From: Terriglobia bacterium
GTDB lineage: Bacteria > Acidobacteriota > Terriglobia > Bryobacterales > Bryobacteraceae
Reading direction: 5' to 3'
Length of the DNA: 64,000 bases
Assembly (NCBI GenBank): GCA_020073445.1
Contig: JAIQFE010000008.1
Location: forward strand, 62,001-126,000
Shown: positions 1 through 64,000 of the stretch, one piece after another
Layout: every line of letters begins with the position of its first letter
How positions within the stretch are numbered: the first letter of the stretch is position 1
Notes under the pieces: model-generated
Told to the model about the DNA's origin: nothing
Database searches by the model: none
What the model saw: only the letters and a program-made list of their open reading frames with translations
Position numbers and translations under genes: made by a program

Positions 1-636
1 CTGATGGCGGTGCTGGGAACCGATCTGAGCGGGACCAATATCGCGACCAACGAAGTGCCCCTGCCAACCGTGATCGGCGATAGCTGCCTCACTGTCAATG
101 GCGCACCCGTGCATATGCTGTTCGTGTCACCGACCCAGGTCAATGCGCAGATGCCCGCGCAGGAGTCCGGCAACGTCGCTATCGTCATGCACACGCCGGG
201 CGGCGTAAGCAATACGTTCTTCCTGACGCTGCTGACTGGAGCGCCTTCGGTGTTCCTCACCACACTCGACGGCGTGGACAACGTGCCGGCGATCGTCCGC
301 TGGAACAACGGACTGGTGGTCACCTCCACCAATCCGGTGCACCGCGGCGACATTCTCACGATTTATCTGACCGGTCTGGGTGCGGTAAACCCGCCGGTGA
401 GCGACGGATCCGCCGGCCTGGTCGATCCGCTATCGACAACCGTGGTCAATCCAGTGGTTAAGATCGGCGGCGTTGACGCCGACGTACTTTTCTCAGGCCT
501 GGTTCCGGGTATGCCGGGAGCATACGTGATCAACGTGAGTGTCTCCAACTCGACGCCGCAAGGCCTGAGTGTGCCGCTCACCATTACACAGGGCGACATC
601 ACGGTCACGGAGAATGTGCGCGTCGTTCAAAAGTAA
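1..636 (+). CDS. C-terminal part of a Solibacter-type surface/secreted protein (TIGR03437-like domain), 5'-truncated
   Basis: The reading frame is open from base 1 (CTG ATG GCG...), so this is the 3' end of a longer gene; the ATG at 4 is probably internal. The visible 211 residues contain 'FVSPTQVNAQMP', 'GNVAIVMHTPGGVSN' and 'APSVFLT', the signature of the C-terminal domain TIGR03437 found in large exported proteins of Solibacter-like Acidobacteriota. That domain usually sits behind repeats such as beta-propellers. Its function is unknown; a role at the cell surface is inferred. The stop codon lies inside a run of 14-bp tandem repeats. Confidence 0.8.
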   Translation: MMAVLGTDLSGTNIATNEVPLPTVIGDSCLTVNGAPVHMLFVSPTQVNAQMPAQESGNVAIVMHTPGGVSNTFFLTLLTGAPSVFLTTLDGVDNVPAIVRWNNGLVVTSTNPVHRGDILTIYLTGLGAVNPPVSDGSAGLVDPLSTTVVNPVVKIGGVDADVLFSGLVPGMPGAYVINVSVSNSTPQGLSVPLTITQGDITVTENVRVVQK

Positions 637-674
637 GAGCGCAGAAATAAGAGCTCAAATATAAGAGCTCAGAA
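633..674. repeat. Three tandem 14-bp repeats over the stop codon of the first gene
   Basis: Three consecutive 14-mers are visible at 633-646 (GTAAGAGCGCAGAA), 647-660 (ATAAGAGCTCAAAT) and 661-674 (ATAAGAGCTCAGAA). A fourth, related ATAAGAGCGC string follows near 706. The first unit contains the TAA stop of the upstream gene. No function is apparent; slippage-type expansion is a likely origin. Confidence 0.75.
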
Positions 675-760
675 GTGAAGTTAAGAAGTTAGCGTCCAGA
701 ACGGTAATAAGAGCGCGGCGCAGACCGCGAACCAGTCGCGAGGGATAAGAAAGAGGAGAT

Positions 761-1402
761 ATGAAACTTATTCGTTTGTTCGCAGTGTGTTCCGCGGCGG
801 CCATGCTGCCCGCGGCGATGGCTCAGAAATGGGAATTCGGTGTGGGCGCGGGAGCAGGTATCTACACCCCACAGGATGTAACCGTGGGATCCACCTCGGC
901 CTCCGCCAAGTTTAAAACCAACGTAGCCGTGAGCACCTGGGTCGGCCAGAACATGGGTGACCGCTGGGGCGGCGAACTCCGCTACAGCTACGGGCTCGGC
1001 GACGCCCGGCTCAAACAAAACTCGACCGAAGCGGTGTTCGGAGCCGAGAGCCATACCATCAACTACAGCTTCCTGCTGTATGCCAAGCCATCGGAATCGA
1101 CCACGCGTCCGTTCGTCGATGCCGGGGCCGGCATCAAGTTCTATCGCGGGACTGGGACCGAGGCCGTGACCCAGCCTCTTAGCCAATATGCGCTCCTCAC
1201 CCAGGCAGGCGACCTGACCGGTGTGGTCAGCTTCGGCGGCGGCGCAAAGGTCAAGCTCGGATCGAAAGCCTGGCTGCGCCTGGATGTGCACGACTATATG
1301 TCGCCTTTTCCCAAGCAGGTGATTACGCCCAACTTCGGAGCGAACGTCAACGGCTGGATGCACGACATCGTCCCGATGGTGGCCATCAGCTTTGGGCAGT
1401 AA
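761..1402 (+). CDS. Outer-membrane beta-barrel protein (OmpA/porin-like fold)
   Basis: This 213-residue protein starts with a clear signal peptide (MKLIRLFAVCSAAAMLPAAMA, cut after AMA). The rest consists of alternating glycine- and aromatic-rich strands such as 'WEFGVGAGAGIY', 'RWGGELRYSYG' and 'FVDAGAGIKFY', and it ends in an outer-membrane-type C-terminus ('VAISFGQ'). This matches the general pattern of small 8-stranded outer-membrane barrels. The start is supported by a GAGGAG ribosome-binding site at 753-758. Cargo or ligand cannot be deduced. It appears to be monocistronic. Confidence 0.75.
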   Translation: MKLIRLFAVCSAAAMLPAAMAQKWEFGVGAGAGIYTPQDVTVGSTSASAKFKTNVAVSTWVGQNMGDRWGGELRYSYGLGDARLKQNSTEAVFGAESHTINYSFLLYAKPSESTTRPFVDAGAGIKFYRGTGTEAVTQPLSQYALLTQAGDLTGVVSFGGGAKVKLGSKAWLRLDVHDYMSPFPKQVITPNFGANVNGWMHDIVPMVAISFGQ

Positions 1403-1445
1403 TCGCCCGGGCGTGTTCTCCGCGTCCTGGTTGTGAGTCAAAGAC

Positions 1446-1522
1446 AGACGAGGCTGAGGTCAACTCCTGCAGGTTATCGTTGGGGAGTTTTACGGGTTAC
1501 TTACAGGGGCCCTCAGCCGTCT
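1446..1522 (+). other. Structured intergenic element: long-range stem with a nested hairpin
   Basis: GGCTGAGG at 1452-1459 pairs with CCTCAGCC at 1511-1518. The pairing extends as AGAC 1446-1449 with GTCT 1519-1522 across a GA bulge. Inside, AACTCC 1462-1467 pairs with GGAGTT 1484-1489. It lies between the beta-barrel gene and the small membrane protein gene. It could be a transcript-end structure, a leader for the next gene or a small RNA; the sequence alone does not decide. Confidence 0.4.
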
Positions 1523-1566
1523 AAAGACCGCCCGCCCCACCCGCCGATAGATGACTAGTTATATTC

Positions 1567-1878
1567 ATGGCCTTCAACGCCAGTCCGACGAACATTACGG
1601 AGTTGCTGGTGGTGTGCCTGGCGGTGGTCTCCATCGTCATGCTGCTGAAGAAACGCTATGAAAGCAATATTCCGCTCCTGTTCTATACCCTGGCAGTGAT
1701 GATCACCAACGGCGCCGATCGCCCGGTCCACCCGGCGATTTTGTACGGCGGTCTGGCGTTCTGCCTGCTGCTGCGCTTCGAATTCATGGGTAAGAAGATC
1801 TCGAACACAGTCGCCTTTATGGCCAACGCCGGACTGGTCGCGATGATCGTGTCGATGATGTCGGACGTTCTGGCCTAG
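1567..1878 (+). CDS. Small membrane protein of unknown function
   Basis: A 103-residue protein with about three hydrophobic segments (roughly residues 12-26, 37-48 and 57-67) and a further hydrophobic stretch at 83-102. Charged residues between the first two ('KKRYESN') suggest a cytoplasmic loop. No catalytic motif or known family is recognised. It stands alone, 36 bp before the end of the interval to the next gene's ribosome-binding region. The ATG at 1567 has only a weak upstream ribosome-binding site, so expression is plausible but not certain. Confidence 0.6.
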   Translation: MAFNASPTNITELLVVCLAVVSIVMLLKKRYESNIPLLFYTLAVMITNGADRPVHPAILYGGLAFCLLLRFEFMGKKISNTVAFMANAGLVAMIVSMMSDVLA

Positions 1879-1927
1879 TCCGCCCTGCTCCATTTCGCTC
1901 TATGCTGTTTAGACGGAGGGGATCCCT

Positions 1928-2794
1928 GTGCGCTCACCATCCACGATCGTAGCCGTCGCAGCTGTAGCATTTGCTCTGACTGCCTTGCCGCTGTCCGCGC
2001 AATGGCCGGAAGTGAAAACCAAGCGTGTGCCTCTGACGAGGGACGGCAAGCCGGATCTGACTGCTCCGGCGCCAAAGATGGCCGATGGCAAAACTCCCGA
2101 TCTGTCCGGCGTCTGGAATTCGATCAAGACCCCTTGCGAGCAGTCTGAAGCCGCCAAGATATTCGGGTGCTCGGATATTCCGTTCGGCTCTCCTATCGGC
2201 GTCATGGACGTTACCGCGACCGGTTCCCAAGAGGGACAGAGCGGGACTACGGTGCCTCTTCCCTATCAACCCTGGGCTGCGGCGCAGGTGAAGCAAAACC
2301 TTGCGGACGTCCGCAAGGGCGATCCGACTACGCGCTGCCTGCCCATCCCGCCCATACGCCAGTGGGCCGATTTCTTTCCTCAGAAGATTTTTCAGACCGA
2401 AGACACCGTGGTGATCCTCAGCGAGTATATGGCGCAGTATCGCCAGATCTTTCTCGACGGGCGCCCTGCGCCCAAGGATCCGTTCCCCAGCTTCAAGGGC
2501 TACTCCGTAGGTCACTGGGAGGGCGATGTCCTGGTTGTGGAAACAACCGGATATAAAGACGGCTTGTGGCTGGATCTCAAAGGCGACCCCTTGACTGACG
2601 AAGCGCGGACCATCGAGCGAATCCGTCGTCCGAACTTCGGCAGCCTGGAAGTTCAGTTCACCGTCAACGATCCCAAAGCGTATACCAAGCCCTGGAGCGC
2701 GACGCGCTATCTGAAGATCGCGCTCAATACCGAGCTGATCGAAGACATCTGCAATGAGAACAATAAGAATCTGCCGCACATGATCGGCAAGTAG
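1928..2794 (+). CDS. Secreted protein of the acidobacterial 'DGKPDLTxxxP...DLSGVW' family (paralogue 1)
   Basis: 288 residues with a GTG start at 1928, supported by GGAGGGG just upstream (about 1915-1921), and a signal peptide ending near 'PLSAQ'. The mature protein begins with 'RDGKPDLTAPAPKM' and 'KTPDLSGVWNS'. The core has 'YRQIFLDGRPAPKD', 'GYSVGHWEGDVLVVETT' and a C-terminal 'EDICNENNK'. The same motif order recurs in the gene at 18223-19029 and, more loosely, at 2819-3673. Such proteins are abundant in Solibacter-like genomes and have no established function. The repeated 'WEGDxLVVET' core suggests a beta-rich extracytoplasmic domain (inference). Confidence 0.75.
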   Translation: MRSPSTIVAVAAVAFALTALPLSAQWPEVKTKRVPLTRDGKPDLTAPAPKMADGKTPDLSGVWNSIKTPCEQSEAAKIFGCSDIPFGSPIGVMDVTATGSQEGQSGTTVPLPYQPWAAAQVKQNLADVRKGDPTTRCLPIPPIRQWADFFPQKIFQTEDTVVILSEYMAQYRQIFLDGRPAPKDPFPSFKGYSVGHWEGDVLVVETTGYKDGLWLDLKGDPLTDEARTIERIRRPNFGSLEVQFTVNDPKAYTKPWSATRYLKIALNTELIEDICNENNKNLPHMIGK

Positions 2795-2818
2795 AAAGCA
2801 GGCAAGTAGAAATCGTCC

Positions 2819-3673
2819 CTACGGTTTCAGCTTGCTTCGGTATTCGGGATACATGGTCTCCGCGCCGCCCATCGCGGCCCCAACCGGCACCTTGTGCTTT
2901 TCGGCGAACTCAGAGACAAAGGGATTCTCGCCGGGCAGGTAGCTGGGCACGTGATCCTGGGAACGCCCGGGAATCTCCTCGACGTACTCGCACGGATACA
3001 GCCAGCCGGTGGTGATCCCGCCGGTGCCGATTCCAGACTCGTCGGTCGTCAGCGTAAAGTCCTGGCTCTTGATCAGCGGTTCGCTGAGGTAGTCGGGATC
3101 CGTGACCACGGTGACGTGCGTCAAGTGGTTGTCGTGCCGGATGAAGTGTTCCACCAGCGTGATCCGGTCGCTGGACGGCAGTCCGTTGCGGCGATGCCAG
3201 CCCTGCTTGATGTGCGTGGTGGTCACCGTCAGGATGTTTCCTTCCCACTTGCCCGTGGAAAAACCCATCCAGGTGTGCGCGGCGTACGGCGGAGGATGCG
3301 GACGGCCGTCCATGTAGATGGTCCGGTTTTGTTCGTAGTTGCTGATGTACTGGCGCAACGCAATCAGGTCCTGCGTTTGCGGATCGCGCTCTTCCCAAAT
3401 GCGCAGCAGCAGAGGCCCGCGATACATGTAGGCGACGGTGTGAACCTGGCATTGATGCTCGGGAGCCGTCAGCCGCGATGGATCCCAAGCGAGCGCCCAC
3501 TGGCGCGCGGCATCGTTAATCGGCAGCCCGAGGTAGTCGACCAGCTCCGGTCCGGGGATGCGCTCCGGCTGATCCTCGTGGAACACCGGACTCCAGATGC
3601 CGGTGAGGTCGAGCTGGGCGAACGCAGGGCTGATACATAGCAGTCCGATTCCCAGCAGCAACCATTTGGACAT
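2819..3673 (-). CDS. Secreted protein related to the 'GVW...DGRP...GKWEG' family (paralogue 2, divergent C-terminus)
   Basis: 284 residues with signal peptide 'MSKWLLLGIGLLCISPAFA'. It shares 'DLTGIWSP', 'YMDGRPHPP' and 'GFSTGKWEGNILTVTTT' with its paralogues at 1928-2794 and 18223-19029. It lacks their 'CNEN' tail and instead ends with 'HKVPVGAAMGGAETMYPEY'. Its ATG overlaps the stop of the upstream rhodanese gene by one base (TAATG at 3671-3675), so it is probably the last gene of the murQ-murA-rhodanese transcript and translationally coupled. The function is unknown; the location should be periplasmic or extracellular. Confidence 0.75.
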   Translation of the reverse strand: MSKWLLLGIGLLCISPAFAQLDLTGIWSPVFHEDQPERIPGPELVDYLGLPINDAARQWALAWDPSRLTAPEHQCQVHTVAYMYRGPLLLRIWEERDPQTQDLIALRQYISNYEQNRTIYMDGRPHPPPYAAHTWMGFSTGKWEGNILTVTTTHIKQGWHRRNGLPSSDRITLVEHFIRHDNHLTHVTVVTDPDYLSEPLIKSQDFTLTTDESGIGTGGITTGWLYPCEYVEEIPGRSQDHVPSYLPGENPFVSEFAEKHKVPVGAAMGGAETMYPEYRSKLKP

Positions 3674-4053
3674 TAGGGTTTCTCTACCGGCAGCCCCGCT
3701 TCATTCCACGCCCGCCAGCCGCCGTCGAGCGAGATGGCGTTCTTGTAACCCATCTTCTGCAGCGCATCGGCTACCAGGGCCGAACGGAATCCGCCGCCGC
3801 AGTACAGCACCATGGTGGTCGATTTGTCGGGAACCTCCGCCTCGATGTCGCGCTCGATGATGCCCTTGCTCAGGTGGATGGCTCCGGCCGCGTGGCCGGC
3901 GGTCCATTCGTGGTCTTCGCGGGTGTCGATCAAGACGTGACCGTCGGCGGGCATCTTCTGGTATTTCTCAATGTCCACCTCCTTGACCCGCGCCTTGGCG
4001 TCGTTCACCAGCTTCAGGAATCCCGGGTTGTGCTGCTTGTGATGGGTGCTCAT
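3673..4053 (-). CDS. Rhodanese-like single-domain protein
   Basis: 126 residues forming one rhodanese domain. 'DGHVLIDTREDHEWTAGH' and 'GAIHLSKGIIE' are the typical strands, and 'VLYCGGGFRSAL' carries the active-site cysteine loop. Proteins of this type transfer sulfane sulfur from donors such as thiosulfate or persulfides in the cytoplasm; the substrate here is not known. It lies 9 bp downstream of murA and overlaps the following secreted-protein gene by one base, so it is probably co-transcribed. No functional link to peptidoglycan synthesis is evident. Confidence 0.88.
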   Translation of the reverse strand: MSTHHKQHNPGFLKLVNDAKARVKEVDIEKYQKMPADGHVLIDTREDHEWTAGHAAGAIHLSKGIIERDIEAEVPDKSTTMVLYCGGGFRSALVADALQKMGYKNAISLDGGWRAWNEAGLPVEKP

Positions 4054-4062
4054 TCTGGTTTA

Positions 4063-5325
4063 TTAGGACGTCTCTCTCCGGATACGGGCGCCGGCGCCCG
4101 CGAGCTTCGATTCGATCTTCTCATAGCCGCGATCGATGTGATACACGCGGTCCACCACGGTTTCCCCGCGCGCGGCCAATCCGGCCAGAACCAGGGAGGC
4201 GCTGGCGCGCAAATCGCTGGCGATCACCTGCGCTCCCGACAGCGGCGTAGGCCCGGCCACGATCGCCTGGCGGCCTTCCAGGCGAATGTTCGCTCCCATG
4301 CGCGCCAATTCCTGGGCGTGCATGAAGCGGTTCTCGAAAATCGTCTCGGTGACGAAGGAGATTCCCGCGGCCTGCGTCATCAGAGTCATGAACTGAGCCT
4401 GAAGATCGGTGGCAAAGCCGGGATGCTCTTCGGTGGTGATGTCCACGTTCTTCAGTTTCCCGGGCACGCGCACGCGCAAAGTATCCGGCGAAGGCTCGGT
4501 CACGTCCACACCTGCTTGCTGGAGCTTGGCGATCAAAGCCCGCAGATGCTCGGGTACGCATCCGCGCACGGTGAGATCGCCGCCGGTGAGCGCGCCGCCG
4601 ATCAGAAACGTGCCGGCTTCGATGCGGTCAGGAATGATGGTGTGTTCGGCGCCGCCCAGCTTGGCCACGCCCTGCACCCGAATCGTCGAAGTGCCGGCGC
4701 CTTCGATCTTCGCACCCATGGCCGCCAAGAGAGCGGCGAGATCGGCCACTTCCGGCTCGCGCGCCGCGTTCTCGATCACGGTTTCGCCGCGGGCCAGCAC
4801 GGCCGCCATGAGCAGGTCCTCGGTGCCGGTTACGGAAATGCGGTCGAACTGCACATTCGCGCCCTGAAGGCCGTGGGGAGCAACCGCTTCGATGTAGCCA
4901 TGCTCTTGCCGGACCTCCGCGCCTAATCGCTCGAGCCCGGAGACGTGCAGGTTGATGGGCCGGGCGCCGATAGCGCATCCACCCGGCAGGGAAACGCGCG
5001 CGCGGCCGCACCGGCCGACTAGAGGGCCGAGCACCAGGCTTGACGCCCGCATGGTCTTGACCAGTTCGTAGGGCGCCTCGGGATGCTCGATGCGTGCGGA
5101 GTGGATCGTAACCCTGCCGCCTTCTACGGATACCTCCGCCCCGATGATGTGCCCGATCAGGTCGAGCATGGTCCGGATGTCCCGCACTTGCGGAATCCGG
5201 TCAAGAATGACGGGTTCGGCCGTGAGGAGGCATGCGGCCAATGCCGGAAGCGCCGCGTTTTTCGCCCCGCTGACCGCGATCTCTCCCGACAGAGGGACGC
5301 CCCCTTCGATGACTAACTTATCCAA
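4063..5325 (-). CDS. murA: UDP-N-acetylglucosamine 1-carboxyvinyltransferase
   Basis: 420 residues, the usual length. It catalyses the first committed step of peptidoglycan synthesis, transferring enolpyruvate from PEP to UDP-GlcNAc in the cytoplasm. The N-terminal 'VSGAKNAALP' and the catalytic loop 'LPGGCAIGARPINLH' are present. The loop cysteine is C117, the residue alkylated by fosfomycin, so the enzyme is predicted to be the sensitive type (known of the family). 'ASLVLAGLAARGETVV' near the C-terminus also fits. It lies downstream of murQ, which recycles MurNAc-6-phosphate, so precursor synthesis and wall recycling are probably co-expressed. Confidence 0.97.
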   Translation of the reverse strand: MDKLVIEGGVPLSGEIAVSGAKNAALPALAACLLTAEPVILDRIPQVRDIRTMLDLIGHIIGAEVSVEGGRVTIHSARIEHPEAPYELVKTMRASSLVLGPLVGRCGRARVSLPGGCAIGARPINLHVSGLERLGAEVRQEHGYIEAVAPHGLQGANVQFDRISVTGTEDLLMAAVLARGETVIENAAREPEVADLAALLAAMGAKIEGAGTSTIRVQGVAKLGGAEHTIIPDRIEAGTFLIGGALTGGDLTVRGCVPEHLRALIAKLQQAGVDVTEPSPDTLRVRVPGKLKNVDITTEEHPGFATDLQAQFMTLMTQAAGISFVTETIFENRFMHAQELARMGANIRLEGRQAIVAGPTPLSGAQVIASDLRASASLVLAGLAARGETVVDRVYHIDRGYEKIESKLAGAGARIRRETS

Positions 5326-5347
5326 GCTCTAATGCCTCTATCTTTCT

Positions 5348-5379
5348 TTCAGGCCTTCAGGCTTTCAGGCTTTCAGGGC
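5348..5379. repeat. Four tandem 8-bp repeats at the murQ stop codon
   Basis: The plus strand reads TTCAGGCC (5348-5355), TTCAGGCT (5356-5363), TTCAGGCT (5364-5371) and TTCAGGGC (5372-5379). The murQ stop codon (TCA on the plus strand, 5373-5375) lies in the last unit. Gain or loss of units would alter the spacer to murA rather than the MurQ protein. Confidence 0.75.
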
Positions 5380-6278
5380 CTCGGTAAACCGGCTTTCAAA
5401 GCCTCGGTAATCCGGCCTTTCGACCGTGCCAGCAGCATCTCGGCCTCTGCGCGTGTTATCCGCTTCTTTTGCATGACGATAGCGACTCGAACGCTGCGCC
5501 CGGCTCCATCCAGAAGTTGTGCTGCCTCATCATACGCTACGCCGGTTGCAGCCTGAATAATGCGGCGAGCCCGGTCCTCGAGTTTCTGGTTGGTGGGCTG
5601 GACGTTCACCATCAGGTTGCCATATACATGGCCAAGTTTCACCATCACGGCAGTGCTGATCATGTTGAGCGTGAGCTTCGTCGCGGTCCCGGCGCGAAGC
5701 CGTGTAGATCCGGTTAAGATCTCCGGGCCGGGGACGGGTTCGATCGGATATTGGACCAGTCTCGACAGTTCGGAGTCTCTTACGCAGCTGAGCCCGCACG
5801 TCACCGCATTGATTTCGCGGGCTTTACCCACGGCACCCAGCACATAGGGGGTTCGGCCGCTGGCGGAAATCCCCACTAGAACGTCACGCTGGCCGAATCC
5901 GGACGCTTCCAGGTCGCGGATGCCGGCAGCCGGATCATCTTCCGCTCCTTCCACGGGATGCGCCAGAGCCCGTTCGCCGCCCGCCATGATTCCGCGAACC
6001 AGGTTTGGGGGGACACCGAAGGTCGGAGGGCATTCAGCCGCGTCCAGGACGCCCAGGCGTCCGCTGGTGCCCGCCCCTATATACGTGAGGCATCCTCCCG
6101 ACTCCAGGGCGGCGGCGATCGCCTGGGCGGCGGCTGCGATCCTGGGAATCTCCTGGGCCACGGCGGCTGCGACCTGGGCGTCGGCGGCATTCATGGTCTC
6201 CAGCAGCCGGACCATCGAAAACTCGTCCAGATGGCGGGATTCGGGGTTCTTTTGCTCGGTGATCAACCGTTCGAACAT
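5373..6278 (-). CDS. murQ: N-acetylmuramic acid 6-phosphate etherase
   Basis: 301 residues, normal for the family. It cleaves the lactyl ether of MurNAc-6-phosphate to give GlcNAc-6-phosphate and D-lactate in peptidoglycan recycling. The SIS-domain core is visible as 'YIGAGTSGRLGVLDAAECPP', followed by 'FGQRDVLVGISASGRTPYV' and 'ALTLxMIST'-type helices ('LTLNMISTAVMVKLG'). The C-terminus has the expected helical region ('RAEAEMLLARSKGRI'). It is the first gene of a minus-strand operon with murA 47 bp downstream. The AT-richer upstream region contains repeated GTACT motifs that could be an operator. Confidence 0.95.
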   Translation of the reverse strand: MFERLITEQKNPESRHLDEFSMVRLLETMNAADAQVAAAVAQEIPRIAAAAQAIAAALESGGCLTYIGAGTSGRLGVLDAAECPPTFGVPPNLVRGIMAGGERALAHPVEGAEDDPAAGIRDLEASGFGQRDVLVGISASGRTPYVLGAVGKAREINAVTCGLSCVRDSELSRLVQYPIEPVPGPEILTGSTRLRAGTATKLTLNMISTAVMVKLGHVYGNLMVNVQPTNQKLEDRARRIIQAATGVAYDEAAQLLDGAGRSVRVAIVMQKKRITRAEAEMLLARSKGRITEALKAGLPRP

Positions 6279-6587
6279 GGAGATTTTATTGTACTTGAGT
6301 ACGTTGGTACTAGATGCCTAGAAGTCTGGCTTCTTGCCGTACTAGAACATTGTGGAAAACATCTTGATTCGTACGGGTACTGAGTGTAGTCATACAACTA
6401 GAGCCAAGCTCTTAACCCTTTAATTTGCATACAGTTGAACGATTGGACATACTTCTCATCAGATTGTCAGCATCTCCGATTACCCCTTGACTATTCTAAG
6501 CAAGGAACCGTATACTGCGTTAGTAGCTTAAGCCGCTAGCCAAAGATTACAACAAGGGCTACGAGCCCACTACGGAGGATAAAAGGA
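6279..6587. other. 309-bp divergent intergenic region between murQ and the PEP-CTERM gene
   Basis: AT-richer than its surroundings and without an ORF that I can support. The murQ-proximal part holds repeated GTACT elements: an inverted repeat GTACT-TG-AGTAC at 6291-6302, direct repeats GTACTAGA at 6307-6314 and 6339-6346, and GTAC/GTACT at 6371-6381. The right half holds the sigma-70-like promoter of the PEP-CTERM gene. A regulatory role for the GTACT cluster is an inference. Confidence 0.6.
6487..6516 (+). promoter_or_regulatory. Sigma-70-type promoter of the PEP-CTERM gene
   Basis: A -35 box TTGACT at 6487-6492 and a -10 box TATACT at 6511-6516 are separated by 18 bp. This would start transcription near 6523, giving a leader of about 65 nt before the ATG at 6588, which has a GGAGGA ribosome-binding site at about 6575-6580. 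Confidence 0.7.
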
Positions 6588-7232
6588 ATGAAGAAAGTTT
6601 TATTGCTTAGCAGTTTTTTGGCCTTAGGTGCCGTCGCATCTTTCGCCTCGCCGAACACCCCGCTCTGCACAGGCCTTGTTATTGCCGGCACTTCGATTGA
6701 CGCAAATAACTCGCTCACGTGCGAAATCGGAGACAAGATTTTCAGCAACTTCGCCCTCACTGGGGCGACGACTGGAAATATCACAATTTCCGGCGGTGGT
6801 ACCCTGTACACGCTGCAGTATGACAACCAGGCTGCTCCGCTGACGTCCGCGTTCACTCTGTTCTTCACGGTGGCAGTGGACACGACCATTGCTCCTCTCA
6901 ACTACATCAGCCAGATTCAGGACCAGATGTTCACACAGAATCAAGGCGGTGGAAACGCGATTCCGAACGCTTCGACGGCTGTCGTAACTCACTCCCCGGG
7001 CGGCGTGGTTAATCTTAACGCATCGGCCGCTCCCAATCAGACCAGCGTGATCAACCTGTTCACACAGTCGGAGAACGTTTCATTCGCTTATGACCCGCAT
7101 GGAAGCGGTCAGCTGAGCGCTGCCAACTTCTCCATCTCCCAGACCGCGGTTCCGGAGCCTGTTACGATGTCGCTGACGGGTCTCGGGCTGCTCGGCCTCG
7201 GATTCTTCGGTCGCCGGCGCCTCAAGGCGTAA
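6588..7232 (+). CDS. PEP-CTERM sorting-signal protein
   Basis: 214 residues. A signal peptide ('MKKVLLLSSFLALGAVASFA') is followed by a serine/threonine- and asparagine-rich mature region and a textbook PEP-CTERM tail: 'VPEP', a hydrophobic helix 'MSLTGLGLLGLGFFG' and a basic end 'RRRLKA'. Such proteins are exported and then processed by an exosortase, usually for the cell surface or exopolysaccharide matrix (known of the family). No exosortase gene is in this window. A strong promoter, a GGAGG ribosome-binding site and a GAAA-loop terminator suggest a well-expressed single-gene transcript. Confidence 0.92.
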   Translation: MKKVLLLSSFLALGAVASFASPNTPLCTGLVIAGTSIDANNSLTCEIGDKIFSNFALTGATTGNITISGGGTLYTLQYDNQAAPLTSAFTLFFTVAVDTTIAPLNYISQIQDQMFTQNQGGGNAIPNASTAVVTHSPGGVVNLNASAAPNQTSVINLFTQSENVSFAYDPHGSGQLSAANFSISQTAVPEPVTMSLTGLGLLGLGFFGRRRLKA

Positions 7233-7264
7233 GCAATCGAAATCCTCCGAAGTTGCAAATCTAC

Positions 7265-7297
7265 ACGGGCCGGCGAAAGCCGGCCCGTTTTACTTTT
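7265..7297 (+). terminator. Rho-independent terminator of the PEP-CTERM gene
   Basis: A 10-bp GC-rich stem (7265-7274 with 7279-7288) closes a GAAA tetraloop at 7275-7278 and is followed by the T-rich tract TTTACTTTT. It begins 32 bp after the stop codon. Confidence 0.9.
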
Positions 7298-7340
7298 GGT
7301 AGACAGAATGCTGCGATAGGTACAGCACTCGTATAACAGA

Positions 7341-7370
7341 AAGAGCGCCCCTTGCGGAGCGCTCTTTTGT
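7341..7370. terminator. Hairpin between convergent genes, probable terminator
   Basis: AAGAGCGC at 7341-7348 pairs with GCGCTCTT at 7359-7366 around a 10-nt loop. T-rich sequence follows on the plus strand (TTGTTTCC), and a T-rich stretch also follows on the minus strand. It lies between the PEP-CTERM gene and the oppositely oriented erpA-like gene, so it may serve either or both. Confidence 0.55.
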
Positions 7371-7379
7371 TTCCTAATC

Positions 7380-7450
7380 GCGCACAATGCTGAAATCCGC
7401 TGTGCGCTCGATTTCTTAATTCGCGCACAACGCTGAAGCCCGCTGTGCGC
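7380..7450. repeat. Two near-identical hairpin units in tandem, 43 bp apart
   Basis: Unit 1 pairs GCGCACA 7380-7386 with TGTGCGC 7401-7407. Unit 2 pairs GCGCACA 7423-7429 with TGTGCGC 7444-7450. The 14-bp loops are also alike (ATGCTGAAATCCGC / ACGCTGAAGCCCGC). The pair lies 3' of the erpA-like gene. Related fragments may occur around 9586-9655. The function is unknown. Confidence 0.75.
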
Positions 7451-7468
7451 TCATTCTGGAGAAGGCGG

Positions 7469-7792
7469 TTAGGCGCTGAAGGAGCTTCCGCAGCCGCAGG
7501 TGGACTTTACGTTCGGGTTATTGAACTTGAACCCTGAGCCTTCCAGGCTCTCGACGTAATCCACTTCCGCGCCGTCCAGGTACAGCAGGCTCGCCTGGTC
7601 GACGAATACCTTCAGCTCCCCGTAACTATAGGTCTTGTCGAGCATTCCGGGGCTGTTCTCGAAGGCCATGGAATAGCTGAAGCCCGAGCAGCCTCCGCCG
7701 ACTACGGCGATGCGCAGACCTGCCGGTTTAGGCTCCTGCGAGTCAAGAATTTCTCTGACCTTACCAATCGCGGTTTCCGTTAGCTGAACCAT
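7469..7792 (-). CDS. erpA: A-type iron-sulfur carrier (ErpA/IscA/HesB family)
   Basis: 107 residues with the three conserved cysteines of A-type carriers: one in 'VVGGGCSGFSYSM' and two in the C-terminal 'STCGCGSSFSA'. These proteins hold and deliver Fe-S clusters to apo-enzymes in the cytoplasm. No isc or suf genes are next to it, so the choice of ErpA over IscA rests only on its general shape, and the symbol is tentative. A GAGGAG-type ribosome-binding site and a TATAAT box lie upstream on the minus strand. Confidence 0.88.
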   Translation of the reverse strand: MVQLTETAIGKVREILDSQEPKPAGLRIAVVGGGCSGFSYSMAFENSPGMLDKTYSYGELKVFVDQASLLYLDGAEVDYVESLEGSGFKFNNPNVKSTCGCGSSFSA

Positions 7793-7818
7793 TGCTGCGT
7801 ATTTCGCTCCTCAAAAGC

Positions 7819-7824
7819 ATTATA
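7819..7824 (-). promoter_or_regulatory. -10 box upstream of the erpA-like gene
   Basis: The minus strand reads TATAAT at 7824-7819, about 27 bp upstream of the ATG at 7792. No good -35 match is visible at the ideal spacing; CTGGAC at 18 bp is the nearest candidate. Confidence 0.45.
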
Positions 7825-7945
7825 CTATAGGCGACCAGACCGGTCCAGTTTCTCCGAGCACCCGGACACGACGGCCGACGGTCAGCTATCTTTAGGAAAA
7901 CCCAATGAAACCGGGGGGGCCCGGGGTGCGTCGGATCAGGTAGAT

Positions 7946-8608
7946 ATGGGTACTTTGATCGGCGCGCTTCAATTCCCGGCGATTGGATCGAAGGCACGAG
8001 CCAAAACGAGAGTGGACCACAGGAATGGCGATGAGGCCGCGCTCGTCCGGCGGGTGCAGGCCGGCGATGAGCTGGCGTTCCGCGAGCTGGTAGAGCGTTA
8101 CCAGGCCAAGATCTTCTCCATCATCTACGGTATCCTGCGCAACCACAACGACGCGGAGGACATCGCCCAGCAGGTCTTCAGCAAGGTTTATTTCTCCATC
8201 CGCAACTTCGACTTCCGCAGCTCCCTGCTTACGTGGATTTACAAGATCACGGTGAACGAGTGCTACGACTACCTGCGCAAGAAACGCGTGAGGCGGCTGG
8301 TCTACGAGAGCGATTTCAGCCAGGAAGAGTCGCAGCGCATGGAAGCTTCCGAGCCGGCCGTGGATCCGGCCCTGCCGGCGGACGAAAGGCTCGCCCAGCG
8401 GGATCTGGCCGTGAAGCTCCTGTCTAAGGTCTCCGAGGAGGATCGCAGCCTGATCCTGCTTAAGGAAGTGGAGGGCCACTCCGTGGAGGAACTGGCCCAA
8501 ATGACCGGAATGAACGAGAATACAATAAAGGTAAAATTGTTCCGAACGCGCCAGAAGCTGCTCAAGGCGGCGCAGCGTCTGGGGCGAGTTCGTAGCAGTA
8601 TCAAGTAG
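7946..8608 (+). CDS. ECF-type RNA polymerase sigma factor
   Basis: 220 residues. Region 2 is clear ('DELAFRELVERYQAKIFS', 'DAEDIAQQVFSKVY', 'LLTWIYKITVNECYDYLR') and so is region 4 ('LLKEVEGHSVEELAQMTGMN', 'NTIKVKLFRTRQKLLKA'). Regions 1 and 3 are missing, as in ECF factors. It would direct RNA polymerase to a stress or envelope regulon. A zf-HC2 anti-sigma gene follows after 59 bp. The start at 7946 has an AGGTAG ribosome-binding site; the first 25 residues are not conserved, so a later start is possible. Confidence 0.92.
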   Translation: MGTLIGALQFPAIGSKARAKTRVDHRNGDEAALVRRVQAGDELAFRELVERYQAKIFSIIYGILRNHNDAEDIAQQVFSKVYFSIRNFDFRSSLLTWIYKITVNECYDYLRKKRVRRLVYESDFSQEESQRMEASEPAVDPALPADERLAQRDLAVKLLSKVSEEDRSLILLKEVEGHSVEELAQMTGMNENTIKVKLFRTRQKLLKAAQRLGRVRSSIK

Positions 8609-8667
8609 TTAAAACTGAGCGGGCACAAGACCCGTGGCCGAGTTCTGGAAGTGACTGAGGGAAGAAA

Positions 8668-9195
8668 ATGATGCATCGGATCATTCGAGACCATCTCGAA
8701 CAGGTTCTAGCCGGACCGGGTTCCGCTCCAGAGCACCCCGCCGGGAGACACCTGGTGGAATGCGAAGAATGCCGGGATGCGGTTGCAGGCATGCGTGCCC
8801 AGGCCGCGATGTTGCGGCAGTGGCGCCCGGCTGACGCGGAAATGGAGCCGCGCCCGGGCTTCTACGCGCGCGTCCTGGAGCGAATTGAATCTCAAACTCC
8901 CATTTCAGTCTTCACGCTGTTCTTCGACTCCGCCTTTGGCCGCCGCATCGCGATGGCTTCGTTGGCTCTAGCCTTGTTGCTCGGCGTCTACGTGATTTCA
9001 TCGGAACAGATGGCCGAACCGCAGCTCGCCAATGTAGACACAGTGCCGCAGGTGACACTTGTGTCCGACCAAGTTTCCGATATGCCGCAGGATTTTCCTG
9101 GAGTTCTTAACGATTACAGGCAGCCGAGGTTGGTGACAAATGCACCCGACCAGGACGCCGTTCTCGTAAATCTGGTCACCTATCGTGAGCAATAG
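8668..9195 (+). CDS. Membrane anti-sigma factor with zf-HC2 domain
   Basis: 175 residues. The N-terminal zinc-binding anti-sigma motif H-x3-C-x2-C is present ('HLVECEECRDAV'). A single transmembrane helix ('IAMASLALALLLGVYVI', about residues 92-108) is followed by a short periplasmic tail. Proteins of this type hold the cognate ECF factor at the membrane until a signal releases it. The partner is almost certainly the sigma factor encoded just upstream. Its end overlaps the next gene by 11 bp, so the two are probably translationally coupled. Confidence 0.88.
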   Translation: MMHRIIRDHLEQVLAGPGSAPEHPAGRHLVECEECRDAVAGMRAQAAMLRQWRPADAEMEPRPGFYARVLERIESQTPISVFTLFFDSAFGRRIAMASLALALLLGVYVISSEQMAEPQLANVDTVPQVTLVSDQVSDMPQDFPGVLNDYRQPRLVTNAPDQDAVLVNLVTYREQ

Positions 9196-9583
9196 TCCCT
9201 CCATCGGAAACCCCCGGATCGCATCCACGCTGCTTCTGGTGTTTTTGGCCGGCGCCGCTGTCGGAATGTTGGGCATGAAATATGGATTGCATGACCGGCT
9301 CCACCGTGTTGCCGCCGCCGCGCCTCCCCGGGAAACAAGCCGGGAAGCTGTCCTTCAAAACTTTAAGACCAAGCTGGATCTCTCCGCGGAACAGACCGAC
9401 CAGATCGCCGTAGTGCTTCAGGATTACAGCCACTACTACGAGAGCCTCCAGGATCAGCTCGACGATCTCCGGTCCACGGGATTGAGCCGGATTGTTCAGA
9501 TCCTCCAGCCCGGCCAGCGCGAGAAGTTCGAAAAGATGCGCTCCGAGCTGGCTCCTCAATTAGCCTCCGAGCCGAAAAAGTAA
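9185..9583 (+). CDS. Membrane-anchored periplasmic helical protein (Spy/CpxP/metal-sensor-like)
   Basis: 132 residues with one N-terminal transmembrane helix ('IASTLLLVFLAGAAVGMLG') and a helical periplasmic part containing 'FKTKLDLSAEQTDQIAVVL' and 'LQPGQREKFEKMRSEL'. The 'L-S-x-E-Q' then 'L-x-P-x-Q-R-x-K-F' pattern resembles the Spy/CpxP or 'periplasmic heavy-metal sensor' family, which bind misfolded proteins or metals. It overlaps the anti-sigma gene, so it may sense the signal for this ECF system. That role is inferred from position and pattern. Confidence 0.7.
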   Translation: MSNSPSIGNPRIASTLLLVFLAGAAVGMLGMKYGLHDRLHRVAAAAPPRETSREAVLQNFKTKLDLSAEQTDQIAVVLQDYSHYYESLQDQLDDLRSTGLSRIVQILQPGQREKFEKMRSELAPQLASEPKK

Positions 9584-9619
9584 TCGCGCGCAACGCATCG
9601 GGCCGCGATTCGTTTCTTG
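9582..9619 (+). terminator. Weak terminator-like hairpin after the ECF operon
   Basis: AATCGCG 9582-9588 pairs with CGCGATT 9604-9610 around a 15-nt loop, followed by CGTTTCTTG. The weak T-tract suggests incomplete termination, so addB may still be read from the upstream promoter. Confidence 0.4.
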
Positions 9620-9624
9620 CGTCT

Positions 9625-12255
9625 ATGAGCGCGTCCCGAGCTGTGCGCTCCTCGGTAATTCCTGACGGCGTCCTGCCGTATAGTGGGTACTTGAATCTCC
9701 TGATCTCGGGTCCCGCTGCGTCCGGCAAGTCGCGCGCGGCGCTGGAGCATTTTCAATCTCACGCGAATCGCTTGCTCATTGTCCCCACGGCCACGATGGC
9801 GGAGCACGCTCGCCACGCCTTGACCCGTTCGGAAGCCCGCACCGAATTCCCTGTTCGGCCGCATGAGATTCGCACGCTGGCACACTGCCTTGAGGAATGG
9901 TCCCCCCAGGGGCCTGCGCCCACCCCATTACTGGATCTGCTGATCGAGCAGGCGCTGGAGCGACTGCGGCCGGATCGTTTTGCCGCCGTGGCCGGATTCC
10001 CGGGTTTTCGCCGCTCGCTGGCAGAGCTGTTTCAAGAAGCACCCCCAGCGGCGCTGCCAGTCGATCTGGCAAGCATCGCGGAAGAGATTGAGGGGAATCT
10101 CGCGGTGCGCGGGTTAGGATTGCGCCACGCGCGCTTGAAGAGCGCGGCACCGGCAGTGTTGCCGGCGAACGTCATACTCGACGGGTTCTTCACTCTGTCC
10201 GCCGCGGAAACCGAGCTGATCTTAGCCATCGGCGCGCGCGCTGACGTGACGATCACGCTGCCGGACTGGCCGGGGTCGCAGGCTGTCCGCAAGATCCTGC
10301 TCTCGGCAGGCTTCGAGGAGCAGAGGCTTGCTTCCGTGGTGCGTTCCGCTCGTCGAACGGGATTCTCCGCGTCCACGATCGAACGCGAAGTAGAGGAGAT
10401 CGCCAGGCGCATTCTCAAGTATGCGGTGCAAGGCCGCAGTTTTCGTGAGATGGGCATCGTTCTGCGCTCGCGCGATCCTTATGCGGGCGTTGTGGAAACC
10501 ACGCTGGCACGCTTCGGGATCCCGGCCAGGTTCTACTTTCAGCATCCGCTGGGCTCTCACCCTGCTCTGATGTATTTCTCAAAGGTGATCCGGGCGCTGC
10601 TCGCCGGCTGGGATCATGAGACGCTGCTGTCTGCTATTCGCATGCCGGTTGCCGGACTGGGCGCGACCGCACAGGGAGATCAGCTCGATTTCGCGTGGCG
10701 CGACAAACTTCCGGGTTTCGGATTGCCCTTGCCTGCGGGACTAGAGCAGCTTGCAGCTCTTGACCAGTGGTCTCGTGAGCGTCCGGAACCGCAAGCTTGG
10801 GCGGCGCGCCTGAAGACGCTGCGTACATTGCTGCCCGCGCCGAAGGTGACCGACTCCGCGGATCGCGACGACATTCAGGCGTTGCGGTCGACTTCTGCCG
10901 CGCTGGCTGCGTTCGACGAAATCCTGGATGGCGCTGCGGCGGCGCTCGCCGGCTCTGGCCGATGCGCTCTGGCGGTGTTCTGGAAACAGGTGGAAACCGC
11001 GCTGGCACTCGAGCCGCTGCGTGTGCCGGATGCTCGGCGGAACGTGGTCCATGTGATGGACGCGTACGAAGCGCGGCAATGGGAGCTTCCGATTGTCTTC
11101 GTCTGCGGGCTCATCGAGCGCCACTTCCCGCAGTATCATCGCGAGGATCCGATTCTGGGCGACGCGGCTCGTCAACGGGCCGGCCTGGATACTGCGGCGG
11201 ACCGGCAATCGGAGGAACGCTTTCTATTCGAACTCGCGACCTCGCGGGCGACCGAAGAGACCATCCTCAGTTATCCGCGTTTCGATGAGCAAGGGGAGGA
11301 TACACTGCCGTCGTTTTTCATCGACGGTGGCGTAGGCTTGCAGCCTGCCAGCGGCCGGCCGATCGTGCCACGCGTACAGCCCTACGTGAAAGGCCGGTCT
11401 GAAGACCGGCCCTACTTTTTAAGCGCACACAAGACCCTAAGCCCTACGGGGATTGAAAGTTTTTTGCAATGTCCCTTCCAGTTCTTCGCAAGCAAAACAC
11501 TGCGGTTGCGGCGGCGGCCGCCTCAGCCGCGCGACCGCTTGGACCTGCTGCTTCAGGGGAGCATCCTTCATCGCGCCCTGGCGGAATGGACTCGCGCACC
11601 TCTGCTGGGTGCGGCGATTCTAGATGAGGTTTTCGAGGAAGAATGTTCGCGTGTGCGGGTTCCGGAAGGGTATCGCACCGAAGCCGTTCGCCTGGAGCTG
11701 ATGCGCCATTTTCGCGGCTTCCTGGACGACACTCAGCTCGCACTCCGAGGCTGGTCCACGCGTGTGGAAGAAAACTTTAGTTACCCGCTCAATCCGCTGG
11801 TGAGCATCACTGGTCGCATCGATCGTTTGGATGTCGGTCCCGGCAATCAGGCCCTGGTGATCGATTACAAATACAGCGCGGGGAACAAAATTCGCGAGCG
11901 CGTGGAGGACACGGGCGGAGGCCACCTGGTGCAGGGCGGATTGTATCTGGCGGCCGCCCAGCGCACGTTCGGTCTCGACCCCGTTGCGATGCTGTTCTGC
12001 GGTTTGAAGAAAGACGTGACCTGGGACGGCTGGCACGTGAGCATCCCTGGCCTTGAGGCACTGGGAACATCTTCGACTCGCGAGTTCATCCGTGACTTAA
12101 TCGACAATGCCGAAAGCGCGGCGGTGCGCGTGCACGAGGCGATCACTTCCGGGGATATCGCTGTTAATCCAAGAGATCCGTTGAAGTGCCGGTGGTGCGA
12201 TTTCTGCGATATCTGCCGCGTGGAATCGGCGGCGCTTGTGCGGGTGGCAACGTGA
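9625..12255 (+). CDS. addB: AddB-type helicase-nuclease subunit with PD-(D/E)XK domain and Fe-S cysteines
   Basis: 876 residues. With AddA it would resect double-strand ends for recombination and degrade foreign linear DNA. A Walker A loop 'ISGPAASGKSRAAL' is near residue 30. The C-terminal RecB-type nuclease domain shows 'ITGRIDRLDVGPG' near 728 and 'LVIDYKYSAG' near 745. The Fe-S staple cysteines are C616 ('SFLQCPFQFF') and C855, C858, C861, C864 ('KCRWCDFCDIC'), which fit the C-x2-C-x5-C rule of AddB. The protein is shorter than Bacillus AddB (about 1160 residues). A palindromic repeat is inserted in frame at residues 570-597. Its stop overlaps the GTG start of addA. Confidence 0.88.
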   Translation: MSASRAVRSSVIPDGVLPYSGYLNLLISGPAASGKSRAALEHFQSHANRLLIVPTATMAEHARHALTRSEARTEFPVRPHEIRTLAHCLEEWSPQGPAPTPLLDLLIEQALERLRPDRFAAVAGFPGFRRSLAELFQEAPPAALPVDLASIAEEIEGNLAVRGLGLRHARLKSAAPAVLPANVILDGFFTLSAAETELILAIGARADVTITLPDWPGSQAVRKILLSAGFEEQRLASVVRSARRTGFSASTIEREVEEIARRILKYAVQGRSFREMGIVLRSRDPYAGVVETTLARFGIPARFYFQHPLGSHPALMYFSKVIRALLAGWDHETLLSAIRMPVAGLGATAQGDQLDFAWRDKLPGFGLPLPAGLEQLAALDQWSRERPEPQAWAARLKTLRTLLPAPKVTDSADRDDIQALRSTSAALAAFDEILDGAAAALAGSGRCALAVFWKQVETALALEPLRVPDARRNVVHVMDAYEARQWELPIVFVCGLIERHFPQYHREDPILGDAARQRAGLDTAADRQSEERFLFELATSRATEETILSYPRFDEQGEDTLPSFFIDGGVGLQPASGRPIVPRVQPYVKGRSEDRPYFLSAHKTLSPTGIESFLQCPFQFFASKTLRLRRRPPQPRDRLDLLLQGSILHRALAEWTRAPLLGAAILDEVFEEECSRVRVPEGYRTEAVRLELMRHFRGFLDDTQLALRGWSTRVEENFSYPLNPLVSITGRIDRLDVGPGNQALVIDYKYSAGNKIRERVEDTGGGHLVQGGLYLAAAQRTFGLDPVAMLFCGLKKDVTWDGWHVSIPGLEALGTSSTREFIRDLIDNAESAAVRVHEAITSGDIAVNPRDPLKCRWCDFCDICRVESAALVRVAT
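11332..11415. repeat. Palindromic repeat element inside the addB coding sequence
   Basis: Outer GTAGG (11332-11336) can pair with CCTAC (11411-11415). Inside are the hairpins AGGCT-TGC-AGCCT (11334-11346) and a perfect 9-bp stem GGCCGGTCT-GA-AGACCGGCC (11392-11411), plus the palindrome CGGCCGGCCG (11352-11361). The style matches the extragenic elements at 26301-26344 and 44122-44228. It is read through in frame and encodes a linker-like peptide between the helicase-like part and the nuclease domain. Confidence 0.7.
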
Positions 12256-15200
12256 CGTTGTCGGATGACCAGCGCCGCGCAGTGGAGCGCATCGGACAAG
12301 ACGTGTGCGTGGTGGCGGGTCCTGGTTCGGGAAAAACCCGAGTGCTCACCGAACGCTTCGCCTGGCTGGTGGAAACACACGGCGTGGACCCGGACGCCAT
12401 TCTAGCCATCACCTTCACCGAGAAAGCCGCGAACGAGATCAAGAGCCGCCTGATCCAGCGATTCTCGGGACGGCCTCAGGCCCGCGAGACACGCGAAGCG
12501 ATCGAACGCGCGTGGGTATCGACGATTCACGGCTTCTGCGCTCGCGTGCTTCAGGAGAACGCAATTCGCGCGGGCCTGCCGCCCGATTTCAAGGTGCTCG
12601 ATCAGGCTGCGGCGGACCGGTTGGAGCGGGAAGCAGCCGAGTCGACGCTGGATGCCATGTATCGCGAGCAGCCGGAGCGGATGCGTCGATTGCTCGAAGC
12701 GCTGGATCTCTCGACTCAGGACGATGGCCGCCAGCCGGACCTGGCCGAGAGTCTGGTGGTCGTATATGAATCGATGCGCTCGTCGGGAATTGGCGAAATT
12801 CCGGCGCCGGCCCTTGGACCGGACTGCTCAGACGTCGCGAGAGAGCTGGCAACTTCCCTGGTGACCGGGCCGCTGCCGAAAGGTGCGGATGGGCCCCGGC
12901 TCCGTGAGTGGGCCGGCCAGTTCCTGGCGCAACCGAACCTCGAGACGCTCGCGAGATTCGATTTCAACCTCAACAAGGTGGGCAAGAATGCGGCTGCCAG
13001 CCGCCTGAAGAACGAGATCCTGCCCAAACTCCAAGCGCAATGGCTAGGCGAGTGGTATGCCGATCTGCGCGATCTCTTGTCTGCCGCGATTGGACGCATC
13101 GAATCCACGTATCGGGCGAAGAAGCGGCAGGAATCTGCAGTGGATTTCGCGGATCTGGAGGAGTTCGCCGTCGCACTGCTCGAGTCGGATGAGGCCGTTC
13201 AACTCGAGGTCGCCGGCCGGTTCGAGCATGTGCTGATGGACGAGTTGCAGGACACCAATCGTCTGCAATGGCGCCTGATCAATCTGCTGCGGACCAGTTT
13301 TTTCGGCGTGGGCGATATCAATCAGTCGATCTACGGCTTTCGTTACGCCGATCCCGAAGTGTTCGCCGAGTACCGCGATGAATTGCGATCGAGCGGAGCG
13401 GAAATCGACGAGTTGAAAGAGAATCACCGCAGCCGAGCCGAGATCCTGAAGGCGGTTTCATCGATGCTTGACGGCCAGCCGGGGATCGAGGCTCGGCCGC
13501 TCGAGGCTCACGCGGTCTTCTCGCCTGCAAACGCTGGCCAAGTGGTCGAGCGATTGGTTGGGCGGGGCGAGGAAGCGGCGGACGCTGCGATCGCCGAGGC
13601 CGATCTGGTCGCCGCGCGCATCCGCCAGTTCGTGGACAGCGGCGAGTTTCGATACCGGGACATCGCCGTCCTGGTGCGCACGCTGAGCTCGACTGCACCG
13701 TTCGAGCGGGCCTTTGACCGCTTGAAGATTCCGTTTCTGCTCACCGGCGGCCGGACGTTTCTGGAGGCTCGCGAGACTCGCGATTTGCTGGCGCTGTTCG
13801 CCGCGCTGGTGAATCCGCTGGACGAGATTCCGCTCATCGGCGTGCTGCGCGGGCCATTCGTGGGATTGAGCGACCAGGAGATTTATCGAATGGGCCGCGA
13901 AGGCTGGCGGACCGAGTTTGAGAGACGATTCGGGCGAGTTCGTGAACTCGCTGGATTCCTAGCCCCGGACCGCTTGATCGCCATGGCTCTGGATCAATGC
14001 GGCTATACGACCGGCCTGCAGGATCGCTCGCGCGCCAACATAGAAAAGCTGCTGGCGTGGCTGCGGCGCGAGTTTCGCGATCGTCCGCGCCCGCTGGCTG
14101 AATTGCTCGAAGACCTGGAAGCGTTGCGTTGGACCCAAAGCGTTGCCGAGGCGCCTCCGCCCGAGGCAGGCGACGTGGTTCGCATGATGACCATCCACGC
14201 AGCCAAAGGGCTCGAGTTTCCCGTGGTCTTCGTGAGCGCGCTGCATCGCGGGCCGGACCGAAGGAAGCCGGTGATCGCCGTGTCGCACGTAGCCGGGTTA
14301 GGCGTGAAATGGCGGCATCCTGTCACCGGCAAGGGTTTTTCGGATTTGGCCCACATGGCACTGATGGAGCGAATCGACGAAAAGGAAGCGGCGGAAGAAA
14401 ACCGGCTGCTATACGTGGCGATGACGCGCGCGCAGGACCGGCTGATTCTGTCCCATGCGGAGAGCAAGAGGTCGTCATCCTGGCGGAAGCTCGCGGAATC
14501 GGTGGTGCCGGAGTCGGCGGCGCCACCGCTCGAACCCTCGGACGCGAAATTTGCCATCGCCGGCATTGCGGAAGACGTGCTCAATCCGCCGGTAGTCTCC
14601 GGCCAGTACGATTCGGCCGTCTCAGTGACATCGGTCGCGATGTTTCAGGCTTGCCCGCGGCGGTACTATCTGAGTCGGTATCTCGAGCTGGAACCCGTCG
14701 CCGCCCTGGAGGGCGGCGCCACTTTGGGCGGTTCGCAGCCTGCCATCGACCTTGGCCTGGATGTTCACAGCGCACTCTCCGGCGAAGCTGTCGATTCGAT
14801 TGAGGCCAACGAACTAGCCTCCCGCTTCCGCTCAAGCGATCTCGGACGCCGAGCGGACGCCGCCACGCGCATCGAACGGGAATTCGACTTCTTGTTTGAA
14901 ACGGATGACGTAATCGTGCGGGGTCAGATCGACCTATGGTTTGACGAAGGAAGCAAAGCCGGCGGGGAACTCGTCATTGTCGACTACAAAACCGACCGCG
15001 ATGAGGCAGGAGCCGAGGGTTACGCGCTGCAGCTGCGCCTCTACGCTCTTGCTCTCGAGCGTTACGCCGGGCGGCGTCCGGATCGGGCCGTACTGTACTA
15101 TCTGCGCTCGAACCGTGTCGTCGAAATCAGCTTGACGGATGGGGAATTGGCCGCCGCGCGAAATGCGGTGCACGAGTTAAGGCAGGCTCAGGATCAGTTA

Positions 15201-15293
15201 CGGTTTCCGTTGAAAGTTGGGAATCAGTGTGGGAAGTGTTTGTTCTGGGGCGGGATTTGTGAGGGGTTAAAGGAAGGAGGGGGTCAGACTTGA
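12252..15293 (+). CDS. addA: AddA-type UvrD/Rep-family helicase-nuclease
   Basis: I place the start at GTG 12252, which overlaps the addB stop (GTGA). An in-frame ATG at 12186 lies deep inside addB. The result is 1013 residues. SF1A helicase motifs are 'VAGPGSGKTRVLTERF' (Walker A), 'HVLMDELQDTN' (Walker B), 'DINQSIYGFR', 'MTIHAAKGLEFPVVFVSAL' and 'LLYVAMTRAQDRLIL'. The C-terminal RecB-type nuclease has 'RGQIDLWFDEG' and 'LVIVDYKTDRDEAG' near 890-915. Cysteines C801, C993, C996 and C1003 are placed like an Fe-S staple, which is normally seen in AddB rather than AddA. The gene end overlaps the convergent anti-sigma gene by 10 bp. Confidence 0.92.
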   Translation: MTLSDDQRRAVERIGQDVCVVAGPGSGKTRVLTERFAWLVETHGVDPDAILAITFTEKAANEIKSRLIQRFSGRPQARETREAIERAWVSTIHGFCARVLQENAIRAGLPPDFKVLDQAAADRLEREAAESTLDAMYREQPERMRRLLEALDLSTQDDGRQPDLAESLVVVYESMRSSGIGEIPAPALGPDCSDVARELATSLVTGPLPKGADGPRLREWAGQFLAQPNLETLARFDFNLNKVGKNAAASRLKNEILPKLQAQWLGEWYADLRDLLSAAIGRIESTYRAKKRQESAVDFADLEEFAVALLESDEAVQLEVAGRFEHVLMDELQDTNRLQWRLINLLRTSFFGVGDINQSIYGFRYADPEVFAEYRDELRSSGAEIDELKENHRSRAEILKAVSSMLDGQPGIEARPLEAHAVFSPANAGQVVERLVGRGEEAADAAIAEADLVAARIRQFVDSGEFRYRDIAVLVRTLSSTAPFERAFDRLKIPFLLTGGRTFLEARETRDLLALFAALVNPLDEIPLIGVLRGPFVGLSDQEIYRMGREGWRTEFERRFGRVRELAGFLAPDRLIAMALDQCGYTTGLQDRSRANIEKLLAWLRREFRDRPRPLAELLEDLEALRWTQSVAEAPPPEAGDVVRMMTIHAAKGLEFPVVFVSALHRGPDRRKPVIAVSHVAGLGVKWRHPVTGKGFSDLAHMALMERIDEKEAAEENRLLYVAMTRAQDRLILSHAESKRSSSWRKLAESVVPESAAPPLEPSDAKFAIAGIAEDVLNPPVVSGQYDSAVSVTSVAMFQACPRRYYLSRYLELEPVAALEGGATLGGSQPAIDLGLDVHSALSGEAVDSIEANELASRFRSSDLGRRADAATRIEREFDFLFETDDVIVRGQIDLWFDEGSKAGGELVIVDYKTDRDEAGAEGYALQLRLYALALERYAGRRPDRAVLYYLRSNRVVEISLTDGELAAARNAVHELRQAQDQLRFPLKVGNQCGKCLFWGGICEGLKEGGGQT

Positions 15294-15535
15294 GGCTGTT
15301 TCTTGGCGGCCATTTTCTTCTCCAGGGCTTGCCAAAGTCGCGTCCTTACGTCATCCGGGAGAGTTTGCGGCTCAATGCCCTTGTAAACCTGCAACGTCTT
15401 CTTGGTAGTGTCCACAATGACGAAGCAGTTGGGGCACTCATCCACGTGTGCCTGCCAATGTTGCTTAGTCTCCGGGTCTACCGTGTCGTCCAGGTAGGCG
15501 TTCAACTCCTGCAGAAACTGCTTACAAGTAACCAA
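15284..15535 (-). CDS. Small zf-HC2 anti-sigma factor (cytoplasmic)
   Basis: 83 residues. The zinc motif H-x3-C-x2-C is present ('HVDECPNCFVIVDTTKK'), with an upstream helix 'FLQELNAYLDDTVD'. There is no transmembrane segment, so it is a soluble, possibly redox-responsive, anti-sigma of the ZAS type. Its start overlaps the 3' end of the sigma gene upstream by 14 bp, which ties the two together. The 3' end overlaps the end of addA on the opposite strand by 10 bp. Confidence 0.85.
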   Translation of the reverse strand: MVTCKQFLQELNAYLDDTVDPETKQHWQAHVDECPNCFVIVDTTKKTLQVYKGIEPQTLPDDVRTRLWQALEKKMAAKKQPQV

Positions 15536-16241
15536 GCAAGTTTTCTCCCTTCCGCTTGAACTGACGGGTCAGCCTTTCCCGCAACGCCAGGCGGGCTCGC
15601 AAAAGCCTGCTCTTGACGGCTGGAACCGAAATCCCGAGGGTCTCAGCAGTCTCCTCGGTGCTCAGTTCTTCGATGTCACGCAATACGAAAACGGTGCGAA
15701 AATCAGGTTTCAGGCTGTCGACGGCCTCGTCCAGGATCTTCCGCCACTCCTCTTGCGAATACTGCTGTTCGGGGTTATCTTCCCAGACGGCGATTTCCCT
15801 TTGCACCGTTTCTTCGCCTAGCTCCACGGGCTCATCCAGGGGCACGCTCCGGTCGGTTTTCCGCTTGCGGAGCCGCATCAGGGCCTCATTGACCGCAATG
15901 CGGACGATCCAGGTGTAGAACTTCGAATCGCCCTTGAAGTTGTCTAAGTGCGTGTAGGCTTTGAGGAAAGCGTCCTGAAGGACGTCTTCGGCGTCTTCGT
16001 CGTTGCGGGTGATGTTCTTCGCCAGGCGGTAGATCTTGCGCTCATAGCGATTCACCAGCTCGGCGAATGCGTTCTGGTCTCCTGCCTTGGCTTGGGCCAC
16101 CAGGGCGGATTCATCGAATCCGGTGGGTACGCTGGCGGTGGGAGTCACGGGCGATTGGGACCTCGTTCCCACTATATCAGGAGGCCTGTTGATTTGAGAA
16201 GGCGTTGGAAACGCCGGTTTGTTAACCTGAAAAATACCCAT
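15522..16241 (-). CDS. ECF-type RNA polymerase sigma factor
   Basis: About 239 residues from the ATG at 16241. Region 2 shows 'NAFAELVNRYERKIYRLAKN', 'DAEDVLQDAFLKAYTHL' and 'FYTWIVRIAVNEALMRLRKR'. Region 4 shows 'DFRTVFVLRDIEELSTEETA' and 'LGISVPAVKSRLLRARLALR'. The frame stays open to 16406, but that would run far into thrS. The ATG at 16241 has no clear ribosome-binding site and an internal GTG near 16170 is an alternative. The first 50 residues are proline- and serine-rich and unlike a conserved domain. It pairs with the overlapping anti-sigma gene. Confidence 0.88.
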   Translation of the reverse strand: MGIFQVNKPAFPTPSQINRPPDIVGTRSQSPVTPTASVPTGFDESALVAQAKAGDQNAFAELVNRYERKIYRLAKNITRNDEDAEDVLQDAFLKAYTHLDNFKGDSKFYTWIVRIAVNEALMRLRKRKTDRSVPLDEPVELGEETVQREIAVWEDNPEQQYSQEEWRKILDEAVDSLKPDFRTVFVLRDIEELSTEETAETLGISVPAVKSRLLRARLALRERLTRQFKRKGENLLGYL

Positions 16242-18174
16242 GGATAACATACAGGTCACCCTTCCGGACGGCAGTGTACAGAGCGTCCCGACGGGAACTA
16301 AACCACTGGATGTGGCCCGCTCGATCAGCCCCCGGCTGGCGGATGACGCCATCGTGGCGCGCGTCGACGGCAATCTGTGGGATCTGAACCGGCCATTCGA
16401 GGGCAACGCCCAGCTCCAGATCCTGACGACGAAGAATCCGGAGGCCCTGGAAGTTTACCGGCATTCCACGGCGCACCTCCTGGCCGCAGCGGTGCTCGAA
16501 TTATTTCCGGAGACCAAGCTCGGTATCGGCCCGCCGATCGAGACGGGGTTTTATTACGATTTCCAGCGCGACACGCCTTTCTCTCCCGAGGATCTCGAGA
16601 AGATCGAAAAGAAGATGTGGGAGATCCAGGCGCGCGATCTTCCTTACGAGCGCAAATACACCGAGAAGAACGAGGGTCTGAAGCTCTACGCCGATCAGCC
16701 CATGAAGGTGGAACTGATCACGGAGCGCGCTGGCGACGTGTTTTCCGAATACACGCTGGGCCCGCACTTCATCGATTTCTGTCGCGGCCCGCATGTGCCG
16801 TCCACCAAGAAGATCAAGGCGTTCAAGCTGCTGTCGATCGCCGGGGCGTACTGGAAGGGCGACGAGAAGAATGCGCAGCTCCAGCGCATCTACGGCACGG
16901 CCTTCTTCAACAAGAAGGATCTGGACGACTATCTCGCCAAGCTTGAAGAAGCCAAGAAACGCGACCATCGCAAGCTGGGGCAGGAACTCGACCTGTTCAG
17001 CATTCAGGAGCTGGCCGGTCCGGGACTGATTTTCTACCATCCCAAGGGCGGGATCATTCGTAAACTGATCGAGGACTGGATGCGCGATCAGTACCTCAAG
17101 CGCGGCTACTCGCTGGTTTACACGCCGCACGTGATGCGTGCCGATTTGTGGCGAACGTCGGGGCACCTGAGCCACTATGCCGAGAATATGTTCGCGGGCA
17201 TGGAGCTGGACGATGCGGAATATCGCCTGAAGCCCATGAACTGTCCGGGACACATCCTGATCTATCGCGACAAGCTGCGCAGCTATCGCGAGCTGCCGGT
17301 GCGGTTGGGCGAGCTGGGCACGGTGTATCGCTACGAACGCAGCGGGACGATGCATGGGTTGCTGCGCGTCCGCGGATTCACACAAGACGACGCGCACATC
17401 TTCTGCACGCGCGATCAGATCGAAGACGAGGTGGTCAATTGCCTCGAATTCGCGCTGGACGTCCTCAAGACCTTCGGGTTCGAGCAGTACGACGCGGAGA
17501 TTTCGACCTGGGACGGTGGCGCCAGCGGCAAATACGACGGCGAGCCGGAACAGTGGGCACTAGCGGAGAACGCGCTCAAGCGGGCCGTGGATCGCCTGAA
17601 CATCAAGGCTCCCGTGATTCCGGATGAAGCGGCCTTCTACGGACCCAAGATCGACATGAAGCTGCTGGATGCGCTGGGCCGCAAATGGCAGCTCTCGACG
17701 GTCCAGTTCGATTTCACGTTGCCCCGCCGGTTCGAACTCGAATACGTCGCCGAAGACGGCAAGAAACATCAGCCGCTGATGGTGCACCGCGCGCTGTACG
17801 GCAGCGTCGAGCGATTCTTTGGGACGCTGATCGAGCATTACGCTGGAGCGTTCCCGGTATGGCTCGCTCCGGTGCAGGTGGTCGTCATGCCAATCACGGA
17901 CCGGCAGCAGGACTACGCGAAGACGGTTCACGCCAAACTCGAAGCCGCCGGCTTGCGCGTGCATCTGGACGATCGCAAGGAAAAGGTCAACCTCAAAATT
18001 CGCGACGCCCAGATGCAGAAGGTGCCGTACATGCTGGTGGTGGGCGATCGTGAGGCCGAAGCGGGCACGGTCTCGGTTCGGCATCGCAAGCACGCGGATA
18101 TGGGTGTGAAGCCGCTGGATCAGTTCATCGAAGACGTGTCGCAACTGATCGCCTCGAAATCCGCAACTGAATAA
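16240..18174 (+). CDS. thrS: Threonyl-tRNA synthetase
   Basis: 644 residues, a full-length bacterial ThrRS. It carries an N-terminal TGS domain ('VTLPDGSVQSVPTGTKPLDV'), an editing domain ('YRHSTAHLLAAAVLELFP', 'FCRGPHVPSTKKI'), a class II catalytic core with zinc-site residues ('MNCPGHILIY', 'YRYERSGTMHGLLRVRGF') and a C-terminal anticodon-binding domain ('LDDRKEKVNLKIRDAQMQKV'). It charges tRNA-Thr. Its ATG shares the CCATGG palindrome (16238-16243) with the proposed start of the ECF gene on the other strand. Two small hairpins lie just upstream (16201-16215 and about 16214-16228). Confidence 0.97.
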   Translation: MDNIQVTLPDGSVQSVPTGTKPLDVARSISPRLADDAIVARVDGNLWDLNRPFEGNAQLQILTTKNPEALEVYRHSTAHLLAAAVLELFPETKLGIGPPIETGFYYDFQRDTPFSPEDLEKIEKKMWEIQARDLPYERKYTEKNEGLKLYADQPMKVELITERAGDVFSEYTLGPHFIDFCRGPHVPSTKKIKAFKLLSIAGAYWKGDEKNAQLQRIYGTAFFNKKDLDDYLAKLEEAKKRDHRKLGQELDLFSIQELAGPGLIFYHPKGGIIRKLIEDWMRDQYLKRGYSLVYTPHVMRADLWRTSGHLSHYAENMFAGMELDDAEYRLKPMNCPGHILIYRDKLRSYRELPVRLGELGTVYRYERSGTMHGLLRVRGFTQDDAHIFCTRDQIEDEVVNCLEFALDVLKTFGFEQYDAEISTWDGGASGKYDGEPEQWALAENALKRAVDRLNIKAPVIPDEAAFYGPKIDMKLLDALGRKWQLSTVQFDFTLPRRFELEYVAEDGKKHQPLMVHRALYGSVERFFGTLIEHYAGAFPVWLAPVQVVVMPITDRQQDYAKTVHAKLEAAGLRVHLDDRKEKVNLKIRDAQMQKVPYMLVVGDREAEAGTVSVRHRKHADMGVKPLDQFIEDVSQLIASKSATE

Positions 18175-18222
18175 AGTGTCAGCCTCACTCTCACACTCCG
18201 CCCGGACGGGACCGGAGGATAA

Positions 18223-19029
18223 ATGAACTACGCCGGCTTAATCGCGATCGGAGTGATACTCGGGGTCCCAATGACAGGGCAGTGGGTGAATTACCCCACC
18301 CAGGGCATCCCTCGTACCAAGGATGGGAAGCCAAATCTGACGGCTCGCGTTCCGCGCATGACGGATGGAAAGCCAGACTTAACCGGAGTCTGGCACGGGG
18401 AGAGCGCAGCAGGCGAGGCGCCACAAGGAACGAACGGCGACGCCTTACCGAAGTACTTCCTGGATATCACTCGGGACCTGGCTCCGGCAGATGTGCCGTT
18501 TCAGCCCTGGGCGGCGGATCTTTACGAGCAACGAAAGGCAAACCTCGGAAAAGACGACCCCATCAGCCGTTGCTTGCCCCTGGGGGTCCCTCGTAGCGAC
18601 GCTGACGGTGTTCCGATGAGGATCATCCAAACACGAAATCTAATTGCAATCCTCCAGGAAGGTGACGCGAGCTTCCGGCAAATTTTCCTCGATGGGAGGC
18701 CGATGCCCACGGACCCACAACCCACCTGGAGAGGGTATTCTGTGGGGAAGTGGGAGGGCCCGGCCCTTGTCGTAGAGACGAGCGGATTCCACGATAGGGG
18801 TTGGTTGGACGGCTTCGGCCACCCGCATTCGGACGCGCTAAGAGTTGTGGAGCGGTTCCGGCGGCGCGATTTCGGACATATGGATATTCAGATCACAATC
18901 AACGATCCGAAGGCCTACCGCCGCCCTCTCACCTATACCCAGAGCCACGCGCTTATGCCGGATTCCGACTTGCTCGAATTGGTGTGCAACGAGAACGAGC
19001 GCGACGCCAAACATTTTGTAGGCCAATAA
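18223..19029 (+). CDS. Secreted protein of the 'DGKPDLTGVW' family (paralogue 3)
   Basis: 268 residues. The ATG at 18223 has a strong ribosome-binding site (CGGAGGATAA). A signal or anchor segment 'MNYAGLIAIGVILGVPMTG' is followed by 'KDGKPNLTARVPRMTDGKP', 'DLTGVWHGE', 'FRQIFLDGRPMPTDP', 'GYSVGKWEGPALVVETSGF' and 'LVCNENERDAKHFVGQ'. It is closest to the gene at 1928-2794, sharing the whole motif order. The function is unknown. It sits between thrS and an aldehyde dehydrogenase gene, with no evidence of a functional link. Confidence 0.78.
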   Translation: MNYAGLIAIGVILGVPMTGQWVNYPTQGIPRTKDGKPNLTARVPRMTDGKPDLTGVWHGESAAGEAPQGTNGDALPKYFLDITRDLAPADVPFQPWAADLYEQRKANLGKDDPISRCLPLGVPRSDADGVPMRIIQTRNLIAILQEGDASFRQIFLDGRPMPTDPQPTWRGYSVGKWEGPALVVETSGFHDRGWLDGFGHPHSDALRVVERFRRRDFGHMDIQITINDPKAYRRPLTYTQSHALMPDSDLLELVCNENERDAKHFVGQ

Positions 19030-19065
19030 CAGCACCGGCTCAGTGCAGTTTGCCAGACTGGCAGT

Positions 19066-20526
19066 ATGAGCGGACGCATCGAAGGTAATGAAGTAATCTC
19101 CTACAACCCCGCCACTGGAGCCGAGGTTGGCCGCGTGCAGCTGGCCGCACCGGAAGACTACGACGTCAACGTCACGCGGGCGCAGCAAACGTTCGAACGC
19201 TGGCGCATGTTGCCGGCGCCCAAGCGCGGTGAAATTGTTCGCGAGATCGGGGACGAGCTAAGGAAAGCCAAGCAGGAACTCGGCAAGTTGGTCACGCTCG
19301 AAGCCGGCAAGATCGTCGCCGAAGGCCAGGGCGAAGTGCAGGAGATGATCGACGTGGCCGATTTCGCCTGCGGCCTGTCGCGCCAGCTCTACGGCCTTTC
19401 GATGCACAGCGAGCGGCCCGGCCACAGGATGTATGAGCAGTGGCATCCGCTGGGCGTGGTCGGCATCATCAGCGCGTTCAACTTCCCGGTAGCGGTGTGG
19501 AGCTGGAATGCACTGATTGCCTTGGTCTGCGGCGATACCGTTGTCTGGAAACCGTCGCTCAAGACGCCGTTGTGCGCCGTTGCGGTGCAGGAGATCTGCG
19601 ACCGCGTTCTCGATCGTCACGGCTGGAAGGGCGTCCTGAATCTGGCGATCGGCGAAGACGACGTGATTGGAGAGCGGCTGATCCGCGATCAACGCATTCC
19701 GCTCATCAGTGCCACGGGTTCCACGCGGATGGGGCGGTATGTCGCGCAGGTTGTAGCCGAACGGTTGGGCCGCAGCCTTCTCGAACTCGGCGGCAATAAC
19801 GGCGTGATCGTGATGGATGACGCCGATCCCGACCTGGTGGTGCGTGCCGTGCTGTTCGGCGCGGTGGGAACGGCCGGGCAGCGCTGTACGTCGATCCGCA
19901 GACTGTTTCTGCAAAAGGGTATCGCAGCGAGAGTCACGGAGAAGCTGATCGCGGCGTACAAGCAAATTCGAATCGGAGATCCGCTCGACCCCGCTACATT
20001 GATGGGACCGTTAATCGACGAGGCGGCTGTCGAGGGGATGATGCGGGGACTCGCGAACATCCAGGAACAAGGCGGGAAAATCCTGACCGGCGGAAAGCGC
20101 CTGCACATTGGAAACGGCGAAAATTTCGTCGAGCCGACGATCGTTCAGGCCCACGCAGGCATGGATATGCTCAAGGAAGAGCTGTTCGCTCCCGTGCTGT
20201 ACCTGATTGAGTTCGATACCTTGGACCAGGCCATCTCCTGGCACAACGACGTTCCGCAGGGGCTCTCCTCGGCGATCTTCACCACCAACCTGATTTCGGC
20301 GGAAACCTTCTTGAGCGCACGCGGCAGCGACTGCGGAATCGCCAATGTGAATATCGGCACCAGCGGCGCGGAAATCGGCGGCGCCTTCGGCGGTGAGAAG
20401 GACACTGGCGGCGGGCGCGAGTCGGGGAGCGATGCCTGGAAAGCTTACATGCGCCGGCAAACGGTCACGGTGAACTGGTCGGGTGAACTGCCGCTTTCGC
20501 AGGGAATCAAGTTCGACGTGACCTGA
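19066..20526 (+). CDS. Aldehyde dehydrogenase of the ALDH7 type (alpha-aminoadipic semialdehyde dehydrogenase-like)
   Basis: 486 residues. It would oxidise an aldehyde to a carboxylate with NAD(P)+ in the cytoplasm. 'LLELGGNNGVIVMDDADPD' carries the general-base glutamate, and 'GAVGTAGQRCTSIRRLFL' carries the catalytic cysteine. The 'GGNNG' signature and the C-terminal 'NIGTSGAEIGGAFGGEK' are typical of ALDH7 enzymes, which act in lysine catabolism on aminoadipic semialdehyde / piperideine-6-carboxylate. No lysine degradation genes are adjacent, so the physiological substrate is inferred from family only. Confidence 0.88.
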   Translation: MSGRIEGNEVISYNPATGAEVGRVQLAAPEDYDVNVTRAQQTFERWRMLPAPKRGEIVREIGDELRKAKQELGKLVTLEAGKIVAEGQGEVQEMIDVADFACGLSRQLYGLSMHSERPGHRMYEQWHPLGVVGIISAFNFPVAVWSWNALIALVCGDTVVWKPSLKTPLCAVAVQEICDRVLDRHGWKGVLNLAIGEDDVIGERLIRDQRIPLISATGSTRMGRYVAQVVAERLGRSLLELGGNNGVIVMDDADPDLVVRAVLFGAVGTAGQRCTSIRRLFLQKGIAARVTEKLIAAYKQIRIGDPLDPATLMGPLIDEAAVEGMMRGLANIQEQGGKILTGGKRLHIGNGENFVEPTIVQAHAGMDMLKEELFAPVLYLIEFDTLDQAISWHNDVPQGLSSAIFTTNLISAETFLSARGSDCGIANVNIGTSGAEIGGAFGGEKDTGGGRESGSDAWKAYMRRQTVTVNWSGELPLSQGIKFDVT

Positions 20527-20528
20527 AA

Positions 20529-20545
20529 CTCGACCGCAGGTCGAG
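20529..20545. terminator. Hairpin between convergent aldehyde dehydrogenase and thioredoxin-like genes
   Basis: CTCGAC 20529-20534 pairs with GTCGAG 20540-20545 around a 5-nt loop. No strong T-tract follows on the plus strand, so termination is only plausible. Confidence 0.4.
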
Positions 20546-20548
20546 CCG

Positions 20549-21052
20549 CTATTCTTTCAGCAGAGCCTCGATCAGGATCCGCGTGTTCTTTTCCTCGGCC
20601 TTGAAGAAATCGTCCTTGCCCGCGTATTGAAACCGGACGGTGCCCTTCTTGTCCACGAACATGTACATGGGTACATAGGGGTGATCGTCAGGTTTGAAAT
20701 CGCACAGCTGCATGGTGGTGTTCTGGTCCAGGTAGCCGACTGGAAACGATATCTGGAGACGTATAAAGCCCGCGAGCGATGCCTGGGCATCGTCATTTGC
20801 CGCGACGCCAATGGCCTGGAATCCGCGCGGGCCATATTCCTTCTGAAGTTTGCTCAGTACCTGCAGTGAGGCGATGCAGTGGTCGCACGTGGTGGAGACC
20901 AAGGCCACCACCATCGCCTTGCCGCGGTATTGGGTCAGGCGAACCTTTTTCCCGTCGGCCATGGGGACTGTAACATCGGCCAGAGGGCGAGGAGTCGAGG
21001 CCCCTTGAAGGGACATCAATAGGCACACAAACGCAAGAACGAATCGAATCAT
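20549..21052 (-). CDS. Secreted thioredoxin-like (TlpA/ResA/AhpC-TSA type) protein
   Basis: 167 residues with a signal peptide ('MIRFVLAFVCLLMSLQGAS'). The thioredoxin fold has the active-site pair in 'VSTTCDHCIASLQVL' (C-D-H-C), then 'FQAIGVAANDDAQASLAGF', a cis-proline region 'DDHPYVPMYMFVDKKG' and a C-terminal helix. It is a periplasmic thiol oxidoreductase; substrates could be cytochrome c maturation or envelope disulfides, but nothing nearby decides. The gene is 42 bp downstream of ftsK and may be read through from it, although an AT-rich inverted repeat separates them. Confidence 0.82.
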   Translation of the reverse strand: MIRFVLAFVCLLMSLQGASTPRPLADVTVPMADGKKVRLTQYRGKAMVVALVSTTCDHCIASLQVLSKLQKEYGPRGFQAIGVAANDDAQASLAGFIRLQISFPVGYLDQNTTMQLCDFKPDDHPYVPMYMFVDKKGTVRFQYAGKDDFFKAEEKNTRILIEALLKE

Positions 21053-21058
21053 AGCTTC

Positions 21059-21075
21059 TATAAAACGCTTTTATA
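21059..21075. repeat. AT-rich inverted repeat just upstream of the thioredoxin-like gene
   Basis: TATAAAA (21059-21065), a CGC spacer and TTTTATA (21069-21075) form a perfect 7-bp inverted repeat, 7 bp upstream of the start codon at 21052. It may be an operator, or an RNA hairpin near the ribosome-binding site. Confidence 0.5.
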
Positions 21076-21094
21076 AAACCAGGGTCTAAAACAC

Positions 21095-23575
21095 CTATCT
21101 TACTTGATTGGCGATTTCTTCGAGCCAGTCCGGGCGCTTGAGCACATCGCGAGGGCGGCTGCCGTCGGGTGGTCCGATGATGCCGTCGCGCTGCATCATA
21201 TCCAGAATCCGCGCGGCGCGCCCGTAGCCGAGACGCAGGCGGCGCTGCAGCGTGGACGTGGAGGCCTTGCCCATGTCGCACACCACACGCACGGCTTCCT
21301 GATACAAGGGATCTTCCACGTCGTCGACGGCCTCGGACTCGGCCTCTTCGTCGTCTGCGGGCGGCGCGATCAGGAAGGTCTGGTCGTATTCGGGCTGGGC
21401 CTGCTGCTTCCAGAAGTCCACCACGCGGTTGGTTTCGGCCTCGCTCACAAAGGAGCCGTGTACGCGGGTCAGGCGCGACGAACCGGGGGGCAAATACAGC
21501 ATGTCGCCTTTGCCCAGCAGGTGTTCGGCGCCCATCACGTCCAGCACGGTGCGCGAATCGACGCGCGTGGCCACGCGGAAGCTGATCCGCGACGGGAAAT
21601 TCGCCTTGATCAGGCCGGTGATCACGTCCACGCTGGGACGCTGGGTCGCCAGCACCAGGTGCATGCCCACGGCGCGCGCCATTTGGGCGAGCCGAGTGAC
21701 GCTTTCTTCCACGTTGGCGCGTTCGAGCATCATTAGGTCGGCCAACTCGTCGATCACGATCAGTACGTAGGGAAGATGCTCCAGCTCTTCCTGTTCCAGT
21801 TCTTCTTCGAAGAGATTCCGGGGCTGCGATTCCAGCTGCCGCACCTTTTTGTTGAACTGTTCGATGTTTCGGACGCCCTGGCCGGCCAGCAGCTTTAATC
21901 GGCGCTCCATTTCGAGTACGGCGTTGCGCAAGGCGATGGTGGCTTTGCGGGCGTCGGTGATCACCGGCGTCAGCAGGTGAGGAATCCCCTCATAGGGCCC
22001 AAATTCCAGGCGCTTGGGATCCACCATGATCATCCGAACCTCGTGCGGCGTGGCCTTGTAGAGGATCGACATGATCAGCGTGTTGAGCATCACGCTCTTG
22101 CCCGATCCCGTGGATCCGGCAATCAACAGGTGGGGCATGGATTCGAGCGCGGCGACTTTGATCCGCCCGTTGATGTCCTTGCCTAATGCGACGGTAAGTT
22201 TCGATGCGGAATTCAGGAACTCGTCGGATTCCAGAATCTGGCGCAGGCTGATGGTCTCGCGCTTGGTGTTGGGCACCTCGATGCCGACGGTCGGCTTCCC
22301 CGGGATTCGCTCGATGAGAATCGACTCAGCTTGCAAGCCCAGGCACAGGTCTTCGCTCAGGGTGGTGATGCGCGTGTACTTCACGCCCGCTTCGGGCTTG
22401 AACTCGAAGGTGGTCACCACGGGCCCGGGATTGATCTGGACCACCGAGCCGCGTACGTTGAATTCTTCGAACTTGGACTTGATCTGGCCGGCGGTGTCTT
22501 TTAGCTCCTGGCTGTCAAAGGCGGAGCGCGCCGCAGCCTCCTGCAAAAGTTCGGTAGAGGGCAGCTGGAATACGAAACGCTGCTTGAGCGGCGGAAGGTC
22601 GCGTTTGGGCGCGGCGTGGATTTTGGAAAGCTCCTTCTCGAGCTGTTCCGGCGGCTCGATGAAGGTAGTTCCGCGGAGGGGCGGTTCGGGCTGCGACTCC
22701 AGCGCGCGGATCGGAATATCGTCAAACACCTCCGGCAGCGGCTCGGGCGCTCGCATGGGGCGGGGGGTAGCGGTGCCGGCGGCCGCCGCTGCCGCGGACG
22801 GCTTCAACGGGTCGACAATGCGAACTTCTTGAACCTCTTGAACGGGAACCCCGGATGGAACCGGAACCGCGACAACCGGCGGAGCTTCCGGCGGAACTTG
22901 TGCAGCGAGCGCCTCACGGGCAGCCCTCTCCGCAGCCTTCTTCTCGGCGCGCTCCTGAGCCCGCTGTTGAGACCGCTCGATCCACTTGGCGCGCCACAGG
23001 ACCAGGCGTTCCCAAATTCCCATCACGATCCGAATCGGAGCCGCGAACCATGCAGGCACGCGCGACATCTCGAAGGTCGAAATCAGGTACAGCGAAAGGA
23101 TCCATATGGCGCCGGTCACCAGGACCGCGCCCGTCACGTTCATCTTCGATACCACGTAGTCCGCGATCAAGAGCCCGATCAGCCCGCCGGCCGGAAGCGC
23201 TCCGGCGATCGGATGCCAGTCCTTGAAGAGGCCGAGGGCCGTGCAGGTGGAACCAATCCAGGCCAGTCCACCAGCCAGCCGCGCCCAGGGAGCGGCGATT
23301 GCGGAGCCGCGGAGCCATCGCCAAGCCAGCATCAAAACCAGGAGAGGAAGCACGTAGGCCCCCAGGCCGAAACCCTGCAACAGAAGGTCGGAAATAGACG
23401 CGCCGACTAAGCCCGTCAGGTTCACCGGCTTAGCGCCCGAAGTGGACGTGTTCCAGGAAGAATCCAGGGGGTAGTAGGAGACGAGACTGAAGAACAGGAA
23501 CAGTCCCGTGATTAGAAACGCCACTGCGCCGGCTTCGTTGAGCCGTGCATGGCGGGTAGGTCCTAAAAATCTCAT
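21095..23575 (-). CDS. ftsK: DNA translocase FtsK/SpoIIIE
   Basis: I take the ATG at 23575, which overlaps the uppP stop (ATGA); the frame stays open further upstream, but only by running through uppP. The result is 826 residues. Four N-terminal membrane helices ('GAVAFLITGLFLFFSLVSY', 'YVLPLLVLMLAW', and others) are followed by a proline/alanine-rich linker, then a RecA-like motor with 'LIAGSTGSGKSVMLNTLIM', 'VLIVIDELADLMML' and 'ATQRPSVDVITGLIKANFP'. A winged-helix gamma domain closes it ('YGRAARILDMMQRDGIIGPP'). It moves chromosome ends through the division septum and activates XerCD at dif. Confidence 0.96.
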   Translation of the reverse strand: MRFLGPTRHARLNEAGAVAFLITGLFLFFSLVSYYPLDSSWNTSTSGAKPVNLTGLVGASISDLLLQGFGLGAYVLPLLVLMLAWRWLRGSAIAAPWARLAGGLAWIGSTCTALGLFKDWHPIAGALPAGGLIGLLIADYVVSKMNVTGAVLVTGAIWILSLYLISTFEMSRVPAWFAAPIRIVMGIWERLVLWRAKWIERSQQRAQERAEKKAAERAAREALAAQVPPEAPPVVAVPVPSGVPVQEVQEVRIVDPLKPSAAAAAAGTATPRPMRAPEPLPEVFDDIPIRALESQPEPPLRGTTFIEPPEQLEKELSKIHAAPKRDLPPLKQRFVFQLPSTELLQEAAARSAFDSQELKDTAGQIKSKFEEFNVRGSVVQINPGPVVTTFEFKPEAGVKYTRITTLSEDLCLGLQAESILIERIPGKPTVGIEVPNTKRETISLRQILESDEFLNSASKLTVALGKDINGRIKVAALESMPHLLIAGSTGSGKSVMLNTLIMSILYKATPHEVRMIMVDPKRLEFGPYEGIPHLLTPVITDARKATIALRNAVLEMERRLKLLAGQGVRNIEQFNKKVRQLESQPRNLFEEELEQEELEHLPYVLIVIDELADLMMLERANVEESVTRLAQMARAVGMHLVLATQRPSVDVITGLIKANFPSRISFRVATRVDSRTVLDVMGAEHLLGKGDMLYLPPGSSRLTRVHGSFVSEAETNRVVDFWKQQAQPEYDQTFLIAPPADDEEAESEAVDDVEDPLYQEAVRVVCDMGKASTSTLQRRLRLGYGRAARILDMMQRDGIIGPPDGSRPRDVLKRPDWLEEIANQVR

Positions 23576-24417
23576 CCCCCGTGGTAGCGGAAGAAGGTGG
23601 CCAGAGCGATTACTATTATGCCAAAAATCACCCGGTACCACACGAAGAACGTCAGAGGCCGTCGCCGGAGGAAGTTCAGGAAGAACTGGATGGTGAGCGC
23701 TCCCGAGATGGCGCTGACGATGACGCCGACCACCAGGGCCGATCGCATGTCGGCGGGAATCCCGGCGATTCCGCCGCCGTGGCGCATCAGATCCCAGGCG
23801 TCCTTGGCCGCGGCGCCGGCGATGGCGGGGGTCGCGAGCAGGAAGGAGAAGCGGGCGGCGGTGGCCCGGTCGAGATTCCGAAGCAGCCCGGCGCAGATCG
23901 TGATCCCGCTGCGCGAAACGCCCGGAACCAGTGCCAGGGCCTGGGCCGCGCCGATCGTCAGGGAATCCGCTGGAGAGACATTGCCCAGATCCTTCCTGCG
24001 CGAGCCCTGGCTGTCGGCCCACCACATGAAGAGGCCCACCAGGATCAGCATGCTGCCGATCAGGTATTGGTTGTTGCGCCAGACGTTCTCGGCCAGGTCT
24101 TTGACCAGCAACCCGGCGATACCGGCCGGCACCGACCCGAGCACGAGCAACCACAGGAGCTTTGGGTTGCGGCGGATTGCCGGGTCGGAACCGATGTTCA
24201 GGCCGAAGCCCTGGGCGATTACCTGGACCCAATCGCGGAAGAAGTATGCGACCACCGCCAGGACGGTTCCTACGTGCAAGGCGATATCGAAGCTCAGGCC
24301 CTGGTCGTTCCACCCGAGCGCCCACGGAATCAGCGCCAGGTGCGCGGAGCTGCTGACAGGCAGGAACTCGGTCAGACCCTGGATGATCCCTAGAATGATT
24401 GCATGTAATAGAGGCAC
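23572..24417 (-). CDS. uppP: Undecaprenyl-diphosphatase
   Basis: 281 residues, full length. This membrane enzyme recycles the lipid carrier of peptidoglycan synthesis by dephosphorylating undecaprenyl diphosphate, and often confers bacitracin tolerance. Both signature loops are present: 'GLTEFLPVSSSAHLALIP' near residue 15-32, and 'LVPGVSRSGITICAGLL' near 170. Several hydrophobic helices fill the rest. Its last codons overlap the ftsK start by 4 bp, so the two are translationally coupled. Wall precursor supply and septal DNA transport are thus linked in one transcript. Confidence 0.96.
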   Translation of the reverse strand: MPLLHAIILGIIQGLTEFLPVSSSAHLALIPWALGWNDQGLSFDIALHVGTVLAVVAYFFRDWVQVIAQGFGLNIGSDPAIRRNPKLLWLLVLGSVPAGIAGLLVKDLAENVWRNNQYLIGSMLILVGLFMWWADSQGSRRKDLGNVSPADSLTIGAAQALALVPGVSRSGITICAGLLRNLDRATAARFSFLLATPAIAGAAAKDAWDLMRHGGGIAGIPADMRSALVVGVIVSAISGALTIQFFLNFLRRRPLTFFVWYRVIFGIIVIALATFFRYHGG

Positions 24418-24467
24418 AAGCCCTTAGCTTACATCATCTTTGTGGCAGTTTGGTGCCGATCCTCGAT

Positions 24468-24501
24468 GGTGTAATGGTAGAATAATGGTGTACGAGGTGT
24501 A
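24468..24501 (+). promoter_or_regulatory. Three direct GGTGTA repeats upstream of vapB, candidate operator
   Basis: GGTGTA occurs at 24468-24473, 24487-24492 and 24496-24501, the last ending 2 bp before the GTG start of vapB. The position fits autoregulation by a VapB/VapBC complex. This is inferred from location only. Confidence 0.4.
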
Positions 24502-24503
24502 AC

Positions 24504-24782
24504 GTGGCCCTGAACATCAAGAACGCCGAAGTCGAGCGGCTGGCGACGGAGGTGGCTCATTTAGCTCGGGAGACGAAGACGGAGGCGATCCGCCGGGCGT
24601 TGGAGGAGCGGAAAGCGCGATTGAAGGTTGGTCCGAGTCGCGAGGAGAAATATCGCAGGACCATGGAATACCTGCAGCGGGAAGTATGGCCGAACATTCC
24701 GCCGGAAGACCGCGGGAAGGTCATGACCAAGCAGGAAGAAGAGGAAATTCTCGGTATCGGTCCCAACGGATACCCGGAGTAA
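24504..24782 (+). CDS. vapB: VapB-type antitoxin
   Basis: 92 residues with a GTG start at 24504. The N-terminal 'LNIKNAEVERLATEVAHLA' and 'ETKTEAIRRALEERKARL' match the PSK-operon/Rv0623-type VapB DNA-binding domain. The C-terminus ('EILGIGPNGYPE') would wrap around the toxin. It lies 3 bp upstream of the vapC toxin gene. The role is to neutralise VapC and repress the operon (known of the family). Confidence 0.85.
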   Translation: MALNIKNAEVERLATEVAHLARETKTEAIRRALEERKARLKVGPSREEKYRRTMEYLQREVWPNIPPEDRGKVMTKQEEEEILGIGPNGYPE

Positions 24783-24785
24783 CCC

Positions 24786-25172
24786 ATGGTTCTGGATTCT
24801 TCAGCGCTGGTTGCGATCCTGAGGGAGGAACCCGGACATGAGGGATTATTGCCGAAAGCACTCAGCGCTGATCGAACCGTGGTTGGGGCTCCCGTCGCGC
24901 TTGAAGCTGCGATGGTGTTGTCCGGACGGTGGCATAGAGACGCCCGATCTACGCTACAGGGACTTTTGCGGAGTATAGGCGCGGAGATCGTTCCCTTCAG
25001 CGAGGAGCACTACGAAGCCGCCATTTCCGCGTTTCTTCGCTACGGCAAAGGACGACACCCGGCGGGGCTGAATTTTGGCGACTGCATGTCCTACGCGTTC
25101 GCTCGCGTTAGCGGCTTGCCCCTCCTTTACACCGGCAGCGATTTTTCGAAAACCGATATCCAATCCGCCTGA
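24786..25172 (+). CDS. vapC: VapC-type PIN-domain ribonuclease toxin
   Basis: 128 residues. PIN-domain acidic residues are visible in 'MVLDSSALVAILREEPG', 'APVALEAAMVLSG', 'LNFGDCMSYAFARVSGLPLL' and 'YTGSDFSKTDI'. VapC toxins cleave tRNA or rRNA in an Mg-dependent manner when the antitoxin is lost. It is paired with vapB 3 bp upstream, and a glycosyltransferase gene follows after only 16 bp, so transcription may continue into it. Confidence 0.9.
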   Translation: MVLDSSALVAILREEPGHEGLLPKALSADRTVVGAPVALEAAMVLSGRWHRDARSTLQGLLRSIGAEIVPFSEEHYEAAISAFLRYGKGRHPAGLNFGDCMSYAFARVSGLPLLYTGSDFSKTDIQSA

Positions 25173-25188
25173 GGCTCCACAACAAACA

Positions 25189-26331
25189 ATGATCCCGACG
25201 ATCATCCTGCTGGCCTTGCTCGCGGGGGCGCTGGTTTTTTCGGCGCTGACGGTGATCGCGGCGCTGCGGTATCTTGCCGTGCGGCCGCCGGAGCTGCGAT
25301 CCGCCGAGCCGGTGAGTATATTGAAGCCGCTGCACGGGTTGGATGCGGATCTGGAATCGAACCTGCGAACATTCTTCGAGCAGGACTACCCGGCGTTCGA
25401 GATCCTCTTCGCTGTTCGGGAACCGGAAGATCCTGCCGTGACAGTGGTCGAGAAGCTCCGGGGGGAGTATTCGAACGTGCCGTCGCGCCTGCTGATCACC
25501 GGGGAGCCGCCGTACCCCAACGCGAAAGTTTTCAGCCTGGACCGGATGCTGCACGCCAGCGCGCACGATCTTCTCGTCATGAGCGATAGCGATATTCGCG
25601 TGACGCCCACCATGCTGCGTACGATCGCGTCGGAGTTTCAGGATCCCAAGCTGGGCATCGCAACCTGTCCTTATCGTGCGGTCGCCGGGAAAGGCTTCTG
25701 GTCCAAGATCGAAGCGATAGGCATGAACACCGATTTCCTGGCGGGCATTCTGGTCGCACGGATGCTGGAGGGGATGCGCTTCGCAGTGGGCCCGACGATC
25801 GCCGCGCGCCGCCGCGCGCTCGAATCCATCGGCGGGTTCGACCGGCTGAAAGACTATCTCGCAGAGGATTTCGTGATGGGAAAATTCGCCGCCGAAGCGG
25901 GCCACGGCGTGAGCTTGTCTTCGTATGTGATCGAGCACCACATCGGCAGCAGTCCGGATTTCCGGCACAATGCCGCGCACCGGATTCGATGGACGCGCAG
26001 CACGCGTCGGTCGCGGCCGGCCGGCTACCTGGGGCAGTTGTTCACGATGCCCGTTCCGCTCGCGCTGCTGGTGACGGCCTGGAATCCGTCGTGGTGGCCG
26101 GTGCTGCCCGTGACGTTTGCAATTCGCGGCGTCGCGGCGTGGACTGTTGCCGAACTGGTGCTGCGTTCGCGGCCCAACTGGCTGCTGTTGCCTCTCGAAG
26201 ATATCGCGGGATTCTGTTTCTGGATCGCCGGATTCTTCGGCAACACGATCGTGTGGCGGGGCCGCCGTTACCGGCTGGAGTCCGACGGCAGATTCAGTTT
26301 AGTGGCGGGGCTAAAGCCCCGCGCGGACTGA
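25189..26331 (+). CDS. HpnI/ceramide glucosyltransferase-type family 21 glycosyltransferase
   Basis: I place the start at ATG 25189 (380 residues), because the open frame before it overlaps vapC. The N-terminal helix 'TIILLALLAGALVFSALTVI' is followed by a GT21 catalytic domain: 'VSILKPLHGLDADLESNL', 'LLVMSDSDIRVTP', 'YLAEDFVMGKFAAEAGHGV' and the (Q/R)xxRW motif in 'HRIRWTRSTRR'. C-terminal helices anchor it. Known relatives glycosylate hopanoids (HpnI, adding N-acetylglucosamine) or ceramide. No hopanoid genes are in view, so the acceptor lipid is open. The last codons and the stop are supplied by a palindromic repeat. Confidence 0.85.
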   Translation: MIPTIILLALLAGALVFSALTVIAALRYLAVRPPELRSAEPVSILKPLHGLDADLESNLRTFFEQDYPAFEILFAVREPEDPAVTVVEKLRGEYSNVPSRLLITGEPPYPNAKVFSLDRMLHASAHDLLVMSDSDIRVTPTMLRTIASEFQDPKLGIATCPYRAVAGKGFWSKIEAIGMNTDFLAGILVARMLEGMRFAVGPTIAARRRALESIGGFDRLKDYLAEDFVMGKFAAEAGHGVSLSSYVIEHHIGSSPDFRHNAAHRIRWTRSTRRSRPAGYLGQLFTMPVPLALLVTAWNPSWWPVLPVTFAIRGVAAWTVAELVLRSRPNWLLLPLEDIAGFCFWIAGFFGNTIVWRGRRYRLESDGRFSLVAGLKPRAD

Positions 26332-26344
26332 AGTCCGCCCCACT
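26301..26344. repeat. Two-hairpin palindromic repeat at the 3' end of the HpnI-like gene
   Basis: Outer AGTGG 26301-26305 pairs with CCACT 26340-26344. Inside are GCGGGGC-TAAA-GCCCCGC (26305-26322) and GCGGACT-GA-AGTCCGC (26323-26338). The stop TGA at 26329-26331 lies in the second loop, so the element encodes the protein's last 10 residues. It lies between convergent genes and may double as a terminator. Confidence 0.75.
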
Positions 26345-27479
26345 ATTTCTTCTTAGGTGCCGTGAAGGACAGGTTGTTCGAGAAGAACGGGAGCACCTTC
26401 AGCTCCCAGCGATCTTTCACGTGGTTGGTATGATCGCCCTCGTACGTCTCATAGTTATGCGGCACTCCCAGGCGCGTGAGCGATTCGTCCAACTCCTTGT
26501 TGGAACCCTGGAGGCTGTCCTGTAGCCCGCAGTCCATCATGAAGGCCTTGTACTTTTTGAGATTGGACGAGTATTGATCGACCATCGCCAGCGGCGAATT
26601 GGCCAGATATTTGGCGGCGACCGAGGGAACGACCTGGCCGTCCTTGGTGGGCTGGTCGAAGAATTGCGGCGGATTCATGGGATTCGGCGCCCAGGCCGCG
26701 GCCTGCGCGGATCCGACGTTCGCGAAGACGTTTCCAGGTCCGGCCTTGCCTTTGGCATCGCCTTGTTTCGGAGCGGGCGCCGGTCCGCGACCCGCGGCGA
26801 AGGGATTATTCATCAGGCAGCACGAGCTCATCGGGTAAATGGCGGCGTACATTTCCGGATATTTCATGGCGAGGCGCAGCGTTCCGTATCCGCCCATGGA
26901 ATGGCCGGCGAGGCCCCGGCTCTCGCGGCTGGCGATGGTGCGGTAGTGGCTATCGATGTAGCTCACCAGGTCCTCGGTGAGGAAGGTTTCCCAGTTGCCG
27001 GTGGTGGGTGAGTTCGAGTACATGCTGCCGTCATAGCGGGTGTAGGAATCCGGGAACACCAGGATCATTTCCTTGGAGGTTCCTGCGGCCGCGGTCTTGT
27101 CGGCGGCGTCGGATGCCCACATGACGTTCGTGTAGCTCTCGGCGTGTGCGCCGTAGCCGTGCAGGAAGTAGACCACCGGGTAGCGCTGGTTGCGATTCTT
27201 GGTGTAGCTGACGGGCAGATAAACGATGACATCGCGGTCCGGCGAATCGCCTTCCAGGTTCCCTTCGAGGGATTTCCCGTGGACCACGATTTTCTCCATG
27301 GACCCGGGCCGCTCGGGCGGCTTCTGCTTGCCGAAGCCTTTTGCGTCGACTTGCTTGTCTTTGGCTTGTGTAGCGGCCGCCGGTTGCCCGCTTTGCGAGA
27401 ACATCAAGCCCGCAGCGGCGCCCAGGAGTGTCAACGTGAGCGCGGAGTTGAAGAGGAACGAGTATCGAGTGGATTTCAT
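26343..27479 (-). CDS. Secreted esterase of the esterase D/feruloyl esterase type
   Basis: The start at ATG 27479 is preferred over 27530, because it begins a signal peptide ('MKSTRYSFLFNSALTLTLLG') and follows a GGGGGG purine tract; 378 residues. The alpha/beta-hydrolase core shows 'YPVVYFLHGYGAHAESYTN', the nucleophile elbow 'LAGHSMGGYGTLRLAMKYP' and a C-terminal histidine region 'YEGDHTNHVKDRW'. The tail ends in 'KKK'. It likely hydrolyses ester-linked acyl or feruloyl groups outside the cytoplasm. A 'PAPAPKQGDAKGKAGPG' linker interrupts the cap region. The substrate is not known. Confidence 0.82.
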   Translation of the reverse strand: MKSTRYSFLFNSALTLTLLGAAAGLMFSQSGQPAAATQAKDKQVDAKGFGKQKPPERPGSMEKIVVHGKSLEGNLEGDSPDRDVIVYLPVSYTKNRNQRYPVVYFLHGYGAHAESYTNVMWASDAADKTAAAGTSKEMILVFPDSYTRYDGSMYSNSPTTGNWETFLTEDLVSYIDSHYRTIASRESRGLAGHSMGGYGTLRLAMKYPEMYAAIYPMSSCCLMNNPFAAGRGPAPAPKQGDAKGKAGPGNVFANVGSAQAAAWAPNPMNPPQFFDQPTKDGQVVPSVAAKYLANSPLAMVDQYSSNLKKYKAFMMDCGLQDSLQGSNKELDESLTRLGVPHNYETYEGDHTNHVKDRWELKVLPFFSNNLSFTAPKKK

Positions 27480-27565
27480 GAGCAGCCCCCCAAGGACCTT
27501 CGGACAGTGTACACCCGGGGGCCAGCACACTCAAGACTGACGGATCGTGACCCGCATCGAGCCGA

Positions 27566-28639
27566 TCAGTGCTGTTCCTTTGAAAGGCCTTGAACGAATC
27601 CCAGCACCGGACCGGCGGATGGCGCTTCGTTGTCAGCCTTAAGATAACCACTAGATTGGGGTGAAAAAATTGACTGTGTCGCTTGGAGCAGAACTGCATT
27701 CTTGGTCTGCGCGTCGCCTTCGGCCGCTTTGACGAACGCCTCGAAGGTGCTCAGGGCGTTCTGCCGATGTCGGTTCACTACGGCATTGTGTCGGCTTGCC
27801 GAAAAATTTCGAAGGCACCACACCAGAGCCACATAGAGAATCGACACCAGTATCAATCTCGAAATTGCGAGTGGAATCAGTAGCCCCGGTGAGGAAGTTT
27901 TCTCACTTTCTGCGATTACAGCTCGAATATGAGGTTCAACGGAAAGAATGGTGTATTCCGCAGCAATCGCTCCGAATACGGTGGCGGCAATCGCCCAGCC
28001 CCATGAATGACGACTATGCGAATTCGCCTCGTTCTGGAACACCGTAGCGTATTTCGAAACGCCGGTCTGACCGGCGGCTGTCCTCAGAGCGTCCAACGTC
28101 TGCTTTGCCTGCTCTTGAGCCTGGTCAAGCTCATTCTTGGAAGTGGTGATCAGGGATTGAATCTGGGACTGAGAAGCAGCTTGCAGCGCCACTAGATCCA
28201 CTGACCGAAGCATTAGATAGGGCAGTGCCGGAAGAAGGACGCCATGCAAGTTAATGCAATTATCTCTGAGCGAGTTAAGGAGACTCTGTTTACGCTCAAC
28301 TGGGTTCTGGCTTGGTGGTTCGGGTTTCGTTGGATCAAATGCGCGCATCGTTTCTAGCGCATTCTTAACGTTAGCGACAGCAGATAGAATTTCGTTCAGT
28401 CTGTTACGTAGCAGTTCTTGGAGTGGGCCATCGCTCGCGAGTTTCAGGATCGCCTGCGTCCTTTCGAACCAGAAACGGCCTTCTTCGAGACTAAATGGTC
28501 CGAGGTCATTCCTCAACACTTCGTCACTGAAGCTGAGGACCTCGGCCATTTCTTGGCGGAGCCGTCCCGTAACATCTCTTTCAGCGGGCGGGAGGCTCTC
28601 CGGCAACTGAAAAGCCTGAGTGTCGGAAGAGGATGGCAT
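27566..28639 (-). CDS. Membrane protein of unknown function with coiled-coil and conserved C-terminal tail
   Basis: The frame is open to 28669; the ATG at 28639 (357 residues) is a reasonable start. The N-terminal 210 residues are helical and charged with coiled-coil character ('SLITTSKNELDQAQEQAKQT'). Two hydrophobic segments follow ('WGWAIAATVFGAIAAEYTI' and 'LLIPLAISRLILVSILYVAL'). The tail contains 'NAVVNRHRQNALSTFEAFVK' and 'TKNAVLLQATQSIFSPQ'. I do not recognise a characterised family. It is monocistronic, with lower GC and different base use from its neighbours, which suggests an accessory gene. A role in envelope stress or defence is possible but unsupported. Confidence 0.7.
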   Translation of the reverse strand: MPSSSDTQAFQLPESLPPAERDVTGRLRQEMAEVLSFSDEVLRNDLGPFSLEEGRFWFERTQAILKLASDGPLQELLRNRLNEILSAVANVKNALETMRAFDPTKPEPPSQNPVERKQSLLNSLRDNCINLHGVLLPALPYLMLRSVDLVALQAASQSQIQSLITTSKNELDQAQEQAKQTLDALRTAAGQTGVSKYATVFQNEANSHSRHSWGWAIAATVFGAIAAEYTILSVEPHIRAVIAESEKTSSPGLLIPLAISRLILVSILYVALVWCLRNFSASRHNAVVNRHRQNALSTFEAFVKAAEGDAQTKNAVLLQATQSIFSPQSSGYLKADNEAPSAGPVLGFVQGLSKEQH

Positions 28640-28732
28640 TAGTGTCAAATATACCAGGCGAGAATGCAACTAACCTGTCGGGTATATGATCGACTGTTTT
28701 GAAACCCGCCGAAATAGGTGCGATACGGCCCA

Positions 28733-29482
28733 TTAAGGCAGTGATACCGACCGATTAATCCACACAATGTTATCCCAGCTCAGGACCTTCTCCGTGCCGT
28801 CGAACAACTTGGCGAAGCTGCCGCCTGAGCCTTTGAACGAGAACTCCATCACACGATCCGGAGGATTCGTGGTCACGTTGCGCAGGATATCCAGGACCTG
28901 TTCCTGCTTCGAGATCTGGTAGAAGTGGGGATTCTTCGCGGAATAAAACTTGGTCTCGGTCGGATTGGTCCGGTTTCCCACACCGGGGGTGAACGCGATG
29001 TGCAGTTCCAGGTGCTCGCCCGTGGCCGCCGCGAACGTCCAATCCTGGTGGGCGACCGTGGTGAGGCCCATTTGCTCCGTTAAGAACCGCGTGGTGTGGG
29101 TCGTCGCCAGCAAATAGTTGCCAAAGGGCCCAGGAGCGTCCGCCGGATCCTCGGTCAGCCCGCCGATGACCAGCTGTACGTTCGTACCGAAGGCGTCCTT
29201 GACGGGAGCCACCAGGTACACGAGCCGATTCGACCCCTTGCCCACCGGCTTGCCATCGGGACCGTTAATGGTGATCCGGTCGATGAAAACGACGCGCAGG
29301 TTGCAGTCCTTAGCCGCGCCTTGGGTCGCCACGTTGGGTGTCCAGCCGCTCGGCAGGTAGGACATGAGCGCCGCATCGGGCACCTTGAGGTCCAGCTGGA
29401 AGCGGGTCTCGGAGCTGTTTTCCTGAAGCGTTTGGGCCAGCATCAGGGGCGCCAGCGCGGCGATAAAGAGAACGGGTTTCAT
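28733..29482 (-). CDS. Secreted protein of unknown function
   Basis: The ATG at 29482 gives 249 residues with a signal peptide ('MKPVLFIAALAPLMLAQ'). The longer frame to 29542 overlaps the upstream gene. The mature part reads 'RFQLDLKVPDAALMSYLPSG' then 'RVVFIDRITINGPDGKPV'. The opening phrase 'aL..yLPsGw' loosely resembles acetoacetate decarboxylase-like folds, but no catalytic lysine can be assigned. It lies 46 bp downstream of the transhydrogenase gene. The function is unknown. Confidence 0.65.
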   Translation of the reverse strand: MKPVLFIAALAPLMLAQTLQENSSETRFQLDLKVPDAALMSYLPSGWTPNVATQGAAKDCNLRVVFIDRITINGPDGKPVGKGSNRLVYLVAPVKDAFGTNVQLVIGGLTEDPADAPGPFGNYLLATTHTTRFLTEQMGLTTVAHQDWTFAAATGEHLELHIAFTPGVGNRTNPTETKFYSAKNPHFYQISKQEQVLDILRNVTTNPPDRVMEFSFKGSGGSFAKLFDGTEKVLSWDNIVWINRSVSLP

Positions 29483-29528
29483 CCGGGCAATGATATCAGA
29501 GCGGCAGGCGACAAGATCGCCTGCCCCA

Positions 29529-30923
29529 CTACCGCTTTGCACGCGCTCCGAGTGCGTCGTAAGTTGCGTATTTGTATAGCTCGGACAGCGTCGGATAGTT
29601 GAAGCAGGTTTGGATGAAGAGCTCGGCCGTCGATTGCTGCAAGAGCGCGATGAGTCCGATGTGTACCAGCTCGGTGGCCTGTTCGCCGATCACGCTCACG
29701 CCCAGCAGCCGCATGTCGTCCTCGCGGAACAGCAATTTCAAGAAGCCGTCGCGATCGCCGATAATCTGGCCGCGCGGATTCTGCTCATAGCGCGCCCGCC
29801 CGGCGACGTAAGGAACGTTCTGCTTCTGCAGCGACTCTTCCGTCTCGCCCGCCACCGAACATTCCGGGATCGTGTAGATGCCGTACGGCAGGATCGGCGC
29901 CACCGCGGACTTGTATTTCAGGTCAAAGGCGTGAACCATGGCCACGCGAGCCTGCTCCATCGAGGTCGATGCCAGGGCGGGGAATCCGATCACGTCGCCG
30001 GCCGCGTACACGTGCGGAACCGAGGTCTGGTAGTGCGCATTCACGTCGAGCTGGCCGCGCGAGCCCGGCGTGACGCCGATGGCTTCGAGATTCATGCCCG
30101 CGGTATTTCCTGATCGGCCCGCGGCCGCCAACAGCGAATCGACCGCCGCCGTTTTACCCGATTTCAGCCTTACATTGAGCAGCTCGCCCGATTCGACGGT
30201 CTCAATGGTTTCGTTGAGGAGCAGGCGGATGCCCATCTTGGACATGCTTGCGGCCAGCGCCTGCGATATTTCGCCGTCCAGGAATTGCAGCAGCCGGTCG
30301 CGGCCTTCCACCAGCGTGACCTGGACGCCCAGCGCTTGAAACAGGCACGCGTATTCGCAGCCGATGACGCCGCCGCCGGCGATCAGCATGGTCGCCGGAA
30401 TGTCGCCGATTCCGAGGATGGTGTCGGAGTCGTACACGCGCGGGTCTTCGAACGGGAAATTGCCGGGGCGGTGCGGCCGCGATCCGGTCGCGATCAGAAA
30501 CACGTCCGCGGTCAGCGGCACGACTGAGCCGCCGCGATCGGGCGTCACCGAAACAGTGTGCGGATCGGTGAAGGCTGCGAATCCCTGGTACTGATCCACC
30601 TTGTGGCGCTCCAGGTTGGCCTGGATGCGGGCGCGCTCGGCCGCGGTGACGTTCTGCTGATGAAAGAGGAAATCGCGAGCCGTGACCCGGTCGGCCATGC
30701 TGAGCGTCACGCCGTGCATCCCGCGCTGACGGAATCCGGAGAGGTACAGCGCAGTCTCGCGCAGAGTCTTGGAGGGCAGCGTTCCGGTGTTGGCCGCGGC
30801 CCCGCCCAAAGCTGGCGCTTTCTCCACCAGCGCGACCTTCTTGCCGAAGTACGCGGCCTGCGCCGCTCCCTTTTCGCCTGCCGGTCCCGAACCTATTACG
30901 ATCAGGTCGTATTTGTTGGGCAT
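29529..30923 (-). CDS. sthA: Soluble pyridine nucleotide transhydrogenase (Si-specific NAD(P)+ transhydrogenase)
   Basis: 464 residues, a flavoprotein of the disulfide reductase superfamily. FAD site 'VIGSGPAGEKGAAQAAYFG', NAD(P) site 'LIAGGGVIGCEYACLFQALG' and a C-terminal dimerisation domain are complete. 'NTGTLPSKTLRETALYLSG' is the family signature. Where dihydrolipoamide dehydrogenases have two redox cysteines, this protein has 'LGGAAANTGT', so both are absent; that fits hydride exchange between NADPH and NAD+ rather than thiol chemistry. It balances NADH and NADPH pools. It starts 26 bp from the end of the acylase gene. Confidence 0.9.
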   Translation of the reverse strand: MPNKYDLIVIGSGPAGEKGAAQAAYFGKKVALVEKAPALGGAAANTGTLPSKTLRETALYLSGFRQRGMHGVTLSMADRVTARDFLFHQQNVTAAERARIQANLERHKVDQYQGFAAFTDPHTVSVTPDRGGSVVPLTADVFLIATGSRPHRPGNFPFEDPRVYDSDTILGIGDIPATMLIAGGGVIGCEYACLFQALGVQVTLVEGRDRLLQFLDGEISQALAASMSKMGIRLLLNETIETVESGELLNVRLKSGKTAAVDSLLAAAGRSGNTAGMNLEAIGVTPGSRGQLDVNAHYQTSVPHVYAAGDVIGFPALASTSMEQARVAMVHAFDLKYKSAVAPILPYGIYTIPECSVAGETEESLQKQNVPYVAGRARYEQNPRGQIIGDRDGFLKLLFREDDMRLLGVSVIGEQATELVHIGLIALLQQSTAELFIQTCFNYPTLSELYKYATYDALGARAKR

Positions 30924-30949
30924 AGAACTTTGTTGGGCATGGACGCGCC

Positions 30950-33190
30950 CTACAGCGGATTGACGACTAACGTGTCCTTGGCTTCCACCTTGTCAAACTG
31001 CATCGGGAAGCTGGTTCCGCCGTAGTAGGCGCCCCACTGGTCCTTGTAATGGCGCGACAGCACGTGCCCGGATTCTCCGGTGACCAAGTTCGCCTGCGAC
31101 TGATCGAGATTTGAGAGGTCGATCACCATGCGAAGCGAAGGGCCCAGGCGCTGCGTGGTTTGCTTGATGCTGCTGGGTGCTCCACTCATAGGAACAGGTC
31201 CGATGTTGAAGTATCGTCCGATGAGAGGCAGTTCGCCACCCACGGGATGAGCCAGGCGCAGGTTGATGGTCTGTCCGTAGTCCCAGTCAGCGACGTTCGA
31301 TCCCTGGAGTTTTTCTCCCGCGCTGACGGCTGAGGCGAGCGAATTTACCAACATGTCGTCGTAATCTTTAAACCAACCCGCCGGGCGTTCGCGCAGGAGT
31401 TTTTCGACAACCACCGGAGCCATCCGCGCGGCATATTCGCCTTCGACGCCCGGCGCGGCAACCTTTGCGGCGGCCTTGCGAAGCTCGGTGTCGAGCAGGG
31501 TCGCGACCATGGGAGCCGCGGTTTTCTTCTCCGTCTGCCCGTTCCAGTTCCGCAGGGCTTCCGCCGCCGCTTTCAGCTGGGCGCTCGAGTTCGGATGCTT
31601 GTCCCAAGCCTGTACGGCTTGGTGCGCCAGGAAGCTCAGATAGTCCGAGTACACGTCCTTCTGGACGCCCAGCATCTCTTCGGGCTTCCATTTTTCGCGA
31701 TTCGAAAGCAGCGTGCGGATTTCGCGCGCACGGTAAGGAGGAGCGAAACCGCCGTTCACCGCGTAACGATAATTGTCCGGGAAGGGATCCTGATTGGCGG
31801 ATGCAATGATGCCCGACTCGGGATTGTAGACCTGCGGAAGATCGTCGTAGGGAATGACGCCGGCCCACTGGCAACTGTCCGTGGAACCGTCCGCCGGAAC
31901 GTCTCCGCGGCAGCCCTGGCGGTTCGGCAGCATGCCCGCGGCGTGATAGCCGATGTTCCCGCCCACATCCGCGTAGACGAAATTCTGCGCCGGGCCGGAG
32001 TAGCGTCGCAGAACCTGATTGAAGTCCTCCCAATTTTGCGCGCGGTCCAGGGCCAGGAATGGAAACTCCATGTTGGCCCTCTCGGCCGCGGTCCAACGAA
32101 GCGAGTAGTTGTTGCCTCCGTCGTTCAAGAACACAGGTCCGTGTGCGGTGATCCACGTATCCGCCTGCTGCGGTTTTTGCCCCTTCACTCCGACCCAATC
32201 GCGCTCCAGAGCGGCCTGCACTGTGTGGCCGCTCACCTGATACCGCCCGTTCTGGGCGTTGATTTGCTCCTTGTACAGATCCTGAACGTCGAACTCAAGA
32301 TTCGTTACGCTCCAGGCGATCCGCCGGTTGTGCCCCACGATCACGGCCGGAATCCCGGGCAGGGATGCGCCAGTGACGTCGAGGGCATCATTGCTGGCAC
32401 CGTTGCCATCGCCGCCCTTGAGATGCACCAGGTACCACGGAGAAGGAATGGACCAGTCCAGATGCGGATCGCCCGCCAGAATCGGTTTGCCGCTGGCGGT
32501 GTGCGCGCCGGAGACCGCCCAAGCGTTCGAACCCGGAGCGACTTCTGTTCCCGTGCGGGCAGGGTACAGAAACTCGACCTTTTCCTTATCGCCCTTTTCG
32601 AGCATGTGCAGCTTGCGGATCTCCTCCGGCCAGGAGGTGGTGAGCATCCGATGCATTTGCAAGGCAGCCAGCAGCGTATCTTCGATTCGCCAGGGCCGCG
32701 GGCTGTAGTTCAATAGCGTGAACTCCAGAGGCAGCTGGCCACGATGCGTTTCCAGATAATAGTTCACGCCGCGGGCGTAGGCCGCGAAGATGACCTTGGT
32801 CTCCGGGGCGAGGTTTTTCGCCTGGGCCTCGGCGATGCGCGAGAGCCGCAGTCTCCGCGAATCCTGGTCCTGATTGAGCGCCGCGGGGCCGATCACCTCG
32901 GCCAGCTCGCCCGCGGCTAACCGGCGGAGAGCGTCCATTTGCCACATCCGGTCCTGCGCCGTGACGTAGCCCTGCAGAAAGATCGCGTCTTCCCACGACG
33001 CCGCGGAGATGTGCGGCACGCCCAGCGCGTCGCGGATGACGGTGGCTCGCGCGGCAATCGGCGCGGCGATTTCACCCGAAGTCTGTGGCAGGGGCCTCCA
33101 GGCGACCCAGTAAGCGGCGCCCACGAGTGCAACCAGCAAAACCGCTATGCTCAGATTGATCGCCCGTAACAGCGGCGTATTGAATAGCAA
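30950..33190 (-). CDS. Penicillin acylase family N-terminal-nucleophile hydrolase
   Basis: 746 residues. A membrane-spanning signal ('LSIAVLLVALVGAAYWVAW') is followed by the alpha-chain ('RDALGVPHISAASWEDAIF') and the autocatalytic cleavage site 'EVAPGSNAWAVSG', where S221 would become the N-terminal nucleophile of the beta-chain. 'VTGASLPGIPAVIVGHNRRI' and 'WSVTNLEFDVQD' are typical beta-chain motifs. Relatives cleave amides such as penicillins, N-acyl-homoserine lactones or peptide linkages in the periplasm. The natural substrate is not evident. It is probably co-transcribed with sthA, 26 bp downstream. Confidence 0.92.
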   Translation of the reverse strand: MLFNTPLLRAINLSIAVLLVALVGAAYWVAWRPLPQTSGEIAAPIAARATVIRDALGVPHISAASWEDAIFLQGYVTAQDRMWQMDALRRLAAGELAEVIGPAALNQDQDSRRLRLSRIAEAQAKNLAPETKVIFAAYARGVNYYLETHRGQLPLEFTLLNYSPRPWRIEDTLLAALQMHRMLTTSWPEEIRKLHMLEKGDKEKVEFLYPARTGTEVAPGSNAWAVSGAHTASGKPILAGDPHLDWSIPSPWYLVHLKGGDGNGASNDALDVTGASLPGIPAVIVGHNRRIAWSVTNLEFDVQDLYKEQINAQNGRYQVSGHTVQAALERDWVGVKGQKPQQADTWITAHGPVFLNDGGNNYSLRWTAAERANMEFPFLALDRAQNWEDFNQVLRRYSGPAQNFVYADVGGNIGYHAAGMLPNRQGCRGDVPADGSTDSCQWAGVIPYDDLPQVYNPESGIIASANQDPFPDNYRYAVNGGFAPPYRAREIRTLLSNREKWKPEEMLGVQKDVYSDYLSFLAHQAVQAWDKHPNSSAQLKAAAEALRNWNGQTEKKTAAPMVATLLDTELRKAAAKVAAPGVEGEYAARMAPVVVEKLLRERPAGWFKDYDDMLVNSLASAVSAGEKLQGSNVADWDYGQTINLRLAHPVGGELPLIGRYFNIGPVPMSGAPSSIKQTTQRLGPSLRMVIDLSNLDQSQANLVTGESGHVLSRHYKDQWGAYYGGTSFPMQFDKVEAKDTLVVNPL

Positions 33191-33212
33191 ACTCCAATTC
33201 TAGCGGACTAAA

Positions 33213-34556
33213 ATGTCTCTCCGCTTTACATTACTGCTGGCCATCGTCGCGCTGAACGGTTTCTTCGCGGCGGCCGAAGTCGCGCTGGTGTCCGTGCGCC
33301 GTTCCCGGCTCGCGGAGCTGGCGGGGCAGGGCAACGTATCCGCGCGCGCCGCGCTGGAGCTGTTGGCAAATCCCGAACGCCTGCTCAGTGTCACCCAGGT
33401 CGGCGTTACGCTCGCGAGTTTGGGGCTGGGCTGGGCTGGCGAGGAGACGCTGTACAACTTCATCCTGGGGCTGTTCACGATTTCACTCACGCCTGCGCAC
33501 GAAGTGTATCTGCACGGCGCATGTTTTGCGCTCGCATTCCTGGCGATGAGCTTCGTCCACGTGGTGATCGGCGAAGTGGTTCCCAAGAACCTGGCGCTCG
33601 ACAAGGCGGACCGGCTGGCGCTTCTGGTCGCGCCCGTCCTCTTGATCTTCTATCGAATCTCCGCGCCCTTTGTGTTCGTGGTGGAACGCACTTCGGCGGG
33701 CCTGTCCCGAGCCCTGGGCCTCAAGGGGCATGGCGGTGGGGGACATTCGGCCGAGGAACTCAAGTTCATTCTGGAATCCAGCCGCCGCGAAGGGCACCTG
33801 GAAACATTCGAGGAAGACGCGATCCAAAAGCTGCTCGGTCTGAAGGAAATCTACGCGCGCGAGATCATGACGCCGCGCATCGATATCGTCTCCGTATCCG
33901 CCGACGCGACTCTCGACGAGCTTCTCCGCATCACGCTGGAGCACAAGTACTCGCGCATTCCGGTTTACGAAGGCAAGCCGGAGCATGTCATCGGATTCGT
34001 CCATTACAAGGACCTGGTGCGCGTCTGGCGCGAACGGAAGAACGCTACCGATCGCCGCCAGCCCGCAATTCCGTTCCGCCTGCGGCGCTATCTGCGCGAG
34101 GTGCTGGTGGTGCCGGAGACCAAGCCGGCAAGCCAACTGGTGGACGAATTTCGCGTGAACCATACCCATCTGGCGATGGTGGTGGACGAATTCGGCACTA
34201 TCACCGGCATGGTGACGCTGGAGGATGTGCTGGAGCAGGTTTTCGGCGAGATCGGCGACGAACATGACGTGCGCCGGCCTATGCCGGTGGCCGGGGCGTT
34301 GGTGATCGAAGTGGATGGCGGTACCAGCATCCGCGATCTGGCTTCGCAGTACGGGATCGAGCTGCCGGGCGACGCGGGCTTCGAGACGCTGGCTGGGTTT
34401 CTGCTCTTCCGGCTGGGCTACATTCCCGCGCCGGGCGATTCCGTAACGCACGAATCGCACACGTTCATCGTGCAGGAAATGGATCGCAACCGCATCGCCA
34501 AGGTGAAGATACTCACGCAGCGTCCGGCGGAGAGCAACGTGGAAAAAGAGGCTTGA
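33213..34556 (+). CDS. CNNM/CorC-HlyC family membrane protein
   Basis: 447 residues. An N-terminal DUF21/CNNM membrane domain ('VALNGFFAAAEVALVSVRRS', 'VIGEVVPKNLALDKADRL') is followed by two CBS domains ('MTPRIDIVSVSADATLDELL' and 'LREVLVVPETKPASQLVDE') and a CorC_HlyC transporter-associated domain ('VDGGTSIRDLASQYG'). Such proteins act in Mg2+/Co2+ efflux or tolerance; older annotations as 'hemolysin' are misleading. It converges on folK with 1 bp between the stops. The substrate ion is inferred from family. Confidence 0.93.
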   Translation: MSLRFTLLLAIVALNGFFAAAEVALVSVRRSRLAELAGQGNVSARAALELLANPERLLSVTQVGVTLASLGLGWAGEETLYNFILGLFTISLTPAHEVYLHGACFALAFLAMSFVHVVIGEVVPKNLALDKADRLALLVAPVLLIFYRISAPFVFVVERTSAGLSRALGLKGHGGGGHSAEELKFILESSRREGHLETFEEDAIQKLLGLKEIYAREIMTPRIDIVSVSADATLDELLRITLEHKYSRIPVYEGKPEHVIGFVHYKDLVRVWRERKNATDRRQPAIPFRLRRYLREVLVVPETKPASQLVDEFRVNHTHLAMVVDEFGTITGMVTLEDVLEQVFGEIGDEHDVRRPMPVAGALVIEVDGGTSIRDLASQYGIELPGDAGFETLAGFLLFRLGYIPAPGDSVTHESHTFIVQEMDRNRIAKVKILTQRPAESNVEKEA

Positions 34557-34557
34557 C

Positions 34558-35037
34558 CTAGTCGCTCTTCTTTGCGCCTTGCCCGGCGACCTCTTCCAAC
34601 AGTTCCCGAATGGTGCGCTTCAGCACCGGATGCCGCAGGTCCGGAGCAAGCTCCGCCAGCGGCGCCAGTACAAACCGGCGTTCTGTCATTCGGGGATGCG
34701 GGATTTCCAACTCGGGCGACTTCACTACCGCATTGCCATAGAGGAGAATGTCGAGGTCGATCAGCCGCGGCCCTTTGGGGGTGCGTTTCACTCGCCCCAT
34801 CTCGCGCTCGATGCGCTGGATGTGCTGGAACAACTGCCGCGGGAACAGGTCGGTTTCCACTTCGACCACTTGGTTCAGAAACCACGGCTGGTCGAGGACA
34901 TCGCGCGGCTCGGTTTCCCAGATGGAAGACGTGCGCGTGACATTGACCCGTTCGTTTGCCAGCCGCCGCACGGCGTCCGCAAGATTGGCCTGGCGGTCGC
35001 CCAGATTCGACCCCAGCCCGAGATACGCGGTCTTCAT
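34558..35037 (-). CDS. folK: 2-amino-4-hydroxy-6-hydroxymethyldihydropteridine pyrophosphokinase
   Basis: 159 residues, normal length. HPPK transfers pyrophosphate from ATP to hydroxymethyl-dihydropterin in folate synthesis. The N-terminal 'AYLGLGSNLGDRQANL' and the signature 'KGPRLIDLDILLYG' with downstream 'IPHPRMTERRFVLAPLAEL' are complete. The gene follows ruvB with no intervening base, so it is likely the third gene of a ruvA-ruvB-folK transcript. Confidence 0.95.
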   Translation of the reverse strand: MKTAYLGLGSNLGDRQANLADAVRRLANERVNVTRTSSIWETEPRDVLDQPWFLNQVVEVETDLFPRQLFQHIQRIEREMGRVKRTPKGPRLIDLDILLYGNAVVKSPELEIPHPRMTERRFVLAPLAELAPDLRHPVLKRTIRELLEEVAGQGAKKSD

Positions 35038-36063
35038 CTAGAACAGCGTGTTTTGCGCGCCGCGAATGCGCCTGGGAATCTTGAAATATTCGAAAGCCCG
35101 CTCGGTGGCCATACGGCCGCGCGGCGTCCGGTCCAGGAACCCGAGCTGAATCAGGTATGGCTCGTAGACTTCCTCGATCGTGTCCGGCTCCTCGTCGATC
35201 GACGCGGCGATGGTGTTCAGGCCAACCGGCCCGCCGCTATATTTTTCGAGCACCGTGAGCATGATCTTCTGATCGATCTCGTCGAGCCCGAAACGATCCA
35301 CTTCGAGCAGGTCGAGCGCCCGCTGCGCGACGTCGGCATCTACATGTCCCGCGGCCCGCACTTGCGCATAGTCCCGCACGCGCCGCAGCAGCCGGTTGGC
35401 GATACGCGGGGTGCCCCGGCTGCGCCGCGCGATCTCCTCGGCGCCGGGGGCGTCCACCTGGATCTCGAGCAGCCGCGCCGATCGCGCCACGATCCGAGCC
35501 AGCTCGTCCACTTCGTAGTGATTCAGCCGCAGGACCAGTCCAAAGCGCCCGCGCAATGGCGCGCTGATCAGTCCCTGCCGCGTCGTCGCGCCGATGGCGG
35601 TGAACTTCTTCAGCTCCATGGCCACGGTGCGCGCGCCAGGGCCGGTGCCGATTAGGATGTCCATGCGGAAATCCTCGAGCGCCGAGTAGATCATCTCCTC
35701 CACGTCGGGCAGCAGGCGGTGGATTTCGTCGATGAAGAAGACCTCGCGCTCCTGGATATTGCTCAGGATGCCGACCAGGTCCAGCTTCTTCTGCAGCACA
35801 GGTCCCGAGGTCTGCTGGATGGTCACACCCAGCTCGGCGGCGATGATCCCGGCCAGAGTGGTCTTGCCCAAACCCGGCGGGCCGTAGAGCAGCACGTGGT
35901 CCATGGCCTCGCCGCGGCGGCGGGCAGCCTCGATCGCGATTGCGAGATTCTCCTTGACCTTGGACTGGCCGGCGAAGTCGGCTAGCTTGTGCGGACGTAG
36001 AGTGGCCTCGAATTGCCGCTCATCTTCGTTGAGCGACGCGGAAACAATGCCATCTTCGCGCAT
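35038..36063 (-). CDS. ruvB: Holliday junction branch migration ATPase RuvB
   Basis: 341 residues. The AAA+ motor has Walker A 'LLYGPPGLGKTTLAGIIAAE', Walker B 'VFFIDEIHRLLPDVEE', sensor 'AIGATTRQGLISAPLRGRFG' and the C-terminal winged helix ('EPYLIQLGFLDRTPRGRMAT'). It drives branch migration of Holliday junctions together with RuvA, whose gene lies 24 bp upstream. ruvC is not in the window. Confidence 0.97.
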   Translation of the reverse strand: MREDGIVSASLNEDERQFEATLRPHKLADFAGQSKVKENLAIAIEAARRRGEAMDHVLLYGPPGLGKTTLAGIIAAELGVTIQQTSGPVLQKKLDLVGILSNIQEREVFFIDEIHRLLPDVEEMIYSALEDFRMDILIGTGPGARTVAMELKKFTAIGATTRQGLISAPLRGRFGLVLRLNHYEVDELARIVARSARLLEIQVDAPGAEEIARRSRGTPRIANRLLRRVRDYAQVRAAGHVDADVAQRALDLLEVDRFGLDEIDQKIMLTVLEKYSGGPVGLNTIAASIDEEPDTIEEVYEPYLIQLGFLDRTPRGRMATERAFEYFKIPRRIRGAQNTLF

Positions 36064-36087
36064 GAAGTTACAGTGTACTAGGACGCG

Positions 36088-36687
36088 CTACCGTACCAGC
36101 TTCAGCGCCCTGCGGAACAGTCCGTCGAAATCGTTGCCTTCGGTCGCTGATTTGGCCTTGGTGACCGCCGCTTCGGCAGCGGCTCGCGCAACGCCGAAGT
36201 TGCCCAGTGCGGAAATTACATCTTCTTCGGTGGTATTGAAGGCGCTCTTGGCCGAAACCGCGGCGGCGCGCGCGATCCCCGGAAGCAGGTCGAGCTTGTC
36301 GCGCAACTCCAGCACCATGCGCTCGGCGGTCTTCTTGCCGACGCCGGGGATCCGCACCAGTTGCTCGACGGATCCCTCGCGGATGGCCTGCGCCAGATCC
36401 GGCGCCGTCAGCCCGCCCAGCGCCGTTACGGCCAGCTTCGGCCCGATGCCGCTCACCGTGATCAGTTTTTCGAACAGAGCCTTGTCGGCCGCCGACACGA
36501 ATCCGAAGAGCAAAAAGGCGTCTTCCCGCACGTGCGTGTGGATGTGCAACTGCACTTCGGTACCGGTTGCCGGGAGAGACGAGTATGTGGATACCGGGAT
36601 CGTCACTTCATAGCCGACGCCGCCGGTATCGACGATCACCAGGTTCGGATGTTTTTCGAGGAGCGTTCCCCGCAGATGGGCGATCAT
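36088..36687 (-). CDS. ruvA: Holliday junction DNA-binding subunit RuvA
   Basis: 199 residues. Domain I is an OB fold ('MIAHLRGTLLEKHPNLVIVD'). Domain II has two helix-hairpin-helix motifs ('KLITVSGIGPKLAVTAL' and 'QLVRIPGVGKKTAERMVLEL'). Domain III binds RuvB ('DVISALGNFGVARAAAEAAV'). It tetramerises on four-way junctions and loads RuvB. It is the first gene of ruvA-ruvB-folK and diverges from rsmE with only 17 bp between starts, so the two promoters must lie in each other's coding regions. Confidence 0.96.
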   Translation of the reverse strand: MIAHLRGTLLEKHPNLVIVDTGGVGYEVTIPVSTYSSLPATGTEVQLHIHTHVREDAFLLFGFVSAADKALFEKLITVSGIGPKLAVTALGGLTAPDLAQAIREGSVEQLVRIPGVGKKTAERMVLELRDKLDLLPGIARAAAVSAKSAFNTTEEDVISALGNFGVARAAAEAAVTKAKSATEGNDFDGLFRRALKLVR

Positions 36688-36704
36688 TAAGACCTAGGAT
36701 ACTC

Positions 36705-37439
36705 ATGCGGCGGCGATTCTTTGTAGACGAGGTTCGAAACGGCAAGGCCCAGATCGAGGGTGACGAGGCTCGTCATCTGACTCGCGTGTTGCGGGTGGAA
36801 GCCGGGCAGCGCTACGAAATCTCCGACAACCGCAACGTTTATTTAGCTGAGATCGAGACCGCCCGCAAGGAAAGCGTGCTGTTCCGGACCTTGGAGAAGC
36901 TCCCTTCCGCGCCGCCTTCGGCACGCTTCGATCTCTACGTCGCGCTCATCAAGTTCGATCGGTTCGAATGGATTGTCGAAAAAGCCACGGAGTTGGGCGT
37001 GACCGAAATCGTCCCCATCGAAGCGACCCGCAGCGAGCGCGGGCTGGAAAAAGCCGCTGGCAAGCGCGTGGAGCGCTGGCGCAGGATCGCCCTGGAAGCC
37101 AGCCAGCAGTCCCGCCGGGCGCATCTTCCCGAGATCGCCGAACCCGTTCCGCTCGCCCAGGCTCTGGCGCGCCCAGCCACCCATCGATACGTGTTGGACG
37201 AAAATCCCGGAGCCCAGCCGCTCTTCGAAGCGCTCCCTGCCGCTCGCACAGTGCAGGATACGGTCGCTATCCTGACTGGTCCGGAGGGCGGCTGGACGGA
37301 AGAGGAGCACGCGTTATTCACCTCTGATGGCGCGGCTGCCGGATGGATCCCCGTCTCCATGGGGCCGCTGATTCTCCGCGCCGAAACAGCCGTGATCGCG
37401 GCGCTCGCGGTGATTTCTCAGGCGTGGCTGCTAAGATAG
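36705..37439 (+). CDS. rsmE: 16S rRNA (uracil1498-N3)-methyltransferase
   Basis: I start at ATG 36705 (244 residues) because the open frame before it overlaps ruvA; the ATG has a nearby AGGA. An N-terminal PUA-like domain ('RRRFFVDEVRNGKAQIEGDE', 'ARHLTRVLRVEAGQ') is followed by a SPOUT methyltransferase domain with the SAM-knot motifs 'AILTGPEGGWTEEEHALF' and 'VSMGPLILRAETAVIAALAV'. It methylates U1498 of 16S rRNA. The ABC permease gene follows after 4 bp. Confidence 0.94.
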   Translation: MRRRFFVDEVRNGKAQIEGDEARHLTRVLRVEAGQRYEISDNRNVYLAEIETARKESVLFRTLEKLPSAPPSARFDLYVALIKFDRFEWIVEKATELGVTEIVPIEATRSERGLEKAAGKRVERWRRIALEASQQSRRAHLPEIAEPVPLAQALARPATHRYVLDENPGAQPLFEALPAARTVQDTVAILTGPEGGWTEEEHALFTSDGAAAGWIPVSMGPLILRAETAVIAALAVISQAWLLR

Positions 37440-37443
37440 GACG

Positions 37444-38529
37444 TTGATCCATCGTCTGGTTTTCGAAAATCTGAAGCACCGTCCGGTGCGGACTTTGCTC
37501 AGCGTGGTGGCCATTGGCGTGGAAGTCACGCTGATCCTGACCTTGGTGGGCGTAAGCCGGGGTGTGCTCGGCGACATGGCGGCGCGTTCCAGGGGCACGG
37601 GAGCGGATATTCTCATTCGCCCGCCCGATAGCGCCGGGTTCACATTTTCCCTGACCATGCCGGAGAAGATCGTCAACAAGGTGCGGGAACAGCCGCACGT
37701 GACGATCGCTACCGGTACGTTCGTCAAATACGTCGACTCGTTCAACTCCATTACCGGGATCCATGTCGACGAATTCAACGCGATGAGCGGCGGTCTGAAG
37801 ATCAAAAAAGGCAGGATGTTTCAGGCGCCGGATGAAATCGTGGTCGATGACGTCTACGCCAAGCAGCATCATCTTAAGCCCGGAAGTACCACTGATTTGG
37901 CGCACACCTGGAAGGTTTCGGGTATCGTCGAAGAGGGCAAGCTGTCCAGGACATTCGGCGACATCGGCGCCCTGCAGGAGTTGTTCGAGGCGCGCAGTTT
38001 AGTGTCCACCATCTACGTTAAGCTCGATGATCCTGCCAATACGAGAGCCGTCATTGATGCTTTGCAGAAGCAGCTCCCCACCTACAAGGTCGATTCGATC
38101 GAGGACTTCGTCTCGCTGTTCAGCACCAATAGCGTGCCGTACATCGAAGCCTTCACTCGAGTGGTGATCGGGATCGCGGTCCTGATCGGGTTCCTGGTGG
38201 TGTGTCTCTCCATGTACACCGCTGTACTGGAGCGCACTCGCGAGATCGGGATTCTGAAAGCCCTGGGTGCGTCGCCCGCTTACATCGTCGGAATTCTGAT
38301 GCGGGAAACCGTGCTGCTGGCGCTGACCGGGACGGTTGTCGGAATCCTGATGACCTATGGGACGCGCTCGCTGATGGCGATATTCGCCGCGTCCATGCCG
38401 CAGGAAATCGTTCCCGATTGGTACCTCACGGTCACCGGGATCGCTCTGGCTGGCTCGATCGTGGGCGCGCTGTACCCCGGCCTGCGCGCGGCCCGTCAGG
38501 ACGCTATCGAAGCGCTGGCGTATGACTGA
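37444..38529 (+). CDS. ABC transporter permease of the FtsX/MacB type
   Basis: 361 residues from a TTG start at 37444, only 4 bp after rsmE. A transmembrane helix near 18-38 ('TLLSVVAIGVEVTLILTLVG') is followed by a large periplasmic domain and an FtsX domain with three further helices ('GIAVLIGFLVVCLSMYTAV', 'LALTGTVVGILMTYG', 'VTGIALAGSIVGALYP'). This is the architecture of MacB/LolC-type exporters that work by mechanotransmission. Its ATPase partner follows after 6 bp. No adaptor gene is adjacent. The substrate is not known. Confidence 0.9.
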   Translation: MIHRLVFENLKHRPVRTLLSVVAIGVEVTLILTLVGVSRGVLGDMAARSRGTGADILIRPPDSAGFTFSLTMPEKIVNKVREQPHVTIATGTFVKYVDSFNSITGIHVDEFNAMSGGLKIKKGRMFQAPDEIVVDDVYAKQHHLKPGSTTDLAHTWKVSGIVEEGKLSRTFGDIGALQELFEARSLVSTIYVKLDDPANTRAVIDALQKQLPTYKVDSIEDFVSLFSTNSVPYIEAFTRVVIGIAVLIGFLVVCLSMYTAVLERTREIGILKALGASPAYIVGILMRETVLLALTGTVVGILMTYGTRSLMAIFAASMPQEIVPDWYLTVTGIALAGSIVGALYPGLRAARQDAIEALAYD

Positions 38530-38535
38530 GATCCC

Positions 38536-39210
38536 ATGACAGAGATAGAAGTTCAGGATTTGACCAAGACCTATCGCGTGGGCGACGTGGAAGTGAACGC
38601 CTTGCGCGGGGTCAATCTCAAGATCGAGCGCGGCGAGTTTGTGGCTATCGTCGGCCCCAGCGGATCCGGCAAATCCACGCTGTTCCACATTCTGGGAGGC
38701 TTGACGCCGCCGACCTCGGGAACGGTCCTGATCGACGGGCGCGACCTGGTCAAGATGAGCGAAGCGGATCGCACGCTGCTCCGCAAGACGACGGTCGGCT
38801 TCGTGTTCCAGAAATACAATCTGCTGCCGACGCTCACCGGCGAAGACAATATCGAGATCGCCAGGCACATTGCGGGTAAGAAGAACGGGCACCAGCCCGA
38901 TCCGCAATTCGAGGAGATCCTGAAGCTGCTGGGCATCGCCGGCCGCTTGCAGCACAAGCCGCGCGCGCTATCGGGCGGGGAACAGCAACGCATCGCGATC
39001 GCCCGGGCCCTGGTGAATCATCCGGCTTTGCTGCTGGCGGATGAGCCCACCGGAAACCTGGACACGGAAAACTCCACCGCGGTGCTTTCGATTCTGCAGG
39101 GCTTGAACAAACGCCTGGGCCAGACGATTCTCATGATCACCCACGATCCCGAGGCGGCCGCTTACGCGAATCGCACCATAACCATGCGCGACGGCCGCGT
39201 CGTGTCGTAG
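38536..39210 (+). CDS. ABC transporter ATP-binding protein of the LolD/MacB type
   Basis: 224 residues. Walker A 'IVGPSGSGKSTLFHILGG', Q-loop 'GFVFQKYNLLPTLTGEDNIE', signature 'ALSGGEQQRIAIARALV' and Walker B 'LLLADEPTGNLDTENST' are intact, with a 'MITHDPEAAAYA' switch histidine. The family powers export or lipoprotein release rather than import. It forms an operon with the permease 6 bp upstream and rsmE, and converges on the next gene with 6 bp between stops. Confidence 0.95.
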   Translation: MTEIEVQDLTKTYRVGDVEVNALRGVNLKIERGEFVAIVGPSGSGKSTLFHILGGLTPPTSGTVLIDGRDLVKMSEADRTLLRKTTVGFVFQKYNLLPTLTGEDNIEIARHIAGKKNGHQPDPQFEEILKLLGIAGRLQHKPRALSGGEQQRIAIARALVNHPALLLADEPTGNLDTENSTAVLSILQGLNKRLGQTILMITHDPEAAAYANRTITMRDGRVVS

Positions 39211-39216
39211 CGAAAC

Positions 39217-40746
39217 TTAGTCAACGTGATCTGGCGTTGCCGGTATCGGACCACCGGGTCTGACGGCGACCACGACATCGGTGAAGCTGCCGCGGTAAAC
39301 GATCGCCAGCTTCTCTTTCTCAATGAAATTTCGGTCCACTGATTCGCTCATGACGTAGATCGATTTGCCCGGGGGAGGATTGGGAGACTCCAGAATGAAC
39401 TCAGAGAACGATTCTTCCTTCGACGAAATCCGGTAGTAATTCAGGGCGGGAAAGAACAAGCCGGTCATGCCGATATCCTTAATGCCGTACGCATGGTTGT
39501 AGCGCGCCAGCACGGAATAAACCTCCTTTGCATCCGCGTCCCATTGATACTCTCTGAAATAAGACAGGCGCAGGCAGAGCAGAAAGTAGCAGGCCAGGCC
39601 GCAAAACACGGCGGTAATGCCTATGCGAAGCCACCGGGAGGCCAAAGTTCGGGCCGGCACGGCCGCAATGGTTCCGGCGAGAAGAGTGGTCAGCGGCACC
39701 AGGAAGAGTCCCGTTCGGCCAACCGGAAGTAGCAGACTGTCGAAGCGGAATGCCAACCAATGCAGGAGCACGCTCAGCGTGATGATCCCGGCGAGTGCCG
39801 CCGCGAATCTTCCTAGCCATCGATCCCGCTTGTCATCGCTCCATGAATCATCGGGACTCCAGGAGCCGTCGAGCGTCGTCACGATGAGTTGGCCAAGACA
39901 GAGAATGCCGAGAAGCGGCGGCAGGAACGGTCCCAGAAAGTCCGCCGTCTTGTACCATGCGGTCTCCTGGAACCGCGGGTCTAGCCGATATAGCGAGGAA
40001 TCGAGCAGACTCTGTCTCATCTCGCTGAGGGAGTGCACGCCCCAGATCAGATCGTTCTTTTCCCAATGGGCCAGGGGATAACCGCACACCAGAATCGCGA
40101 CCAGAAGCCCGGGCAAGACACAGTACGCCACCATGCGCACGACGGATTCTTGTCCGCGCTGCCGGATCGCCCACGCCGTCATGGCAAGAAACGCCGCAAG
40201 GTCCACGAAGGCGAATGCGAAATTCGCGGTGAACGATAGTCCCAGCGCCAACGATGCCCATGCGCAGGCCTGGCGCGGTGAAAGCCGGCCCTTCACCACA
40301 TGCAAGACCAGAACAGTTATTGCGGTTATTAGGAAGGCGTCTGCTAGGCCGTAGCCGCGTGCGGCCACCATATAGTCGAAAACGAACGGATTATAGGTCA
40401 AACAAATAAATAATGGAAGCTGAATGCTGAATCGGTTCGTAATTGTGCGGCACAGAACCAAGCAGGCGCCGACGAAAAGAACCGCACCCAGAAGAGCTGG
40501 TGCCCGGATCGCCAGGCTGGACATGCCGAACGCGCGCGTGGAAATCCACATGAGTATCGAATTCAGGACGTGATTGTTCGAGAAGGGATACCAAAGATCG
40601 GAATTGGCGACATACCAGAAATAGGTGTCCGCCTCATCCATAGTGATGGATTGCACGTAAGCCCGGATAACCGCCCATACGATGGCGAAGAGGGCGACGA
40701 TCATCAATAGCCGGTCCTGGAAAATGCGCCGATTTACGAGTGTCAT
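39217..40746 (-). CDS. Multi-pass membrane glycosyltransferase-like protein (GT39/ArnT-type)
   Basis: 509 residues with about ten hydrophobic helices. The first periplasmic loop carries an acidic pair in 'SITMDEADTYFWYV', as in GT39/ArnT-type enzymes that use polyprenyl-linked sugars. 'NHVLNSILMWISTRAFG' and a soluble C-terminal domain follow. It probably transfers a sugar to a lipid, protein or polysaccharide on the periplasmic side. It diverges from the SGNH/MBOAT genes, which suggests a shared envelope-glycan role (inference). Confidence 0.72.
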   Translation of the reverse strand: MTLVNRRIFQDRLLMIVALFAIVWAVIRAYVQSITMDEADTYFWYVANSDLWYPFSNNHVLNSILMWISTRAFGMSSLAIRAPALLGAVLFVGACLVLCRTITNRFSIQLPLFICLTYNPFVFDYMVAARGYGLADAFLITAITVLVLHVVKGRLSPRQACAWASLALGLSFTANFAFAFVDLAAFLAMTAWAIRQRGQESVVRMVAYCVLPGLLVAILVCGYPLAHWEKNDLIWGVHSLSEMRQSLLDSSLYRLDPRFQETAWYKTADFLGPFLPPLLGILCLGQLIVTTLDGSWSPDDSWSDDKRDRWLGRFAAALAGIITLSVLLHWLAFRFDSLLLPVGRTGLFLVPLTTLLAGTIAAVPARTLASRWLRIGITAVFCGLACYFLLCLRLSYFREYQWDADAKEVYSVLARYNHAYGIKDIGMTGLFFPALNYYRISSKEESFSEFILESPNPPPGKSIYVMSESVDRNFIEKEKLAIVYRGSFTDVVVAVRPGGPIPATPDHVD

Positions 40747-40772
40747 GGGAGCTACACCGGAAGGGCGCGGGA

Positions 40773-40806
40773 TTGCGTCGACGATTCCTTCGACGCAAGT
40801 TTTATT
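40773..40806 (+). terminator. Terminator- or attenuator-like hairpin in a divergent leader
   Basis: TTGCGTCGA 40773-40781 pairs with TCGACGCAA 40790-40798 over an 8-nt loop, followed by GTTTTATT. It lies upstream of both divergent starts (40746 minus, 40863 plus), so it is not at a gene end. It could attenuate transcripts entering the SGNH gene or block antisense reads. Confidence 0.5.
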
Positions 40807-40862
40807 GTACGCTGTGCGGTTCGCGGCCGGCCAGGATGGGGCATCGTCTAAGATAAAATGTG

Positions 40863-41936
40863 ATGCGCGCCGCTCCCGTATTGCTTGCCAGCGTTGTCGT
40901 GTTCGCTGTGATGGAGGGGGCAGTTTTTCACACAGGCGTTTATCCGTGGATTCTGAATCCGGACGCCTCGACGGGCTACCTGGAGACCATCCTTCGCATC
41001 GAGCACGAGCGTCCTAAGACCGGCCCACAGATCCTGGGGATCGGCGATTCGCGCATGCTCCTGCTGCCGCGTCTTTCCAATCAACACACGGCGGAGACCG
41101 GTTACACGTTCGGAACCATCGCAACGGCGGGGGCGTCGCCGCGTTGCTGGTATTACATGCTGCGCGATGCCGATCCGACGGCGCGCCTCTACAAGGCGAT
41201 CGTGATTGCCGTGGAGAGCTACGATGACGCGGAGCGGTGGGGCGATGAAAACGACAGCGACTCGGACCTGAGCTACCTGATCGCGCGCTTGCGCCTGAGC
41301 GATCTCCCCGAGTACAGCCGTTCTTACCATAGCCCTAAGCAGCAATGGAAGGCCGCCGAGGGGATGCTTCTCAAGGGACTGGTCTACAAGCGCGACTTCG
41401 AGGATTTACTGCTCCATCCGATCAGCCGCGTGCGGTACGTCGAGTTGAATCGACGCGGTGCGTTTGGCTGGAATTACGAATATAACGGTCCGCCGGATAC
41501 ATTGACCGATTTCCATGTGGATTGGACGGCCAAAACGCTCACGGCTCCGCCGGGCGCCGCGGAGGGGCTGGTGAATATCCTGAAATTCCGCCTGCTATCC
41601 CCGCTGCCGCCGGAAACCGGGAACCACAGCCGTTACCTCAAGTACTGGCTGGGCAAGATTTTCGAACACTATCGCGGTTCGCCGACGCGCCTGATCTTCC
41701 TGCGCCTTCCGCGCGGCGGTTTTGTTCGGCCCGACCAGCCGCCTCATAATCCGCACAGCTCGGTGCGCGAACTCGCGGCGCAGCCGAACGTCACTCTCAT
41801 CGACGAGCATTTCTTCGATTCCCTGGAAAAGCCGGAGCTGTTTCGCGACGACCTGCACTTGAACGGACCCGGCATGGTTCCCTTTTCGCTTATGATAACG
41901 CAGGAAGTCACCCGCATTTTGGGACCAGCGCGCTGA
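40863..41936 (+). CDS. SGNH-hydrolase-like protein partnering an MBOAT acyltransferase
   Basis: 357 residues from ATG 40863 (a GTG at 40860 is in frame). An N-terminal hydrophobic signal/anchor ('PVLLASVVVFAVMEGAVF') is followed by a 'LGIGDSRMLLLP' block with the G-D-S nucleophile and a C-terminal 'RDDLHLNGPGMVPFSLMI' with the D-x-x-H pair, the SGNH hydrolase framework. The next gene, 6 bp away, is an MBOAT enzyme of the AlgI type, and AlgJ/AlgX/PatB-like SGNH proteins are its usual partners in O-acylating extracellular glycans. The acceptor is unknown. Confidence 0.78.
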   Translation: MRAAPVLLASVVVFAVMEGAVFHTGVYPWILNPDASTGYLETILRIEHERPKTGPQILGIGDSRMLLLPRLSNQHTAETGYTFGTIATAGASPRCWYYMLRDADPTARLYKAIVIAVESYDDAERWGDENDSDSDLSYLIARLRLSDLPEYSRSYHSPKQQWKAAEGMLLKGLVYKRDFEDLLLHPISRVRYVELNRRGAFGWNYEYNGPPDTLTDFHVDWTAKTLTAPPGAAEGLVNILKFRLLSPLPPETGNHSRYLKYWLGKIFEHYRGSPTRLIFLRLPRGGFVRPDQPPHNPHSSVRELAAQPNVTLIDEHFFDSLEKPELFRDDLHLNGPGMVPFSLMITQEVTRILGPAR

Positions 41937-41942
41937 CCCGGG

Positions 41943-43337
41943 ATGCTGTTCAACACTCCTCAGTTCTTCCTGTTCCTGCTGGTGACGATTGGGCTCTTCT
42001 ACGTCTCGCCGAAGCCCTTGCGCCGATGGATCCTGCTGGCCGCCAGCTACTTCTTCTACATGAGCTGGAATTGGCGATTCGCGCCCTTGCTGCTTTCGTT
42101 GACCGCGATCGATTATTTTGCCGCCATCTGGATGGAGGGCGTGGAATCGCCGGGCCGGCGGAAGCTGTTTCTGGTGCTCAGCCTGGCGGCGAATCTCGGA
42201 TTCCTGGGATTCTTCAAGTACTACAACTTCCTGGCGGGCATGTTGGCTGAAGTGATGGGCAAGGACGCGCACGCGTTCGCGCTCATGATCGTGCTGCCGC
42301 TGGGGATCAGCTTCCACACATTCCAGAGCATCTCCTACGTGGTGGACGTGTATCGCGGCGAACAGAAGGCCATCCGCGATCCCATCGATTACGCGTTGTT
42401 CATCGCCTTCTTCCCTCAGCTAGTAGCCGGTCCCATTGTTCGCGCGCGCGAGTTCTTTGCGGACTACTACCAGTGGGCGCCTCCGGTCAGCGAAGAGAAG
42501 CTGCGTGGTGTTCTCTGGATCTTGCTGGGGCTCGCCAAGAAGATGGCGCTGGCCGACCAGTTCGCGCAGATCGCCGATTCATATTTTATGAACCTGGCGG
42601 CGCATCCCGGCGCACCCGCGGCCTGGAGCGGTGTGGGCGCCTTCGCCATGCAGATTTTCTTCGACTTTTCCGGCTATACCGATATGGCCATCGGCATGGC
42701 GCTGCTGCTGGGATTCCACTTTCCGACCAACTTCCGCAGGCCATACCTCGCGTTCAGTATCACCGACTTCTGGCATCGCTGGCACATTTCGCTGTCGCGC
42801 TGGCTGCGCGACTATCTCTACATCCCGCTAGGCGGCAACCGCTACGGTTCGCTGATGACGTATCGCAACCTGATGCTGACCATGCTGCTGGGCGGCCTGT
42901 GGCACGGGGCCAGCTGGAATTTCGTGATTTGGGGCGGTTACCACGGCGCGCTGCTCGGCCTGGAGCGGGTGTTCGGCCGCAAACATTTTCAGGAACAGCC
43001 GCACTGGCTGGTCTATCCTTTCCGCGCGATGTTTACCTTCGTACTCGTTTGCCTCGGCTGGGTATTCTTTCGGGCCGCTACCTTCCATGACAGCGTGTAC
43101 GTGATCCAGCAGATGTTCTCCTGGCATGGAAAAGGAATTCTGATTCCTGCCTGGCTGGGCTGCGTGGTGGCTGTGTCGCTGGTGATCGCACTCTTCGAAG
43201 AAAAGTTCGAGTGGATTGAGCGCCTGGCGCATGGGCCATCGTGGGCCTATGTCGCCGCGGCGGTGACACTGCTTTTCATGGTGGAACTGATCGGCGTTAC
43301 GGAGAAGGCCGTACCCTTCGTTTACTTCCAGTTTTGA
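41943..43337 (+). CDS. MBOAT family O-acyltransferase (AlgI-like)
   Basis: 464 residues with about ten membrane helices. 'MLFNTPQFFLFLLVTIGLFY', 'PLGISFHTFQSISYVVDVYR' and 'DFWHRWHISLSRWLRDYLYI' are hallmark MBOAT stretches, and 'LGGLWHGASWNFVIWGGYHG' carries the catalytic histidine. These proteins move acetyl or acyl groups from cytoplasmic donors across the membrane for transfer to exopolysaccharide or peptidoglycan. The SGNH gene 6 bp upstream is the expected partner. The closing region 'FVYFQF' is typical. Confidence 0.94.
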   Translation: MLFNTPQFFLFLLVTIGLFYVSPKPLRRWILLAASYFFYMSWNWRFAPLLLSLTAIDYFAAIWMEGVESPGRRKLFLVLSLAANLGFLGFFKYYNFLAGMLAEVMGKDAHAFALMIVLPLGISFHTFQSISYVVDVYRGEQKAIRDPIDYALFIAFFPQLVAGPIVRAREFFADYYQWAPPVSEEKLRGVLWILLGLAKKMALADQFAQIADSYFMNLAAHPGAPAAWSGVGAFAMQIFFDFSGYTDMAIGMALLLGFHFPTNFRRPYLAFSITDFWHRWHISLSRWLRDYLYIPLGGNRYGSLMTYRNLMLTMLLGGLWHGASWNFVIWGGYHGALLGLERVFGRKHFQEQPHWLVYPFRAMFTFVLVCLGWVFFRAATFHDSVYVIQQMFSWHGKGILIPAWLGCVVAVSLVIALFEEKFEWIERLAHGPSWAYVAAAVTLLFMVELIGVTEKAVPFVYFQF

Positions 43338-43389
43338 AGTGGCATTTTCGCGCTGCAACATTTTCGCGTGCGCGGGTGTCTATCCCGGC

Positions 43390-44106
43390 ATGTTCGAACA
43401 ATCGCTTCTGGTCGATCACTCCGGCGGACGAAAAACCGCGACATTTGCAGTGTCTTTGACGGCACAAATCGTCGCAGCTGGTGTCTTATTGGTAGCGCCG
43501 CTGTTTTATCACGAGGTGCTTCCGGCTTTACGGATGCCTGAGATGGTGCCGGTTCTGGCACGGTGGCGACCGCAGGAAGCCCCAGTTACCGAGTCGCGGC
43601 CCACTGCCCGATCCAGCGGCCTCGCGTCACCAGGCGCATTCCACCCGCCCGTTGTGCTTCAGTCCAACTATCCGCAGGCCGGCATGGTCATCATCGATCT
43701 CGATACGCCTGCGCTTCCGGCGAACCCGGGCATCGCGCTGCCAACCGGATCGTCCACCAACCTGCCGCGGTTCGAACCGGCTCCCGTAAAGCCTGAAGTC
43801 GTCAAGCCGCCCGAGGTTCCAGTGGCCGTCGGCGGCGCCGTGCAGGCCGCGAAACTGCTTAAGCAGGTGGTGCCCGCGTACCCGCAGCCGGCGCGTCAGA
43901 TGCGCATTTCAGGCGTGATCCATCTGCTCGGTATCATTGCCAAGGACGGAACGATTCAGAGATTACAGGTGCTGAGTGGACATCCGCTGCTGCGCCAGGC
44001 CGCGCTCGATGCGGTGAGCCAGTGGGTTTATCGCCCGACGATACTGAACGGCCAACCGGTGGAGGTGGAGGCGCCAATCGACGTGATCTTCACGCTGTCA
44101 CAGTAA
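43390..44106 (+). CDS. TonB-like energy transducer with C-terminal TonB domain
   Basis: The frame is open from a GTG at 43339, but the ATG at 43390 gives the better N-terminus (238 residues). A transmembrane segment ('AQIVAAGVLLVAPLFYHEVL') is followed by a proline-rich linker ('APVKPEVVKPPEVPVAVGG') and a TonB C-terminal domain ('GIIAKDGTIQRLQVLSGHPL', 'ALDAVSQWVYRPTILNGQPV'). It would couple inner-membrane energy to an outer-membrane receptor or act in surface assembly. No exbBD or receptor is nearby. It follows the MBOAT gene by 52 bp. Confidence 0.85.
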   Translation: MFEQSLLVDHSGGRKTATFAVSLTAQIVAAGVLLVAPLFYHEVLPALRMPEMVPVLARWRPQEAPVTESRPTARSSGLASPGAFHPPVVLQSNYPQAGMVIIDLDTPALPANPGIALPTGSSTNLPRFEPAPVKPEVVKPPEVPVAVGGAVQAAKLLKQVVPAYPQPARQMRISGVIHLLGIIAKDGTIQRLQVLSGHPLLRQAALDAVSQWVYRPTILNGQPVEVEAPIDVIFTLSQ

Positions 44107-44121
44107 TGAGTCATGAACGAG

Positions 44122-44228
44122 GTGGGGTCAGGCTTTCGAGCCTGCCGCCGGCTTTCCAGCCGGCGCGCCCCATAAACATTATGGAGCCGGGCAGAAGCCC
44201 GGCTGCGGCCTTGAAAGGCCGACCCCAC
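44122..44228. repeat. Five-hairpin palindromic element enclosed by an 8-bp outer stem
   Basis: Outer GTGGGGTC 44122-44129 pairs with GACCCCAC 44221-44228. Inside are five perfect hairpins: CAGGCT-TTCG-AGCCTG (44129-44144), GCCGGCT-TTCC-AGCCGGC (44147-44164), CCATAA-ACA-TTATGG (44170-44184), AGCCGGGC-AGAA-GCCCGGCT (44185-44204) and CGGCCT-TGAA-AGGCCG (44206-44221). Three have tetraloops. It lies between the convergent TonB-like gene and tyrS. It would fold as a multi-branched RNA or DNA structure. It may be a mobile-type repeat that also ends both transcripts. Confidence 0.85.
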
Positions 44229-44233
44229 AATTC

Positions 44234-45451
44234 TTAATCAGTTTGCAGCACCCGCACCCGCTTCCATTGTTTGCCAAAGTGCAAGGTCAGCATTTGGGCA
44301 TCAAGGTCGATCTGGAGATCCACGTACTTGAAGCCACCGATTTCGAGAGCCCCAGCCTTGATTCGTCGACCTGCTTCACTTACAGAAGGCGCCATCCCGA
44401 TCGCGACAAGGAGTTTGTCCAATCGAATCTTTCGGTCGGCGTTAATCACAGCTTCTGGGAGGTCCACAGTTGTAATATCATTTGGCTCACCGCCTTCGCG
44501 CACTTCACGCTGAAAATCACCAAATGCGCTAACTGCAGCTTCTCCAGAATGGAAGTCCTTGACGATTTGAAACGCTAGATCCATCTTTGCTCCCATCGGA
44601 TCTCGGTTACCTTCTGCAACCTCGTGCCGCATCTGAAGTATCTGACTCGCGGTCTTGTCCGTCAGCAACTCCCAATAGCGCCACATGAGATCGTCGCTAA
44701 TCCCCATGACCTTGCGGAACATCACTTTGGGCGGCTCAGTGATGCCGATGTAGTTGCCCTTCGATTTCGACATCTTGTCGACGCCGTCTGTTCCCACCAG
44801 CAGCGGCATGGTGCCCACGATCTGCGGCGGCTGGCCGAAATCGCGCTGCAGCTCACGTCCGACCAGCAAGTTGAAACGTTGATCGGTTCCGCCGAGCTCG
44901 ACGTCGCACTTCAGCGCCACCGAATCGTAGCCCTGCGCGAGCGGATACAGCAGCTCATGCATGGATATCGGAGTTCCGTCCTTCAGCCGCTTGGCGAAAT
45001 CGTCGCGCTCCAGGATCCGGGCCACCGTGTACTTGGCGCTCAGCCGGATCAGATCCTCCCACTTCATTGGCTCCAGCCACTCGCTGTTAAAGCGCAGCTC
45101 GGTTTTATCGGGATCCAGAATCTTGAAAACTTGCGCCTTGTAGGTCTCCGCGTTCTGATCGATCTGCTCCCGCGTCATGGGGGGACGCGTGATATTGCGG
45201 CCCGTGGGATCGCCGATCAGTCCCGTCATATCGCCAATCAGGAAGATGACGGTGTGGCCCATCTCCTGAAAATGTTTCATCTTGCGCAGGAGGACGGTGT
45301 GGCCCACGTGCAGATCGGGCGCGGTGGGATCGAAACCGGCCTTGATGCGCAGCGGGCGGCCGAGCTTGAGCCGCTCGGCGAGGTCCTCCTCGCGAATAAT
45401 CTCGACGAAGCCCTTCTTCAGGTAGGTTAGTTGTTCGGATACGGAAAGCAC
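44234..45451 (-). CDS. tyrS: Tyrosyl-tRNA synthetase
   Basis: I choose the GTG at 45451 (405 residues). The frame stays open to 46744, but that extension is antisense to the neighbouring gene. The class I core shows the HIGH-type '[19 protein letters not shown]', '[17 protein letters not shown]' and KMSKS ('[17 protein letters not shown]'). A C-terminal S4 RNA-binding domain follows ('[20 protein letters not shown]'). The HVGH form marks the TyrZ-like branch. It charges tRNA-Tyr. No clear ribosome-binding site precedes the start, and the divergent DUF885 gene begins 24 bp away. Confidence 0.93.
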
Positions 45452-45475
45452 TTCGTACCATTGTAGATTGGAAGT

Positions 45476-47137
45476 GTGCGGATTCTTATTCTCATGGCTA
45501 CCCTCCTGACCGCAGCGTCGGCACAGACGGTCTACGACCGCTTTTTCGACGAATATTACTTCCCGTTCAGCCCCACCACCGCGACGTCGGCGGGCATCCA
45601 TAAGTACGACGAGAAACTCGAGGATTACTCCAAGGCGGGCGTCGCCAAGCGAGTGGCGATCCTCAAGAAGTTTGAGAGCGAATTCGAGAAGCTCCCCGAA
45701 TCGGCCGACCGCGACCTGGTCTTGAATACCATCCGGGCCGGGCTGCTGGAACTCGAAACGGTACGAGGCTGGGAGCGGAATCCGGACAACTATTCGAGCG
45801 GCATTACCAACAGCGCCTTCGTGATCATGAGCCGCACGTTCGCCCCTGCGGAAGCGCGCCTCAAGTCGCTCACCGCGCGTGAGCGCCTGATGCCCAAGGT
45901 CCTGGCTGAGGCTCGTGCGAACCTCAAGAATCCGCCGCGGATTTTCACCGAGGTCGCGATCGAGCAGATGCCCGGCAACATCTCGTTCTTCGAGAACGAC
46001 GTTCCCCTGGCATTCAAGGCCGTCAACGATTCCAAGCTTCTGGCCGATTTTCGCGCGGCCAACAGCGCCGTGATCGCTGCCCTCAAAGACTATGAGCAGT
46101 GGATGACGAAAGACCTCCTGCCGCGCTCGCAGGGCGACTTCCGCCTGGGCCCTTCCACCTATGCGAAGAAGCTGCAATACGAGGAGATGGTCGACATCCC
46201 TCTCGACCGGCTGTTGGCGATCGGCTACGATGACCTCCGCGCCAACCAGAAACGTTTCGCCGAGACTGCGGCTCGCATCGATCCGGCCAAGACGCCGCAA
46301 CAGATCCTGGCGGAAATGGAAAAGGACCATCCGGCAAGCGACAAGCTGCTCGACTCCTTCCGCGACACCCTGGGCGGGCTGACTCAGTTCATTCAGGATC
46401 ACAAGATCGTCACCATTCCGTCTCCGGTGCCGCCGATTCTGGAAGAAACACCGCCATTCATGCGGGCCCTGACGTTCGCGTCCATGGATACGCCCGGGCC
46501 GTATGAAACCGTCGCCAAGGAAGCTTTCTTCAACGTTACGCTGCCGGAGAAAAATTGGCCCAAGGATCGCGTGGATGACTTCATGGGCGCGTTCAACCGC
46601 GGCACGATCCTCAGTACGGCGATTCATGAGGCGTATCCGGGTCACTACGTGCAGTTCCTGTGGATGCAGCACGTCGATTCGAAGGTCCGCAAGCTGGTGG
46701 GCGCGAATTCCAACGCCGAAGGCTGGGCGCATTACGCGGAGCAAATGATGCTCGATGAGGGTTACACCAACGGCGATCCGAGGATGCGCCTGGGCCAGTT
46801 GCAGGACGCGCTGTTACGGGATGCCCGCTACATCGTGGGCATCGAGATGCACACCGGCAAACGCACGTTCGACCAGGGGATCGAGTTTTTCGAGAAGGAA
46901 GGCTATCAGACGCACGAGACCGCCGTTCGCGAAACCAAACGCGGCACCTCCGACCCCACGTATCTCTACTACACGCTCGGCAAGCTGCAGATCATGAAAC
47001 TGCGCGACGATTATCGCGCCAAGAAGGGCGCGGCATTCTCGCTCGAGGAGTTCCACGATAGCTTCATGAAGCAGGGATTCCCGCCCATCAAGATCGTGCG
47101 AAAAACGCTGCTGGGAGACGACTCTCCGACGCTCTAA
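45476..47137 (+). CDS. Secreted DUF885-family putative metallohydrolase
   Basis: 553 residues with a GTG start at 45476 and a signal peptide ('[16 protein letters not shown]'). DUF885 proteins carry a zinc-binding H-E-x3-G-H-type motif, seen here as '[19 protein letters not shown]', with a downstream glutamate region ('[17 protein letters not shown]'). The C-terminal '[19 protein letters not shown]' is also typical. It is likely a periplasmic peptidase or ester hydrolase; the substrate is unknown. The start is only 24 bp from the divergent tyrS start. Confidence 0.88.
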
Positions 47138-47149
47138 CCTGATCCGGAG

Positions 47150-47279
47150 TGCGCATATGCCCTCCGGCAGGCGTGTCACGCCTAAGCGCATAAATCTTTA
47201 TTCATTGGGCTTTATGCCCAAACGGCAGAGTAACGGTTTCAGCCGCGAGGGCCGTCTGTAGGTCGAAAGGCCACAGGTC
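47150..47279. repeat. Mosaic palindromic repeat upstream of the MacA-like gene
   Basis: AGGCGTG-T-CACGCCT (47169-47183) and TTGGGC-TTTAT-GCCCAA (47205-47221) are perfect hairpins. The right part (about 47228-47279) contains complementary GGCC/CCGTC blocks up to the next start codon. The composition resembles intergenic repeat families of Acidobacteriota from memory; this should be confirmed by search. It fills the whole gap between two genes, so the MacA-like gene's promoter must lie in or near it. Confidence 0.5.
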
Positions 47280-48608
47280 ATGAGAATACGCCAGACGATT
47301 CTGTTGGGCGTCGCAGTGTGCGCCGCCACGCTGGGTGGATGGTGGTACATGCACGCAAGCACAGCGAAACAATACAGGACTGAGGCGGTGCAGCGCGGAC
47401 GAATTCAATCCATCGTTTCCGTGACGGGCACGGTCAGCGCGTTGCTCACGGTTCAGATAGGCAGCCAGGTTTCCGGTGTCGTGACGGCGCTCCACGCCGA
47501 CTACAACAGCCAGGTCCACAAGGGCGAGCTCCTGGCCGAAATCGATCCTCTGCCGTTTCAGGAAAGAGTGAACCAGGCTCAGGCTGCGCTCGACAGCGCA
47601 AAGGCGGCGGTAGACGCGGCGAAGGCAACCGTGCAGAAGTCTGAGACCGATATCCGCAGCGCGGAGGCCACGGCCGCCAGCCAGAAGGCACTGGTTGCTC
47701 AGGCGCTGGCGGGCGAGCGGGAAGCCAAGATCGTCGCCGACCGTCAACAGAAGCTGGCCGCGAACTCGATTGTCTCGGATGACCAGTTCCAGAGCGCCAA
47801 GGCCACTTACGACGTCGCCGTCGCCGACCGGGAAGCAAGCGATGCGCAGGCACACGTCGCGGAGACTACCATCGACGAGATGAAGGAGGCGCGGGAGGCC
47901 GCCAAAGTCCAGCAGGCGAACGCCGAGGCTCAGGTCCGGCAAGCCCAGGGCGCCCTGGACAGCGCCAAGCTGGACCTGGAACACTGCCGCATAACCTCGC
48001 CCATCGACGGGATCGTGATCTCCCGCCAGGTGGACGCCGGTCAGACAGTAGCCGCCAGTTTTGCCGCGCCGAACCTCTTTCAAATCGCGCAGGACTTGAC
48101 CAAGATGCAGGTGGACGCCGATATCGACGAGTCGGAGATCGCCAAGGTGCACGTCGGGCAGGTCGCGCAATTTACCGTGGACGCGATGCCCACCCGGACG
48201 TTCGAAGCGGTGGTTCGGCAGGTGCGCGAGTCGGCCACCAACGTTCAGAACGTAATCACATATGACGCGGTGATGGACGTCCCCAACCCGGATCTAGTAC
48301 TTCTGCCGGGCATGACCGCCAACATCCGGATTCCCGTCCAGGTGCGGGAGAGCGTTCTGCGGGTCCCTAACGGCGCGCTGCGATACAAGCCGGCGGATGA
48401 CAAAGCTGGTCCGGTCGTGAAGCCGTTGTCGCAGAGCCAACAAAAGGGGCCACAGACGCAGCAGACGGTTTACGTGTTGAACAGCGCGGGATTACCGGAG
48501 ATGCGCAAGATCCAGGTCGGTATTTCCGACGGTCTCTACACCGAAGTCGTGTCGGGCGACCTGCGCGAAGGCGAAGCTATCGTCTTGCAAGAGACGCATG
48601 GCAAGTAG
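47280..48608 (+). CDS. MacA/HlyD-type periplasmic adaptor subunit
   Basis: 442 residues. An N-terminal membrane anchor ('TILLGVAVCAATLGGWWYM') is followed by a lipoyl half ('VSVTGTVSALLTVQIGSQVS'), a long alpha-helical hairpin rich in alanine and glutamine (about 110-210), the second lipoyl half ('SPIDGIVISRQVDAGQTVAA') and beta-barrel/membrane-proximal domains ('VLLPGMTANIRIPVQVRESV'). It would link an inner-membrane ABC or RND exporter to an outer-membrane channel. No transporter gene is adjacent; the MacB-like pair at 37444-39210 lacks an adaptor and is a candidate partner (inference). Confidence 0.9.
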   Translation: MRIRQTILLGVAVCAATLGGWWYMHASTAKQYRTEAVQRGRIQSIVSVTGTVSALLTVQIGSQVSGVVTALHADYNSQVHKGELLAEIDPLPFQERVNQAQAALDSAKAAVDAAKATVQKSETDIRSAEATAASQKALVAQALAGEREAKIVADRQQKLAANSIVSDDQFQSAKATYDVAVADREASDAQAHVAETTIDEMKEAREAAKVQQANAEAQVRQAQGALDSAKLDLEHCRITSPIDGIVISRQVDAGQTVAASFAAPNLFQIAQDLTKMQVDADIDESEIAKVHVGQVAQFTVDAMPTRTFEAVVRQVRESATNVQNVITYDAVMDVPNPDLVLLPGMTANIRIPVQVRESVLRVPNGALRYKPADDKAGPVVKPLSQSQQKGPQTQQTVYVLNSAGLPEMRKIQVGISDGLYTEVVSGDLREGEAIVLQETHGK

Positions 48609-48624
48609 ACGTGTGTCGGAAAAG

Positions 48625-48704
48625 GGGGACAGCCTACTCTGTCCCCTCGCGTAAACTTGTGACTTCGCGCACGAGCCTGGGAGTGGACGGAGCTGCCTGT
48701 CCCC
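48625..48704. repeat. GGGGACAG/CTGTCCCC inverted repeat with an extra half-site
   Basis: GGGGACAG 48625-48632 pairs with CTGTCCCC 48639-48646 around a 6-nt loop, and a second CTGTCCCC stands at 48697-48704. It lies between the convergent MacA-like and ankyrin genes. It may act as a terminator; the T-tract is weak. Confidence 0.6.
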
Positions 48705-48708
48705 TGGC

Positions 48709-50112
48709 CTATTGCGCTTTCGCCGCGAGCTTCTTCAGCAGCTCGGCCGTCGATTCGTGAACATCCTTGCGGCTGCCGTCGAACCCGCCGCTGCCGCCCG
48801 CCTGACCGAGCGCCGCATCGAGCGGAGTCTTTCCCTGCTTGTCTTTTGCGCTGAGGTTCGCGCCGTGATCGGCGAGGAATTGCACGATCTTGTCATAGCC
48901 CTTGAGCGCCGCGGCGTGCAGAGCGGTCTGTCCTTGCCCATTGGCGGCATTTATGTCGACGCCCGCGTCCAGGCACAGCTGAATCGCTTCGATCGCTTCC
49001 GCCTCGGTCTTGAAGCGGCCGGTGGTGTCTTCCTCTTTCGATCCCAGTCCCGCGGCGGCCATCAGCGGCGTGATCCCCGCCCGCGTGGCGAGCTTTGGAT
49101 CGGCTCCCTTGGCCAGCAGGAGGCGCATCGCGGGCAGGTCGGCAGCCTTGGCGGCTCGTAAAAGAGGCGTGGTGCCGGTGGTGAGCATCGTGTCGTCGCC
49201 GCGATCGAGCTTGGTCCGATACGGCTGCTGTTTCTTGAGCTGCGCGTTGACGTTCGCGCCTTTATCCAGCAGCAGCTTGATCAGATCGAGGCTCGTGATC
49301 TGATTGTCGATCACCCGTGGCGAAGGCCGGTTCGAAACCGGCATAGTGTTGAAGTCGACCGCCGAAAACAAAGCTGTCCGCCCGGTATCATCGGCCAAAT
49401 TCGGATCCGCGCCCTTGTTCAACAGGAAAGCTGCCGCATCGTAGTGCCCGTTGATGATCGCCATCAGCACTGGACTGATCCCATCGGGATCGACCGTGTT
49501 GATCTTCGCGCCCGCGTCGAGCAGGACCAGTTCGCATTCCACGCATCCCTGGCGCGCGGCAAAGAGCAGCGGAGTCAGGCCTCCCAAGGGCAGCCACTTG
49601 TCGCGCGGCTCGGAGGTCACCTGGCGTTCCCACTTGTTGATGTTCGAGACGGCGTTCACGTCCGCGCCGTGCGCGATCAGCTCCTTCGCCATGGCCGGAT
49701 GCTGCTCATCCACGGCCCACATTAGGGCGGTTTGCCCGTGCCACTCCTCGCGAGCGTCCACTTTCGCGCCGTGATCGAGCAGAACCCTCGCGGCCTCGAC
49801 GACCCCAGTGCGTGCGGCCGTCATCAGCGCGGTCTCGCCTTCGGTCGATACGGAGTTCGGATCCACCCCGGCTTTCAGCAGCCGTTCGATGATGGCCGGA
49901 TTCGCGTTCTGGCACGCCAGATAGAGCGGAGTGACGCCGTAACGGTTCGCGGCTTTCGCATCGGCGCCGGCGGCCAGAAGCTTATTCACCTTGGCCAGAT
50001 CGTTATCGCGAACGGCTAAGTGGAGTGGCGTGGTCCCGTCGGCAGAGGGAGCGTTAATGTCGGCGGCGACGCACGCGACGGCGAGCAAAAGAAGTGATCC
50101 GAGTACACGCAT
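48709..50112 (-). CDS. Secreted ankyrin-repeat protein
   Basis: 467 residues with signal peptide 'MRVLGSLLLLAVACVAA' and about ten ankyrin repeats ('DGTTPLHLAVRDNDLAKVNK', 'YGVTPLYLACQNANPAIIER', 'QGQTALHAAALKGYDKIVQF' and others). A longer insert separates repeats near residues 260-300. Ankyrin repeats bind protein partners. It follows the DUF1552 gene by 10 bp, and DUF1592-DUF1552-ankyrin is a recurring gene set in Solibacter-like bacteria, so it probably acts with those proteins in the periplasm. Confidence 0.9.
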   Translation of the reverse strand: MRVLGSLLLLAVACVAADINAPSADGTTPLHLAVRDNDLAKVNKLLAAGADAKAANRYGVTPLYLACQNANPAIIERLLKAGVDPNSVSTEGETALMTAARTGVVEAARVLLDHGAKVDAREEWHGQTALMWAVDEQHPAMAKELIAHGADVNAVSNINKWERQVTSEPRDKWLPLGGLTPLLFAARQGCVECELVLLDAGAKINTVDPDGISPVLMAIINGHYDAAAFLLNKGADPNLADDTGRTALFSAVDFNTMPVSNRPSPRVIDNQITSLDLIKLLLDKGANVNAQLKKQQPYRTKLDRGDDTMLTTGTTPLLRAAKAADLPAMRLLLAKGADPKLATRAGITPLMAAAGLGSKEEDTTGRFKTEAEAIEAIQLCLDAGVDINAANGQGQTALHAAALKGYDKIVQFLADHGANLSAKDKQGKTPLDAALGQAGGSGGFDGSRKDVHESTAELLKKLAAKAQ

Positions 50113-50122
50113 TAAGGCCTCC

Positions 50123-51451
50123 TTACGCGGTCTCGATCACGCCCGTGCTGTCGCCCAGGCTCTCGACCGGGACGCCGGCCTTGTGCAGCATGGTCAGCAG
50201 GACATTGGTCATCGGCGTATGATCGGGCTGCTTGATGTGATAGCCGCCCTTCATAGTACCGGCGCCACCGCCCAGGACCAGAGTCGGCAGCGGGAAGTGG
50301 TTATGCGCGTTGCTGTTGCTCATGTTGCTGCCGTACAGGATCAACGAATGATCCAGCAGCGATCCGTCGCCATCCTGCGTTGTGTTGAGCTTCTCCACGA
50401 ACTTGGTGAACAGCGTGAGATGGAAATTCTGGATCTTCACCAGCTTCTCGATCTTGTCCGCGCGGTTTTGATGATGCGACGTCGCGTGATGCCCGTCATG
50501 CACGCCGACTTGCGGGTAAGTCCGGTTGCTAACCTCGCGCGCCATCATGAAGGTGAACACGCGGCTGATGTTGGCCTGATACGCGAGGGCGAGAAGATCG
50601 TACATGATGCCGACGTGCTCGTCGTAGGAGAACGGAATGCCTGCCGGCTGTTCCGGCAGCTTCATGTTGGGATCCACTTGCTGGCTGGCTTTCTGGATAC
50701 GACGCTCGATCTCGCGGACGTTCTCCAGATACTCGCTGATCTTGAGACGATCCTGAGGGCCAAGCTTGGCTTGCAGGCCGGTGGCTTCTTTCGTAACGGC
50801 GTCCAGGATGCTGCGGTCGCTTTCGATGCGGGCCAGGCGGTCGGCCGGGCTGCCACCCTGCCCGAACATCCTCTCGAATACTTTGCGCGGGTTAATCTCC
50901 ATCGGCAGAGGCGTGGTCGGCGTCCGCCAGGAGAGCGTGTTCATGTAAATGCAGCCGTAATCGCGGTCGCATGCGCCGATCAGGCCGGAGTGGTCTTCGA
51001 TCGCCAGCTCCATCGAAGGCAGAATGTTGTCTTGCCCGATGGCTTGCGCGGCTATTTGATCCGCGGTAACGCCGGCGAAGGCGTCGGTGCCCTGCGTGGG
51101 TTTCGGACGCACGCCGCTTAACCACGTCGTCGGGCTGAGCGAATGGACTGCTGTGGAATCGGCCGCGCGATGTCCCAGGCCGCTGACGATGTTCAACCGG
51201 TCGCGGAACGGCTCGAGAGGCTTCAGGATCGGCGAAAACTCGAACCCAGCGCCTTCCGTGGCAGGCGTCCATTTGTCCATGATCGCGCCGTGCGGCACGT
51301 AGACGAATCCCAGTCGCGGCAACGGTGCGGCGGCGGTTTTCCGGGTCAGCGTCTGTGCCGGAATCATGGAATCGAGTAGGGGGAGCGCCAGGGTGACGCC
51401 CATTCCACGGAGAAATGTGCGGCGAGGCAGGTGCTTCTTCGTGATCAACAT
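50123..51451 (-). CDS. DUF1552-domain secreted protein with Tat signal
   Basis: I start at ATG 51451 (442 residues), preceded by AGGTG. The N-terminus has a twin-arginine motif and hydrophobic stretch ('RRTFLRGMGVTLALPLLDSM'). The body matches DUF1552: 'LGFVYVPHGAIMDKWTPAT', 'NIVSGLGHRAADSTAVHSLS', 'LILYGSNMSNSNAHNHFPLP' and 'ALAYQANISRVFTFMMAREV'. DUF1552 proteins belong to the alkaline-phosphatase/sulfatase-like superfamily in the broad sense and are typically adjacent to DUF1592 cytochrome-like proteins. The function is unknown. Tat export suggests a bound cofactor or folded export. Confidence 0.9.
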   Translation of the reverse strand: MLITKKHLPRRTFLRGMGVTLALPLLDSMIPAQTLTRKTAAAPLPRLGFVYVPHGAIMDKWTPATEGAGFEFSPILKPLEPFRDRLNIVSGLGHRAADSTAVHSLSPTTWLSGVRPKPTQGTDAFAGVTADQIAAQAIGQDNILPSMELAIEDHSGLIGACDRDYGCIYMNTLSWRTPTTPLPMEINPRKVFERMFGQGGSPADRLARIESDRSILDAVTKEATGLQAKLGPQDRLKISEYLENVREIERRIQKASQQVDPNMKLPEQPAGIPFSYDEHVGIMYDLLALAYQANISRVFTFMMAREVSNRTYPQVGVHDGHHATSHHQNRADKIEKLVKIQNFHLTLFTKFVEKLNTTQDGDGSLLDHSLILYGSNMSNSNAHNHFPLPTLVLGGGAGTMKGGYHIKQPDHTPMTNVLLTMLHKAGVPVESLGDSTGVIETA

Positions 51452-51499
51452 GGGAACACCTCGACACCATTTTCTCACGTTTTCAATAGCTTCGAGTTC

Positions 51500-52147
51500 C
51501 TAGGGGAACCGGAAGGTGAACACGGCAGCGGTGTTGATCCAGGTGTCCGTGGTTTCGAGCGGAGGGACCGCGCCCAGCGGATCCCCGTTGGTTTTGCCAT
51601 GGATCAGGCGCGATTCGACGCCCACCCAGAAGCGACGGCTTCGTTCGACGGCGACGTTGACGCCCGCAGTCGTGTAGTAGCCCCAGCCGCCGCGAGATCG
51701 GCAGGTTTGGCAATTGAAGCTACTATCCGATCCCCCGCCGGGGACCTCGACGGACTCGCCGTAGTGCAAATAGACAGTGCCGCCTCCGCCGAACAGCTCG
51801 ACTCGGGGGCCTATGGGCAGAATGCCCCGTCCACCAAGTGGGACCATGATTTCGTTATCACTGATCTTGAGTCGCCCGATGATGGTGTCCTGGAAATCGC
51901 GCACGCCCGCGGCATGGAAAACGGCGTCGAGACCAACATCGGCTTGAAGGTACTTGATGGGCCGATACCCGAATCCGATCGTCAGAAGAGGCGAGGTGGT
52001 CATGAAAGACGTCAGGTCCTCGCGAGGAATCGCTCCGCCGGTGCCGGCACTGAAGCTGAATTGGCGGGCTAGGGGTTGGGCTACCAATGGTGCGGCCACG
52101 GGCGCCGCCAGTAAACAGCCGAGAGACAACCATTTGCGGGGTGTCAT
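51500..52147 (-). CDS. Outer-membrane beta-barrel protein
   Basis: 215 residues with a signal peptide ('WLSLGCLLAAPVAAPLVAQ'). Amphipathic strands such as 'LLTIGFGYRPIKYLQADVG', 'RVELFGGGGTVYLHYGESV' and 'WGYYTTAGVNVAVERSRRFW' and an aromatic C-terminus ('AAVFTFRFP') indicate a small barrel. A 'FNCQTCRSRGGW' loop with a C-x2-C pair is unusual for such proteins. It lies between the DUF1552 gene and hicBA and has no evident link to either. Confidence 0.72.
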   Translation of the reverse strand: MTPRKWLSLGCLLAAPVAAPLVAQPLARQFSFSAGTGGAIPREDLTSFMTTSPLLTIGFGYRPIKYLQADVGLDAVFHAAGVRDFQDTIIGRLKISDNEIMVPLGGRGILPIGPRVELFGGGGTVYLHYGESVEVPGGGSDSSFNCQTCRSRGGWGYYTTAGVNVAVERSRRFWVGVESRLIHGKTNGDPLGAVPPLETTDTWINTAAVFTFRFP

Positions 52148-52205
52148 TTTGCCCTCTAGGATGCAGCAGCCGCGCCGCAGGTTTCCAGTGTTTCTGCCAA
52201 GGATC

Positions 52206-52284
52206 GGTTGGTAGTCCGCTTGGGTAAAGGTTGGTAGTAGGTGCTCGACGCCGGGTTGACCCAGGGCAGGGGGCCGCCTACACT
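52206..52284 (+). promoter_or_regulatory. Promoter and candidate operator of hicBA
   Basis: A -35 box TTGACC (52256-52261) and a -10 box TACACT (52279-52284) have an ideal 17-bp spacer. Two direct repeats GGTTGGTAGT at 52206-52215 and 52229-52238 lie just upstream and could bind HicB. Transcription would start near 52291, 10 nt before the hicB ATG. Confidence 0.65.
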
Positions 52285-52300
52285 ACGGGTAGCCGAGCCC

Positions 52301-52564
52301 ATGAAGACCTACACCTTCCGAGTCATTGTCGAGCCTGATGGCGATCGCTGGCACGCCCACTGCCCGGCTCTGGAACAGTATGGCGGCGCGACTTGGGGAG
52401 TTACGCAAGCAGAAGCTCTGAAACATATCCAGGAAGTCGTGCAAATGGTGATTGAGGAGCTGCAGGAAGATGGAGTTCCGATACCCGACGCTCCTCGGCA
52501 GGACGTGGAAGTGTCGGATGAGGCCAGAGTATCCGTCACCATTCCAACTCTCGCAAGCCCCTAA
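52301..52564 (+). CDS. hicB: HicB-type antitoxin
   Basis: 87 residues from ATG 52301; an in-frame upstream start at 52241 would lie in the promoter. 'KTYTFRVIVEPDGDRWHAHC' and 'WGVTQAEALKHIQEVVQMVI' match the HicB RNase-H-like fold. The C-terminus ('VSVTIPTLASP') lacks a clear DNA-binding domain, so autoregulation may be weak or use HicA. It abuts hicA directly: hicB ends with TAA and hicA starts at the next base. Confidence 0.88.
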   Translation: MKTYTFRVIVEPDGDRWHAHCPALEQYGGATWGVTQAEALKHIQEVVQMVIEELQEDGVPIPDAPRQDVEVSDEARVSVTIPTLASP

Positions 52565-52816
52565 ATGCCTCTTGACTACCGTCGGTTGCGTGCTGTTACC
52601 GCGCGCGAGATCGGCGCCGCGCTCGTTCGGGACGGTTTCAAATTAGCGCGTCAGAAGGGCAGCCATCAGCGTTATGTTCATCCGGATGGCCGCAGAGTTA
52701 CTGTCACATACCACAGCTCGGGCGACACGTTCCAGATTAAGACGCTTCGAAGCATGATCGAACGCCAGGCACGATGGACTGAGGACGATCTGCGGCGGCT
52801 TGGGCTAGTTGCTTAG
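52565..52816 (+). CDS. hicA: HicA-type mRNA interferase toxin
   Basis: 83 residues. The dsRBD-like fold shows the active histidine region 'GSHQRYVHPDGRRVTVTYHS' and 'TFQIKTLRSMIERQARW'. HicA cleaves mRNA independently of the ribosome unless bound by HicB. It converges on a lipoprotein gene with a 12-bp overlap at the 3' ends. The antitoxin-first order (hicB-hicA) is common for some subgroups. Confidence 0.9.
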   Translation: MPLDYRRLRAVTAREIGAALVRDGFKLARQKGSHQRYVHPDGRRVTVTYHSSGDTFQIKTLRSMIERQARWTEDDLRRLGLVA

Positions 52817-53260
52817 AGGACGAGTGGGAGAAGATACGAGGTCTGGCCTCGGGTAATTGGGAATCAACGAACGGGGCCCCACAAAGAACAGTTGGATTTG
52901 TACAGGCACCGACTGGTAACTGAAATTGTGGATTCTATCCGTGTCCTTGGGTTCGACTCCTTCTAGTTGTAGCCTTACTCTTCCGCCAGTCGAGGACACA
53001 TAGAAATACTCATCGCTCCCGTACCCAACCTCGAACTGGGAACTGGTCCGGAGCACGCCAGAAGGCGGGATGACCAATAAGTATTTTCGATTCTCCTTGT
53101 CTAGCGGGGGCGCGGTTGGCACTGCGTAAATTACCTGGACCCATCCAATATAGCCGTTTGGTATGAGCACTCGGTTGCCGGTCCGAAATCCGCAGGCAGC
53201 AATACTGAGCCAGGAAACAGCTGCGACAAAGGTCCGCCTACGAGTACTGTAAGTCCCCAA
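52805..53260 (-). CDS. Putative lipoprotein (possibly DUF6843-like)
   Basis: 151 residues. A signal sequence with a lipobox-like 'LSIAACGFRTG' would put a lipidated cysteine near residue 23. The mature part begins with 'VLIPNGYIGWVQVIYAVP', recalling the 'IPxGYxGWVxV' opening of DUF6843 proteins, and contains beta-rich stretches. The assignment is from memory and uncertain. It overlaps the hicA end by 12 bp. No function can be proposed. Confidence 0.6.
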   Translation of the reverse strand: MGTYSTRRRTFVAAVSWLSIAACGFRTGNRVLIPNGYIGWVQVIYAVPTAPPLDKENRKYLLVIPPSGVLRTSSQFEVGYGSDEYFYVSSTGGRVRLQLEGVEPKDTDRIHNFSYQSVPVQIQLFFVGPRSLIPNYPRPDLVSSPTRPLSN

Positions 53261-53287
53261 GATCCATTACGCTCCCCTCAATGTTGA

Positions 53288-55675
53288 TCAGTGTGGTTCG
53301 GCCGCTGCGCGGATGGGCGCGTCCTGAACCCGGCGCGTCTGGAATGGCGTGCTCTTCACGATCCCCAGCACAATCGACGAGAATTTGTAGTCGTTGCGTT
53401 CGGCGTCGCGGGCGATGCCGCGAACGGTCGGCATGTCGTAGTACTCCAGGCCGCGGCCGAGACCGTAAGTCAGCATCTTCTCGGTGAGCGTTCGCACGAA
53501 CTGTTCGGGGTGCTTCATAATCGCGTTGCGCAGCGCCACCGGACCGTCGACCTTGGTTCCGTCCGCAAGCTGGCCCGTTGGATCCACCGCGCCTCCCGGC
53601 TCCTTGGTGCGCCACTCGCCCACGCCGTCGAAATTCTCGAGCGAGAATCCCAGGGGATCCATCACCGCATGACATCCCGAACACGCCGGACTCTTGCGAT
53701 GCTCTTCCAGCCGCGCGCGAACGGATAACGCCTGTGCTCCTTCGTTTTCCTTAAGCGGCGGAACGCCGGGCGGAGGAGCGGGAGGAGGCGTTCCCAGAAT
53801 CGCTTCCAGAATGAACTTGCCCCGCTTTACCGGCGACGTGCGGTTGGCTTCCGACGTCACCGTCAAGATGCTGCCCTGGCCGAGCAGCCCTCGGCGCGCT
53901 TCATCCGTCACCTTGACTCGGCGGAACTGGCTACCGTAAACGCCCGGGATGCCGTAGTGCTTGGCCAGGCGCTCATTGACGAAGGTGTAATCCGCGGTCA
54001 GCAGATCGAGCACATTCCGATCGTCGCGCATAATGCTCCCGAAGAACATTTCGGTTTCACGCCGGAACGCCTGCCGCAGGTTATCGTCGAAATTAGGAAA
54101 CTCGTTGGGATCCGGCTGCACATTCGGCAGGTTGCGCAGCATCAGCCACTGCCCGGCGAAATTCTTCACCAACGCTTCGGATCTATCGTCAGCCAGCATG
54201 CGCTTCACTTGCTGCTCCAGAACCGCCGGATCTTTCAGCTTCCCTTGCGAGGCGACCGTGATGAGCTGATCGTCGGGAATCGTGCTCCACAGAAAGAACG
54301 AGAGGCGCGAAGCCAGTTCCAAGTCGCTGACCGGATGCATCGAACCGGGCGCAGCTCCCGCCGGATCGGTTTCCGTGCGGAACAGGAACTTCGGATTGGT
54401 CAGGATCAGCCGCAGCGCGTTCTCAATCCCCGCGTCGAAATTCTTTTTATTGCGTGCCGATTGATAGAAGCTGAGCAAGTTTTCGAGATCCGCACCGGTC
54501 ACAGGCCGGCGATAAGCCCGGCGGGCGAGACTGGTCAGGATCGTACGGGCGCAGGGAAGCTCGGCGGATGCATTGGCCGGACGGCAGGAAAAAATACGAT
54601 GCCGGCTGGGCGTGTCGCCCGGACCGGTGGGATTGAACGGCCCCGTGATCTGCATCCGGTCGATCCTCGGGACGCCGTTCATGTTCTGCAAATCGTGGTC
54701 GTGGGTGAACGGCTGCAGGGGCTCGTCGGATGGCGCGGAGTTGCGGCGCAAAAACGTCACCACAACGGTGCGAGGTCCGGCTTTAACCGGAATGCGCGTC
54801 CGCAGGCGCGCGTCGATCGTGTCCTTCGCAACGCCCAGATTCGCGTCCGACATCTTGTTGTCTTCCTCGCCGCCCACTTGAGCCAGGAACACGCGTTGGC
54901 CGTCGATGCTGATCTCGAGCTGATGCGCGTACTCGAGGCCCGTCAGATAGCCGACGATGTTCTGCAGCAGGAAAACGCGGAAGTCGTATTCGCCGTCCAG
55001 AGGAAAGTTGTAGTGAATCAGAATTCCGCCGCGCGTGCCCAGGGGCAGCCCTTCGATGTGTTGCTCCTGGTCGAGATCCGGCGCCGCATGGAACACCAGG
55101 CTGACGGGAGTGATGGACGGATCGCCCACCGCCAGGCTCGAGATCTTGTCCGATGCCGATAAGTACTGTTCGAGCAGGGACGGCGAAAAACGCAGCACGT
55201 CGGCGATGTTGTCGAACCCGTTGGCTTCGTCGTCGGCGGGAAGGAATGAGGCGGCGTCGATATCCAAATCGAGCAGATCGTGGATCGCGTTCCCGTACTC
55301 GGTCCGATTCAGCCGGTGCAACGTAGACCGGCCGGGCTCGGGATGCGTTGCCGCGGCACGGTCGAGCGATGCTTCCAGCCACCCTGTGAACTTGTCCACA
55401 GTAGCTCCGTCCGGTCGCGGCATGCCCTGTGGAGGCATCATGCCTCCGTGCAGCTTGCGGAGAACTTTTTCCCAAGTCTCGGCGTTATCCGATACGTGGT
55501 CGAGGTTGAGGTTATCCAAGGTCAGGCCGCCGGTTTTCAGCCGCTGGTTGTGGCAGGTGACGCAGTATTTGTCCAGCATGGCCCGCTGTTCGGTAGTTGG
55601 ACTGGTCTGCTGGAAGGCGAATGTGGCGGAAAACACTGCGAGAATCCCGCCTGTTATGAGCAATAAAGATCGCAT
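53288..55675 (-). CDS. DUF1592/DUF1587/DUF1588/DUF1585 multi-domain protein with cytochrome c-like sites
   Basis: 795 residues with a signal peptide ('SLLLITGGILAVFSATFAF'). An N-terminal haem-like C-x2-C-H site ('KYCVTCHNQRLKTGGLTLDN') is followed by DUF1587 ('RLNRTEYGNAIHDLLDLD'), DUF1592/DUF1595 ('LTSLARRAYRRPVTGADLEN'), DUF1588 ('DYTFVNERLAKHYGIPGVYG') and DUF1585. A second C-x2-C-H ('ACSGCHAVMDPLGFSLENFD') lies in the C-terminal third. Such proteins are common in Planctomycetes and Acidobacteriota, usually next to DUF1552; the activity is unknown but may be oxidative. Here the DUF1552 gene is 1.8 kb away. Confidence 0.93.
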   Translation of the reverse strand: MRSLLLITGGILAVFSATFAFQQTSPTTEQRAMLDKYCVTCHNQRLKTGGLTLDNLNLDHVSDNAETWEKVLRKLHGGMMPPQGMPRPDGATVDKFTGWLEASLDRAAATHPEPGRSTLHRLNRTEYGNAIHDLLDLDIDAASFLPADDEANGFDNIADVLRFSPSLLEQYLSASDKISSLAVGDPSITPVSLVFHAAPDLDQEQHIEGLPLGTRGGILIHYNFPLDGEYDFRVFLLQNIVGYLTGLEYAHQLEISIDGQRVFLAQVGGEEDNKMSDANLGVAKDTIDARLRTRIPVKAGPRTVVVTFLRRNSAPSDEPLQPFTHDHDLQNMNGVPRIDRMQITGPFNPTGPGDTPSRHRIFSCRPANASAELPCARTILTSLARRAYRRPVTGADLENLLSFYQSARNKKNFDAGIENALRLILTNPKFLFRTETDPAGAAPGSMHPVSDLELASRLSFFLWSTIPDDQLITVASQGKLKDPAVLEQQVKRMLADDRSEALVKNFAGQWLMLRNLPNVQPDPNEFPNFDDNLRQAFRRETEMFFGSIMRDDRNVLDLLTADYTFVNERLAKHYGIPGVYGSQFRRVKVTDEARRGLLGQGSILTVTSEANRTSPVKRGKFILEAILGTPPPAPPPGVPPLKENEGAQALSVRARLEEHRKSPACSGCHAVMDPLGFSLENFDGVGEWRTKEPGGAVDPTGQLADGTKVDGPVALRNAIMKHPEQFVRTLTEKMLTYGLGRGLEYYDMPTVRGIARDAERNDYKFSSIVLGIVKSTPFQTRRVQDAPIRAAAEPH

Positions 55676-55751
55676 CGTGGCAACCCGAACCTACTCAAAG
55701 CATACACCGGGAGGCTATTGTAGAACACATGGAGGAACCCGTCGAGTAAAG

Positions 55752-56345
55752 ATGGACAGCGTCTTCACCTGGGTTACCGCGCACGGCTATTGGGCGTTGT
55801 ACCTGCTTCTGGCGCTGGGCGTTGTCGGGCTCCCCATTCCCGATGAAACGTTGCTGGTCTTCACCGGCTATCTGATCGGCCGGGGCACTCTGCATCCCTT
55901 GGGCGCGTTCCTTGCCGCTATGGCCGGGGCCTGGACCGGGATCAGTGGAAGTTACATGTTGGGACGGACTCTGGGCGTCGGGGCAGTTCATCGCTACGGC
56001 AAGTACGTGCACCTTACCGAAACGCGGCTGGCAAAAGTCCACGTGTGGTTCGATCGGATCGGCCACTGGATGCTGTTCGTCGGCTATTACATCGCCGGCG
56101 TGCGGCACTTCACCGCCGTGGTCGCGGGCATGTCGAGAGTCGCCTACCCGACTTTCATCGCGTATGCATGGTCCGGCGGCGCGATCTGGGTCGGCACATT
56201 CCTGACGCTCGGCTACTTTCTTGGAGAGAACTGGCGGCAGGTCGCCGAGCTGGTTCACCACTATATCCTGTACGCATCCGTGGCGATTCTCGTCGCGGGT
56301 GCGGTGTGGTACGTGCTGTGGAAGAGGGCTAAAACCAAGCCGTGA
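55752..56345 (+). CDS. DedA-family membrane protein
   Basis: I start at ATG 55752 (197 residues); the frame is open far upstream but only antisense to the DUF1592 gene. 'GLPIPDETLLVFTGYLIGRG' and 'FVGYYIAGVRHFTAVVAGMS' are the DedA signature stretches, with four to five hydrophobic helices. DedA proteins support lipid-carrier (undecaprenyl phosphate) recycling and membrane homeostasis. It overlaps the feoB end by 17 bp in convergent orientation. Confidence 0.88.
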   Translation: MDSVFTWVTAHGYWALYLLLALGVVGLPIPDETLLVFTGYLIGRGTLHPLGAFLAAMAGAWTGISGSYMLGRTLGVGAVHRYGKYVHLTETRLAKVHVWFDRIGHWMLFVGYYIAGVRHFTAVVAGMSRVAYPTFIAYAWSGGAIWVGTFLTLGYFLGENWRQVAELVHHYILYASVAILVAGAVWYVLWKRAKTKP

Positions 56346-58230
56346 TGGCCTGGTTCACCAGGAACGCACACGCGTACGCCATGCCCGTCATGTAGGCGAA
56401 CTGGATGATCGGCCAGCGCCAGCCTCCCGTTTCCCGGCGGACCACGGCGATGGTCGACATGCATTGCATCGCGAACGCGAAGAACACCAGTAGAGCGACG
56501 GCGCCGCCCAGAGTCAGGTCTTGCTGCAGAGCGTGCTGCAAGCCTTCGGACTTGGCCGACGGGTCTTCGATCCCGTAGATCGTTCCCAATGTCCCGACGA
56601 TCACTTCCCGCGCCGCCAGCGACGTAATCAGGCCGATACCGATCTTCCAGTTGAAGCCCAGGGGCTTGATGGCCGGCTCCACAGCATGCCCGATCGTGCC
56701 CACGATGCTTTGCCCGATTTCCGGAGGTTGGCCGTTGTGCACCGGAAGATGCGCCAGTACCCAGATGACGATCGCCACCGCCAGGATCACGGTGCCCGCG
56801 CGCCGCAAGAAAACCTTCGAGCGGTCCACCAGGCGCAATCCGAGGGAGCGGAAAGTGGGCCAGCGGTACGGAGGCATCTCCAGCATGAAAGAGGATCGGT
56901 TGCTCTTGAGGACAGTCGACTTGAGCAGCCTCGCCGTGAAAATCGCCGCCAGGAAACCGAGAACGTACAAGCCCAGCAGCACGCCGGCTCGCATGCTCAG
57001 GAAGATGCCGAGCAATCGCCGATCCGGAATAAACGCCGCGATCATGAGCGTGTATACGGGCAGCCGGGCCGAACAAGTCATGAAGGGCGCGATCAGAATG
57101 GTGGCAATGCGATCGCGCTTGTTCTCAATGGTGCGCGTCGCCATGATGGCCGGCACGGCGCAGGCGTACGCCGAGAGCAGGGGAATGAAGCTCTTCCCTT
57201 GGAGACCGAAGCGAGCCATGGTGCGGTCGGCAATCAGCGCGGCGCGAGCGAGATAACCCGAATCCTCCAGGATTCCGATAAACAAGAACAGCAGCAGGAT
57301 CTGGGGCAGGAATACCACGACGCTTCCAACGCCGTTAAACACTCCGTCGACCACCAGCGAGTGCAGCGTCGGGTTGGGAATCAACGAACCGATCCAGGAT
57401 CCCAGAGACGTGATGGCGGCTTGCACCAGGTCCATCACCGGCTTGGCCCAGAAGAAGATCGACTGGAACAGTGCGATGACCACCACCAGGAAGATCAGCG
57501 GTCCTGCCACCGGATGCAGGAAAACCGCGTCCAGACGACGCGTCCAGTGCGGCGGAGCGGGCGCCTGATACTTGCCCTTGGTGCCGACGTTCGCGGCCCA
57601 GGCCCGGCATTTGGGGATGTCCTGGATCACCGGCAGCTGCATCAGCGGCGCCGTGCGCGGCGCGGCCTGGGTAGTGCCCGCCAGAAACTGGAAAACCTTG
57701 TCGAATCCCTCGCCGCGCGAGGCGCTGACCAATGCCACCGGCGACCCGAGCTGCATGCTCAGTTCGGCCACGTCCACGCCACCGCCTCGGCGCGACAGAT
57801 CGTCGGCCATGTTCAGGATCACCAGCGTCGGCAGGCCCAGGCTGAGCACGGGCGCCGCCAGCACCAGATGCCTGGCCAGGTTGGTCGAATCCATGATCAG
57901 CAGGACGGCGTCCGGCTTGGGCAAATCTTTCATCTGGCCGAGCAGAACGTCATGGGTGACGCGCTCGTCTTCGGTGCGGGGTTCCAGGCTATAGACGCCG
58001 GGCAGATCGATGGCGAACACTTCGCGGCCGCCTTCGACCTTCACTTTGCCCATGCGATGTTCCACCGTAACGCCGGGGAAATTCGCCACTTTCTGGCGCA
58101 GGCCGGTGAGCCGGTTGAACAGCGTCGACTTGCCTGAATTAGGAGGACCCACGATCGCCACGATGTGCCGGCGAGTTGGTATCGGCGGCGGTGGAAGGGT
58201 TGCGACGGAGCAACCGTGGCAATCGCTCAT
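56329..58230 (-). CDS. feoB: Ferrous iron transporter FeoB
   Basis: 633 residues, somewhat shorter than E. coli FeoB (773). The N-terminal G domain has G1 'AIVGPPNSGKSTLFNRLTGL' and a G4-like 'LNMADDLSRRGG'. The membrane part includes Gate motifs ('SYLARAALIADRTMARFGLQ', 'LSAYACAVPAIMATRTIE') and C-terminal helices. It imports Fe2+ across the inner membrane. It lies 9 bp downstream of feoA. No feoC is seen. Confidence 0.96.
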   Translation of the reverse strand: MSDCHGCSVATLPPPPIPTRRHIVAIVGPPNSGKSTLFNRLTGLRQKVANFPGVTVEHRMGKVKVEGGREVFAIDLPGVYSLEPRTEDERVTHDVLLGQMKDLPKPDAVLLIMDSTNLARHLVLAAPVLSLGLPTLVILNMADDLSRRGGGVDVAELSMQLGSPVALVSASRGEGFDKVFQFLAGTTQAAPRTAPLMQLPVIQDIPKCRAWAANVGTKGKYQAPAPPHWTRRLDAVFLHPVAGPLIFLVVVIALFQSIFFWAKPVMDLVQAAITSLGSWIGSLIPNPTLHSLVVDGVFNGVGSVVVFLPQILLLFLFIGILEDSGYLARAALIADRTMARFGLQGKSFIPLLSAYACAVPAIMATRTIENKRDRIATILIAPFMTCSARLPVYTLMIAAFIPDRRLLGIFLSMRAGVLLGLYVLGFLAAIFTARLLKSTVLKSNRSSFMLEMPPYRWPTFRSLGLRLVDRSKVFLRRAGTVILAVAIVIWVLAHLPVHNGQPPEIGQSIVGTIGHAVEPAIKPLGFNWKIGIGLITSLAAREVIVGTLGTIYGIEDPSAKSEGLQHALQQDLTLGGAVALLVFFAFAMQCMSTIAVVRRETGGWRWPIIQFAYMTGMAYACAFLVNQAITAWF

Positions 58231-58239
58231 AATCCTATA

Positions 58240-58560
58240 TCACGACACCTTTGCGGCCGCCCGAGGAGCGGGCTCAGTGGATGTCTGCCGCAGAATCAGC
58301 TTCTTCGCGGTCTCGCGACGCAATGCCACCTCGGACCCATCTACGCGGAACACACGCGGATCGCCGCCCGGCGCGGAATGGCCCGGCGTGATCGCATGCC
58401 CGGGCAGAAACCCTAGTTCCATCAGCCGCCGTGCGTCGTCGTCCGGCAAGTCCAAGCGATCCAAAATCCCCGATTCCCCATGTCTCAATTCCATGAGGTT
58501 GGCGGCCCCTGGATTAGGGAGCGGGTTGTGTTTCGCTTGCCGAGCCTTCTTGACAGCCAT
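58240..58560 (-). CDS. feoA: FeoA-family ferrous iron transport accessory protein
   Basis: The SH3-like FeoA domain is 'MELRHGESGILDRLDLP' through 'RRLMELGFLPGHAIT' and 'VALRRETAKKLILRQ'. I place the start at ATG 58560 (106 residues). The frame is open to 58641, and another ATG at 58494 begins exactly at the domain, so the start is uncertain. It modulates FeoB activity. It precedes feoB by 9 bp. A perfect 14-bp palindrome lies upstream. Confidence 0.88.
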   Translation of the reverse strand: MAVKKARQAKHNPLPNPGAANLMELRHGESGILDRLDLPDDDARRLMELGFLPGHAITPGHSAPGGDPRVFRVDGSEVALRRETAKKLILRQTSTEPAPRAAAKVS

Positions 58561-58631
58561 TTGCATCTCGAACCAAGTATCTATCTGGAATAACTGCAAA
58601 GTCAAACTCTTGGAGTACCAGGATTTGATAG

Positions 58632-58645
58632 CTAGTTGCAACTAG
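58632..58645. promoter_or_regulatory. Perfect 14-bp palindrome upstream of feoA, candidate operator
   Basis: CTAGTTGCAACTAG at 58632-58645 equals its reverse complement. It lies 72 bp before the feoA start chosen here and 81 bp before the divergent cca start. Iron-responsive regulators (Fur, DtxR/IdeR types) often bind such sites near feo genes, but this sequence does not match a Fur box I know. Confidence 0.45.
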
Positions 58646-58725
58646 TCCCAAACCACACTCTCACTATACACCATATAGGACTGAAGCAGTCCGGTATCCA
58701 TCGAATGGAGAAAATCTGTAGTTGA

Positions 58726-60153
58726 GTGATGATGGTAACGATGCGGCTCGATCTTCCCCCACAGCTGGACCAGATCGTGCGCGAGCTGCACTCGGCGGGC
58801 TATCGGGCCGTAGTGGTGGGCGGCGCGGTGCGCGACGCTCTACTGGGCGGCGAACCCAAGGATTTCGATATCGAGGTCTACGGGGTGGCCTACGATCAGC
58901 TGGCCGGAATCCTCGCCCGGCACGGCCGGGTCGACCTGGTGGGCAAGAGCTTCGGCGTCGTCAAACTGGTCACTCGGGACAAGCAGGGCGGCCACGAATA
59001 CGATTTCAGTGTCCCTCGCCGCGACAGCAAGTCGGGGCTCGGACACCGCGACTTTCGGGCAACCTTTGATCCCGGCATTTCACCGCGCGAAGCCGCCAGC
59101 CGCCGCGACTTCACCATAAACGCGATGGCCTACGATCCGGTGGCGGACGAACTCCTCGATTTCTTCGGCGGCGCTAAGGATTTGAAGAATCGCGTGCTGC
59201 GCGCGACGAGTGAGGCCTTCGCCGAGGATCCCTTGCGTGTCCTGCGGGGGATGCAGTTTGCGTGCCGCTTCGATCTCACACTCGATCCCGGGACTGCGGC
59301 CATGTGCCAGTCGATCGTGGATCACTATGGCACGATCGCCAGAGAACGCGTCGCGGACGAATTTATGAAGTGGGCCGTGAAGAGCTCGCGTCCGGGCCGG
59401 ATCGCGGAGTATCTGAAGGCTTCCGGCTGGGACGTTCACTTCCCGGAGATCGCTCGGCTTGCCGGTGTTCCGCAGGATCCCGGCTGGCACCCGGAAGGCG
59501 ATGTCGGCACGCACATGATGTTTGTGGTCGATGCGGCCGCGCGAATCGCGGAGCGTGAGAAGCTCGAAGGCGACGATCGGGCCGTTCTGGTCTTCGCGGC
59601 GCTCTCGCATGATTTCGCCAAGGCAACCACGACGATGCTCCGGGAGCGCGAAGGCCAGATGCGCTGGACCTCGTGGGGTCACGAAGCCGATGGCGGGCCG
59701 ATGGCGCGAGCCTTCCTCGAGCGCGTCGGCATCAAGAGCGCGATCGTCGATCGCGTGGTGCCCATGGTCGAGAATCACCTGGCGAGTTCGAGCATCGGCC
59801 GCGAGGCAACGCCGCGTGCGGTGCGGCGTCTTGCCATGCGTCTCGCGCCTGCGACCATCACCGATCTGTTGCGCTTGGTCGAAGCGGACTATTCCGGCCG
59901 GCCGCCGCTCCCAACCGGGCTTCCGGAAGGCGCGATGCGGATTCGGGACATGGCGCAATCGCAAGCCGTCGATCGCGGCCCGCAGGCTCCGCTGATTCTG
60001 GGCCGCCATGTGATGCCGTATTTCGGCGACCAGCCCGGGAAGCATATCGGCGAGGTAACCGCGGCTGCGTATGAGGCGCAGGCGGATGGTGTGTTTTCGA
60101 ATCTGGAGGAAGCGCTCCAGTGGCTGGAGCGGTACATGGCCGAGCGCGCGTAG
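58726..60153 (+). CDS. cca: CCA tRNA nucleotidyltransferase / polyA polymerase-family protein with HD domain
   Basis: 475 residues starting GTG-ATG-ATG at 58726. The nucleotidyltransferase head has 'AVVVGGAVRDALLGGEPKDF' and 'DIEVYG' (the D-x-D pair), then 'RRDFTINAMAYDPVADELLD' and 'DPLRVLRGMQFACRFDLTLD'. A C-terminal HD-type phosphohydrolase region is visible ('VFAALSHDFAKATTT'). It adds or repairs the 3' CCA of tRNAs; the HD part would remove 2',3'-cyclic phosphates. Bacterial polyA polymerase is an alternative, but the HD domain favours CCA-type. Confidence 0.9.
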   Translation: MMMVTMRLDLPPQLDQIVRELHSAGYRAVVVGGAVRDALLGGEPKDFDIEVYGVAYDQLAGILARHGRVDLVGKSFGVVKLVTRDKQGGHEYDFSVPRRDSKSGLGHRDFRATFDPGISPREAASRRDFTINAMAYDPVADELLDFFGGAKDLKNRVLRATSEAFAEDPLRVLRGMQFACRFDLTLDPGTAAMCQSIVDHYGTIARERVADEFMKWAVKSSRPGRIAEYLKASGWDVHFPEIARLAGVPQDPGWHPEGDVGTHMMFVVDAAARIAEREKLEGDDRAVLVFAALSHDFAKATTTMLREREGQMRWTSWGHEADGGPMARAFLERVGIKSAIVDRVVPMVENHLASSSIGREATPRAVRRLAMRLAPATITDLLRLVEADYSGRPPLPTGLPEGAMRIRDMAQSQAVDRGPQAPLILGRHVMPYFGDQPGKHIGEVTAAAYEAQADGVFSNLEEALQWLERYMAERA

Positions 60154-60169
60154 AGGCGAGGCACGCCTC
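60153..60169. terminator. Hairpin between convergent cca and the small exported protein gene
   Basis: GAGGCG 60153-60158 pairs with CGCCTC 60164-60169 around the loop AGGCA. It starts at the last base of the cca stop codon. No long T-tract follows, so it is a weak candidate. Confidence 0.45.
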
Positions 60170-60176
60170 ACCCGAC

Positions 60177-60440
60177 TCATTTCTTCTTATTCAACAAACC
60201 GTCGATCTCCCGATTCCGCTCTTTCATGCGGGAATTCCGGCGATCAAAACGGTCGTCACGCTCATCGGAAGAGGGCGCTTCCTTCTTTGCAGGCTCGGCC
60301 TTCTTCTTGTCCTCGTCCTTCGTCTGTTGCTTGTTCTGATCCTGCTTATGGGGTGGATCCAGCGCGAACACCGCAGGAGTCGCGGCGCTCAGTCCCACTA
60401 CTAAAAGAGCGAACCCGGCAAGACGTAGCATGTGGTTCAC
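60177..60440 (-). CDS. Small exported lysine- and charge-rich protein, unknown function
   Basis: 87 residues. A signal peptide ('LAGFALLVVGLSAATPAVFA') is followed by a highly charged, low-complexity mature part: 'PPHKQDQNKQQTKDEDKKKA' then 'DERDDRFDRRNSRMKERNRE' and a 'LLNKKK' end. It is likely disordered and periplasmic. It resembles no family I know. It stands alone between convergent cca and the divergent peptidase. Confidence 0.6.
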   Translation of the reverse strand: MNHMLRLAGFALLVVGLSAATPAVFALDPPHKQDQNKQQTKDEDKKKAEPAKKEAPSSDERDDRFDRRNSRMKERNREIDGLLNKKK

Positions 60441-60510
60441 CTCTGTCTATCGGATGATTGCACCCGAAGCTTTGTTTCAACAGAGTGCTAAGGCCCGTTA
60501 AACTAGTACT

Positions 60511-62547
60511 ATGCGGAGCATCTCCCTAGTCTTGCTGTGTGCGGCAGCCGTCGGCGTTCCTGCATTGATGGGGCAAAAACAGCCGTTCACTGTAGATACG
60601 ATGATGAAGCTCGCGCGGATGAGCGAGCCCGTTCTTTCTCCCGACGGTACCCAAGTCGCGTTCACGGTCCAGAAGATCGATCTTGATAAGAACACGAAGC
60701 CATCGCAGGTTTACGTCGTGCCGGTGCTGGGGGGCGCGCCGCGGCAGCTCACCACTGCGGGCGACACGAATGAGCGGCCGCGCTGGTCTCCCGATTCCAA
60801 ACAGATCTTCTTTGTTTCGAACCGAAGTGGTTCTTCTCAAATATGGGCAATGAATGTCGACGGGTCGAACGCGCACCAGATCACCAAGTTCGCCGCGGAA
60901 GCGGACGGCATCCTGGTTTCGCCCGACGACAAGAAGATCGTTTTCCTTTCGAGTGTCTACCCCGACTGCGGCGCTGACGACGCCTGCAACCAGCGCAAGA
61001 TCGACGAAGAATCGAAGAATAGAGTCAAAGCTCGCATTTACACGACGCTGCTCTATCGGCACTGGACCCAATGGCAGGGAGCGCGCCGCCGGCACTTGAT
61101 GGTGGTCAATTCGGATGGCTCGGACCTCAAAGAGCTGACGCCCGGCCCCAATGATGTTCCGCCATTTTCGCTCGGCGGCCAGGACGACTACGCGATCTCG
61201 CCCGATTCGAACGAAGTTGCGTTCGCCATGAACGTCGACCCGGATCCGGCCACCAGCACGAACTCGGACATATACGTAGTTCCGATCGGCGGAGGCGACG
61301 TCAAGAAAATCACTACCGGCCCTGGCGCGGACAACACTCCGCTGTATTCGCCCGATGGGAAATTCCTCGCGTTCCGGTCGCAGGCGCGCGCAGGCTACGA
61401 AAGCGACCGCTGGAGGCTTATGGAGCTCGATCGCGCCACGGGTCGCGCCACAAGCCTGACGGAAAATCTGGACCGCTGGGTGGGAAGCGTCACCTGGTCG
61501 CCCGATTCCACCCGTTTATTTTTCACCGTGGAGGATCGGGGCCGCACCGGCCTGCAGATGATTCAGGCGACCGGCGGCGGGTCGCGCAACATCATCGCCG
61601 GCGCGTCGACACTCGACGACGTGCAGTTCACCTCCGACGGGCGGACGATGATTTACACCGAGGTCAGCGGCTCGCATCCCGCCGAGATTTATCGCGCGAC
61701 ATCAAGCGGCGGCGCTGGAGTGCCGCTGACACACTTGAACGATGCAGTGTTGTCGAACGCCGTCGTTACGCCGCTGGAGGAGATGTATGCCGATAGCTCG
61801 GATAAAACCCGCGTGCATGCCTTCGTGGTGAAGCCGCCCGATTTCTCGCCGACCAAGAAGTATCCTGTATTGTTCCTGATCCACGGCGGACCGCAGGGAT
61901 CGTGGGGAGAAGAGTGGACCTACCGCTGGAACGCGCAGGTGTTTGCGGGCGCGGGGTATCTGGTGGTGATGCCGAATCCTCGCGGATCCACCGGCTATGG
62001 CCAGAAATACACGGAGGAGATCAGCGGCGACTGGGGCGGCAAAGCCTACGACGACGTCATGGCCGTGGTCGATAGTGTGGCGGCGCTGCCTTATGCCGAT
62101 CCTGCGCGCATGGCTGCGGCCGGCGGCTCGTATGGCGGCTACATGATCGACTGGATGCTCGGCCATACCGATCGCTTCAAGGCGTTCGTGACGCATGCCG
62201 GCGTTTTCGATCTGCGCAGCATGGCGGCCGAGACCGAGGAGCTGTGGTTCGTCCAGTGGGAGTTCAAGGGCATGCCGTGGGACAACCCGGAGCTGTACTC
62301 CAAATGGTCTCCGAGCTATTTCGTCAAGGATTTCAAGACACCCACGCTGGTGATCCACGGGGAACAGGATTTCCGCGTTCCGGTGAGCCAGGGGATGCAA
62401 TTATTCACCGCGCTGAAGTCGCAGAAAGTGCCGGCGAAGCTGCTGCTGTTTCCCGACGAAGGCCACTGGGTCCTGAAGCCGCAGAACACGGTGCTGTGGT
62501 ACTCGCAGTTTCTGGATTGGATCGGCCAGTGGACCAAGGCACAGTAG
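60511..62547 (+). CDS. S9 family (prolyl oligopeptidase-type) serine peptidase
   Basis: 678 residues with a signal peptide ('ISLVLLCAAAVGVPALMGQ'). A TolB-like beta-propeller made of repeats such as 'SEPVLSPDGTQVAFTVQK' and 'WSPDSKQIFFVSNRSGSSQI' occupies the first 400 residues. An alpha/beta-hydrolase domain follows with nucleophile S540 ('AAGGSYGGYMIDWMLGH'), D620 ('VIHGEQDFRVPVSQG') and H652 ('FPDEGHWVL'). It should cleave peptides, often after proline or as acylaminoacyl peptidase, outside the cytoplasm. The next gene starts inside its last codons. Confidence 0.95.
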   Translation: MRSISLVLLCAAAVGVPALMGQKQPFTVDTMMKLARMSEPVLSPDGTQVAFTVQKIDLDKNTKPSQVYVVPVLGGAPRQLTTAGDTNERPRWSPDSKQIFFVSNRSGSSQIWAMNVDGSNAHQITKFAAEADGILVSPDDKKIVFLSSVYPDCGADDACNQRKIDEESKNRVKARIYTTLLYRHWTQWQGARRRHLMVVNSDGSDLKELTPGPNDVPPFSLGGQDDYAISPDSNEVAFAMNVDPDPATSTNSDIYVVPIGGGDVKKITTGPGADNTPLYSPDGKFLAFRSQARAGYESDRWRLMELDRATGRATSLTENLDRWVGSVTWSPDSTRLFFTVEDRGRTGLQMIQATGGGSRNIIAGASTLDDVQFTSDGRTMIYTEVSGSHPAEIYRATSSGGAGVPLTHLNDAVLSNAVVTPLEEMYADSSDKTRVHAFVVKPPDFSPTKKYPVLFLIHGGPQGSWGEEWTYRWNAQVFAGAGYLVVMPNPRGSTGYGQKYTEEISGDWGGKAYDDVMAVVDSVAALPYADPARMAAAGGSYGGYMIDWMLGHTDRFKAFVTHAGVFDLRSMAAETEELWFVQWEFKGMPWDNPELYSKWSPSYFVKDFKTPTLVIHGEQDFRVPVSQGMQLFTALKSQKVPAKLLLFPDEGHWVLKPQNTVLWYSQFLDWIGQWTKAQ

Positions 62548-63863
62548 CCTGTGCTCTGCTGACCGCCTTGCTGTTGGCCGGCTGCGGGACTTCTCCCGAA
62601 GCGCAACTGCGCAAGACGCTCGCCTCACAAACAACCGGCGTGATTCATCTGCCGCCGGGCGAGATCGAAATCTCCTCCGAACTGACGCTGGCTCCCGGCG
62701 CGCACGGTCTCGAAATCGCCGGCTCAGGCACCCGCCTGAAGGCCGCGGATAATTTCAAAGGCCGGGCGATCCTGGTGCTCGAAAATGCCGAGCGAGTTCA
62801 TCTCCACGATTTCATGCTCGACGGCAATCGGGGCAAACTCGCCAAGCCGCTCGAAATGGCTCCGCCGGAGAACGCTTTTCGCGTCTGGTATCCGAATAAC
62901 GGAATCCTTGCGAACAAGGTCGCAGGCCTCGAAATCGAGCGCCTGGAATTGAGCGGCGTCGTCAACTTCCCGATCCTGGTCAGCCAGTCGAGCAAGGTTC
63001 GCATCAGCAGCGTGGCAGTCCTCGACTCCGGCTCGAAGAATGCGCGCGGTCGCAACAACCTGAGCGGAGGCATCCTGCTGGAGGAAGGCACAACCGATTT
63101 CGAAGTTCGCGACTCGACCTTTCAAAGCATTTTGGGTAATGCGCTGTGGACACACTCCAACTTCCGTGCGCCCCGGCAGGAGGCCGGCATCTTCGCGCTC
63201 AACAAGTTCGACACCATCGGCCGCGACGCGATCCAGGTCGGCCACGCCACACGCGTCCGCGTGGACGGAAACACCGGGGTCAACATCGGTTACCCCATCG
63301 ATATCGTCGATGTCGAGAATCAAGGAACGCCCGTGGCCATCGATACGGCGGGGAACGTCGACAATTCGTCATATGCGCGGAACCAGTTCAAGGAGATCAA
63401 CGGCCAGTGCATCGACCTGGATGGCTTCCACGACGGCATCGTCGAGAAGAACATTTGCACCAACGAAAAGGGCGTCGAGGCTTACCCATTCGGTGGCTCG
63501 GCAATAGTGATGAACAACACGCATCCGGACACGCATTCCTCGAATATCGAGATCAGAGGAAACGTCATCGAGGGATCCAAATTCGGTGGGCTCTTCTTGA
63601 TGGGCAGCCGCAATCGGGTCATCGAAAACGTGTTTCTCGGCCTGAACCTCGCGCACGGCGACGAACCGGAAATCCTCACCAGCGGCATTTACCTGGGACC
63701 CGGCGTGGCTCGTTTGGAGGAGACCACCGGGAATGAAATCCGCGGAAATCGGATACTCGGTTACAAGATGAAAACGCGGTGCATCGTCTTTGGTCCCGCA
63801 GTGTCCCGAACCGCGAATACCGTCGCAGGCAACACCTGCGCCGACCAGGCGCCTGCCCGGTGA
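62529..63863 (+). CDS. Lipoprotein with right-handed parallel beta-helix
   Basis: I start at GTG 62529 (444 residues) because it begins a lipoprotein signal ('ACALLTALLLAGCGTSPEA', lipobox LAGC). The frame is open to 62244 but only inside the peptidase gene. Many short repeats rich in N, G and I ('VHLHDFMLDGNRGKL', 'FEVRDSTFQSILGNALWTHS', 'SNIEIRGNVIEGSKFGGLFL') indicate a pectate-lyase-like beta-helix. It would sit on the outer membrane and bind or cleave a polysaccharide. It overlaps the peptidase gene by 19 bp. Confidence 0.85.
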   Translation: MDQGTVACALLTALLLAGCGTSPEAQLRKTLASQTTGVIHLPPGEIEISSELTLAPGAHGLEIAGSGTRLKAADNFKGRAILVLENAERVHLHDFMLDGNRGKLAKPLEMAPPENAFRVWYPNNGILANKVAGLEIERLELSGVVNFPILVSQSSKVRISSVAVLDSGSKNARGRNNLSGGILLEEGTTDFEVRDSTFQSILGNALWTHSNFRAPRQEAGIFALNKFDTIGRDAIQVGHATRVRVDGNTGVNIGYPIDIVDVENQGTPVAIDTAGNVDNSSYARNQFKEINGQCIDLDGFHDGIVEKNICTNEKGVEAYPFGGSAIVMNNTHPDTHSSNIEIRGNVIEGSKFGGLFLMGSRNRVIENVFLGLNLAHGDEPEILTSGIYLGPGVARLEETTGNEIRGNRILGYKMKTRCIVFGPAVSRTANTVAGNTCADQAPAR

Positions 63864-63879
63864 CGTATCCTGATTCTTA

Positions 63880-64000
63880 ATGTCGCTCGAGTTTCGGAAT
63901 GCGGTCCTGGCGCCGCTGAGTGGGATCTCCGTAGTCGCTCCAGCCGGGGTCATCATCGGAGTGATCGGAGAGAAAGGCTCGGGTGTGACCGAGCTGTTGA
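63880..64000 (+). CDS. Start of a P-loop (ABC ATPase-like) protein, 3'-truncated
   Basis: The ATG at 63880 begins a 40-residue fragment running off the window: 'SLEFRNAVLAPLSGISVVAP' then 'GVIIGVIGEKGSGVTELL'. The layout resembles the first strand and P-loop of ABC ATPases, but the lysine expected in GxxGxGK(S/T) is replaced by V (GEKGSGVT). It may be a degenerate or non-hydrolysing ATPase domain, or my reading of the family may be wrong. It follows the beta-helix gene by 16 bp. Confidence 0.6.
   Translation, partial: MSLEFRNAVLAPLSGISVVAPAGVIIGVIGEKGSGVTELL

Follow-up and report, generated by a model that had tools for sequence, protein, structure and literature searches.

A folded stretch of 107 bp between tyrS and a TonB-like gene, at positions 44122–44228 of the window (the whole 64,000-nucleotide stretch of DNA that was analyzed), is very probably a REPIN, a non-autonomous element moved in trans. 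Judging from sequence comparisons, the mobilizing enzyme would be a RAYT of this genome, a HUH, single-tyrosine transposase encoded on contig C78 by a gene that has the REP of the element on both sides. A preliminary description of this DNA had seen here either a composite palindromic repeat element mobilized by a REP-type enzyme or a structured RNA ending two convergent transcripts, and had proposed to look for further copies in the host and in related genomes and for compensatory changes. The first reading is supported by copies in the host and its relatives, by compensatory changes, by the bracketed RAYT gene and by filled and empty sites. The described location was confirmed for both neighboring genes by Pfam. 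The features are as follows.

43339..44106, plus strand: gene with a TonB C-terminal domain, stop codon 15 nt before the element (Pfam TonB_C, 64.4 bits)
44122..44228, no strand: whole element, very probably a REPIN of 107 bp (arm A, spacer, inverted arm B), based on the fold (z −8.5) and the copies in the genome
44122..44165, plus strand: arm A, a 44-nt REP with head GTGGGGTC at 44122–44129, hairpin 1 at 44130–44143, GC, and hairpin 2 at 44146–44165, based on the ungapped alignment of 23 arms and pair counts
44166..44184, no strand: spacer of 19 nt with a private central hairpin at 44170–44184; spacers differ among the 13 pairs of the genome
44185..44228, minus strand: arm B, a 44-nt REP with head at 44228–44221, hairpin 1 at 44220–44207 and hairpin 2 at 44204–44185, based on the same 23-arm alignment as arm A
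44234..45445, minus strand: tyrS, stop codon 5 nt after the element, 5' end approximate (Pfam tRNA-synt_1b, 259.8 bits)

Structure and Folding of the Element

All pieces of the fold described before were found at 44122–44228. The outer stem joins GTGGGGTC (44122–44129) with GACCCCAC (44221–44228) and encloses five hairpins at 44130–44143 (with a TTCG loop), 44146–44165, 44170–44184, 44185–44204 and 44207–44220. Folding as RNA revealed −71 kcal/mol for the plus strand (shuffle mean −42.6, standard deviation 3.3, z −8.5) and −73 kcal/mol for the minus strand (z −7.0). On both strands none of 200 shuffles equaled the native value. The centroid structure of the plus strand joins part of hairpin 1 across the two arms, and hairpin 1 is thus uncertain in some folds.

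The conserved unit is a two-hairpin repeat of 44 nt which is present twice in inverted orientation and consists of the head GTGGGGTC, a 14-nt hairpin, GC and a 20-nt hairpin. All five internal hairpins of the preliminary description exist, but the central one, CCATAAACATTATGG, sits in the spacer of the window copy and therefore outside this unit. By reading, the other 12 spacers of the genome do not contain it, so that it is a private feature of the window copy. The UUCG loop was likewise present, as TTCG in hairpin 1, but the loop varies between copies (TTCG, TTCA, TTCT, TTCC and others). Thus, TTCG is not a conserved UUCG tetraloop. REPINs carry GT[AG]G at the foot of the hairpin; here the head starts with GTGG, which is separated from hairpin 1 by the four nucleotides GGTC. 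Rfam gave seven matches to the element, all under the gathering score and none accepted, a tRNA scan of the window gave no match, and the repeat lists for the window alone had no entry at this place. Two further matches to GTGGGGTC were consistent with chance.

Copies in the Host Genome

A BLAST search of the host genome with 151 bases yielded 20 matches; counting the window copy, 12 are nearly full-length. The pattern of head plus hairpin 1, with up to two mismatches, occurred at 35 sites compared with 2 for the reversed control. Thirty of the 35 sites showed no or one mismatch; three of the five sites with two mismatches were read, and two of these were chance-like inside other sequence while one was a short REP-like remnant. 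The covariance model of the arm also gave 35 matches. Besides solo arms, the host genome contains 13 inverted pairs at different, mostly extragenic places, which are the further copies that had been proposed as a check. Their spacers range from 4 to 58 nt and differ, with short stretches common to a few of them (L002 with L003, the window copy with L005). The spacer of one REPIN (L022:1068–1213) carries a REP-like repeat resembling one beside another RAYT gene (L017 type), and a solo arm (L026) adjoins REP-like repeats of the same type.

The left and right flanks of the pairs have 0–1 nt in common in 12 of 13 cases and 4 nt in the remaining one; target duplication is thus absent. A MITE that depends on a DDE transposase and has terminal inverted repeats would likewise be short, non-coding, dispersed and polymorphic, with inverted ends. 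Nevertheless, the absence of a target duplication, the Y1 HUH protein encoded by the gene with the same ends and the covariation of the paired hairpins within each arm make such an origin extremely improbable.

The stop codon of an ORF lies within 20 nt in 11 of the 13 pairs, often abutting the element (exceptions L018 and L022), and at L003 and L005 the element overlaps the final bases of an ORF. Many of the neighboring ORFs are supported by Pfam and some are without such support. Judged by ORFs, some copies, such as L004 and L005, separate tandem genes. Inspection of the flanks of the 13 pairs by eye showed no shared insertion target beyond the closeness to stop codons, which may reflect insertion preference or selection, the two being inseparable here.

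This closeness, together with the strong folding of both strands, would fit a structured RNA or a bidirectional terminator at the ends of convergent transcripts, kept for its function. However, the terminator scan gave one weak terminator-like match of five pairs, the same element occurs between tandem genes, and the same arms bracket the RAYT gene. Furthermore, congeners lack the element at the same gene pair, and no Rfam family is assigned. The ending of two convergent transcripts is therefore not regarded as the primary explanation, and we consider it quite improbable. A side role of the element at gene 3' ends may exist.

Covariation and Two Arm Types

The arms were compared in an ungapped alignment of 23 sequences, 20 of them distinct. 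Both arms of L020 (indels) and the solo arms except L024 were left out, as were arm B of L019, arm B of L021, arm A of L005 and the left flank of the RAYT gene (not 44 nt long or out of register). The two-hairpin structure pairs 96.5% of the cells in the 23 arms, compared with 17–52% in slid controls. Compensatory changes, the second check proposed for the element, were seen in both hairpins: both-sided changes affect 7 of 13 base pairs, and their 38 cells exceed the shuffle mean of 15.3, with 0 of 500 shuffles having as many. A measure of further pair types gave a less clear result, as 35 of 500 shuffles reached the observed value. Much of the covariation signal comes from the comparison of A with B arms and thus goes back to few ancestral events.

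In all 13 host pairs the two arms differ in hairpin 1, one being of the AGGC type (GGGC in L021) and the other of the RGCC type; L020 carries indels. When natural pairs were folded with DNA parameters, no cross-arm pairs beyond the head formed in 7 of 13, and 11–14 such pairs in the other 6. Artificial A/A or B/B forms gave 36 cross-arm pairs in 26 of 26 cases, as expected of perfect palindromes. The two arm types hinder the long hairpin that is drawn for classical REPINs. The symmetric ends and the one long hairpin that characterize REPINs were not found in any of the 13 pairs. The flanks of the RAYT unit are both of the A type in hairpin 1, unlike the A/B REPINs. We suggest that the A/B asymmetry may either serve to avoid a long palindrome or mark a true left and a true right end. 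Within the known REPIN kind, double-hairpin arms and two arm types are unusual features.

The RAYT Gene on Contig C78 and Its Protein

The host genome contains nine IS200-like Y1_Tnp genes (L009–L017), eight of them over the Pfam cut-off, and 8 of the 9 sit between their own, distinct inverted repeats. The RAYT gene on C78 (L016) carries the same 44-nt REP as the window element on both sides, inverted and with the heads outward. This unit measures 683 bp from end to end, and the stop codon of the gene falls inside the right REP. A second Y1 gene (L011) is also accompanied by a two-hairpin repeat, which has 18 matches, 16 of them outside its two flanks, and forms four inverted pairs by coordinates. 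At another Y1 gene (L014) REP-like GTAGGTCCGGCCT repeats stand on both sides in the same orientation.

The C78 protein (P0001, 190 amino acids as read) scored 25.1 bits against Y1_Tnp (cut-off 23) and 73.3 bits against NCBIfam REP_Tyr_transpos, under the cut-off of 80. The latter family was matched by 17 of 17 aligned proteins at E ≤ 0.001. A profile of the C78 RAYT and 16 relatives found the E. coli TnpA-REP 4er8 first (1.4e-9), followed by other IS200-like transposases. The HVH histidines, the tyrosine and a Q are invariant in all 17 aligned proteins, and a W is nearly invariant. W132, Q133, D138, H139 and R142 of 4er8, given as the contacts to the GTAG guide in the available text of PMC6006769, align with W, Q, D/E, H and R of P0001. 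The motifs NHVH, WQ and YIENNP of P0001 fit subclass 2.4 as listed in Table 1 of that article.

The RAYT unit and the REPIN have the same ends, which raises the alternative that REP-RAYT-REP moves as a whole like an IS, and that internal deletion of this unit, instead of independent copying of doublets, gave rise to the 107-bp elements as MITE-like derivatives. At the RAYT site of the congener G020 the flanking genes are 84–85% identical and the 683-bp unit is replaced by a short relic that retains the two ends, GTGGGGTCAGG...GATCCCAC, and presumably arose by internal deletion of the RAYT unit. Moreover, G058 contains two RAYT units which are 92% identical and lie in different surroundings. 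Their similarity, however, extends 43 and 17 nt beyond the REPs, and a larger duplication would also be possible. The REPINs have A and B arms, whereas the RAYT flanks are A/A in hairpin 1. Finally, some doublets in G042 have a common spacer, which suggests that the doublet was copied there as a unit. Overall, we regard the IS-like origin as unlikely and favor the REPIN moved in trans.

Proposed Mechanism and Comparison with Known Systems

For this REPIN, binding by the RAYT, cleavage, a single-strand intermediate, the strand used and present activity are proposed by analogy. The steps after binding follow the studied TnpA-REPs, as far as the available text of PMC8266576 describes them. When the strand becomes single during replication or repair, each arm would fold into a pair of hairpins whose foot carries the GTGG head. 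The RAYT would bind the head and the hairpins, and its tyrosine would cleave near the ends. By analogy with the guide-change result of PMC8266576, a GTGG head would be expected to direct cleavage to CC or CA. The excised or copied single strand would then be joined into a single-stranded target without target-site duplication. The copies that have survived are mostly found directly behind stop codons.

The closest published class, to judge from the available texts, is the TIRYT/REPtron group with double-palindromic TIRs and subclass 2.4 enzymes. The accessible part of Di Nocera et al. 2013 (PMC3733652) describes, under the names TIRYT and TIRtron, genes for IS200-like tyrosine transposases that lie between long inverted repeats, double palindromic in some cases. 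The TIRs are also scattered through genomes singly, as dimers or in groups. Among the TIRYT transposases given there, a sharply defined group comes from Acidobacteria. This likeness was drawn from descriptions rather than from TIR sequences, and the arm asymmetry, the covariation and the empty sites distinguish the present element from the TIRYTs as portrayed in that part. With the classical REPIN (Bertels and Rainey 2011, PMC3116915, in the text available) our element shares the inverted REP doublet, conserved ends, a variable spacer, extragenic dispersal and the link to a RAYT. The classical form, however, is drawn there as one long hairpin with symmetric ends, whereas here each arm has two hairpins and there are two arm types. 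REPtrons with a subclass 2.4 (group 4) TnpA-REP, in the portion of Quentin et al. 2018 (PMC6006769) at hand, resemble our system in NHVH, WQ and YIENNP, in the GT[AG]G foot as far as the GTGG start of the head goes, and also in "double foot" REPs with GT[AG]G...C[TC]AC ends. In contrast, that portion mentions no REP with two hairpins, and the C78 protein stays under the REP_Tyr_transpos cut-off. The BIMEs and TnpA-REP of E. coli differ, the REPs being one stem with a bulge and the enzyme belonging to subclass 2.2 (PMC6006769, PMC8266576, available text). In a literature search of the main texts of openly available papers, none of the matches listed dealt with these elements in Bryobacterales.

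Tentatively, and with considerable doubt, we propose that a RAYT lineage of this bacterial family may recognize a two-hairpin end in place of the single REP hairpin. Its REPINs would then be built from two obligatorily different arms, a left end and a right end, like an IS with distinct ends, and the doublet would stay a cloverleaf rather than folding up as a single long hairpin. The 8-bp outer stem would consist of the GTGG guide of one end and the CCAC cleavage region of the other and would hold the ends in one excision complex, while several RAYT/REPIN pairs per genome would compete for the gaps behind genes. According to the accessible text of PMC8266576, the REPs for which recognition by RAYTs was worked out have a single hairpin and belong to groups 2 and 3. 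The present system is compact and combines a bracketed RAYT, compensatory changes, ends of two types and clean empty sites. It offers direct substrates (arm A, arm B, A/A versus A/B) for asking whether a REPIN has a true left and a true right end, and the same substrates allow one to ask whether the cleavage site is determined by the outer stem.

Filled and Empty Sites

The tyrS gene is present in 17 of 23 genomes of the genus, the host (G000) included. At 5 of the 17 compared loci the end of the TonB-like gene is kept beside tyrS, and the element is absent from all five. The empty genomes have a different type of tyrS 3' part, which renders the comparison at the window site less clean. In G011 (L075) a TonB-like match at roughly 0.9 kb from tyrS was weak and was left uncounted, and the other loci of L072–L088, the five aligned ones apart, had no TonB end beside tyrS. 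Two further copies gave the same picture. For the copy at L003, 2 of 11 compared loci matched on both sides (G019, G020) and both were empty; for that at L004, 3 of 10 did so (G020, G014, G019) and all were empty. The empty sites may stem from loss in the relatives rather than from gain here. The 3' part of tyrS itself (window 44234–44657) matches G014 at 87% and is of another type in other congeners, a pattern which suggests recombination.

At the window site G014 (L072:2698–2791) has no TonB gene, and a different REPIN family, GTGGAGC...GCTCCAC, follows behind tyrS. This element has 17 matches at 13 places in G014, where no RAYT was found at 1e-10. Two matches of the same family in G020 (C199:641–681 and 1282–1322, inverted) bracket a RAYT at C199:750–1268. 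One gene gap is filled by different REPIN families in congeneric species.

Distribution among Related Genomes

The sample comprised 150 relatives and the host genome, 151 genomes in all. The arm model, with up to 42 candidates scored per genome, matched in 51 of them, in line with the expectation of copies in related genomes. A RAYT was found at E ≤ 1e-10 in 67 of the 151. Thirty RAYT loci were fetched, one per genome with the host included. At 14 of these the gene has arm-model matches on both sides with the heads outward at E ≤ 1 (L058 being weak), and the remaining loci have arm-model matches on one side, none, or matches otherwise arranged. A bracketing inverted repeat with a score of at least 19 was present at 20 of the 30.

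Of the 17 genomes that have a close RAYT (E ≤ 1e-55), 11 contained at least 20 arm matches, versus 4 of the 134 without one, a comparison that is inflated by shared ancestry; within G000–G089 the corresponding values are 11 of 17 versus 4 of 73. G069, G071 and G088 are rich in arms without a RAYT at 1e-40, and the congeners G014, G019 and G020 have a few copies and no close RAYT. Ten listed pairs of G042 and G058 were read. Nine had complete arms, all nine being of two types by hairpin 2, and in the tenth (L130) an arm is truncated. Of the RAYT matches, 1 of 10 was read in G042 and 2 of 4 in G058, and their flanks do not have the sequence of the dispersed pairs in the respective genome. In G067 two dispersed arms that were read share hairpin 1 with the RAYT flanks and differ in hairpin 2.

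Many arm matches of G069 (e.g., on C42, C6, C24 and C189) are no further than about 100 bases from the start of a contig. The repeats may have broken the assembly there, and true copy numbers may be higher. In G071 three arms (L138, L140, L141) stand just upstream of near-identical ORF starts (MATxKQIAANR...), perhaps belonging to a multi-copy gene with REP-like ends.
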